Below, one piece after another: positions 1 through 64,000 of a stretch of 64,000 bases of DNA. The notes under the pieces are model-generated. The model saw only the letters and a program-made list of their open reading frames with translations, made no database searches and had not been told where the DNA came from. This stretch comes from Pagrus major (taxonomy: Eukaryota > Chordata > Actinopteri > Spariformes > Sparidae). The translations under genes were made by a program, and so were the position numbers. The stretch lies in assembly GCF_040436345.1 (NCBI RefSeq), contig NC_133225.1, positions 27,380,040 to 27,444,039 of the forward strand, in the 5' to 3' direction. Each line of letters opens with the position of its first letter. The first letter of the stretch is position 1.

Positions 1-452
1 CAGTGTTTTCTGTGGGATAGAGGAGCTTCTGTTGGTGCACCTTGGTGGTCCTTTAATATGCACAAAAACACATTCATTTAAAACACTGAAGCAAAGGAAA
101 AAATATAAAAGCATAATGGGTCTCCCCTTAAGTTTGCTTTGGCTATTTCACAGCCATCACATGTTCCATCTGTGTTTTGCTTTACAGTATTTTAGCTCAT
201 TTGATCTCACTGAAGTGTAAGAAGTTCTTTTCACCCTGTTTAGAACTCACGTGTTGTGGTTTCCGAGCAATTGAGCAGAGATGATTGAAGCATAAATTAT
301 CATTCAGCTGCTTCTAATATGGAGTAAGAGGTAGCTTGAAAATGGTGCTTAAATTAGAAATGTCAATAGCTTGTTTAAGCTTCATTTTTAGAGCCTGTCA
401 TCTGAAGTCTGCTTGGTCATAACAATGTTTGTGTTTGTGTGTCTGTGTGTAG

Positions 453-567
453 AGTACAGTCGTTTCGAGGCGAAGATCCATGACCTGAGGGAACAGATGA
501 TGACCAGCAGTGTCAGTTCCAGCTCCACGTCGCTCCGCTCCACACAGAAGCGCACACTTTACGTCAG

Positions 568-634
<67 letters not shown>

Positions 635-3600
635 CACACAGAGGTGACTGATTGTTTAGTGTCCTTCAGCGTGACACAACTATTATAAGGTCTTATCTCA
701 GCTGTCGGGTCTACGTTGCGTGTGTGTGTGAGATACTGAAAGGGAGGTAAACACATTGAAAATCACAATTAGATTGTCTGGCGAATACTCTCCAACACAC
801 AAACACATCCATCGCCTGCCAGCTCTCCCGATTTGTGCGCGAGTGTTCCTGTGTCCTTGTGTCATTCTTGTCCTCGGCTGTCCTGGCTGTTTAGTCTACT
901 CTGAATCACCCTGTCCTTCCTTAGTGTATTCTGCGGAGCCCAGAAGCAGTGTGAGTCCTGAACCACCCACACTTTTAAGACTATTGCATCACAAGAATCA
1001 CAGCATTTGAAGTATTGATTAAACGCTAGGTCACTGGGTCCAGATAAGTCACATTGGAGCTCCTGGGAGATCAATACAATGGAGAACAAAGGCAGGAAAA
1101 ACAGCTCTAATGGTCACACTAATGATAAAATCTACTGGTTAGGCTTTGAGGAGACCACGAAACATTTTCTAAGTTGTATCAGTTTAGCTACAACTGAAAA
1201 TGAATTTAAAAGATGTTGTCAAAGAGCAAAGACAATAATCTAATTTAGATTTAGAAGCACAAAGCCTCACAATTCAATCTGTGTAATCTACATCAAGATC
1301 CCACTATTCTACAACAGGAGTCGGGCTGCAACTAACTATAATTTATTTTCATTATTAGTTAAATAATCGTTTAGTCGATAGAATGTCATGCTTCTTTTGT
1401 CCAACCAACAGTCCAAAACCCAAAGACTCTTCATTTACTGTCATAAATGACTATTATTATATTCTGATAATTCAGAAATAAACTTTTCACAAGAGACCAG
1501 GCTCAGGACAGTAATCTAAAGGGTTCAAAAACAACAGCCATTTTAATTTGTGTCTGTTTATTTTCACAGGGTTTGTGAAGGAGTAAGAGGTTCAAATAAA
1601 GTTTATGGTTTAACAATAATATATCTTTTCTTATAAATGTCTTTGTATTATCTTTGTAGATAGTAAGCAAAAATTTGTGATGAAGAGATGAGGGACTCTT
1701 GTGCTGATGACATCAACAAGCACCACTATTTTTTATTGTTTGTTTTTGTTTCCAAAAATGCTATTAAAAAAAAAAGCTCTAATAAAGCAAAGCCCAAAAG
1801 AAACTACAGCTGACAAGTTCTGTGCATGACAGGAACGACTGGCCTGAACTGCAAGTGGCCTGGAAGGAAACGGCAGCAGCAGCAAACCAACATCAGATCT
1901 CTGCTATCTGAGCTCTGAATCTAGAGAATATACATTAATGCAGATCTTTAGAACAGAACCGTCTAATGACGCAAACTGAATTTCAGTGTAAACTGACAAT
2001 AAAGTTGCATCATATCGTATTGCATGGTATCGTATATCGTAGGAGCTGTCTGAGAGTCACCTTGAACTACACACACTCTCACACTCTGACTCACACTCTG
2101 AGGTCAGAGTCTGTACAAGGACCTAGAGGGCAATGATCACATTCAACCCTCTGGGAGATGCAGTCCAACAGTTTCCAGAGATGTTTATCAGACACACTGG
2201 CAGGCTGGTTTATCAGACTGACTGAGAAACAATCTGATTGACTGACTATCTTTCATCTGTTAGAGTGTGTTGAAGTCAATGCCAGTGCACCCACAATGCT
2301 TTGTAAAACCTCAAGTGACCTACTTGGCAATCCCACCACTCAAACAAATGACTCCCTTTGTGAATTGTAGATTTAATAGAAAAATATGAGGAAACATGAC
2401 ATTGCAGCTGCTTGCCGTCACCCTTGTTAAATTTTTAAGTAGTCACCCGTAGGTGCGATTATCATTAGCATAAATTAAGTGTGTGCGCCCACTGTTTTTA
2501 TTTGGGAAAAGAAATGAAATGGTCTGTCCACTGCTCATTTGATTCAATCAGAAGAAGCCTCGATTAAGATGTTAATAAATTAACACATTAAATGATTTCC
2601 TAAAAAAACACTTTAAGATACATTTGAGTGAAATTATGCAATAATGAACCTGAAGCTTTTTTATCTAGTAATAAGAGATGCAATTTTCTCTAAAAATAGG
2701 ACAATTATAGGAAGACTTTTTGAAGCAAATTTAACAAATATCAAATTTGTTTTGGTGCAATTAAAATAGTAATCTTTCAGAGGTTGACCTGGCTTAGAGA
2801 ACAGTTAGGGCCCATTCAAGTAGAATCAGGCAAATGAGGCAAATAAAGCCAGTCCTCCCATTCATTGGAATGAGGCTATTGTGTTTAGGATACAGTGGTG
2901 CAAACTGCAGCCAGTGTAAAGCAGGAGTGTAACGAAATGTTTCACGTGTATTCAGTTAATATGGCCTTAATATGCACCAGTTTAAAACACTTTTTTTTTA
3001 TTCATCTGTCGACAATCACTGTAGGACCACATGCTAAATTACAAATCCTTCTTTCGCGAAGGGATGACCCTGATCAGCAGATCAGAGGCAGAATAGGATG
3101 GTTCTGTCGCAGGCGTGCTAGTAGTGTGGCACAATGCTACAGGGTGAACACAGATAGACATTTCTTTGTATAATGTAATGTTTCATGTATAATCACTCAG
3201 TTTGGTCTTGTGTATCAACTTAAAACCCACCTGGATGATATGCCTCGCATCCTGGTTGTTTACTATTATTCTTAATCTGCTGAAATGGACAAACAATCAC
3301 TTGCAAGACCAACAAAGCAACATAGCAGCATCTCCTTTATTGTTTAATGGCAGTTGGCGAATGGCTTTTGGTGTAAACAAACACATAATTGAATGAGACT
3401 CCTACACTGTTGCACAACCCTGTGGCTAATAGCGAACCCCCCCAATTTGGTCTGAATATGGACAACACAATCAATGTCACATAAAATAAAGAGCAGTAAT
3501 TGTCTTTATAAAACTGATGTAACAGTCCAAACAGCAAATGCCAGATTGGCTAAGGAGTGCTGCTTCACTAATGCAGGTATCATGAAACAGGTACTCTTTT

Positions 3601-4529
3601 GATCCAAAGGTTAGGCTTGTACTTTCCTTTGTAATCAATAACAAAAAAATACCAAGGCACACTGCTCTGCAGAAATTAAAAATCCTTTAATAAATGGACC
3701 TAGTGAGTTTCAACTCACAGTCTTCATTAGTGCATAGGCCTTATTGATCACAGAGCAACGTCTAACCTCCATTTCTTGGCTTCAAAATAAGAGTCAGCTC
3801 CTGATTGAGTCTCAACAAGCTCATTAAGCTTTAAATCATCAAAGTACTGGAAGGTTCCTCTGCTTCAATAAATCCTGATCAAACAAATAATGAAAAGAAT
3901 AAAAGTCTAGAGCTCTCTGTGGTTGTCTGGCACAGCAGTGCTTTTAGTTACATGCTAATATCAGTACACTAACAGTCCTAACATCCTGATGTTGAGACGG
4001 TATGTTTACCACGTTCACCATCTTAGTTTAACAGTCAGCATTTCCTAGTCAGCCTCAAATCACAAATTTCTTCAGACCAACAGACATACACCATTAAGTA
4101 CTGGACACTGACCCACTGAATTAATATTTTGATGATTCATTTGTCCTGTACATGACTGTATAATTGCAGATTTGATGAGGAAAAATGCTTCTGTCAGATA
4201 ATTACCATGACACCCCCTGTAAGTTAATCACTTTACAGGCTGAATTTTAATGACATCGCTCCTTCAAGTCTCGTCAAAATCAGGCCATGATCATTTCAAG
4301 GTTATATAGAATAATGTAGTAACCCCCCAACAGCCTAGATGATAAATCACTGTCATACAGGAATGCCCATAGACGACCAATCAGCTTCAAGTATTAAAAA
4401 GGAGCCCTCAGACTGGAGAGCTGATTGGTTGCAGTGAGGTTGTTGGTGCGTGAGAAATTGGGGGTGTCTGATACTCTGGGCTGCTGTACATACAGTGTGC
4501 GTGTATGCATGAATGTACATACAATATGC

Positions 4530-4591
<62 letters not shown>

Positions 4592-7500
4592 TGTATGTGA
4601 CAGGTAACGCACAGACTAACCTTTCCTCAGAGGAAATGTCACTGAAGCAAGGTGACATGTGTGACCATCCTTTGTGTGAGAGGCGTGTGTGTGTGTGTCC
4701 TCCCCCTTCTTATTTTACAGCATGTCCTATTTTAAACACACTGTACGGCTTGGGATTGTAACAGTGTATTCACTGCGTAAAGATCCACCTGAAAAGGCAA
4801 AGATATCTGAAGTAATGACAAGATGAGACATGATGAAGTCCCATCCCCATTCAGTCGGTCTACTATAGATTCTCAATGAAAAACTATTTTTAAATGTCAA
4901 ATTTTATTATTTTTATTTAATTTGACTTATCAGGATTTCTTTGCTATCAGAACAGGGGAAGATAAAGAGAGTCTTAACAGACATGATACTTGGCCCCTGC
5001 TGCCCCACTTAAAGTCAATAAAGATTTGTTCAGAGGGTTTTAACACAACATGGATGCATTGATTTGGGTTTGAGGCTCATGTCTGACTGGGCGTTTAAAT
5101 AAATGATACCAGCCTCTGCTGTACTGATCTCTGCTGCAGATTATCATTTCAAAGCATTTTAATGTCAACAAAATGCTCAGGAACATTCGCTTCTTGTAAC
5201 TGAATATTGGGGTTTTAAATAGCTTGAAGGCTTTTTAGATTTCTTTGAATGTGGTCTGACTTTTATTCTGAGAAAATGTTATGTTTTATCAAATTTACAG
5301 TATGGTTCGTACAATATATAGAAAAAAAGGTTACTAAATGACTGTACTGTATATTACTTTGCACTATCACGCCGTCATGTTCTGGTGAATTTCCCTTCAT
5401 TTTCACCTCTAAATAAAGTGCCTGTAAGCAGTAATGTTATATGAGTATTCAGTGAAAAGTTAAACTGCACTGCAGTTTGGACAATAGGTTGCTGTCTATG
5501 CAAAAAATAGCACTAACACAATATTTAGGGTTTCAAATTTCTACAGCACAAGCAGGAAAAGATTAAATAATGACCGGGTTTTTCTGTTACACTCTACCGA
5601 CCGCTCTGTGTTTCTTCACTTGAGTAATTACATTTCAGAGGTTCCCACAAAGGAATTAAAACCACAGAGAGCTGGTAATTGATATAGAGTTAAGTTTACA
5701 CGTGGCCTTAATAATTCAGTGTAACCTGCAAGCTGAGAAATTAATTTGGGAGGTAAGTTAAAAAACATTGTTGCTCTTTTTTGTTCTCCAGTGAAAATAG
5801 GGTTATTTATACACTTACATCTGTCAGCTGCCCCTTACTGTATGTGTCTGTGGACAATGTTGTAGAAAGTAAAGTAAAGATCACGTGTTAAAGTATTTGT
5901 GAAAAAAAAACCCATACAAAAAGTACCTGAGTAAGACTCAATCTTGTACTACATGTACTTAAGTATCAAAAGTACAATAAAAAAAAAAATTTAATACATA
6001 TATTTTGACATGTATGTAGACACTGTATTTTATGGGTTGCTGATTACACACCTGGACAATTATCGTATCCAATATTCAGCATTTCTCTGATAATCAGAGT
6101 GTGTTTTCTTTTGTTTTGTTTTTTCTTATTATGTAAAAATAAAACTAAGTCATTTATATAATGTGAAAAATATCTAGTAACTACAGAGACGCTAATGCGA
6201 GTAGAGTAGAGGAAAAAAAGGTTTTCAATTTGTATGTGTTGTCAGTCAGGTAATAATACACATAACAGGGTTCAGTTTGTCAGTTTATAAATGCAGCAGA
6301 GAATCAAGATCAGTCTCCCCTGTTGTTTTCCAACTGCTTGAAATGTGAAATGACCAGTAACAACCCCGCCTGCCAGAGTACTGTCTGCAGTGGAAACACA
6401 AAGCAGATGTGTCGTTTGGCTACTGTTAACACAGGTTACTTCAGGGTTCAAAGGGCACTACACAGAAAGCACTATGGTGAAAACGCAGCTTATGTATATT
6501 GAGGTCAAGGTTAGATTGCAGTACAGTTTAGCTGCTGGCTGTGCAACCACAGCACTAATATAGTGTTTACTACACATGTGTTTCCACATGTTAACAGACA
6601 CTCTGGGATCAGGTCTGTGTAAAAGACTACACTGTAGTAATTACTGTATTTATTCACTTGAGTAATTCTGAGGCTCCCACATAGGAATTAAACTGTAAGA
6701 TTTGGAACAAGTAATTGATTTTGAGATACATATACAACTCTGTGCCCTTAATAATACTACAAACTATCCATCAATGTAACCTGGTGGCTGCAAAATTATT
6801 TGGGACTCAAAATATTGCAGCTGTAATGAGTGACATTATGAAGCAAAGAAAGCTTATTTATACACTCACATCTGATAGCTGCCCTTAATGTATCTGTGGA
6901 ACCACTAATGTAAATGTAACGCTGCACTTCATATTTCCAGGATATCCTGTAACCTTCCACATGCCATCCCCCTCTCTTATATCTTTTACTATTTTTAGAA
7001 CATTTTAATTTATTATGATAACACAGAAAGACATGCATGTGTCTCACAGTCGGCCTGCCACTATATTATATATCCTGCTTATAGCAGAATACATAATCCT
7101 TCTTTTTATTCAGGATGGATGGATGTTTGAACAAAACATTGAACTTTATCATTTGGAACGGCTGTTTGTTTCTAATTAATACTAATATTAATACAAACTA
7201 ATAATTAATAATAATTCATATATTATGTTGGGACAACGCAGTGCTTATGATCTGGTTAGGTTTGGGCACAAAAAGGAAAAAAGATCTTGTTTTGGCTTAA
7301 AATACCTGTTTTTTTGTGGCCAAAAACACGGCTGGAAATTGTCCCCAGGTCTCCTAAAAAATATCCAGTGGTGTGATGCTTACAAATGTTGGAACTCTGC
7401 CACCATCCCCTCCACTTCCTGATATGACAATGAGGTCCTAAATGTGTAATGTGAATGTGATATGAAACGTATTGCAGAAATGTCAATATGGTACGTAGCC

Positions 7501-10500
7501 TGTGAGACGTACAAATGTGAATGTGAACAGAAACGTTGCCTGCCAACATTTTATCCTGGTGACTGGGCTGTTCAGGTAAATATCAGAAAAACAAATACCT
7601 GTAAAATAAAGTTTGAAGTTTCATCTGATCTAATGATCACGGTTCTCCAATGTTGACCGTGCAGAAGTTAAACTGCAGCTGCTTAAATAGTTTGACACAG
7701 CTGATCAGTGAAACCACAGGTGAACTGTTGACCCTCTAGTCATAAGATCATGTTTCTATTAGACTGTCAAGTCTGATGGAGAGTCTATTTTAGCAGCCAG
7801 CTAAATATACAGTATAATGTCCTGTGTGGAGATCTTTTTTATTCTCATCTTTAATCTAACATGAATAAAACATGAGCTGGTGTTTTTTTGTACTAATGTC
7901 AGACTCTCAGCGTCTACCTCTGTCTGATTTTCTCTCTCTTGGTTTCTCCTTCTCTGTCTACGTACTGTTTTATTGATGAAGGCAGTGGGGACTTTACGGG
8001 ATGCCGGTTATTTCAGCTCTACTTCCTTTGAACACACACACCCACACCCACACACACACACACATTGCTGGCCTATTTTCCCAGGTCTTTTCCCTCTGGA
8101 TGAGTTTGAGACTCTGTGGTCACACAGACAGATCACCGCTGAGACACAAACACACACACACAACATACATAGTGACACACAAATACACACAAAAAGGCTG
8201 ACATTCATGCAGACAGATGTGTACAATAATATATACAGAGAGACACACACACACAGAAATGTACACACAGACAAGGTCATAAATTAATAGTGGAAGCGGC
8301 CCTCAGCTGTACCGGATGCTGTTTTTGGGGGGGGGGGTTCTAAATTGTAATGAAGATTAAATGTTATTTTGACATTTCTGACTTTAAAATGTGTTTACGG
8401 TGTCATACTTACCGGACAATGCAATCGGAGTCAGAATCAGAAATTGCTTATTGTTTTCACATTCAGAAAATTTACCTTTGTGTTTTGGTGCACAACAGTC
8501 ACAATACACACAGCAAGAGAAAAGAAACAAAAAAAAGTACTGTAAAAGTTAAGACGCATAAATTAAAAAAAAAAACAACTTAAAATAAAAATGCAAAATC
8601 TATCTGTACAGTGGTTAAAACCAAGATGGAAAATATGGAGTCAGCAAGCAATTGTTCACAGTATGAAGAATATGTACAGTGTGCAAAGATGATAATATCC
8701 CAACATATGCAGAAATTTGCATTGATATATTTGAGTTAAAATAAGAAACATTTTAGAATCAGTGGCTGTGTTTCCATCAGCTTATTTTCTTCTGCCCCTT
8801 TTCTCAAAAGATTAGCTTTACATTTGGATGGAAACCTCTTGAAGTTGTGCTTTTGAGTAAATGTGCGTAATATGAATTTGTTTTTCTCCGCCTGCCTGCA
8901 GAGCGTTGTTCGACTACGACGGAAGTGCGTCTGATCTGACCACGCCCAATCAGGCCCTGCCATTTCATTTTGGGGATATCCTCCATGTAAGCAGCGCTGG
9001 AGAAGAGGAGTGGTGGCCCGCCCGCCACCTCAGCCCCCCGCCTCCAAACTGCCCTGAAGTCGGAGTCATCCCCAGCCGCAGGAGGTCAGAGTTCAAAGAG
9101 TATTTTTACAGTGTGGCATTAGCCATTTAAATTATCTGAACACTTCCTCCACCACTGCTCACAACACTGCAAAAATCATCCTGTAGAATCTGCTGAATAT
9201 AAACCTGCGGTGGAAATGATGTTCCCTGCTCTCACCTCCCTGTCCCTGGAGAGGTGACAGACGGATGTTGATAGGTCTCTGAGGTGGGAGGAGGCGATAA
9301 TTTATTTTAAGTCTTGTTACCGTCCACGACACTGAGAGAGGTGGTGAGGAGTGACGGAAGTGATGGAGTGGAAGGAAAAAAAGTGAGGGCGTGTTAAAAT
9401 GTGAAACAGTGAAAGAGGGATCAGAAGCAACAGGGATGAGTGGGAGTGAGCGAATGGAACATGGAGGGATGGACGTGCTGACTGTCACACAGGGCTGTGG
9501 ATGGTGGGGTATTAATGGACTGAGGTGTGAGATAGAGGCAGGGTGAGAGAATCTGGGTGGTGCAGTAGGGGTAATAGAATAACTGTGTTACAGTAAAATA
9601 CTTTTTCCGTTTCATCTGCTCCTGCTCCTGCTCCTCCTCCTCCACCTCCTCCTCCTCCTCCTCCTCCTCCTCCTCCTCCTCTTACTCTCCTCTGTCTTCT
9701 CATCTCCTCATGTCTTTTGCTCCTATTCCTTCTTCTCCTCTCTCTGCTGTCCTCTCCTGCTCCCTTCCTTCCTCGCCTCCTCTTTCTGCTTTACTTGCAC
9801 CGCCTTTTCCCCTCCTTGTTCTCTTCCTTTTTTGCCTCCTCCTCTGCTCCTTCTCAAGTAAATGAACCACTGTTTTTTGCTTTTAAATTACATTCGTATG
9901 ATGTTATTGGGGGAAAGAAAAAGTAGGCAAAAGCAAATACAACTTATTCACTGACGCTGAATCATAAATACTCTCACATGACGGTTCGTGTTGTGTCTGA
10001 AAGCCTTTCAGATCCGAGCTGCCATCAGGGATTGAAACTGAAGAATCACCTACAGTCAGACATTTTTCCTATAGTTGCTGCTGGTCTGTTTTCATACATT
10101 CGGAGGCTAAAAAGCTGCATAATGTAAGACCTGATCCAAAAACACATCTGGCTTGTCGGCCTAAATTATAGAACGAGGCTTCAACAGCGAAACTCATCCC
10201 TGAGTCCAGACACTGGAGATTCACCTTATTTGAAATTCTAGGGTTGAATATGATCACCAGCAGGAAATGGCCCTGCACAGGAAGTGACACGTCTAAATTT
10301 AAACTGAGCAGACAAAATTGTCTCCTTAGCAGGAGAGGAGAAATGTTCTACCTCATGGCTGAAGTATTTTGGTCTGACTCTCATCTCTTTACGTCTGAAT
10401 CAGAGCTCATTCAGATTATTTGACATTTACATGCTATCTGATCTCTGCTGTCAACTTTCATTATATCTGGATATTAAAATCCATAAAATTAGATCAGCTC

Positions 10501-13121
10501 ACCTCTCACTAATATTCAGAAATCCCACAATTCAATTATTTTATATGGACAAGATGGATCCAAAAATACTTCTAAGATAGTAGGCTGGGAAATTACTTTA
10601 TGGATAAAGGGACATTACGTGATTTTTGCCTTTTTTTATGTGAAAGGATCTGACACAGTGACTGTGAGACCAAAGTAGTTTTACAGTTTCAGGTTGTGAA
10701 ATGTTTTAAGATGATGATTCAGTAATAATAATCAGTAATAACATTCAGTATGTAAATATGCCGAATTTTAGCAAGAAGTCTGTAGAAGTAAAAAAGACCT
10801 GAACATCTGCTTTTTTGTCTGAAAAACCGACAAATAAACACAGATTCAAATTGAGGAAGTTAACTCAAGTCACCTTCAGTTCTTTGTATTTGCTTCTGTT
10901 GTGTCTCAACATTTGTCTTCATGTTTTTGTACCTTTGTTTCGTTTCACAGGGCAGAGAAGAAGGAGAGATCGAGGTTAAAGACAGTCAGAGTGACAAGGT
11001 CTCAGGACAGATCGGTGAGTAGCATCCAGATTTACAAACCTTTCAATGAGGTCCTGGTCCTAATTTTTCATCCGTAGCATTACGATTAAAGATCGCTGCT
11101 GAAAAATAGCCTCAGGTAGATATTGGCGAAGTTAATGAAAGTGTTGAACCGTGGTGAGACAGCCAAGGGGTGAACACTCTCTCCTGCAATAACCATAATG
11201 CACTGACTCGAAACACATTCTCAAGACACTTGTAACAATGGAAAACATAAATACCATATGAAAGTCGATTTCCTGTGAGCCTCAGCTCTCAAATGAGAAC
11301 TCGAATGTGTTGAAGTAGGTGCATAAGAGGTTTGACATTGTGTTGTTTGCAGAGGAAAGTGTTTTTTCACCTGTCAGCCCAGTTATTTATAACTGTGCTG
11401 GTAATAAAATCAGAATAGAAACAATAAAGATGTTAAACCCTTTTGGCTATATTGCTTCTATGTCTTTCATTTAGAGTAGTGGGAAGAAACTGTCTAAAAT
11501 ATACATTTAGGTGTTTATTTTAGTTCAGATTTAGTTAAAACTTTTATCCTGTTCCCCATTTTTTGTCAAACAAACATGGAATTTCACAATACAGTTTTAT
11601 GAAAACAGTCTCAAAGTGTCTTTCCAGTTTTATGCCTATCTATATCATGAAGGTTTTCATAGCAGGGTTTTTCATTTATCATTCACATCCTGATTTACGT
11701 ATCAATTTATTCTTGAGAACATGGCAAGCAAAACATTTTATGGATATTGAGTATTTTCGGATTTATCGATTTTTACAAAACGTGATGTCAACAAAATTAA
11801 ACAAGAATTTTGAACCTGACTTCGTCCAATGTTCAGATTTTGTTTCTGGAAATGTATGTAAATTACTACATATATCTTTAGATAATGCTTCATTTGCATA
11901 TTTAAACATAACATTTCAGAAAACTTTTAATACAAAAAATAATTGTTTTGATGTAAGTAATCAGGTGAAGTTTCATGGTGATATCTAATAGTTATAATTT
12001 GTCCTTCACCTGTAGTGTCTCCTGTTACTATGAGAGAACAACAACTAAATATGTGGTAATAATAATAATGTAGGGGGGTTATGAGAAAGTACATTTATGA
12101 ATTTTTTGGTAAAGGCAACGTTACTTTTAAATGGGCATATTTCATAAGCAGGTGAGACACAGAGACTAAACCAACAGAAGAACGTATCAAAGTATAAAGT
12201 AAAGAACACAAAAGTATAGATGTTACCATGCAGATCTAAAAGCAAGTCAAAGTAAATTAAGAGCTATGGCAAACATATGTTTTTAACACTTTTTTTTAGT
12301 ATTGAATGTTGAGTTGAGTCTCTTGGTAGTTTGTTTCAGAAACACCCTGTTCGTCAGCTAAACAGTTGTTAAATTACCTTCATCACATCCTGTTCTGTTC
12401 AGATAAATAGGCAATAATTTATTATGATTATAGACAGAGATTAAAAGCCTCTTCAAAATATTGTTTTATTTTAGAGCGACCTAGAGATAAAGGTACAATG
12501 ATAATTGTTACTGCTGCACTGATGATTAGATGGTTATTCCTCCCTTTTGTTGCATAAGTCAGCCAGTCAGTCATTAGAGTCTTTGTTGACAAGGAAATAT
12601 CACAAATACTGTCTAAACAAAATATGTCACAGAAACATCCCTACTATGCTTTGGTCTACAAAAAGCATTTCATTTTCTAAATTGACTAAAGTTGACAAAG
12701 AATTTCTACGAGTTGCCTTAAAATATAATATGGTATTAACAGCCACACAAACTGTTACTAGGAAAAAGTGTGGTCAGGTTAACTATTAACGAGGGACTAA
12801 TTAGAAGTACACAAAGCAGCTTTTAGTTACTTGAATTTGGAAAGGTTCAGTCTGAGTTCAGAGGCGCGGCGGCGACGTGACTTTAATCACACTTCACACA
12901 CAGTGTGATGATGAGAGCTGACACACGAGTCTAACACAGGCTATTGATATCACTGTGTTGTCGGCTCGCTCTCTGTTTTCCTCGCACCGTGTGAATCAGC
13001 AAGTCTGCAATCAGCGACTCTGCACGCTGACGAGCTGATAATTAAAAACGATCACACACACACGCGCTGTATCCCCTGGCTCCATGCTTTGAGAAAGACT
13101 GCAAATTAGTCCTGCTCACTC

Positions 13122-13192
<71 letters not shown>

Positions 13193-14936
13193 ACGCATGT
13201 GGAGGAGCTTTCAAATGCTGATTTCAGTCAAGATACTGTTGTGATCATCTTCTGTTTGATGATTAATGCCCCCCCCCTCTCTGTCTCCGCAGGATCAGGA
13301 TGATAAAGGTAGGTAATCTCTCCATCAGTGACACCTACTGGTCAGTATATGTAACTTCAGCTCCTGAGCAATCATACCTTTCACATCCACCCTTATCTTA
13401 TCTCTAATAACCTCCTTCAAACTCGTCCTCCTCCTCCTCCCTCCTGGTCTTGGATGGAGGAGGAGGAGGAACATGATGGAGAAGGAGGAAGAGGCTGTAT
13501 TGAAATGGAGAGTAAAGTTTTTTACTGACAGCTTATTCCAGCTTCCATCATAAACATACAAAGGGTTAATGACTGGAAAAGAACTCTGCAGTAGTACACA
13601 AAACTACTCAGGTCAGTGGTGAGAGAAGTATTCAGATCTTTCACTGGCATAAAACCACAATTTAAAAATAATTTGTTACAAGTAAAAGTGCTGGAAAGTA
13701 ATTAAGTATTATCAGCAGCATGTATTTAAAGTATCTACAATTAAAGTACCCACTAATTGTACATATTTTATGTACTGTTGTGTGATTTAGCTGACTTTAT
13801 AACAATGACTTTTACTTTATATTGTCATTGTAGGTTTTTAAAATCTTATTTGCAAATAATCTAATGCATAAAATGTACAATACTTTTCTCTAAGATGTAG
13901 TGAAGTTGAAATATAATGTAGCATAAGATAAAAATACTCAAGTACTGTACTTAAGTACAGTATCTGAATAACTTCATTACTTCCACTACTGAGAATGTTT
14001 GTGTTCTTTCTGGGAAGTTGAGCTCATCATCTTATTATTCAACATTGCTTCATTCACAGTGACCACATCCACACAGGCCTGTTTTCATGCTGGAAATACA
14101 GTATAATGACATCACATTTTACCTGAGGATGTAAGAAAGTATTGAAATATAAACAGCACAAAAGCCACTTTTGTTTATTATTAAACATGACTTTTCATTG
14201 AGACTTTATTTAATACAATTCTTAACCTGATGAATTGTAATGCTGTTAACGACTCCCTGTAATGCACATGAAGTCCAGTTCACCAGTAATGAGCAACAGC
14301 ACAACAGATATATGATGTCTTTTGTGGCTCTGGAGGAGCTTTGTGAGGTCTAAGACCTCAAGTTTTTGATAGAACGCCTACAAATACTGTACAAATACTG
14401 AGTTTAAAAGAAGTGAGCATGTAGGAGGTAGGTGGTCCAATAATAGACGCCATTAAGTTGCTTCCTTTTTGACCGTTCTGTCTTATAATCTGCCTCCCAA
14501 CTTTATGTAGGTGTCATAACAAATCACTGGAGTTCCTCTTTAAAATGTATTCTTTACCACGCTAGAAAAACTTCATTCTTTCTTTCCTTTTTAGAAGATT
14601 CGCCTGGACTTTGTTGTACCTTTTCAAATGTATTATTTTTAAATTGAAATTTTATGTTGTCTTTTAGAGGCATTAATGGTTAGGTGTCCACATACTTGCT
14701 CCTGCTCACCTGCAGCTAATAATCTAATACAGACTATTGTGTGGTGGATGGTTTCTGTTATAAAAGAATGTGTGTAATAGAAAAAATGCCAGTCTGTGTG
14801 TGTTTGTCTTTATATGTGTTATTATATGTGTGTATGAGTGTGTGTGTTGCTGACTCTGACCTGTCTTGTCCTTCCAGAGCTGGTAACCTCTGGCACCAGC
14901 GATAGTGAGAGTTGTTCCTGTAAGTCTAGACTCTCC

Positions 14937-14995
<59 letters not shown>

Positions 14996-15014
14996 GTCTT
15001 TCTTTCTTTTTTTC

Positions 15015-15049
<35 letters not shown>

Positions 15050-18000
15050 GTCTTTCTGTCTTTCTTTTGTTCAGTTTGTGTTTTATTTTCAAACCTCAGC
15101 CTCTTCATGTTGCTGTTGGTTTGTATGTTTCTCTGTGTGTGCTTGTCACTGTTAAATATACATGCACATGTGTACCTGTTGTGATTATTGTGTTCTTATG
15201 TGCATGTGAGTGTTTATGTCCGTCTGTTTTTGTGTGTGTTTGTGTGTGTGTGTGCAAGTGATCTTTCTCTGCTTCTCCAGCTTGTCCAGAGCTGTTGGAG
15301 AAGTTTAGTCCAAAAGTAGAAAAGGGTAAGAGTGTGTTTGGTTTTCAGACTGATCCCGTCCTCTGTGCCTCTAAATGTGTTTTTCATCTCTGTTTGTCCC
15401 TTCAGCCGGCCAGGAGGAGACTCTCCTCACCTACCAACCTGTCATGCAGCAGGAAGGTCGGTGCTCAACTTTACATCATTCTTTTATTTTAATTTCCAAA
15501 TGTTTATTTGTTTTTTATATGACTTAGTCTTGCATTGCACGACTCAACTTACTGTCTTTGTGTGTGTTATCCTGGTTCTCTTTGTCATGTACAGTTAATT
15601 ACACACGGCCAGTCATCGTGCTCGGACCAATGAAAGATCGAGTCAACGATGACCTCATCTCCGAGTTCCCTGACAAGTTTGGCTCCTGCGTCCCACGTGA
15701 GTGTCATAACTTAGTGATGAATTCCAGCAGTGACCTCTAAAGTACTGGACCTTTAGAGACAGTTTATATCACGTTTATACTGTAATGCTGTAATGAAAGC
15801 TGACTTTAAATAAAATGTCAGGTTTTTGTCCTGTACCTCTCAGCACATTTTTATGAACTTTTATGAAGTTGGATATGTATAGCACAATTCAGAAACAAGA
15901 CAACTCAAAGTTGAAAATTGCATTTAAAAGACATTAAAAGTAGGAAGACATCAAGACACACAACATAAAAATAGTTAAAAATTGAAAAATAAGCTGAAAT
16001 AGAATAGGTTTAATAAAGAGAAGGCAACAAAAGTTACAGTGCAGTTCAAGATATTGATCAAAGCCTTAAAACTGCTTCAATAAAAGGCAGCGGCAAACAA
16101 AAAGGCTTCTTTTAGCTTGAGCTGAAAGGAACAAAGAATGGAGACAGACAGTGTCTGAACTTCTATCATACTTTTATTTATTCATTTGTCATTGTTCCTG
16201 CACAGTCTGAAGAGATGACTCACTTGACAGGCAGCCTGAAAATGAACACTGTAAAACTGTAATAAATAAAATATTTTTTTAATTATGTTTTTTATAGGGA
16301 AAGAATATAACATGTAGAATTCATATTCAAAACAAATAAGGGGCAACATATCACTAAAGTAACTGCTAACTGCTGTTAGCTAGTTAGCTCATTAAGCAGC
16401 TGCGTAGCCGCAGTCCGAACTGGGAACTTGGCTGGGTCTAGCTGGTTAGCATGCTAACTTCAGTAGATATCTCTGCAACACAATGCATAGATGTCATACT
16501 GTCAAAACTGTTATTTCTTCACATTTTGGTGATATTTTAGTTAACTTTTGATTGTTTTCAACTTAAATCTTACGTATTGCACCTTTTAAAACTTTTTATG
16601 AACACATGTCAGTCCTGTTCATCTGCTTTTATACAAAGACAAGCAACTTGACGCATATAAAACAGAAAATGCTAAATTAGTAACACAATAAAAATGCAAT
16701 AAAAACCTAATGGTAGTGACCACCATCACACATATATATGATTATATCTGTTCTTACTCAATAATACTTAATGTGTGTAAAAACTTTGATCCTCAGACAC
16801 AACACGGCCACGGCGAGACTACGAGGTGGACGGCAGAGATTACCACTTCATGTCCTCCAGAGAGCTCATGGAGCGAGAGATCCAGGAGCACAAGTTCATA
16901 GAGGCTGGACAGTACAACAACCATCTGTATGGAACCAGCATACAGTCTGTCAAAGAAGTCGCCGAGAAGGTGAGTTTAAAGAGAGACTGTCAGGAGGGAG
17001 GAGGCACAATACGAAGGAAACAGAAAACAAACCTGTGTGTCTCTCCCAGGGTAAACACTGTATTCTGGATGTATCAGGGAACGCCATAAAGCGTCTCCAG
17101 ATGGCAGGCCTCCATCCCATCGCTATCTTCATTAGACCACGCAATGTCGACAACATCCTGTAAGTGACTTAAATATCAACCACACCACCATAACATATAC
17201 ACGTATACATATACAACATGCTGTATCTCACCACTAGGTCCATTTAGAAGCTTGTTTAAAGCTTTCTGCTTTATCACATGTTCCTGCAGTTCCAGTGTAG
17301 TAAAAGTGAATTATCACCCTGTCATTTGACAACTGTTGAACTCCTTTGTACCTTGATATTGTAACTCTCGTCCGTGTCTCCAGAGAGATGAACAAGCGTT
17401 TCACTGAGGAGCAGGCGAGGAAGACCTTCGACAGAGCTGTCAAACTGGAGCAGGAGTTCACAGAGTATTTCACTGGTTAGTTACTTCCACACAAACACAA
17501 GCTGCTACTCATTTCCCACATGCACCTGTTCAGGACATAGTCAGATGTTTTGACATCTGACTATTTCCTGGTCAATGTGCTTTTTCACTTTGTTTCTGAA
17601 AGTTGGATGAGATGATTGATAAAGCTCACTTATGAACACAGTGGCTGTATTATGTACATGTTGAATGATCACGTGACATAACTGGAAGCTCCAGAACAGA
17701 ATGGAACTTTTAATGAGATTATTTTGTCAACGTGATGTATCTTCTCTGTGTGAATTTTATCACACTATATCAACACATTTTGGCTTGATTTGACGCAGCT
17801 AAGCTAATCGCCTCCCAGTTGTAGCTCTATTCATAACTCACTGGCATTACAATGGTATCGATCCTCTCATATAACTTTGGGTAAATTTTGAACAATTCCT
17901 TTAACAAAAGCAGTATTATTTATGATCCTTTGCATTTACACAACCCAGATATAATGTCTGGTTCAGTCAAACATGGCTCTACTGCATTTTCTCGTATAGG

Positions 18001-18337
18001 AAGCGTGTGTGTAAAGAGCATAAATACACAAACACGCTCTCAAATAATATGTTGACCTTTAAAGGTTACACCTCCATTGATGGAGATTTTGATTATAGTT
18101 TCATTTTGTACACACACTGTAGGGTACTGGTAATGTGTTTTTGTATACGTTTGGATTGGGTGGAAGTCTTCTGGATATTAACCTCTCACCTCTTCCCTCT
18201 CTGTCTGTCTGTCCGTCTGTGTGTCTGCAGCTGTAGTCCAGGGCTCATCTCTAGAGGAGGTGTACTCGCAGGTGAAGCAGGTGATTGAGGAGCAGTCTGG
18301 TCCTTACATCTGGGTGCCCACCAAGGAGCGACTCTGA
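453..18337 (+). CDS. dlg1: Discs large homolog 1 (SAP97), 3' part: SH3-hook-GUK region
   Basis: MAGUK scaffold protein that clusters channels, receptors and polarity proteins beneath the plasma membrane. Only the C-terminal 365 residues lie here. Exons: 453-567, 8902-9084, 10951-11014, 13293-13308, 14878-14919, 15281-15325, 15406-15456, 15595-15696, 16797-16969, 17050-17159, 17384-17475, 18231-18337; all have AG/GT borders and the joined frame is open to TGA at 18335. The first two exons give the linker and SH3 domain (ALFDYDG, FGDILHV, EEWWPAR). Exons 3-7 form the basic hook and the variable linker. Exons 8-12 form the guanylate kinase-like domain ([38 protein letters not shown]), ending [10 protein letters not shown]. 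The GUK sequence is closer to DLG1 than to DLG4 (NYTRPVI rather than [17 protein letters not shown]). The PDZ domains must lie upstream of the window. Linkage to meltf and ncbp2 supports dlg1. Which teleost paralogue (a or b) cannot be told. Confidence 0.95.
571..630. repeat. (AC)n microsatellite at a dlg1 splice donor
   Basis: Thirty AC units begin three bases after the dlg1 exon end at 567, so the donor reads GTA followed directly by the repeat. CA-rich RNA near a 5' splice site is a known binding context for hnRNP L; any effect here is inference. Confidence 0.95.
4529..4584. repeat. Compound (TG)n(GA)n microsatellite
   Basis: About 12 TG units run directly into about 15 GA units inside the large dlg1 intron. 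All reading frames through it are low-complexity artefacts. Confidence 0.95.
8424..8690. mobile_element. Probable truncated non-LTR/SINE-type repeat fragment
   Basis: The stretch starts with tcggagtcagaatcagaaat and tgcttattgttttcacattc, a pattern typical of retroposon ends scattered through teleost genomes, followed by an A-rich region. No reading frame is preserved. Assignment is from memory of common fish repeats and the limits are approximate. Confidence 0.5.
9085..10950 (+). other. dlg1 intron after the SH3 exon
   Basis: 1.9 kb intron. Apart from the CTC repeat and the surrounding CT-rich tract (about 9600-9860) I see no gene or structured element. Confidence 0.7.
9618..9681. repeat. 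(CTC)n trinucleotide repeat
   Basis: CTC/CTG-rich trinucleotide run in the dlg1 intron between the SH3 exon and the hook exon. A poly-glycine frame on the minus strand is an artefact of the repeat. Confidence 0.95.
11015..13292 (+). other. dlg1 intron before the microexon
   Basis: 2.3 kb, AT-rich. It includes an open frame at 11563-11988 with no recognisable domain and no splice context, judged accidental, and a long TG microsatellite close to the microexon. Confidence 0.7.
13126..13189. repeat. (TG)n microsatellite
   Basis: About 32 uninterrupted TG units, roughly 100 bp upstream of the 16-nt dlg1 microexon. Confidence 0.95.
13293..13308 (+). CDS. dlg1: 16-nt microexon of dlg1 in the hook/linker region
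   Basis: A pyrimidine-rich acceptor (ctctctgtctccgcag) precedes GAT CAG GAT GAT AAA G, followed by the donor gtaggt. It encodes DQDDK plus the first base of the next codon. The exon before it ends in phase 0 (11014), while the following exons at 14878, 15281, 15406 and 15595 all need one carried-in base. The frame of the GUK domain therefore depends on this exon or an unseen alternative of equivalent length. The 42-, 45- and 51-nt exons after it are multiples of three and can be skipped without a frame change, as expected for the alternatively spliced insertions known between SH3 and GUK in DLG proteins. Confidence 0.8.
13614..13991. mobile_element. Inverted-repeat DNA transposon remnant (CAGTGGTG...CACTACTG)
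   Basis: The left end (cagtggtgagagaagtattc, then agat) and the right end (reverse complement of atctgaataacttcattact, tccactactg) form an imperfect terminal inverted repeat of about 25-30 bp. The inside carries the AAGTAAAAGT and TACTTAAGTACAGTA strings seen in a very common teleost non-autonomous family. No clear target duplication was found, so the superfamily is left open. Related fragments lie near 5870-5990 and 48735-49100. Confidence 0.7.
14540..14543. mobile_element. Right end of a TTAA-flanked MITE-like repeat
   Basis: The stretch ending cactggagttcctctttaa matches, in reverse complement, the TTAAAGGGAAACTCCAC end of the element at 47514. The phrase cttttgtggctctggaggag near 14320 also matches that family's interior. 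No matching left end is visible, so this is a degraded copy spanning roughly 14300-14543. Confidence 0.45.
14937..15066. repeat. (CTTT)n tetranucleotide repeat
   Basis: About 130 bp of CTTT units with a few interruptions. It begins 18 bases after the donor of the 42-nt dlg1 exon (14919). The long serine/phenylalanine and lysine/glutamate frames through it are artefacts. Confidence 0.95.
15697..16796 (+). mobile_element. dlg1 intron with a degraded TTAA-type MITE (about 16290-16589)
   Basis: The section ggggcaacatatcactaaag, with repeated gctaactgctg/gttagct strings, and the end cttacgtattgcaccttttaa match the better-preserved element at 21603-21933, including the TTAA border at 16586-16589. 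The left end is eroded. Otherwise the intron is unremarkable. Confidence 0.65.
17476..18230 (+). other. Last dlg1 intron
   Basis: 755 bp; nothing recognisable apart from a pyrimidine-rich tract before the acceptor. Confidence 0.7.
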
Positions 18338-19005
18338 ATAAACACACACATGATCACACACATCACTCTTTCAACACTTCCTACTTCTCTAATTTTCTAT
18401 TATCAGCCTGCGTCCTCTCTCTCTTTCTCTCTCTCTTACACACACACATCACTACAGTCCACACACACACATTTACACAAGCACATAAAGTCGGATGAGG
18501 CTGGGACTATCTGGGACTGCTACTTCCTGATTTGGGAGGAGCTATAGTCTGTCCAGCAGCCTATTGGTGGATCTTCCTACAGCTTGGTTCCTTAATGTTT
18601 AAGGAGGTGGTTCAAATCAAGGCGACATGTACCATTATCTGATTTTATTTCATTATTGTTCTTCTTATTGTTGTTGTCGTTGTTGTTTTCATATTAACGA
18701 AGGGTAATGCATTCATGTATGGGTTTGTAATGATAATATTGTCACCAAGAGGCAGACTTTTGCACGCTGTAGCTTTAAGAGCATGTTTTTGGGACAAAAT
18801 CTTGATCTCCTTCCCGTCTGTCTGTCCGTCTTTCCTCACGGCATCGCTCCTGTTTAGAGCTTCTCTCTCTCTCTCTTGTCTTTTTTCTATCTTTCTCTCA
18901 CATCCCATCCCTCTCTCCTCCTTTTCCTCTTCAGACTTTAGATATGAGGTAAGCCCCGGCATTTTGGTATCAAGGGCCAAAATAAAACTATAGTACAACT
19001 ACTGT
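18338..19005 (+). other. dlg1: Probable dlg1 3' UTR
   Basis: The sequence after the dlg1 stop has no splice signal in frame. A canonical AATAAA occurs at 18981-18986, giving a plausible 3' UTR of about 0.66 kb; later signals (for example the A-rich stretch near 22990) could extend it. Inferred from the signal only. Confidence 0.5.
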
Positions 19006-19225
19006 TTAGAGATTTAGCAAGAAAAGGCACTAAACCACAAGACATGTAATTGTTGATATTTCTTGTAAGAACCAGAAATTTTAAATCAAAGCTTAAATAG
19101 ACAATTTAGATTTATTTAAACTAGATAAAGTATGGAGTACTATCCTGCAATTTTGGTCTTGAAGGGCCATACACATATTTAAAAAAAAAAAAGGCCTCAC
19201 AATAGTTTTAGAGTCCATTTGGAGG

Positions 19226-20382
19226 CCTGGGCTCGTATTTATCAAATATCTGAGAATTATGCTTCATCGCCTCAAAAAAAGTTATTCACTAAAAGTAAAG
19301 GAAAGACGCATTTATCTCACATCTAACTCCTATTTACAGTGAAGCCAATCAGAGACAAGGATTTATGGAACATCTGCCTATTCATTGTTTTTAAAAATGA
19401 TTCATGCATTTGATTCATGCATTTCACGCAGTGATGTCTAGAAAAACATCAAATTAAATTGTAATAAGTTGATTTTATTAGTGTGAGTTCCTCAAGTAGA
19501 AATGAACATGTGAAATGAACATCAGTCTAACATAACATATACAAATAGAATGAAATAATGGGAAAATGGACAAAACAGAAAAGAAACTGAAGCATGAAAT
19601 AAATTCTGCTGCTAGTACACGAGGTACACCGGAGTAAACAGATAACAAGGCTCATCAAGCCACATTTAGAAATGCAGGTAATGAAGATGCATGGAGAGAC
19701 TGCACACAACATCAGTGATGGCTTCATTCTTTTTGTTTGAAAGCCTGATGTTGGGGAAAAAAAAAAAAACCTTAAATCACATGCAAATAATTCTGACTTA
19801 GACTCATTGATTCAGCTATGACCAATACTATTTTGTACAAACCCTCTAAAACACTTACATTTAAGTGTTTATGTCAAAATACATGTGACAAATAGCTTAA
19901 ATTTTTAAGGCTAGTGGAAGTAAAAGTGAAGATTTTTTGCTTTCATCTTCATTTAAACACAGTAATTTCTGCCACCAGGTGTCTGATTCAAAACAATAAA
20001 AACAAAAAACATAGTTTGATGAAGTCATGAAGCAGCGTGGGATCATGGGAGTTGTTGTCTTCATTATTCAAACAACCACCCTTGTTGATACAAATCTATC
20101 TGACGTAAAACGTTCACAGACGTGGAAATGTTTTAAAGTTTTATTCACGTTGTGTTCAGTCACGTGTGCCGACTTCTTTCCTCACTCTCTGACTCCCCTG
20201 AAAGTTTAAGCAACAGGAGACCAAATGAAATGCTCTCACCTCGAGTAAAATCACAGATTTGTCTTAAACATTGTTGGAAACATTTGGGATAATGTAAGTA
20301 CACAACTCAACAAAATATATTTAAAAAAAGGTTGAGTTGTTTTTAGAGATCAGAAAACATCCGTTTGATAAATACGGCCCAG
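19226..20382. mobile_element. Non-autonomous DNA transposon with ~22-bp terminal inverted repeats
   Basis: The left end cctgggctcgtatttatcaa and the right end tttgataaatacggcccaga are near-perfect reverse complements. The 1.16 kb between has no transposase frame. I could not find a target duplication. A second repeat, shared with 31660-31990, lies near its right end, so one may be nested in the other. Confidence 0.7.
20010..20300. repeat. Interspersed repeat, copy 1 (pair with 31660-31990)
   Basis: Shared strings in the same order with 31660-31990 include atctatctgacgt, gttcacaga and gttttaaagttttattca, followed by a cgccgacttt-like segment and ctcgagtaaa/cttgagtaaa. The copies are clearly diverged. 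No coding capacity. Confidence 0.65.
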
Positions 20383-21602
20383 AGTCTTTGTCCCACCAGG
20401 GCGTCTCTGCCTCCCCTCCTCCTCCTCTTCCTCCTCTCTGTCTCATGCATTCATCCCACGCCTCCTCTCTTTCTCCACATTCACAGTGTGACATTAGTTG
20501 AGCACTCCGACATTAAACAGTGTATCATCTTCTTCATCAACATAATCATAATCATCAGCATCATCGTTAGAGCTTTCCTTCTTACTGTAGTTGCACTAAT
20601 GAGGGCTGGTTTCTTAAAAGCATCTGACAGAACTGATACCATCCTCGTGTTTCTGGTGTTCGGATGTGTGATACACTCACTTTTCTTTCACCTGTCGGGG
20701 ATGATTATGCTCGTTTGACAGAGGGAGTGCTTGGTTTTTGCAGTCATCTCATTTGCTGTATGTCGTGCTACTGATGCATAGTTAAAGACATCAGCGACAT
20801 GTTTTTTTTCATGCTGGACTTCTGAACTTTCTGCTCCAGTGTGCATAAATTACACCTAAAACTGGCACCATTTGTGACCTCAGTGCTCCATATGTTGCTC
20901 TAAATGTTGCTCCATGATACAGGTACATGGTGGACAATGAAAAGTGTTGCTTTTATCTGTTATCCAGAAAAAGGTTCTGTCTTCACTGGTATTTTTCATG
21001 ATCTCACAGATGTCGACAGTCTGCTCAGAAAGACAAAATGTTTATGTCTAAATCCAACATTTTCACAGCCGTCCAGTGGACCTGCACAGAGGACTAGAAA
21101 GTACCCTGTGGAGTTTTTCACCACTGTTTTGAGAACAAACCTTGAAATGTAGTAAATTTCCAAAACAAGGTTTTCATTTTTTCTGCTTTATAGGTGCTAA
21201 AACAAATAAGTAGCCTATCGTTGCTGGCTTTGTCAGTCATGTGACCCTTGCTTTGCACTAAGGTTCTCAGAAGTATCAATACTCAGTACCATGTATTTCT
21301 CCAGATTGTTTGCTGCTTGAAGAGAAACTAACTCGCTTCACAACAGGTCACAGAATGTGTTAACTTACACTGAACACAAAAAACTAAGTTACCTGTGTTG
21401 TACAGTTAAAGCACCTAGCCTTTTTCTCTTCATCTTTTTCCGACACTGCAGCTGTTACACTGTCCTTTTCTTTTCATCAGGCCAATTAACACGTGGTGCT
21501 AAATATTTGTCTTAGTTTTGTAAGTGCTGTGAAGCAATGTTTTTACAAGTGGGTCCCTGTTTGTATCATGCATGAGCACGTGGACACTCACAGGCAGCAT
21601 CA

Positions 21603-21933
21603 TTAAAGGTGCAAGATGTAAGAATTTAACACCAGTTGAATTCAGAAAACATAGGGGCAGCATATCGCTGGAGTAACTGCTAACTGCTGCTAACTGTAGC
21701 TGCTGTAAGCTGGTTAGCCAAGTTAGCCGTGCAGCTGACAGTCCAGACTGGGAGTTTGGAGTGTTGGTGTTTACACCACTAGCACAGGATTTTTAGACAA
21801 GGACCGGTCGTTACTAGCTGGTTAGCTAGTTACCTTCAGTGTCTTTGTAACACAACTATAGGCTAGCCGACATAATGTCTGAACTGTTGTTTTGAATGTT
21901 ATCAACAGAAAATCTTACATATTGCATCTTTAA
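21603..21933. mobile_element. 331-bp MITE with TTAA at both ends
   Basis: TTAA at 21603-21606 is followed by aggtgcaagatgtaagaatt. The right end, atcttacatattgcatct followed by TTAA at 21930-21933, is its reverse complement with few mismatches. The TTAA flanks fit piggyBac-like target choice, but the terminal bases do not match the classical CCC start, so the superfamily is uncertain. The interior is rich in gctaactgctg strings. A relative lies at 16290-16589. Confidence 0.75.
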
Positions 21934-23329
21934 CATCTTGCCATTACTTTTACGCTGTACTGCTGACTGATCGACATTTTGGCGAGATCAGCTGTGAATG
22001 TAACTTCTGATTGTTTACAAAAAACAAACCCTGTCACAGTCTTTGGAAATACACTGTTGAAATGTGGGTTTAGTTTTGAGCGAATATTTTAACTTTCCAG
22101 GAAGAAAGTAGACGTGTTAGATCATGAAAATACCTTTGAAGACACAATCCTCTGCTGGGTAACAGGGAAGAAATAACAATTTATCTTGTCCCTCAAAACA
22201 GCTATAATCAATATTTTTATAATTACAGTGTATCAATGACAATGTGAAAATGATGTGACAATGTGAAAGGGGTTGCTTGTATAGATAATCTGAATCTGCA
22301 GCTCCCCTCTGCTTTGCTTTACAGCAAGTTTTAGAGAATTGTTTAGCTGTCTGGCTGCAACTTCAGTTTTCGTTCGCTCTCATAGTGAAAAAGCTCTAAA
22401 AATCCACTACTAGCTGGTGAACATAGTAGAGCATTTAGCAGGTGAAGAGCCAGATATTCCCCTCAGGAGTTGATGGAGACCAAAGATGGAGCTAAAAGAG
22501 ATTGAAGTCACAAATGATGCTATCCTGAGAGTCTAGGCTGTCAACATTTGGATTACAAAGATGCTTTTGGTAACACAGCCCTTCGATGGACCTTGTCAGC
22601 CATCCACTCCCCATCATCACCCTCAACCCCCGAGGCGACTCCTCCAAGCTGACTGGAGACCAGAGACACACAGAAGCACCATTCTGTCAACAGAGTAGCT
22701 CTTTGACCTGAATATTCAATAGTTTTGACCACACGTGTTTTGAGAGCTTTAATATTTCCTCACAGAATGTTCAGCTAAATTATTTCTTTCCATGTGTAAT
22801 CCTGTAGTAAACCAGTGGTGTCGTCAGTTGACAGAACTGGACTCTCTGTGTGACTCTGGCTGTGTTAAAGCCAGGGGACCATGCCACTGTCTGTTAGAGT
22901 AAAGCACCGATGCAAAGAATCTATTACAGAGATGGATCTATATCTAACATATTATAATATTTATCCCTGCTCTAACTGCCTATTTTGGTACAAAAAAAAA
23001 TAAAAGTCTTTATTGAGATTTACTCGAGGATCCCTCGACTGATGACCGGAGATGTTTTACTTTCTTTTGTGTTGTGGAATATGTATGAATGTGATATACC
23101 TGATATAATAACTGGAAACATCTATATTTTCCTTTACTTCATCTCTACTGCTGGTTTTTAGAAGTCTGATGTCTAATGAGGTTCCCTTTGGAAAAGAAAT
23201 CCAGCCTCTTGGCTAATCTGCTGACTCTAACGATTGAAAAAAATACCACTTCATAACCAAAATATAAGAAGTCGCTGTTATAAGAAAACAAATCATTCTC
23301 ATTCTTTTTAGCCACTTAATACTGTAGAT

Positions 23330-23480
23330 GTCAACTACATGTCATTTAGTATTTTGGAGGATGAACATCAGTCTACAGCAGCCCCAGTGACTTTGGCTAA
23401 ATGCTAACATTACCATCCTCACAGTGACAATGCTAACATGTTTAAGTTTAGCAGGCAGCCTGTAATATTGACCTTGTCCA
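23330..23480. repeat. GCTAAYA-rich interspersed repeat
   Basis: Contains ggctaaatgctaacattacc, gacaatgctaacatg and caccatcttaagtt, shared with 38030-38170 and more weakly with 3930-4060. This is a family I recognise as abundant in percomorph genomes. Confidence 0.6.
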
Positions 23481-24552
23481 CCATCTTAAGTTTTCATTGT
23501 AATTGTTGTAAAGTTTATTTGAAAGTAATGTCCTACACATGTTTAGAGTCAATTCATGCTAGCAACTCTGTGAGGCACAGTTGCATTAGTCAATCAGTCA
23601 CTGTGCTGCAGCTGAGCCAACAGGTTGTCTGTGAGTGAGGTCACACCTGACCTCAATAACATATAAACGACCTTCTGCTGGCCATAAAGATGTGACCACT
23701 CGGACACGAAGGCTAAAAATTGGATCCGTCACTGGACTTTCACTTTACATTAGCTACATATCACACTAGAATCACAACCAGACATTTACCAGTCACTCAT
23801 AGATATTAACTGTCCTACTTCAGAATGTAAATCCAGCTGTTTTGTAGGTAGACCTTGCTTAAAACTAATGCAGCAGCCCTGCAATGGACGTAGAGTTCAT
23901 TTAAGTACTGATGGTCAGTTTTTGTTTAAACTTCATGTTTAATCCACCCTCAATGATTTAAATTGGGTGGATATAAAACAATAAAAATGCTATTATAGTT
24001 TTAGTTGAGTGTACCTAATAAACTGTAAGTGTGTCTGATACTGCTTTCCAATGTTATTAGGTTCCAATTTTTACGACTGTATTGTTCAGGTGTGTGGCCA
24101 CAACTTTAATTAACAAATAATTAATTCATGTCCACAAGTCGTTTTACAATCTGTGCACAAGAGTAAAAATAACATGCTTTCAACCCCGACCCAAACACCT
24201 CATCTGAAACTATGGAGAATATACTCAGCTTGAGGCAGACTAACAGTAATACTTTGGTGTCAACACCGTCAGATACAGAAATCTAAAAGAGAGCAGTTAC
24301 AGGAAAGAAATGACAGTAAAAAAACACATAAAACACCTCTAGATAACATACTAGACATACATAATGACGTCACACTGTACAATAGAAAAAAAAGTGCACA
24401 TTCGTTTGCACCCATCATAAAATTTGCCAGAAGAATAACAGCAGTTTGAAGCCCATGGCAGTGAAACTGAAACATGCTGGCCCCGAGTCTTTTGTGAAAA
24501 ACTGATTAAAAACACTCCTCAGTGGGAGGTGTGCAGGCAGGTCAGGTGCTGC

Positions 24553-27500
24553 TCAGCATTTCTTTGCCGGGGGGACGGGGGGCAGGACTCGGCGGGAGTT
24601 GGAGTGCACCCACGGGTGGTCAATGACGCTCTTAAGAGAGAGACGATCGGTGGGGTTGTGGCGGAGCAGCTTGGAGATCAGGTCCCGTGCACCATCTGAG
24701 ATGACTTTGGGGAACTTCAAATCCACCTGCAAACAGTAAAACAGCGTGTGTTCAGGAACGATCGCATGTATTCCTTAGGGATGTACAACAGAGTTCCTCT
24801 TTAGATGCTGGTGAAGATTCTCAGTCATCCAGGTCATTGTGTAGCTAAGAGCTATATAGAGGAAACTTGACTTGCTTGAGTTTCTTGAAAACTCAAGAAA
24901 CGCGAGGTATTAAGACTCAAGATTATAATACCTTTGGATTAGGGTTGAGAGAATATTAGATTTATCATAGATCACAATAAAAACCATTCAGGATAAGCGG
25001 ATTGTGGTGAATTTCCATTATCACATCCCTAGCCAGCATAATCGTGTCATGAAATTTTCAGAGACATAAAACATCCTCGACCCACACACCCAACACCAAC
25101 CTTCGTAATTCTTTTGTATGTGTCTGAGTGGCTGGCAGTTTCAAACGGGGGGTTGCCGACCAAGCATTCGTAGCAGAGGACCCCGATGCACCACAGGTCC
25201 ACCTTCTCGCTGTGGGTGTGGCCCTCAATCATCTCTGGAGGGAGATAGTCCAGTGTCCCGCACATTGTACGACGTCTGGATAGGTTCAAAACAAAGAGGT
25301 GAGCGGGAAAGGCACAGAGGAAGGAGATTCAGTTTCTGGCAGCACACAGCTGACATCCACATCATGAATCCTCAATGGCACTATGGTTCCTCACCTTAGA
25401 GAAGGTGCATGGACAGACCAACCAAAGTCGGCAATTTTCAGCTCTCCACGATAGCCAAGAAGCAGATTCTCTGGCTTGATGTCACGGTGAATCACTTTCT
25501 TCTCATGGCAATACAGCAGTGCATCAGATATCTCCTCCATGTACTGGGAACATATAAAGAGGTTGGCACTGAATCACAACAGTATTTGAACACAAAAAAA
25601 ATATTCAAGATAATGAAAACAAGCTTGTAGATGTTATCAAGTAAAGGTTCGGCCTATTAATAACAGTAACAAGTCTTACTGTGGCGGTCCGCTGGTCATC
25701 AAATCTTCCACATCTCTGTAGCTCCTTGTACATTTCACCACGTGGGGCGTACTCGAGCACCAAGAATACCCTCTTTTGATCATGGAAATAATTGTAGAAA
25801 CGCAAGATGTTGGGGTGCCTGATGAGAGGAGAGATCACATTTTGAGACTGCCGTTAGATGGCTTTTCTAAACCACACAAAATACATTTGAAGTCAGCGTG
25901 TAATTTCTTTTTGAGCGAGTTGAATAAATATGAAATCAAAACTTTTTCTAAAGAGAACTCAATGCAGACAAAGATGCTTAGGGTCATTTATAATTATGTC
26001 TATGCACTGATGTTATTTTGGACAATAAAGTCTATTGTTAAACTGTAAAATATCCTGTTATCATGACATAGCTTTGTCACAAGTGTGTCCAGAATTAAGC
26101 CCATCAGGTGCTCCTTACTCCTCAGTTTGTTTGAGGGAGGCCTCAATACATTGTGGAGATTTCGAACATGTTTTTCAGAATACTCACTTGAGATGTGACT
26201 GGATCTCAATCTCCCTCCTCAGTTGATGCTCCACACCCTCTTTCTCCATCTGCGACTTGAACAACACCTTCAGCGCCACGATGGCTTCCACCTTCTTCAC
26301 CCTCGCGAGGTAGACATTTCCAAATTTGCCCTTCCCCAACGGCCGGCCGATGTCAAAGTCATCGATGGAGAGTTTCCTGATGGGGAGAATATCTCATGTT
26401 AAACTATTACTCACTTAGATGTTTGAAAGGATGACAAAAAACAAGCATCAAATACAGAAACCTGGAAGTACTGAATATACTTACTTTGATGATGAGCTAA
26501 CACACTCCCTCCCAGGGCCTAAAAAAAGAAGAAAGTAAAATCAATACAGGTACATTCCCTGAGGTGTCTGACTGTTGTCTGTGTGTGAGGAGGGTCATGT
26601 TACCTGTGATGGCATTTCTGTCCAGATCTACTCGTGGCTTCACCAGGACACGCTGTGGGCCTGCCAGCATGCTAGGAGTTGAGCCCTGACATCCAGAAGC
26701 AAAGTCACACAATCAGGAATCCATTGATATGTTGTATAACTTCCAATACAGCCAATTGTTTAACAGTGAGCAAATCTACACATCTCCCCACTAATATTAT
26801 ATCTTACCGTATGTAGGTAACTCCTCGGCACATAATTTTCCTTATTCTGTAAAGAAATAAATACACTCTTTCACTTACAGTACATTGGAGCTCCTGTGTA
26901 TTTTCTTAGCTTTGAGTTGTGGTTGCCATTTTTGAATGTACAGCAAGCAGGATACTTAAGTGTGTTTGCACCAGATATTACTGATATTAATACAGTTTTT
27001 CAGCTACAGTGGCTTCACTCAAAATCCTTCATTTGAACACAGAGGTGATCAGCTGTTAAGGCTCATCTGGTTCCCTCACTGACATTACCTTTCACCTAAA
27101 GCTAACCATAGCTAACAAAAGACTATGTATCATTATTAAAAAGAACATGCTTAAAAACACACTTTAACACCACATCGCATTTCATTTGCAGACTTGTACT
27201 TTCACATTAGCTGCAGCTGCTTCCTTTGAGTATTGTAAAACGATAAATGTTCAGTGGGCGACAGCTTGGATAGCGTTAGGCTAATTGTTAATGGTGGTAT
27301 CCTTGACTCATTTTGGTTGTAATGCAGGGATACCTACTTCTCGAAGTTTATATAACGCCTGCTCAGGTATTTCATTTGCTGTGTATGCACGTTATATATT
27401 GCTGGTTATTATTTTAACACAAGCTAACGTGGCGTTAAGTTAACTTAGCTCAGAAATGTAACGTTAGCAAAACAAACGTTAACGCCAACCTGCTAGCTAG

Positions 27501-27624
27501 TTAGCTGAAACCTGTATTAACTTATAACGATATAATATACGCTTAGATGACTCGTTCGTTGCTCTCATCTGTGACTTAGTCTTATTTCACTTTCAAACAT
27601 CATAAAAACAAAACTTACCTGCAT
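24553..27624 (-). CDS. aurkb: Aurora kinase B
   Basis: Catalytic subunit of the chromosomal passenger complex; it phosphorylates histone H3 and kinetochore and midzone proteins in mitosis. Exons (high to low): 27624-27619, 26846-26808, 26685-26604, 26518-26485, 26376-26188, 25818-25680, 25543-25395, 25275-25101, 24726-24553; 987 nt, 328 residues, all frames join. The first coding exon is only ATG CAG. Visible: KEN box at residues 4-6, A-box-like QRVL at 26-29, glycine loop GKGKFGN near 68-74, catalytic Lys90 in [12 protein letters not shown] with Asp184, DFG at 202-204, activation-loop Thr216 in RRRTMCGT, and C-terminal HPWV and NSRRVLPP. The divergent N-terminus and the tail match Aurora B rather than Aurora A. 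The gene is convergent with dlg1 and divergent from meltf. Intact, with no missing catalytic residue. Confidence 0.96.
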
Positions 27625-27679
27625 CGTGGTGAAGAACTGTGGTATTCACGTTACGACGAAGCTAATCCGATCCGACTGT

Positions 27680-27798
27680 TTTGAACTTCCGCCGCCGCCA
27701 ACGTTTAAAAAACTACGCTTCAAACCCGATTGGTCGGTATGCTGCGCACAGAAGGCACCCATTGGCCAGGAATGTTGCATGAGAAAGCGTCTCATTGG
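27680..27798 (-). promoter_or_regulatory. aurkb: aurkb cell-cycle promoter: three CCAAT boxes plus CHR motif
   Basis: Read on the minus strand, CCAAT boxes lie at 27798-27794, 27765-27761 and 27733-27729, spaced 33 and 32 bp. Next comes TTTGAA at 27724-27719, then a palindromic TTTAAA at 27709-27704, and the start codon about 80 bp further. Multiple NF-Y boxes about 31-33 bp apart plus a CHR element is the known arrangement of G2/M genes bound by NF-Y and DREAM/MMB complexes. The TTTGAA is preceded by CGGG, a possible CDE. No TATA box is evident. Confidence 0.75.
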
Positions 27799-27963
27799 TT
27801 TACACCCGTGCTAGTCAAACACCGACCCGCCCTCTCTCTTCCGGTGTAGAATCATATGTTTATGAGAACAGGTCCACTGTTGTTTTATCTGCGAGCTGTG
27901 ATAGAAATCTTAAGACTAGTACAACTTGGTACCATATGCATGCCTGCTGACTACATAATGTTC

Positions 27964-28619
<656 letters not shown>

Positions 28620-30999
28620 GAGAGAGAGAGTTCATCTTGACCTTACTATGGCCTGTTTTTGCTCACTGACTGTCTCTAGGTAGGTTACACTCCCCATCTC
28701 CCATGCTGAAGAGCACAGCCTTTAAAAACACATACAAAGTAAGGCTCAACTCTTCTGTGCAGACCTTTGAACCGACTCACTCTGTAACAGCTGTGATCCC
28801 TTTATAAAAGGCCTTTATAAACTCAATGACAACTGTTTCACAAGCTTTATTTCAGATTTCCACCACAGAGCCTTGCTGAATTAAATCGATCCCATTACCA
28901 CTTAAGTTTCCTTAATACAACTGAATAAATATGTTTATGTTTATTGTTGAACGTATGTATGAACGTCAGGCTTACATGAACTGAATTGCACTTATAATAC
29001 ACAATCATTCATTGTCATTGGGGACTGTACAAACTCAAGTTTGTCAGGCATGAATTTGTCTTATTTTCCTTGGTTAGTTGTAGAGATGTCCCTTTAAAAT
29101 GCAGATAAATGCACTTTAAATGTTCAGAAACTTGAATTGAATGTTGCTACTGCAATATCTGTTATGTTCACGATTACTCAATTGGGCTAACTGTTCAGTG
29201 AAATGTCAGATATAGTGAAAAAAAACCTCACAAGCACAGGGTGACCTCTTCAGATTGTTTGTTTTCAACTTTAAAATGTCAGGTCATGGGTCTGTGATTT
29301 CCCAGAATTCCTGAAGCTTCCTGGAAAGAAGAAATAAGAATCTCTAAAACATCAATTTAAAACCAAGTATGATTTATTACCATATATTTTAACATGTTCA
29401 GCCGACCTGCTCACTGACTTAAAGACTCTCACTGTCACTGTGACACGTGATAAGCACCAATCAATCCAAAGTGCACCAAGTGAACTCTCTCTATCTTCCC
29501 TCTAATCAGTATGAAGTTACATACGTCTTTTCAGGGCAACTTAGAACAGACTGGGAAATTATTCAGAAATAACAGGTTTGTAAATCTAAATGAGATGAAA
29601 GTGTTCCCACCCGTACAGATTAAACAAGTAATGAACTGAAAAAGTAAGGAAAAGGATGAATAAAGGGCAAAGATGAGGACACATTTTAAGATTATATTAT
29701 ATTAGTGATTTGCCTGATTTCAAGATGTTTTAGTTCATTCTTGAGCTTTACATTTACTTTCCTAATTTAAAGTGCGTTCAGTCTCCTAACACATATATCC
29801 ATAATCTTCACAGATCGCACTTTCAGCTTCTGTCTGACCATGTGTCAGGTCCAGAGTTCACAGTATTACTCTCCTTGAGTTCATCCGGCCCTCGGGTCCA
29901 AGTAGCCATAATCTGGGAAATATCCTGCAGTTAACTACACAGTGAAAGGAGATATAAATGATATCATTATCACATGATTCACAATTGGCAGGAAATCAGC
30001 CTCAGGGTGCAAAGAGGACAAAAATAACCAATCTCATAAAAATGTCTTTATAAGTGCGTTGCAATAAGATAAGGTCATGTGTGGGTGACTGAGGATCCCA
30101 TAGTGAGTTTTATTTTTATTGTGAAATATGTGAGCGACACCACGATCTGCTGTTTCACAATGAAATGCCAAGAAAAATGGAGTCAAGTTGTATAGGTTTA
30201 CTGTTTCAGAGAAAGTGACAGCATGTTCTCTGGTCAGCTGTTGTGAGGTGCTGACTGCTCCGAAATGAAAATAGTTGCGTCCTGACACATCAGTTTGGCT
30301 GTCACCTCCATGTTATCCTCACTCTGTCACATTGTGTCTTGTGAGTGTTGCAGAAGCATCAGTTCCTGCAGTCAAGATGCACATCGTCTGCCCTGCTTCA
30401 TTAGATTTCATGCACCAGAGAGATAAGCCGATGTTGTTGCCTTCATCACTCATCATAATACTATTTGTAAAGTTGTATAACTCTTATCACTCATGCCTGG
30501 CACGTACCGTACTAGATAAACGTAGAGAAACAATCAGAGCATCTAGATTTTAATGACTGCGCTGCCTTCCTGTGTTTCAGTGGATGTCTGCAGAAATACT
30601 TTATAATCATAATCATCCTCATTTCCTGCACTTGCTCCATAGTTTGAACCTGTTGAAGCCGTGTTTGAAGTAGCCTAAAGGACTTTACTGAGATATGCAG
30701 GTGCCAGTAAAGCTGTTCTGTCTCATTTTGTGATCTTTGTTGTATAACTTCCTGGAAAATGATTTGATATGAGGCAGCTACTTGCTGCGGAAGCATGATG
30801 AGACTGAATCTTGCTCAACATTTTTGTTGATGACTGTCATATATTAAATGTATATCTATGACACACCTTCATACTCATTAGCCTGAGAGAAAAGTAAATT
30901 TGGGGGATATCTTGTCAGTCAGCCTTGCATATCTAAAAATAATACAAAAGATATGAGACCTTTTGGCAAAGAGGAATTTAGCATTGACAATCACTTTTC

Positions 31000-31356
31000 T
31001 TAAAGATGAGTATGTAGGATTTAGGGGGTATTTAAGGTAAGAAATAAAATGAAATATAAAATATTCATAATTATGTTTTCTTTAATGTATAATCACCTGA
31101 AACTAAGAATTGTTGTATTTTGTTATCTTAGAATGAGCGTTTTATCTACAGAGGGAGCAGGTTCTTTTCCACTGAGCCTGACAACGCCATGTTTCTACAG
31201 TAGCCCTGAACAGACAAAACAAATGTCGGCTTAAGGGTGGGTCTTTCACGTTTTTTCACATTTGTCCACTGCAGGGGGAGATGAGGGGTGTTCAGTTGGT
31301 TGCAAACTGCAGCCTCAACGCCAAATGCCACTAAATCCAACACCCTGGACCTTTAA
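31000..31356. mobile_element. 357-bp MITE with TTAA at both ends
   Basis: TTAA at 31000-31003 is followed by agatgagtatgtaggattta. The right end, taaatccaacaccctggacct followed by TTAA at 31353-31356, pairs with it. The interior strings gccatgtttctacagtagcc and ggttgcaaactgcagcctca are typical of a very common teleost MITE. No coding capacity. Confidence 0.75.
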
Positions 31357-31659
31357 GAAGAAAAAATGAATCCATTACCAATAAAAATGTAAGCACTTTG
31401 CAGTGACAGTACTTGTAATTACTGATATGTTATGACTGATATTAGTATATTCTTCATTAATGTAAAAGCAAGATTTTACTGCAGATTTCAAGGCGAAGCT
31501 AATTTTACATTCTGTCTATACTAGCTTAATCTTTATCTTTGCATTATTTTTTATAAAACCATCATATGTAAAGATTCAAGATTCAAAACGTTATTGTCAA
31601 TTAATACAGGCAATAAAAAAACAAAAAAAAAAAACAAACACTTAGTAACACAGTAAAAA

Positions 31660-31990
31660 ATGGCTTAAGTTTATGGCTAATGTAGTGAAATAATCCGGCT
31701 GTTTGCGGCAAATAAACACAAATGGTTCCTGCCATCAAACTCGCTCTGCTGGTGGTGAATACACCATCGAACAACCGTCACTGCTGGTAAGAATCTATCT
31801 GACGTGACTCGTGTACAAATGTTCACAGATGAGCTAGTGTTTTAAAGTTTTATTCATCTTAAATGTAGTCTCGTTCGCCGACTTTCCTGTCCTGAGACGT
31901 AGCAGCAGCGACCTACTGAAACGCCTTGAGTAAACTGGTGGATTTCTCTGGGTTTGAACATTTTAATACAGAATTCCCACATATTATATC
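31660..31990. repeat. Interspersed repeat, copy 2 (pair with 20010-20300)
   Basis: Shares ordered blocks with 20010-20300 (atctatctgacgt, gttcacagatg, gttttaaagttttattca) and ends near a TTAA (atatctttaaactgg), so it may belong with the TTAA-type elements. Confidence 0.6.
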
Positions 31991-33133
31991 TTTAAACTGG
32001 CAATAGACAAGTATTTTTGCTTCATGTTATCATTATGAAATAAATGTTGATTGTGCAAAGTAATGGCTGTAGGTTAATGACACCATCAGCGTGTAGATTT
32101 AGATTGGTATAAACCTCACTTTCACAATGCTTTTTGTCTACGACTGGGCACAAAATCTCCTGGGAAAATGAAAGCTGACTGGTGATCCAGTCAGGCTGGC
32201 TGCCTGTCAGCATTTCTTTCTGCTTGTATATCTCCATTACAGACTCATAATAATATGATAACTCATGTTTTGTTCTCTGTTCTCGGTAGTTGCTACTTTG
32301 AGGAAACATAAAGCGAGCCTGTTGCCTTCACAACAGGGTCACCAACAATACAGTACATGTTTGAATAGATTTACTCTCCACCACTGAGAAGAACTGACTT
32401 TTGTTGACAATTTTAGAGGATGTCAGGCCAAATCCCAATTCAGCAGTGGATGGCATTGACCAGAAAACCCACTACACCTCACTTTACTTTAACACAACCT
32501 GAGCGGATTAGCTTTTGGTGAAACCTATTAAAAAGATTAAGTTCACACACTGTCTCCGAATAACTGTTTTTTATCAACCTCCAGGCTGTGTTCAAAACTA
32601 AACTAACTAAAAGTCAGAGATAAAGTCGAAATTAGCAGCCCAAGCTGGTAAACAGACTCCTTGTGTCTGCGTTGTTACAGTGAGTCACTGACCAACGGCC
32701 TCGCTGTGCTGGCATGAATCCCTCCTTTCCTCTTGCCCATCAGTGGAAAAGCACCACACGAGTGGAGGAGAGGAGTGAGGGGAAAGCAGAGGTGCGGCTC
32801 TCTGACTGTAAAAGACCTCTCTGTCTGGGCTTTGGCCTGCAGCCAGGCGGGGCAGCAGAGACGTGTCAAACCAGGTACACCAGGGAGGCGCACTTCATAA
32901 ACTCTACGCTGAGCCTCACACACTGCTGCCGAGGGTCTTGTGATTCCTGAATGACATGTTGTAGGTGACTGAGTTGTAAATCACTAAAAAGAATACAGCC
33001 TGAGCTTCACCTGAGGACTTTAAGCCAGGTCTTTAAGATAGAAACTGGACTTTGACTCAGGAGGTCTAATATAAGGTCGAGGAGAGGGAAAAGACTATTT
33101 CATCTCAGCGAGAGGAACAGAGAGAGAGAGGCC

Positions 33134-42887
<9,754 letters not shown>

Positions 42888-43219
42888 AGACATTACATGA
42901 CACAGGCCTTGAGCCTCTTCTCCCACTGACATTTCCTCTATTCCCCCCCTCTCCTCATCGGGCTCCTCTGTCCCTTTTTCTTCCTTTTCCTCCACTTGTC
43001 ACACATGAATCCACTCCTTTTTGAATCCGTGTTTTTATTTTTAAAATTGCATCCTTTTATACCTGATTGTGTGCTGTTTTAATATGTGAGAGAACGGCAC
43101 GTTGAAGCAAATGAAGCACAATGTCTCTTGTTATTTGCGGCAGAGAGGAGAGTTTGGACTCTCAGCCAGTGTGAACCAGACATGCTGACAGAAGCTGCTG
43201 CTGCCACTTTGTTTACTGA

Positions 43220-43255
43220 AGGTGAGCTGCCATATCAGTGTGTATGCTGCCACCT
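43220..43255 (+). promoter_or_regulatory. meltf: Iron-responsive element-like hairpin 1 (meltf 3' UTR)
   Basis: Unpaired C at 43230; upper stem CATAT (43231-43235) with GTATG (43242-43246), including one T-G wobble next to the loop; loop CAGTGT. The lower stem pairs GCTG with CTGC (one T-T mismatch) and then AGGTG with CACCT across a single bulged A. This meets the canonical IRE rule of bulged C, five pairs and CAGUGN loop. Confidence 0.82.
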
Positions 43256-43532
43256 GTTACATTGCTTCAGTGGTGAGCGCGTCTCTGTCTCTCCAGAGCT
43301 AGTGTTTTACAAAGAGCAGACAATCTGATTTTTATCCTCACATGACCCCCAGATGTTTTAACTTCTGGTTTTTAAAAAAAGACTAGAACTGACCTGAGAT
43401 CAGCTCCGCCATTTTCAAAGGCTTCCTGTGAATATAGAAGTCAGATTGCCATTCTGCTCTGCTGCCATTTGCTCTGTGAGAACTGCTAACAAACACGGCC
43501 TTCCCTTACTTTGGGCTGTGTTTCTATGATAA

Positions 43533-43563
43533 GCTAATGCCATATCAGTGAATATGCACTAGT
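43533..43563 (+). promoter_or_regulatory. meltf: Iron-responsive element-like hairpin 2 (meltf 3' UTR)
   Basis: Unpaired C at 43540; upper stem CATAT (43541-43545) with ATATG (43552-43556), five Watson-Crick pairs; loop CAGTGA. The lower stem runs G-C, T-A, one A-C mismatch, A-T, T-A, C-G, G-T. Confidence 0.85.
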
Positions 43564-44282
43564 GTTGCCTCCACACAGAGCTGTGCTGAGGATGGTGTGA
43601 TAAAGAGTGACTGAGTGTTTGTCCAGAGGCTGTCTGCTTCATGTTTGCTCCTCAAATCCAGAAAAATCAAGAAGATAAATACTTTATTTGATCTGATTTA
43701 AGCTAATATTCAACTGAGCCCGCTTGCAGCTGCACATTGAATTATATTAAACAGCAAACCTCACATCGGCAACCACTTTTCTCACATTTAGTATTGTAAT
43801 GTATGATTTTCAACATATATGGAGTGAGTAACTCTGACACACTGGTCAGGATTGGTCAGATTTGGGGAGAACATAAAGGAAACATCCTGTGGTTTGTGCT
43901 GGAGAGTGAATGGGTGTTTGGATGGTTTAAGTCAGTCGGATAAAGACAACAAGCTTTAATTTGTTAGTGTAATTCCAGCTTTTACTGTGGAAAAAAGGCG
44001 GTTTTGTTTGTCTTAGTTACAAAATTGACTCCATTTTGATTTAAAAGGGGATTTAGCTTAAAATCTTTAGTAAAGCGAGAGTGTAAAAGGGAACAAAACA
44101 CAGTTAAAAGAAAATAATTGTTTCTACATGTCCTCTAACACGAACAGCTCACTCCAGAAGTGTCTCTTTCTCACTCGAGCTCATCATCTACTGTACACCC
44201 TGCTGCTTGATGCTATTTCCTGTTTGACACTGTTGATTTGGATGTGTATTTTCCTATGTTGAGAGATTTATTTTTATATGAA

Positions 44283-44315
44283 GTTCAGGTGCCATATCAG
44301 TGTATATGTACTGAC
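44283..44315 (+). promoter_or_regulatory. meltf: Iron-responsive element-like hairpin 3 (meltf 3' UTR)
   Basis: Unpaired C at 44292; upper stem CATAT (44293-44297) with ATATG (44304-44308), five pairs; loop CAGTGT. The lower stem is weaker: G-T, T-A, G-C, bulged G, A-T, C-G, T-A, then a further G-C across a bulged T. Confidence 0.83.
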
Positions 44316-44398
44316 TCATGCCGTCAGAAACGAATGCCTTCTCTTCCTCCTGATAGAGATTTATTTCTATGTGAAATGGAGTAACATGTAACTAATAT

Positions 44399-44428
44399 TT
44401 AGTTGCCAGGCCAGTGCGCCTGCACAAG
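44399..44428 (+). promoter_or_regulatory. meltf: Iron-responsive element-like hairpin 4 (meltf 3' UTR), covariant stem
   Basis: Unpaired C at 44406; upper stem CAGGC (44407-44411) with GCCTG (44418-44422), five perfect pairs; loop CAGTGC. The stem differs at three positions from CATAT/ATATG of the other hairpins, yet every change is compensated. The lower stem is G-C, T-A, bulged T, G-C, A-A mismatch, T-A, T-G. It lies 55 bp before the AATAAA. Confidence 0.83.
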
Positions 44429-44482
44429 TATTGCTACATAAAACTGCCGACTTGAGCTGTTTTCTGTGCTTTGCTCTAATGA

Positions 44483-44488
44483 AATAAA
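44483..44488 (+). other. meltf: Poly(A) signal, probable meltf transcript end
   Basis: Canonical AATAAA on the plus strand; cleavage would fall near 44500-44510, where a TG-rich stretch (tttgtgttcgagttc) follows. Confidence 0.65.
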
Positions 44489-44505
44489 GTTATGTACTGC
44501 AAGAC

Positions 44506-46315
44506 ATTTTGTGTTCGAGTTCATTTTCTGCAGATGTTTCAAACTGTTTCTCTCCTCAGATCAAACGGGTCATGTGAGTTTCCTTCACAGCTACTAGAAA
44601 CATTTTTTTCTATTTAATTTTTATCTTATGTTGGCAGAGATTAGATCTCCATTTACATCTTTCTATAACTGAGACACATTTGTTTTTTCCCTTTAATACT
44701 ACCAAATTATAAGATTACTAATTAGCAGTAAAATTTGTTCTTCTTTTATTTTGAAGTAGTTAAAGAAGAGCTGCAGCGCCGATTATTTTCAGAATTGATA
44801 AATCTGACTGGTATTTTCTTGAGTAATCCATACAACATCAGAAAACAGATGAAAAAGCTAAATTTGAAGCCCAAAGTTACAAAGTACATGTCCCTATATG
44901 TAAGCACAATAGTTATAAACATTACATATATTATTCATGGGTTAGCAGCTTGTGGAGGGCAGACAGAAGAGGTAACTCAGATCCGATCAGAAGTGTTGTC
45001 GATTGTAATTTATGTACGCAGATGTGTATCTTCTGAGATGTCTGCCATTTTTGCATGAGTGCATGACTCTGTGATGAATGTGCTGAGTTGTTTCTATTTC
45101 AGACAATCTTTGCACATGTGCTCGTATTACTGTGTTTTTAACTGCCATGTCTGGTTTGATGCACCAGTTCCCTTAATCCAAGTTTCTCCCACATGGGCAC
45201 AATTGAGCAACTTTTAACTTAATTAACATCAGTGATCATCAGTCCGCAAACCAAGATGTTACATTTTCTGACATTAGGACAAAAGAAGCAGCAGATTCTC
45301 ACATTTGAAAAGCCAAAACCATCAAATGCTTGCTTGAAAAATCACAAGGATTATCAATCGTCAAAATATTTAGGCTACCACAAAATTTTCGGACAATCTC
45401 CTTATCTATTAATCATTGCACTGCAGTAACTGATTGTCATGAGGAGCAATAAAACATCCTCTTATCCCCTGACCTCTTTTTAGATCATCTACAGTGTTTC
45501 ATATATTTGTTGTTATGAAAGCATTTGGACCATGAGTTACAACTGGAAGCAGTGAACTGTGAACTTCACTCCCTCTGACTGTAAATCTGACAATACTCTG
45601 ACAACACGATAAGCAAATCGCAGAGGTTGCAATTAATTTTGCTGCGGTATGCACATCTGACCCACATTTAAACACGTGTGTAAATGACTTTACAAATTCA
45701 TGCCCTCTTCCTAGTGTGACAGTCATGCTCGCCAATCAGACGTGGCCCAGGGCGACTGCGTATACATCAACCAACAACACGTGAAAACCAAGTAAAAATC
45801 TGATCCAGCAGTAACCTTGGATGATGTAGTAACAAAGAAAGGCAGCACTCACGTCATGTGGAAGTATTTTGGCTTCTAAGAGACAGACGTGCAACAAAAA
45901 AAGGTACTATGCAAGACCATTGTGTGTTTGTTATAAGTTGCAAGCTAACTGAAAAAAATAATAACGATGGTATATCAATGTGGTAATGCTCCATCATGTT
46001 TTAAATCTATTACACAGCGAATACTGAACTGAAGCTTGACTTAAAAAAAATGCAAATCAAATTGCAATCACAATATCGGTCAGAAAAATTGGATTAGAAA
46101 TTAGATCTTTTTCCCAAATTGTTCAGCCCTAGTCAACACCTAAATGGTTGCATTCACTCGAGCACACACAAATCTGTTGTAGTTTAACCATAAAAAAATG
46201 GAAATTCAGCTTCCATATATATAAACTCACTTTTTGTCCTGAAAGTTAACAATCAAAGACAAATTATATGAACTGACGCTATCTAGCAGTCAAAGTGCTG
46301 TTATAAATTATCATC
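44506..46315. other. Intergenic, meltf to ncbp2as2
   Basis: 1.8 kb, AT-rich, no gene recognised. In mammals PIGZ sits between MELTF and NCBP2-AS2; I found nothing resembling it. An open frame at 44735-45058 shows no domain. Confidence 0.65.
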
Positions 46316-46321
46316 TTTATT
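46316..46321 (-). other. ncbp2as2: Poly(A) signal, probable ncbp2as2 transcript end
   Basis: TTTATT on the plus strand is AATAAA on the minus strand, about 0.6 kb beyond the ncbp2as2 stop codon. Confidence 0.5.
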
Positions 46322-46927
46322 TGTACAGTCAAAACAAAATAGCAGATTCATTATCTCCACATCCCTTTATGTATTTACATTTGTGACCAATAAAATTATC
46401 TACCAAGACAACTTAATGTACAGATCCATAAGAGCTCTTTGGCAGGATTTGGTGTCATGAGTGAACATCGATTGAGGGAAATGGATAAAAACACAATCCT
46501 TGTCAGGACAGCATTAGTTGGACATAGATTAAGATGAAGAGGCTATCAGTTGAGTCTGTCCTCCTGAGTAAAGTTTTTCATGACATTACTTGTCACCTTA
46601 TGTTGGAAAATTGGACTTAACCTTTCACACCAGTCCAAAAGTCTACATAATTTCCCACAGGATTAATGAAGAGAAGATATATGTCAGTACTTTCACAGAC
46701 TCGCAGTGAATTTAATAAGAGTTTATCTAAACTGATCTGGCCACAGACTGCAGGTCAGTGTGAACCTAGTGACATTATGAACAACCAACATCTGATCAGT
46801 GCTGGTTGTAGTTCACCACCACAGTGTTGACATGCATTGTTCAGGTAGATTGTCCAGACATCACTTTATGTGCTCAGGCAGCCAGGTGAGCCCAGTCTCT
46901 TTACACCCTCCAGCCAGTCTCTCCTCT

Positions 46928-47233
46928 TCATTTCTTGATCTGTCTGGAGCCGTCCTTCCATCCTTCTTTCACCTCGTTCACAAATGTGTCTTTGACCTTC
47001 CGGAGGCGGCCGCCCATCTGCCCCAGGTCATCGGGCACCTTGCCGGCCTCCTCCCGGACCTGACGCAGCGTCTGGGACCGCATGACCCGCGCCGAGGCGT
47101 CCCGGCCGGCTATCTGAGCCTTAGTGATGGCGTAGGCCGTGATCTGGGCAGCCCTGCGAATCGGACGAGACTCTGCCAACTTCTCGACGACTTGGAGGTT
47201 GTTGAGGAGGTTAAATAACAACCGAGAGAGCAT
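46928..47233 (-). CDS. ncbp2as2: NCBP2-AS2-like small protein
   Basis: A single-exon frame of 101 residues, starting at ATG 47233-47231 (an upstream GTG extends the frame but is not a normal start). It matches the human NCBP2-AS2 protein (99 residues) as I know it: the start MLSRLLFNLL compares with a similar leucine-rich start, followed by the diagnostic ESRPIRRAAQ (residues 21-30) and a basic C-terminal half with DTFVNEVKEGW. The leucine-rich, positively charged N-terminus with no acidic residue before position 17 would fit a mitochondrial or membrane-targeting segment, but no function is visible in the sequence. In mammals it is head-to-head with NCBP2; here it keeps the same orientation but fkbp2 lies between. 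Its persistence in a fish supports a real protein rather than an antisense RNA. Confidence 0.9.
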   Translation of the reverse strand: MLSRLLFNLLNNLQVVEKLAESRPIRRAAQITAYAITKAQIAGRDASARVMRSQTLRQVREEAGKVPDDLGQMGGRLRKVKDTFVNEVKEGWKDGSRQIKK

Positions 47234-47513
47234 TTTGTTTCCCACTGACGCGTTAGCTTAGCCGGCTAGCAGTCCCGTCAAACTCCCGTGTTTCGGCCCT
47301 GTAAGACACCGACGTTCACCGTGAGTTAGCTGGAGGGATACAGCAGCTAACATTAGCTTCTACAGTCATGTGTGTTGGGGTTTTGGTGTAAATTTAAATA
47401 ATAATACATAAAAGTTGACTTACTTAAGCTGAGCCAGGTGACCGCTAGGTTTCAGACAGTGGGTGACACAACAGACTGTACAGCGGGGCTGAAGTTGGCT
47501 TCACATTCGACAG

Positions 47514-48479
47514 TTAAAGGGAAACTCCACCAATTTTATGAAACAAGGTGTGTTTACAGGTCAACAATATAAAGCCTTTTGTGGCTCCAGAGGAAGCTGC
47601 ATGTAGTGTGATAATGCTGCATTCCAGTTACATGGGAGACCACTCGCCGGAGTTGCTCTTACGCGAGAACGTGACGTCATTTCCTGGCTTGTAGCACAAA
47701 TAGCGTTCCCGTTTGTCTCGCTACACGACAAGTCGGAAGAACATGGACGCCATCAGGGTAGTAGCAGGCTAGTCATTGTTATTGTTATTGTTAGCTACAT
47801 TAGCCTCTTTAGCAAACCAGCTCGAAAACAAAACTTTACATTGTATTGCACGCACAGCAAGACCGTGCAATGCATAAATTGGTGACCGGATTAAAGCAGC
47901 AATGTAATCAAATGTGTGAGAGCATTTAAAATCGACATTAAAACGACCAACTTGGTACAAATACAAAGAAAATACATCAATTACGGGCGCAGCCATCTTT
48001 GTTTGACGAGTCGTTTGTCTATCCTCGCTCAACTCGGTGTACTCTCAGGAGCACCGAGTCGGACAGTGGATATTCCGACTTCCACTCGGCGAGTGGTCTC
48101 CCATGTAACTGGAATGCAGCATAATTTGCCTCCAGTGATGTCACTCAGTGACTGAGTTGCATTGTGGGTAATGCAGGCAGCAGGTTTATGAAAAGCAGTC
48201 CACTGCTCTAACATTGCACTCCTATAACACTGTTGGACTCATTGTTACAGTTTAAAAACAAACGATCAATAGATACAGAAGAACCAGATATCACCATTTT
48301 CATTCCACACATTCTTCTTCCTTTTTTAAAAACATGATGCCTACATTACCCACAATGCAACTTAGCTTCTGAGTGACATCACTGGAGACAATTCTATCAG
48401 AATACATGCAGCTTCCTCGGGAACTACAAAAGGCTTTATACTACTTTTTTCACATATGCATTTTGAAATTACCCTTTAA
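47514..48479. mobile_element. Fold-back TTAA-flanked DNA element, interrupted by a second element
   Basis: TTAA at 47514-47517 is followed by agggaaactccaccaatt; the right end is aaattaccctTTAA (48476-48479). Beyond the ends the arms are long inverted repeats: ttgcattgtgggtaatg (about 48154) against cattacccacaatgcaa (about 48345), and ctccagtgatgtcactcag against ctgagtgacatcactggag, extending to cttttgtggctccagag and agcttcctcgggaactacaa. The left arm is split by the element at 47616-48120. No transposase frame. Confidence 0.8.
47616..48120. mobile_element. 505-bp nested transposon with 34-bp perfect inverted repeats
   Basis: The first 34 bases (gctgcattccagttacatgg, then gagaccactcgccg) are the exact reverse complement of the last 34. 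The five bases ATAAT occur on both sides (47611-47615 and 48121-48125), a candidate target duplication. Perfect ends imply recent insertion. The interior has no transposase frame, so it was mobilised in trans. Superfamily not assigned. Confidence 0.85.
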
Positions 48480-48734
48480 GAGGAACCTTAAGGGATAACA
48501 GGCCTACTGTTTCTCTGTGTGTGTCTCTTTTTGTATATATTTCTTTTTTTATTAATTTACACAGTGTGTCTTAGTCCTGATGAAGAATCATTACGTATGT
48601 GATATATCTTTACATTTTTATACCATAGACTGAAGGCTTTCCAAAACTGAAATGGGGGTTTAAACCATTTTTGGAGGCTCACATCTCAGGTGTAAAAGCC
48701 TACAGTGGGCTTTGGTGTAGGCCTACATGTATTC

Positions 48735-49100
48735 TAGAGGTGGACTGTAGTGGTGGAAGTACAGTTTCTCAAGTATCGTTCTTAAGTTCAATTTTTAGGG
48801 GCTTCCATTTTATGCTTCTTTATACTTCAATTCTGCTACATCTCAAGGGGAAATGTTGTACTTCCTAGTACTCCACTCCATTTATTTGACAGCTGTACCA
48901 GTCACAATTTAGATACAAATTTGACTCAATGGATAATACAACTAGCTATTAAATACTACACATTGCAAACCGATATGTAACGTATGTAGTCCTTTGTTAC
49001 GATGATGGTATTATTGGTCAGTAATTCAATAGTTTTGTTCCTCCAGATTACACCCAGCTGAATATTTTATCTGTATCTATATTTATAGATTTGGAAGTCA
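48735..49100. repeat. Fragment of AAGTACTTAAGTA-type repeat
   Basis: Contains gtagtggtggaagtacag and ttgtacttcctagtactccactcc followed by atttatttgacagct, strings characteristic of the common teleost family represented at 13614-13991. Only part of the element is present. Confidence 0.55.
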
Positions 49101-49495
49101 TCCAATTCTGCAAAGAAAGAAGTGTCACAGATGTGAAAAGAGGTTTTAAATGGTCTTAAGACTGTTACTATAATGACGAGCTCTTGTTTTACGTGTTTCG
49201 GTGGTGGAACAATAAAAATCATAAGATTAAGATTCCTATTAACGAAACGGCATCCTGGCCAATGTGAGGCTAACTTCAGCTACAGACGTTACAGGCAGTT
49301 TTCCGGACGTTTTTGCTGGTAACGCCAGCCGGCGATTAGTACTTCCGGGGTCTTCTCCATACGTACATCCGTTTTGGCGAACAGATTTCCCGTCTCATTT
49401 CCCTTATTCATCCCCCAAATTGGCTCTCTGGCCTCGGCGCTCGGTCTTCTCTAACTAACCCCTCCACAGCTGTGAAGTCAGGCTCGGCTGCAGGC

Positions 49496-49912
49496 ATGAA
49501 GGTGTTCCTGTTGTTCGCCGTGACCGTGCTGTCTCTGAGCCCGGCGGCAGTGAGCGGAGCCGAGAAGAAGAAGCTGCAGATCGGCATCAAGAAGCGGGTG
49601 GACAACTGCCCCATCAAGTCCCGCAAGGGAGACGTGCTGAACATGCACTACACGGGCAAGCTGGAGGACGGCACCGAGTTCGACAGCAGCATCCCCCGCG
49701 ACAGACCCTTCACCTTCACCCTGGGCACCGGCCAGGTGATCAAAGGCTGGGACCAGGGCCTGCTGGGCATGTGCGAGGGCGAGAAGAGGAAGTTGGTCAT
49801 CCCCGCCGAGCTGGGCTACGGAGAGCGGGGAGCTCCTCCGAAGATCCCCGGGGGAGCGACGCTCATCTTCGAAGTGGAGCTGCTGAGCATCGAGAGGAGA
49901 TCCGACCTCTGA
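49496..49912 (+). CDS. fkbp2: FK506-binding protein 2 (FKBP13), ER-lumen prolyl isomerase, single exon
   Basis: Peptidyl-prolyl cis-trans isomerase of the secretory pathway. 138 residues from ATG 49496 (an upstream in-frame GTG is not the start); human FKBP2 has 142. Residues 1-21 form a hydrophobic signal peptide ending AAVSG. The FKBP domain spans about 45-134 with [30 protein letters not shown] (pocket Trp85), ELGYGERG and [13 protein letters not shown]. The C-terminal RSDL fits a variant ER-retrieval signal (RTEL in human). The frame is uninterrupted, whereas mammalian FKBP2 has several introns, so an old functional retrocopy or complete intron loss is likely. It is GC-rich relative to its surroundings. 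A second, degenerate copy of its 3' end lies at 50941-50986. A pyrimidine-AG run (cccctccacag) 17 bases before the start could be the acceptor of a 5' UTR intron. Confidence 0.93.
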
Positions 49913-51390
49913 TGAAGAGGAGACGGCGAAGAAGGCAACTTTCAAAACGTGAGTTATTAGAGATGTGTCACCTGGTCTCTGAGGGAAGGTTTGCTGTGAG
50001 GTGATCTGATGAAGCACAGAGTCATTATCAAACATGCACCATGTTGAGTGTTCAGTTCAGTATCAGCAACTAATACTCTACTTAGAGCTCACACATTGAG
50101 AAAAGGTAGAAAGTCAGCATTAACCTCAAGATTCTCATGAAACAAACCTCATTATGATTGTATTCATAGTCTGCCATAAATTATTAATTAACCACAATCG
50201 GTTTTTAGTCATTTTTACAAGTAAAAAAGTTAAAATTCTCTGATTTCAGCTTCTTGAAACGTGAATATTTTCTGTTTCCTTACTCCTTTGTGACAGCAAG
50301 CTGCATATCTAAACTACCTTCTGTGTTGCCATTTCTATTTTGAGAACTGATGCATGTCTGTTATCTAATTATTATATGCCTCCATGCTTAATGTTCACTG
50401 TTGCTGCTTCACATTAAGAGTATTGAACTTGTGGAGCACAGGATGGCTTTAATTTTGAAGAGATATGTCTACAAAAAAACGCCATGATGATGACGTTTCC
50501 AGCATTTTTGACAGCAGATGAGTTTTGGATATGCCAGTGAGAAGCCTGACTGCTGAACAGCTGCAGGCGACAGGAAACGAAAGAAAGAGTTATAGGTTAT
50601 AAAAGTTGTGTTCTGAAACTGGTATCAGTATTAGATTTCAAAAGATACCCAGCCTGTATCAGAAGAAGCATCAACAGGTCAAATTAAGAAATGTTGAATA
50701 CCAACTATCTGCATCGTGAAGAGAAAAGACCTGATTCTCTGACCTCTGAACCCAAAAAGAGATGCTGTTATTCAGAGAAAACCAGAGCACATCCTTTTTC
50801 GTGCCTTCAGGGTACATCTTAGGATATTTATCAGAAGGACTAATCAAAAAGAAAAGAAATGCTTTTTAGAAAACATTTTTAGACTCTGCTGTTTTTTATG
50901 ACTTGAATGTTTAATGTGCTGTCTTTTTTTTCAGGTTCCAGGAGCTGCTGCAGCATTAAGTGCAGAAATCTGACCTCTGATGAAGACTAAATGGTAAATC
51001 TGGGAGTAGAGATGGCAACCCCACTGTCCTCCTCTGGCTGGCTTTTAAACTGGCTGTTGTGCTCTGGTTTATTGAACTAATGTTATTACACGATACGAGA
51101 ACTGACTGTATGTCTTTGTTAAACATTAGCAGAATTGACAGCGAGCAACTAAGACCAGTATTTGGCCGTGGGCTGACGGGAACGTCATGGCCTGCCGGTT
51201 CATGTCACTGTTGTTTCTTCATTTTCTGTGATTTATAAGCAGGGTTATTAATATCTTTACATTCTTTTCACACGCACACAGAAAAAAGTATGTTTATTAA
51301 GTCAGACGTCGGGCGGGTGATGGATCAGGTTGAATGATTTTGTTACTTTGAATATCTGAATTATAATAAAATGTTGACCTTACTGGAAAC
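49913..51390 (+). other. fkbp2: fkbp2 3' region with possible 3' UTR intron and repeated C-terminal segment
   Basis: After the stop, aaaac/gtgagtta at about 49949 could be a splice donor, and ttttttttcag at about 50926-50936 an acceptor. Directly after it, ggagctgctgcagcatta and tctgacctctgatgaaga (50941-50986) resemble the fkbp2 CDS end. AATAAA at 51365-51370 would end the transcript. The frames in between are not coding. Confidence 0.5.
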
Positions 51391-52406
51391 TCTGCCGTCT
51401 GAAGTGGTTTTGTTGGACATGAAAACACGTGTTTTTACCGTTTTCCTTTGCCCCACTAATGTGTGTTTTGTGGATGCTTCATACAATGAAATATTCTGGT
51501 AATTACACCCAACAGATGTCCTATAACACTGAATCATAAAGGTTTCTCGGCCTACAATTTTGCATGCTTATAGGGGCAAATAGTGTGTGAAGTACGCCAT
51601 TTTTCGGCTAGTAGTTTTTTTGAAAAATATCAGTAAACAATGTCTGAGATATGCAACAAATACTTGTTTACAATATTTGAAAAAATGTGTAAAATATCCA
51701 AATGATATCAGTAAAATAGATGATTTTTTTCCATAAAATATCTGAAAGGTTTTAGTAAAATTGCCTATGTGCAAATAAAGGATGCCCACAGGATAAAGAG
51801 GCAAGTCAAATAAGTAGATCAATGCATCAGTGGCCTGTTCACAGCAGCCAATAGTGTGGCACCACATCTCACAGGGCCTCCAGCTTCACTGGTCATGTGA
51901 CTCTTGGCACCTCAATACACAGTGCTTACACAATTTGATTCAGTGTATTGATTTTAAGTGGTTTGATTTTGACATTCAAAAACAAAGCAAATAAAAACAA
52001 AAAATATCTAATAAAACAGAAAAAATTATAATAAAAAGTGCTAGTTTCTTCATTTTAAAGGTAAAATGTGCTGCTGCTTTGTCCCTTTTCCATCAAGGGT
52101 TCGTTTATGTGTTCACTGACTCTGAGTTGTTGTCAGTGTCCACACGGGAACTTTAATCTAAATAATGTCGGGTGGCTAAAAATGAGCTTCTTGTTTTTAT
52201 CAATAAATAAAAGCATTTTAAAAAAAATCTAACAAAATCAATAAATCAAAAAACCACACCATGAGGGGGCGCCACTCAGCTGATGTACAAATGTTTCCAC
52301 CCGGACTTCTTCAAAGCACGGACGCATGATCCGGAACTAGCTTCATTGTTTTCCGCAATGCTAACAGTTGTTTAGCTGCTGGCCGCCTACCCGCGACTTC
52401 TTCACG
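51391..52406. other. Intergenic, fkbp2 to ncbp2
   Basis: 1 kb, mostly AT-rich. The ncbp2 promoter and 5' UTR should lie in the last 150 bp (ccggacttcttc, catgatccggaactag), which are GC-richer. No further gene seen. Confidence 0.65.
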
Positions 52407-55313
52407 ATGTCTGCTAAATTAAGCGCTCTGACTAGTGATTCTTACATCGATATAAGTCAATACAGAGACCAGCATTTTAAGGTAAGTAGTGACGTATTCT
52501 TGAGGACTATTTAAGGAAGCTAAGGTTTTTATTTCAGTGAAACGGTTTGTGCTGTTAGCTCACAGTGAGTGAGGGTTGCAAACAGCAGAGCGGGCTGCTC
52601 GTGCTTTGTATGGATCATTGATTTGTTTGTAACCTCAGATTAAAAACCTTTCAGATGTGCTCTCTGAAGGAAAAGCGATATCGTTATCTCGTGTATTACT
52701 TTGGCTGGAGGTCTTTTTGATTCTGTGTTATGGTTTTGGGCTGGAGCTATAAGAAAGATAATTCCCATTTTACCATCATAAAATCAGCTCATCTATTGTT
52801 AGCTTCAGCAGCAGAGACACCAGTGTCCCTGGTCAATGTCCCTGGTCAGTGTCCCAGCCTCCTGGAAGTGGAGCTTACTTATATTGTCGATGTGTTTTCA
52901 GGGAAACCGTTATGAACAGGAGAAGCTGCTGAAGCAGAGCCACACTTTGTATGTTGGGAATCTCTCCTTCTACACCACCGAGGAGCAGGTAGGATCATTT
53001 TCATCGTTTTGGAGACCAAATCATTCTCATTACATTCTTCAGAGGTCTTTTTTTGCTAGTGTTTCCATCTTCTTATGGCCTGCGATTTTAATTTAATGCC
53101 CCAGAAGTCTTGTGACTCCAGCAGTCACACCATTCTCACTTGTGTGTCTTTTATTTTTGTAACTGTTGAACAGGTACACGAGCTGTTTTCTAAAGGTGGA
53201 GATGTCAAGCGCATCATCATTGGTCTGGATAAAGTCAAGAAGACAGCCTGCGGATTCTGCTTCGTAGAGTATCCTTTTAAATATGAGACCCAAATTGAAA
53301 TGGTTCTTAAAAATACCTGATGCAGGTACACCTTGATATCAAGCAAAGTCAACACGTTACCTGCCTGGTTACTAACTGCCACGTTTTATCACTGTAGCAT
53401 GAAGTGTCCATGTTGCAAGTTTAGGACTCTGTGACAGACCTTAACCCCTGCTGTACCAGATACTACACACGTCTAGGCGCTGAAAATGCCATGCGCTTCA
53501 TTAATGGCACACGGCTGGACGACCGTATCATCAGGACAGACTGGGACGCCGGCTTCAAGGAGGGACGGCAGTACGGCCGTGGCAAATCTGGAGGACAGGT
53601 GATGATTCTGACCCTTTTTTCAGCTCTTGTTTGGACATGTAATTATCCTGCTGCCAGGTGTTCTATGTAAAAATGTAAATTTAAAGCCCTGGTTCTCTTT
53701 TTCCTGGTACTTTCAAAACACCAAGCCACTGCTTCAGAGTGATTTTATTAGTTTTTAAGGTACCCTCCTGTGCTGTCCTACATCCACACAAAACTCAGAC
53801 GGGCAAAATTTTCAGTGAAAAGTAACACCGTGGATATCTGTTGTAAAACTGTATTTTAACAAACCAACGAAAGCATAGATGTGGTACGCCTAACATAAGA
53901 ATTAACAGCAATAAGTAAGAGAAAAGTAAAGAAAGTTGGAAGCGAAAAATATAAAAGCAACACACTCCACCGTAGCTTTACACAGCACGTAGCTGTTTGG
54001 GGCTACATTTGTGTTCTTAATCTCATATTAAATCTGTAAAAATGTAGAGTTACAAACTTAAAATGAACAAATCTTGCCGAACCCTTGGCCAGTTCTTAGG
54101 GAACCCTTTTTGGGAACCAGTAATGTAAGACTCAGACTGGATCTTAGCAAGCTGGTACAGTCACACCCTCTATGAAATTAGGATGAGCTTTATGAGCTAA
54201 GATGAACTATGTTTGAAAGGAGCTCCCAGCTTGCCCTCTAGACTAGAAACCAAAAATCGTCCATACTGATGTATTACCAGAAGTTGGCTCAATGCAGATC
54301 TCTTCCTGTCAGTGTATATATGAGCCAATAAAGAGACAAGACAGTACTGAACAGAAAATGACAAACTAGGTTTGAGGTCATTTAGAAACTCCAGAGACGG
54401 CTTGAACGAGCACGGACAAATCAATATCGCAACTGTAAAATACTGTGCTTTTGCTATCTTGGTCCCAATTCTCAAAAAAAAGAAAAGAAAGATCTGTATT
54501 GAGATGGTTGTTTATGTTTAGTGTGTATGTTTTAAACTCAATATCAGTTAAACTTGAGCTTTTACTAAGACCAAGCTGGACATGTCACAGAAATAAAATA
54601 TACAGTTTGGGAGTGTTTGCTAAAAATATAGGCAAAGAACCAGCGTTAAGGAGCATATAACTACTGAGTAATTAGCCACTACTGACCTCAAACATCCTCC
54701 GGCTGCTTGTGTCACAGTATTTTTATCTCTTACCAGCTTTGTCCATCGGTCACATAAAAAACATTTCAAGCTTTTCTGCAGTTCAGCATTTTTGGAAAAC
54801 GATATAAAGCACTGCACAGTATGGCATTTGAAAAATGACATGTACTGAAATGCCTTTCAAAAAAATCAATACTGCATATCATGACATTTTAATACATCGG
54901 CATGATATTTAGAAAGTGATATAACTTCCAAATTAATTATGCATGATTAACCGTGGCCTTTGAAGAGACAGCATTACTATAGCATGGCATTTGAAGAATG
55001 AAAGCATATTATTCTGCTAACAAATACAACATACATAATCATTTTTGTTGTTTTGGGACTCGCTGAGCCTTCTGGGAGAGTGTAAATAAAGAAACATAAA
55101 TATTGGGCTAAGAAATAAGTTTGTTTTTATTAGTATGTAACTTGAGGATTAGACCTCTCCACTCAAATAATGAAAGATGTGCCTCCCGGCTGTGTTTTTT
55201 CATCTCTTGTGTAGGTGAGAGATGAGTACAGGCAGGACTACGACCCAGCCAGAGGGGGCTACGGTAAGCTGGCTCAGCAGCATCGACCCACAGAAGCCCG
55301 TAATACGTTTTAG
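52407..55313 (+). CDS. ncbp2: Nuclear cap-binding protein subunit 2 (CBP20)
   Basis: Small subunit of the nuclear cap-binding complex, which binds the 7-methylguanosine cap of nascent transcripts together with NCBP1 and promotes splicing and export. Exons: 52407-52481, 52902-52988, 53174-53268, 53460-53598, 55215-55313; 495 nt, 164 residues. RRM at about 38-118 with RNP2 LYVGNL (41-46) and RNP1 ACGFCFVEY. Cap-stacking tyrosines are at 19 and 42, equivalent to human 20 and 43. The conserved C-terminal region [35 protein letters not shown] is complete. The C-terminus is eight residues longer than human ([10 protein letters not shown] after GKLAQQ). Intron 3 has minor-spliceosome signals. AATAAA at 55603 and 55806 offer two 3' ends. 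Confidence 0.96.
53269..53459 (+). other. ncbp2: U12-type (minor spliceosome) intron in ncbp2
   Basis: The donor reads gtatcctttt, matching the U12 5' splice-site consensus (RTATCCTTT). Near the 3' end, accttaac (about 53438-53445) matches the U12 branch-site consensus TTCCTTAAC, about 15 bases before the terminal accag, and there is no long pyrimidine tract. Splicing here joins GA to A, giving VEYY, which fits the human RNP1 context; reading through gives VEYPFK and a quick stop. Confidence 0.85.
53599..55214 (+). other. ncbp2 intron 4
   Basis: 1.6 kb, AT-rich; no gene or recognised repeat. Confidence 0.65.
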
Positions 55314-55602
55314 ACTGAACCCACCACAGCAGTCTGCCCGGACTACACAGAGCCCCACCGTCGGTCCTGGATCAGTTTCATTTTCCAACAATGCTACAAC
55401 ACGCTACTACAGATTGTTTGTCCCAGTGTTACCATGAAACTCTACAGCAGGTCTGCTCAGACTGCTGGACCCCAGAGATAAGCAGCTGGTATTTATTTCT
55501 TTGTAAAGGGTTGTCTTCTTCAACACCTCCTATCAGTCTACATGGTCGCACAGGCCAAAGTTAATGTGTAATATTCAGTGATTTCATTGCATATTCATGT
55601 AC

Positions 55603-55811
55603 AATAAATTTCCCTCCAGGCTGGAAAGGCTCTGATTGCATGTAGTGACGACGTATCAAATACCAAGATAAACTGATCTTACTGAGTCTCCATGTCAGGT
55701 TAGATTAATAGTCTGATGAACTAATAGAGAGGAAGATTTCTGTTATCATCTTACTGATTCTCATGAATGAAACTTTGTGTCCCAAATTGTGTATACTTTT
55801 TTTTAAATAAA
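55603..55811 (+). other. ncbp2: Two poly(A) signals of ncbp2
   Basis: AATAAA at 55603-55608 and at 55806-55811 (within ttaaataaagatttt), giving 3' UTRs of about 0.3 and 0.5 kb. Confidence 0.6.
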
Positions 55812-56481
55812 GATTTTTTCAACTTTTTTTGTGGTATTTTCTTCGGAATCAGTCTGTTCTGGTCTGTTAATGCTTCTGTGTGGATATCATTCAACTCAGG
55901 CTTTGTAGGGCTAGAACAATACTATATAGGTGGTAAATATTTACCACCTTTGAGTTGTGTGTATTTAACTACTAAAGCAAAAACAAGTAATATAGTCGAG
56001 TAAACCTGCATTACAAGATTTTGGCCTCCTGGGTGTCAGTGGAAACAAGATTTTGACCATGTTGACACAGTGTTGTTTACACACAGTAGACTCTGCAATG
56101 TTACCATTCATTCGGAGTTGTGTTTGTAGCCACTTGATGAATTTAAGTTAGTGTTCACTACTTCTGGTCTGTTCTGGTTTTGACAAACATCTGCGGGAAA
56201 GGTGGCTCTTTAATCTCTTAATGAATGCGTATACTGTATCGCTGTGTGTGTTTAAGCAATTCACTGCTGGCCAATATGCCAAACAAGGAATCAATGTTAA
56301 GTGCATAAGAGGTCATGTTCGGTTATACTGTATCTAATCTGTGACCTACAGATGCACACCAAACACTTGAACACCACTCCACCAAAGCTGACATGGTGGT
56401 TGATGCATATTTCGTCTATAAGTGGCCATTGGTGCGTCTTATAATACTGCAACTGTTCAGGTTCAAATGCCATGAAACAAA

Positions 56482-56548
56482 GGGCTCGTCTGGGATTTGC
56501 ACCCCAGACCTCTCACACCTGAAGAAAGACCCCTAGACCAACACGCCC
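56482..56548 (-). pseudogene. tRNA-Pro(AGG)-like pseudogene
   Basis: On the minus strand the sequence keeps TTGGTCTAGGGGT (D-arm and A box), an AGG at the anticodon position, GTGAGAGGTC, and GTGCAAATCCCAGACGAGCCC, close to eukaryotic tRNA-Pro. Several bases are lost before the anticodon, the B box reads GGTGCAAATCC instead of GGTTCAAATCC, and the acceptor stem has mismatches, so it is a relic or a tRNA-derived SINE head rather than a working gene. Confidence 0.75.
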
Positions 56549-57679
56549 ATGTTAATGACCGCTGCTTCTTCTTTTCTGCATTATTTTCTCTGTGAGCAGC
56601 TGTTAGTGCCAATTTGGTGAATCTGCAGGTGTGAACAGCAGTTCTGCCATGAATTAAGGTACCTTTTTTATTTAATCCACTATTTAGTGAGCTTTGGAGG
56701 TGCTGGTAGCTGTATATTTTTAACCTTCGGACAGAGACAGGCTAGCTATTTTCAAACTATTCCCAGTCTTTATGCTAAGATAAATTACCTATATACACAG
56801 TATATTTCATCTGTAAATAGCATTTAGACATCATTGCATATTACGTGTAGATGGACCTGTCATTTTGTCAAAACCTTGTATCAATTAAAGCTTTTGAGAG
56901 CTTGCAAAGTTCATTATGTGGACAATGTCTCCTTTTAATGCTCTGTACTTTATAAAGAATTATAATTCTTCTAGTGATCATTTAGTGGAGCAGTTGTTTG
57001 GGGCTCAGTTCCTTGACAATCCTCATTCCACTAGTAATAAAGAACGTGGTATCTTGGCAGTGTATGAGCAGTCAGCTGTTCTCTTATCTCAAGGTGAGCT
57101 GTATTAGTGAAGTGGGGAGCAGAGCAGAATACTAAGCAGCTGAAACTGGCTTCAGCTTAGCTTCAGACATGCATTATATCCCCACCACTAATTCCGCCAT
57201 CAGCTATTACACTTAATTCTTAATCACATCCTCTCAAGGAGATTTTGAAAATGAACACAAGATGGCAGAAGAGGAGGTGGAGTGGAATAAATAGGGACAG
57301 AGAGATGTGACAGTGAACCAGCAGTATACACATGTGGGCAGATCTCACTGTGATCAGAGAGGAGCCTCAACTGCACTTTTTACTATCCCAATACCTCAAT
57401 ACAAAGGAATCATTCCACTACCATCCAGCCCTCCCAGCCTCCCAGCCCTAAAGTGGGGGATTTCCATGGGGTACCTCTGCAATTGGCAGGGCTAAATGGG
57501 GTAACATCCTTAAAGTTTTTTTATAACAGGATAACAAATCATTCGATCATTATCTTACCTAAGCTACCAGTACAGCACCACACATCTGAGTCAGCTGAAG
57601 GCCTGAGCCATGTGGTGCCGTTGTGCATTAAAACTAGGCTAATTATTAAATAGCAAGCGAGCAGAGAAGTCAAGATGGT

Positions 57680-58760
57680 TAAAATAGCTAAAGGTAGGCT
57701 AACTCCTAAATTGTTTACATAGATAAAAGTAATTTATAACAGCAGAAAGGGTTAACTAAAAGTAACGGGGAAAATAGCTAAAAGTGATGGATAAACAGAC
57801 TGAATGATTGGCTAAAAGTAGCCTAATGGATAGTTGCACCAGTGTAGCTAAAAGATAGCCTGAACAGTTGAAATGACTAGCTAACATCACAGTTGAAAGA
57901 TTTTGTCAAAAGTAACAGATACACAGTTAAAATAATAAGTGAAAACTACTGAATAAACAGTTGAAAAGATTAAAAGTAAGTGATAGAAAATTGAAACAGC
58001 TGAAACGATTGGCTAAAAGTAGTCTTAATGGAGATTTGCGCCAGTAGCTAAAAGTAGCCTAACAGACAGCTTGAAATAGCTAGCCAACGTAACAGTTGAA
58101 AGCATTAGTTAAAAGTAACAGATACACAGTTAAAATAATTAGCTAAAAGACGTGAAAAAAATGTTGAAAGTATTAGCTAAGTAACAGATAGATGAAAAAA
58201 TAAAGTATAAAAGTAAGGGTTAGGGTTAGTTAATAGAAATTATTTGCTAAAAATAGCCTTATGGATTGTGCCAGTGTAGCTAAAAGTAGGCTAACAGATT
58301 GAACAAACAGTTGAAATAGCTAGCCAAGATGACAGCTGAAAGAATTAGTTCAAGGAAATGGATACACAGTTAAAATAATTAGCTAAAAGTAATGAATAAA
58401 CAGCTGAAAGCATTAGCTAAAAGTAACAGATAGAATGTTGAAATAATTCGCTAAAAGTAATGAATAAACAGTTAAAATGACTGGCTAAAAGTAGCCTTAA
58501 TGGATAATTGTTGATAGCTTAAACAATTGAAAAAGCTAGTTAAAAGAACAGTTTAAAAAACTGGTTTGAGTAACAGATTCGCAGTTACAATAATAAACTA
58601 GAAGCAATGAATAAAGAGTTGAAAGCATTAGCTTAACAGTAACAGACAGTTGAAATATTTGGCTAAAAGTAATGGATAGTTGAACCAAGATGAAAGTAGG
58701 CATTTCAATTAGCTAGCCGACAATGGAAAGAATTAGCTAAATATGACAAATTAACAGTTC
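57680..58760. repeat. Degenerate 34-bp tandem (minisatellite-like) array
   Basis: Units such as agctaaaagtaatgaataaa plus cagctgaaagcatt (34 bases) repeat head to tail; three consecutive exact-length units start at about 58381, 58415 and 58449. Elsewhere, variants with agcctaa and a gatagttgcaccagtgt insert form a higher-order pattern. AT-rich, with no open frame. A short gggttagggttag run lies at about 58216. Confidence 0.8.
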
Positions 58761-61700
58761 AAATAATAAGTTAATACTAACCCAAACTAAAATGAACCTA
58801 AACAAATCAATAGTAATAAAAAACAAAAGTGTAATAAATATCAGCTTTATGTTATACTAAACATTATCTTAAAAAATCCACATAGTGACAGGTTTTCAGA
58901 ATGGATGGATGGAGTCATTCATGCTATGCTTGGCCTCATCTGAGATGTGGGGGTCCCGCCGACAGAAAGGCTGGGAACCACTACAGAACATAGAGGATGC
59001 GGAGATTTAAAGGTGAAAGCAGGCAGCATTATAGGCTACACTGTCTCCCTTCCACATCCATATTCAAATCTCTTTTGAGACGGACAATGTTGACACCATC
59101 ATCAGCTTTGGTGTCAACTGCTGAAGGGATTCAAAGGTTTTATTCTGATCATGATCTATAAAAGCTATATGAATATCCAAATCAGGTGTATTCTGTGTGA
59201 GCCTCACGACTGATCCATTTTTCCATGCTTCTGCAGCAAAAGATATGCAGCACACTGAGGCCCCAAGTGTGCCCGACTTTATACGGCTCTTGCAGATTTA
59301 CAACATTAGCTGTTATCATAGTCAGGTTCAAAAAGTCAAGTTCAAGTGGGGTCAAGTGAGAATTAGACAGGGCCAAGGCCAGAGCCAGAATTAATGAGAC
59401 AGTATGCTAATGAGAGGTCTTTTTGGAAATATGGAAATAAATACTAAAATCCCTGCTTTGTCTCACTGAGAAACTCATTACTAAGGCAGCCTGTCATTGG
59501 CTGTTTACAGATGATGCAGATAACGATCCACCATTTCAATGAGTTACAGCTCCCAACGCCAGCCTTTAGCGAGGCGATGTCCCCCAACATGGTCGTAATA
59601 AAGGGTGCTTCATGGATAAACAGACTACCACACCAGCATGCACTCACTCATGTCCATCTCAATCTCCTCCTCCTGCTGTCCACACACTCTCATGTAAATT
59701 TGCTCTGGGGCTTTTTTACTCAGTTCCGGGTCACAGTATAATTTGCCTCCAACTTTGTGAAGTTCATTTTATGTTTAACATGAGGATGTGGCAGTGCAAA
59801 GGGCCACATCTTCTGAGTTTATTTTGGAAGAACTTGACTGGTCTGCTGAGAGCCTTGACCTCGGCCCCATTCAGCACTGTTAGGATAAAGTGGGACACCA
59901 GCCATGAGCCAGGCCTGATCGCCCAACATCAGTGGCCGACCTCACTAATGCTCCTGGGGCTGAATGGGAGCAAATCCCTGGGGCCAGCTGCAACATCTTG
60001 TAAAAAGCCTTCACAGAAGACTGGAGGCTGTAGAAGCATCATGGCCGTGGTTTCCAAATAAGACTCTTGACACCTACAACGGCTGTTAGGTTCGGGTGTC
60101 CTGAAGCCTTTTACTTATTGGCCATAGTGCTTTTTTAATACTTGTGGCCACAGTATAGGTAATTTAGTTAGCTGTCACCAGATTATATGTTATGTTTCAC
60201 CCTGAGATGAACAGAGAACAAGCTTGAGTTTGAGGAGTATGTATCACAAAATGACTTGTTTCATTATCGGAATTTGAGCCACTCGGTCCAGTGAAATGGA
60301 TGGAATGAACTGGAAAGTCTAGAAGAGCCACGATTAAATTATTTTATCCCCATTCAAGTTAGCCGGGTGCTAAACCAGCAGTTAGCTTGCTTGGCCCCAT
60401 AACAAGGAAGATCCCAGGAAGTTGAGCTTTGTTGGCTTTGAAACGCCTCCGAGCAGCTTTCATAGGAATGAATGGGGCTCTGCCTCTGAGGCTGAGTCCA
60501 GATTTAATATAATGTCCTTGGTTATATAAGCCCACCGCTACGGCAGGCAGTGACGGTAGATCCAGTTTCTATTCCCAAAAGTTTAAAATACAAACTCTGA
60601 GTCGCTCGTTAATCCAGAACACTGTCCTCTGTCCCTCCACTCTGGTCTTTTACTCAAATGAACCGCACAGAAAGATATATTATGTGTCTGATATCTGAAC
60701 TGCACAACAGTTCAGATATCAGCACCACAAATACGGCGGAGAGGTTCCTAATTATGCGTAACTTTAAGCCTTAATGTAATTGTGAGTTATATAAATGTGG
60801 TACTCCCGCTCTGCCCTGGAGGTTGATGCTTGGTTTCACCACTCAATTTGGAAATGCGGAAAATACTCATCGTTTCAAACTTGCAGTCTCGGACACAGCT
60901 GACATCACCCGAGGCTGCACCTAAAGTGACATAAGGTCGTTACACATTACAACCTGAGGTCACTGACGGACAAATGCTTCCATCACTGTTCTGCAGTGTC
61001 GGGAGAAACATCAACTCCTCCGTATTTTATTTCCTCTAAGAGAATATCAGCTGCTGGCATTTCAAACAGTCCAATGACTAAACATGCAGATTTCCTGTTA
61101 TTGAGGCGGATCTCATTACAGCAGAGTAATTCATTCCTCAGTGATGGCTAGTTTGGAAACTCATCTACACTGAAGAGCTGCAGCGAGCCCGTAAAGAAGC
61201 TAAATTAGCAAACGGTAGCTTGACATTTTGCGGCCATCGGGGAAGTATTTGTGGGAAATGAGGTGCTTTACATTCAGCCAAAATGTGATCACCAGTAGCC
61301 ACTGAGCGGTGTTGTGTGATTAAGGCTGAAGAGGGCTCACTGAAAGCATTTGACAGGTAGGAGCTCCGTGCCTTATAAAGCCTGTCCTTCCACACTGTTG
61401 TACAGTGTTTCATCATCCGTAGTTTCATTTAATCTGTTTCATCTGTCGTCCCATACGTCATGCAGGGGAGATGTAGGGAACATTAAAACAAGAGTTTTAT
61501 GTCAGTGAAAATTATGGACAAAAACTTCAAGTCAACGCTATATAATCAACTTCAGGGAGCAGAGAGAAAGAGTTATGATCCTACAAACACCTTCCTAGCT
61601 CTGGACAGGGGAAACAAGCTTTTATTTGGTTGTCGAGTAACTTTGAAACATGTAACCTCTGAATGGACAAAGGTCCTGTAGCATGTTTTCCCTCAGTCTG

Positions 61701-62130
61701 TCTCTCGGGAGGTTTGTGTGGTATGTCAGCCCTCCTTCTTTCAGCAGATGACTGACTAAGATGAGAGAAAGTACCTGCTGTAACAGACAGGTGCTGTGTG
61801 GAGAACACAGCACGTATGGGAGGGTGAGCAGGAGAGGAGAGCGTACAGAGAAGGGAAATAAATTACATTTCTGAGAAGAGAACCTAATTTGACTCCTGGA
61901 ATACAGCCGGGGGGCAACATTAAATGCATTAAGAGCAAGTGAACAGCAAGCAGTTGTGTTATTACTGAGGGTTACAGGGAAATGACATTATTATAAATGA
62001 CTAATTGTCAAAAATGCACAGAATTTGTTTCCTTTCACAGGTCGCGGTCCAGGTAGTCGATCTACAGCAGCAGGGCCTGCTTAGTTACTGTTGCTATGTC
62101 TCGACCATTCTGTCTGCGTACTCTGTTACG

Positions 62131-62190
62131 AATAGATAGATAGAGACTTTATTTGTCATTGTACAAAATACAATGAAATTTCAATTCCAA
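62131..62190. mobile_element. Retroposon 3'-end-like fragment
   Basis: atagatagatagagacttta followed by tttgtcattgtacaaaatac and aatgaaatttca resembles the 3' end of widespread fish non-LTR elements and SINEs. Short, non-coding, identified by memory of the motif. Confidence 0.5.
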
Positions 62191-64000
62191 TAATAACAAA
62201 AGCTGATGAAGCCTCAACATTCATAGTCGTTTTTGGAACAATAGCTCGTTGATTTAAGGCAGAGGAAAACAAAAGGATGTTTTTCATTTCATCAAATCAT
62301 CAGTTTTACCATCCGAAATGTCGAGCTGCTAGCAGACTTCATCAGCTGTAGCTAACATCATGATTGAGCTAACGTTTGTTCCATGAGTTGGCTGCAGATA
62401 CTGACACTGTAAAAAAGGATTATTTTTCCTTGAGGGCTACTATATGATATGGATAAAGCTACATGTAAAGAAAGTCTCAGGAAAGAAGTTTGCTGATCAA
62501 TGTAGACGATCGGACTCATAACTCACTCTAATACCATTCTTCCACCAAGATCAGTGATCATATGCAGGTTTTTAAACGAGGGCAAACCCGCTAAAAATAG
62601 GCAATTGACCATATTGACCACAGTGGCCATTTTTCTCTGTAATCGTGCTCAGGGTGGGAAGCTGAATTGTTGTACCGCTGTGTTCCTATAAAGGGAATCT
62701 GACTAATGTTATTGTTTGAGCACAGAGGGATGGACCTGACACACACCCACGACTCTGGCAGAGTCGTCTGTCACGGGAGTGAATGCCAATTGTAAGCATC
62801 CACATTAAAGACTAAAGCAAGATCTTAGTGGGTGTTCTGTCCGGTGTGAAAGAGATATAACACTCACGCTAGCATAGTTTATACTTGCACAAGCAAGACA
62901 ACGCTGAGATTTATACTTTAACATTACAGCTATTTCTCTTTTAATGAAAAGGCCTGTGATGAGGACTAAAGTGATACCTTCCTGGATAACCAATCCAGCT
63001 GTTATTGCTGATCTGTACACATCACAACCAGTTTACTAGTCATGAGGAATCATTTCCAGCCTGTGAGCCTGTTTTAGAAACTGTGTTCATGCAGTGTGAC
63101 TGACAGGGTCATTTACCAAATCGCAGTTACTGCAACAGTTGTTATGTCCATAGGAAAATGTCTACAGGCACAACTACCTCCTGCAGTGTGAAAGACTGAT
63201 GCAATTTCTTCTTCTCGGTGCCTTTGAGTGTAGCCAGAGAATATAAATCCATAGCTTTTCATATATATGAACATAATTCATAATAAAAAGGCTTGTTTCA
63301 GAGCTGCTGTCTGTTTGGACAGATTCTTCACCATCTTTTTCTCTGTCCTGCTCCGGCTCAGAGAGCCTGTCTGTCATAGCTGCTGGACTGGTGATGCTCG
63401 CAGGTCGTTACGGCTCGTAGACCTCTTGGTGGGAAGTCCTGGCCCTAATATCACGCTCCACAACACTCTCAATACCCCGCAGCTTTCTGGAGAGCTTCAC
63501 CTTGTCCTCTGTGCTCAAACAGCCCCACAATACATGTGTTCCTCATGCTCACTCAGTAACAATCAATGTCAGCGCTGTGAAACACTTACAGGAGTGAAAT
63601 TTGAATACTCTCGTACCTCTGAAGCGTGTGCGTCCAGGTTTTCTCATGACAGATTTTCTATCAAGCGCGAAGCTTGAATTTTCTACCCCAGTGTTTTTCC
63701 TCTGATACCTAACCTTCTGTTGCTTTTGCTTCTGTTTCCCACAAGCTGCCAAGCTTTCTTCTTCTATTTCTCTTCTACCTCTTCTCTCTCTGCAGTTCTC
63801 TCCTCCTTCTCCATTTTTTCCTTTATGCTGGTCCACTGGCTGTCCGGGACACTCTCTGTCTCCTGGTGGTCGGTGCTTCATTCTGATTTGTGGATCTGGA
63901 TCATCGTCTCCCTTAGGATTATCAGCCTCTACTCTCCCTTTTCCCCCCTTTTCCACCATATCTATATATTTGCCTGTCTGCTGCCTCTTCAGTGTTGTGT

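Follow-up and report, generated by a model that had tools for sequence, protein, structure and literature searches.

A probable iron-responsive element array in the melanotransferrin 3' UTR of Pagrus major

Four hairpins with the form of iron-responsive elements (IREs) were found in the probable 3' UTR of the melanotransferrin gene (meltf) of Pagrus major, within the window, that is, the whole stretch of 64,000 bases that was analysed. It was concluded that this 3' UTR probably constitutes an array of four IREs controlled by IRPs in the manner of transferrin receptor 1 (TfR1). As judged from their letters, it is structure that makes these hairpins IREs, and not any descent of their sequence from the receptor IREs. 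Their IRE identity is considered likely, and the binding of IRPs to them is predicted.

Results

The melanotransferrin gene and its 3' UTR

The meltf coding region was located on the plus strand at 33134–42887, where 16 coding exons encode 722 amino acids and end with a stop codon at 42885–42887. The exons were placed with a human melanotransferrin probe and then joined at GT..AG sites, and all 15 introns of the assembly were GT..AG. The top PDB chain was human melanotransferrin (6xr0_M, 773 bits, residues 10–700); lactoferrins, serotransferrins and ovotransferrins among the PDB matches listed scored 457 bits or less. Among the best 120 of 1536 matches, the closest homologue was the melanotransferrin of a sparid, Acanthopagrus schlegelii (black seabream), with an identity of 89%. 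The last exon reads as encoding a hydrophobic GPI-type tail. The two transferrin lobes, the PDB and homologue matches and the GPI-type C-terminus bore out the naming of the host gene as melanotransferrin by the initial annotation. When meltf was looked for in viral contigs, no match was found.

In the N-lobe the iron-ligand Asp was replaced by Phe, and the Asp motif of the C-lobe was retained (positions 35505–35604 and 39734–39830 concern the N- and C-lobe ligands, respectively). Human melanotransferrin has lost the C-lobe motif and thus shows the reverse lobe pattern. For cod melanotransferrin, an intact C-lobe and an N-lobe devoid of both Asp and His are described in PMC3125230. The cod and Pagrus major proteins therefore have the same lobe preference, whereas the N-lobe His motif looks kept in Pagrus major.

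The probable 3' UTR was assigned to 42888–44505 of the plus strand. It starts directly after the stop codon, and cleavage would be expected approximately 10–25 bases past the AATAAA at 44483–44488, which lies 3' of hairpin 4 and is the sole AATAAA in 42888–44510. A possible earlier polyadenylation signal, ATTAAA, is present between hairpins 2 and 3 at 43746–43751, and its use would remove hairpins 3 and 4 from the mRNA. Further variant polyadenylation hexamers occur in 42888–44510. All four hairpins lie on the meltf strand, after the stop codon and before the only AATAAA, so that their proposed location in the probable meltf 3' UTR was upheld at the level of sequence, with a mature transcript presumably extending to 44.5 kb.

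Structure of the four hairpins

Re-reading of the sequence and a scan across the complete 64,000 bases returned the four hairpins at the same coordinates and with the same letters as originally described, all of them on the plus strand. Hairpin 1 (43220–43255) has a bulged C at 43230, an upper stem CATAT/GTATG, a CAGTGT loop and an extended lower stem. Hairpins 2 (43535–43561, bulged C at 43540) and 3 (44287–44313, bulged C at 44292) both have the upper stem CATAT/ATATG, with the loops CAGTGA and CAGTGT, respectively. Hairpin 4 (44386–44439, bulged C at 44406) combines the upper stem CAGGC/GCCTG and a CAGTGC loop with a long lower stem containing bulges. The distances between the successive bulged Cs were equal to 310, 752 and 114 bases.

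According to PMC8466369 and PMC12230718, an IRE is defined by an unpaired C at position 8, an upper helix of five base pairs and a CAGWGH loop, and further by an N7–N25 pair below the bulge and a lower stem. The bulged C, the upper helix, the loop and the N7–N25 pair were each present in all four hairpins. Five of five upper-stem pairs were formed throughout, as had been claimed, with one wobble in hairpin 1 and Watson-Crick pairs in the others; the stem letters of hairpin 4 differ, yet it pairs fully. A G stands 5' of the bulged C in every hairpin, and it pairs with the first nucleotide 3' of the upper stem (C, C, U and C in hairpins 1 to 4). The claimed lower stem was also recovered, with 3, 4, 4 and 2 in-register pairs among the first five in hairpins 1 to 4, respectively. 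Hairpin 4 thus has the weakest in-register lower stem (two of five pairs), and this was counted against the IRE reading. When bulges were allowed, hairpins 1 and 4 formed long stems of −12.9 and −15.4 kcal/mol. In addition, all four hairpins carry TG immediately 5' of the bulged C and an upper stem that starts with CA.

Loop position 19 is preferentially U or C, with A in 16% of 38 classic IREs, according to PMC8466369. Three of the four hairpins have U or C at this position; hairpin 2 has the less favoured A, which was counted against it.

The probability of folding within the full UTR was also calculated. The mean values were 0.68 and 0.76 for hairpins 1 and 4, and 0.06 and 0.01 for hairpins 2 and 3. 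The poor folding of hairpins 2 and 3 speaks against the IRE reading but was not used to discriminate, since six of ten receptor IREs of the same genome were also low, at 0.32 or less, the range for all ten being 0.02 to 0.99 (with receptor UTR ends of our own choice).

Rarity and copying

The scanner required a bulged C, a five-base-pair upper stem and a CAGTGH loop, all perfect, and was applied to both strands of the 64,000 bases. On the plus strand of the window only four perfect hairpins were detected, all inside 42888–44510 and spread over 1.2 kb. Among 20,000 dinucleotide shuffles of 42888–44510, none contained two or more hairpins and 72 contained one (mean of 0.0036), and 300 shuffles of the whole window gave a mean of 0.13 perfect hairpins on one strand. 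Hairpins 1–3 have a common core and may be mutual copies, so the strict independence behind the shuffle figure is doubtful. The stem of hairpin 4 is distinct, and even two independent matches within 1.6 kb would be rare.

One perfect IRE-shaped hairpin was observed on the minus strand within the same UTR (43834–43850), with the stem CTGAC/GTCAG, the loop CAGTGT and the first lower pair formed. Being antisense, it cannot be a meltf IRE; it may be a product of chance or a remnant, the two being indistinguishable.

The meltf 3' UTR stretch had one match in the 785,883,843 bases of the fish's own genome, in a single-copy search that passes over simple repeats and very common words. As this sole match was the UTR itself, a repeat origin of the UTR was rejected.

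In hairpin 4, three upper-stem pairs were changed on both sides relative to hairpins 1–3 and pairing was kept; with the lower stem included, two-sided changes were found at five of ten pairs. The covariation score was 0.467, compared to 0.261 in shuffles, and was reached by 9 of 500 of them, which with four copies makes a weak test, though its outcome has a consistent direction. When the partners were slid, the score was 0.150 or less. Hairpins 1–3 have an 11-base core and some of their flanks in common. Hairpins 2 and 4 agree at 10 of the 12 bases that follow the upper stem on its 3' side, and this was reached by 5 of 5000 random position sets; that figure is the best of five lengths. The remaining four lengths gave 21 to 128 of 5000, in two cases for other hairpin pairs. 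Taken from the letters, these data suggest copying within the UTR followed by divergence of the stem under pairing.

The sequence CCATATCAGTGNNTATG was found at eight places in the genome, three of which were hairpins 1–3, and a reversed-pattern control was found at none. Of the other five places, two had a mismatch and three formed all five upper pairs; in these three the pair below the bulge was missing, as judged by eye.

Covariance model searches

The initial annotation had called for a check against the Rfam IRE models, and this turned out negative: neither IRE_I (RF00037) nor IRE_II (RF02253) matched any of the four hairpins, either at the gathering score or at an E-value of up to 10. 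A search of the whole window with Rfam at E-values of up to 10 gave 26 matches, with no IRE match and none in the UTR; one Rfam search at E-values of up to 10 returned zero matches, chance ones included. IRE_I matched the ferritin IRE that was given as a control. After the two tfr1-like genes described below, IRE_II matched nine places, one of them below the cut-off, and these covered eight of the ten IREs found by the scanner (seven above the cut-off). The ninth place (31.1 bits; positions 1274–1304 of locus L024 on C21) was missed by the scanner and must therefore deviate, in its loop or its stem, from what the scanner requires. The failure of Rfam was not taken as disproof, because its models seem to be fitted to the ferritin and receptor IREs and also miss two of the ten receptor IREs, but it was still counted against the IRE reading.

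Two further covariance models were used. The broader one, which was made first, was built from nine human IREs; the other, R2, was built from 12 IREs of the fish's own genome. With the human-IRE model, hairpins 2, 3, 1 and 4 took ranks 2, 3, 7 and 12 among the 16 matches with E-values not above 10. Hairpin 4 was matched in part, and none of the four had an E-value below 0.03. Four of the 16 matches were nevertheless meltf hairpins on the correct strand, within a span that makes up 1.3% of the sequence searched. With the R2 model, hairpin 4 scored 9.8 bits (E-value of 6.9) and hairpin 1 scored 9.5 bits (E-value of 8.2), a shortened match of 9.3 bits overlapped hairpin 3 without its bulged C, and hairpin 2 was missed. 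These R2 scores gave no sequence kinship of the meltf hairpins with the receptor IREs. The antisense hairpin at 43850 ranked fourth with the human-IRE model, above hairpins 1 and 4, and third with the R2 model, above all four, and this was counted against the IRE reading.

The top place in the window for both models was at 62060–62086 of the plus strand, with a CAGGG loop; this match is probably due to chance.

Receptor and ferritin IREs of the same genome

When the genome was queried with a human TfR1 protein, receptor-type genes were found on C11, C21 and C19, together with one weak exon match on C2. For each of the three genes, approximately 9.9 kb beginning at its last coding exon was scanned. 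The same scanner detected four perfect sense IREs after the gene on C21, six after that on C19 and none after that on C11. We take the IRE-free gene on C11 to be tfr2-like and those on C21 and C19 to be tfr1-like. The six IREs of the C19 gene (minus strand) stand in groups approximately 760 bases apart, and four of them are detected by IRE_II. Neighbouring receptor IREs were mostly 38–98 bases apart, with wide gaps of 280 bases on C21 and 762 bases on C19.

The wider scan covered 39 of 50 loci from the fish's own genome, which came to 181,406 bases with overlaps counted; the remaining 11 had been picked by IRE or pattern or were copies of the window UTR, and were left out. The 23 perfect matches obtained came down to the ten receptor IREs plus a single C19 site, which lies opposite the gene strand with its N7–N25 pair unformed. 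The peptidase-like genes found through PF04253 were rejected, being unlike transferrin receptors as judged by eye, and the stretches of them that were scanned contained no perfect hairpin. At the other transferrin-family places, on C21, C6 and C16, no perfect hairpin was detected in the 3 kb taken from each; the C6 stretch still contains transferrin exons and hence is no test of the C6 3' UTR.

The claim of a TfR1-like array stood as regards layout, whereas the letters of the hairpins differ from those of the receptor IREs. Like the TfR1 3' UTR array, the meltf UTR contains several hairpins with a bulged C, a five-base-pair stem and a CAGTGH loop (four, against four and six after the tfr1-like genes), and the four meltf hairpins in 1.2 kb match a tfr1 array in count and extent. 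In contrast, TAT precedes the bulge in each of the ten receptor IREs and their upper stem begins with GG or AG, whereas the meltf hairpins have TG and a stem starting with CA, and IRE_II found receptor elements (eight of ten) only.

IRE_I gave two matches in the genome, both to ferritin-type IREs, and the one on C23 precedes a ferritin-like start. Both have TG before the bulge, which they have in common with the meltf hairpins along with the loop, the bulged C and the five-base-pair upper stem. The ferritin IRE differs in the letters of its upper stem and in being detected by Rfam IRE_I. It occurs as a single copy in the 5' UTR, where IRP binding blocks translation.

Aconitase-family matches were obtained on C10, C8, C20 and C23, and exons on C10 and C8 contain the stretch SGPKRPQDR. 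We assume this stretch to be a feature of IRP1 and IRP2, and the genes on C10 and C8 to be two IRP-type genes; the match on C20 presumably represents mitochondrial aconitase.

Discussion

In mRNAs with several IREs in the 3' UTR, the binding of IRPs in iron-poor cells blocks mRNA decay. On the basis of this established IRP/IRE system we proposed the same mechanism for meltf, and a TfR1-like function of the array is plausible. At low cell iron, IRP1 and IRP2 would bind the meltf hairpins and shield the mRNA from decay, and the protected mRNA would give rise to more of the GPI-anchored iron-binding protein. When iron is ample, the IRPs would release the hairpins and the meltf mRNA would be lost, as for transferrin receptor 1. 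Both the binding and the direction of control are inferred by analogy with TfR1.

Some of the evidence is also compatible with other explanations. The hairpins may be real IRP-binding IREs whose effect differs from that in TfR1, acting in a short two-hairpin form polyadenylated near 43746, or on localisation or translation rather than on stability. This is unlikely in our estimate, even though the ATTAAA at 43746 stands between hairpins 2 and 3, other single 3' UTR IREs have weaker effects, and the meltf spacing (310, 752 and 114 bases) is wide compared to the 38–98 bases that prevail in receptor arrays. The only AATAAA, however, is 3' of hairpin 4, and wide gaps also occur in the receptor arrays (280 bases on C21 and 762 on C19). 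We regard it as very improbable that the hairpins are part of a transcript other than that of meltf, for example a separate non-coding RNA or the RNA of an adjacent gene. They share the strand of meltf, follow its stop codon and precede its first AATAAA, and the nearest recognised coding segment downstream is on the minus strand at about 46.9–47.2 kb. That the transcript end is inferred, and that a perfect hairpin lies antisense at 43850 on the minus strand, speak for such a transcript.

The hairpins might instead be the leftovers of a duplicated hairpin sequence, not bound by IRPs and with their likeness to IREs unused. The 11-base core and some flanks common to hairpins 1–3, which are perhaps not independent, would fit this explanation, as would the weak or absent scores from known IRE models and the three outside places in the genome where this core occurs and the upper stem is fully paired. 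However, the pair beneath the bulge is missing at those three places (by eye), the loop and the bulge are intact in four of four copies, and hairpin 4 keeps its pairing despite three changed pairs, where neutral drift would tend to break pairs. The host gene, moreover, encodes an iron protein. Such an origin was considered quite unlikely, and the IRP-controlled array remained the preferred reading.

An extension of the preferred reading is that in ray-finned fish melanotransferrin belongs fully to the IRP regulon and carries an array of several IREs in its 3' UTR that is independent in origin of that of TfR1 and has grown by copying within the UTR. We hold this extension to be evenly poised between true and false. 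Under it, the unrelated stems and the ferritin-like TG before the bulge would give the array an origin apart from that of TfR1. If it is true, iron-poor fish cells induce a GPI-anchored transferrin with an intact C-lobe iron site, and a second receptor-like route of iron uptake or iron capture operates under the same switch. What melanotransferrin does physiologically is a matter of debate, and reportedly one review bears the title 'Melanotransferrin: Search for a function'. With an IRE array, the protein would be linked to the way in which fish cells sense iron, and IRP binding and the response to iron would offer a direct test of its function.

To our knowledge, transferrin receptor 1 is the only other case in which several IREs form an array in a 3' UTR. 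The iron-uptake gene DMT1 (SLC11A2) has an IRE in its 3' UTR, as meltf would. The DMT1 IRE contains an extra bulged base on the 3' side of the upper stem, according to PMC8466369, and no such bulge is present in the upper stems of the meltf hairpins.

The hope of the initial annotation that an IRE in melanotransferrin was new was weakened by a study of full-length transcripts of Atlantic salmon (MicroSalmon, 2021; PMC8544657), the available part of which gives meltf a 3' UTR IRE predicted by UTRscan. Salmon meltf is there one of nine iron-related genes among 43 with a predicted 3' UTR IRE, a list that includes two transferrin receptor 1 paralogues. The prediction concerns the same gene and the same UTR as in Pagrus major and amounts to a single table row with a UTRscan call. 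As far as the available part of PMC8544657 goes, it lowers the novelty of the present array and at the same time provides its sole cross-species support, namely a distant teleost with at least one predicted IRE. Besides this source, no IRE in melanotransferrin mRNA was found in the literature searched, which lay mostly outside subscription journals and was in part available as excerpts, and a word search of the main texts of PMC8466369 and PMC12230718 did not find melanotransferrin. In that literature, as far as it was accessible, the multi-hairpin array, its letters and the comparison with the fish's own tfr1 arrays were not found.

Two near-identical copies of a hairpin were also observed elsewhere in the genome, on the minus strand of C9 (positions 855 and 1501 of locus L030), 646 bases apart and opposite apparent exons of a nicotinic receptor gene. 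One of them carries the meltf core CATAT-CAGTGT-GTATG; as judged by eye, no pair is formed beneath the bulge.

Around meltf, open reading frames were observed on the minus strand at 24.5–26.2 kb and 46.9–47.2 kb, which by eye we take to be an Aurora-type kinase and an NCBP2AS2-like frame, respectively. On the plus strand, the open reading frame at 49.3–49.9 kb is presumably FKBP2-like and the exons at 52.8–53.6 kb presumably NCBP2-like (by eye), and the exons upstream of meltf were assumed, also by eye, to resemble dlg1.
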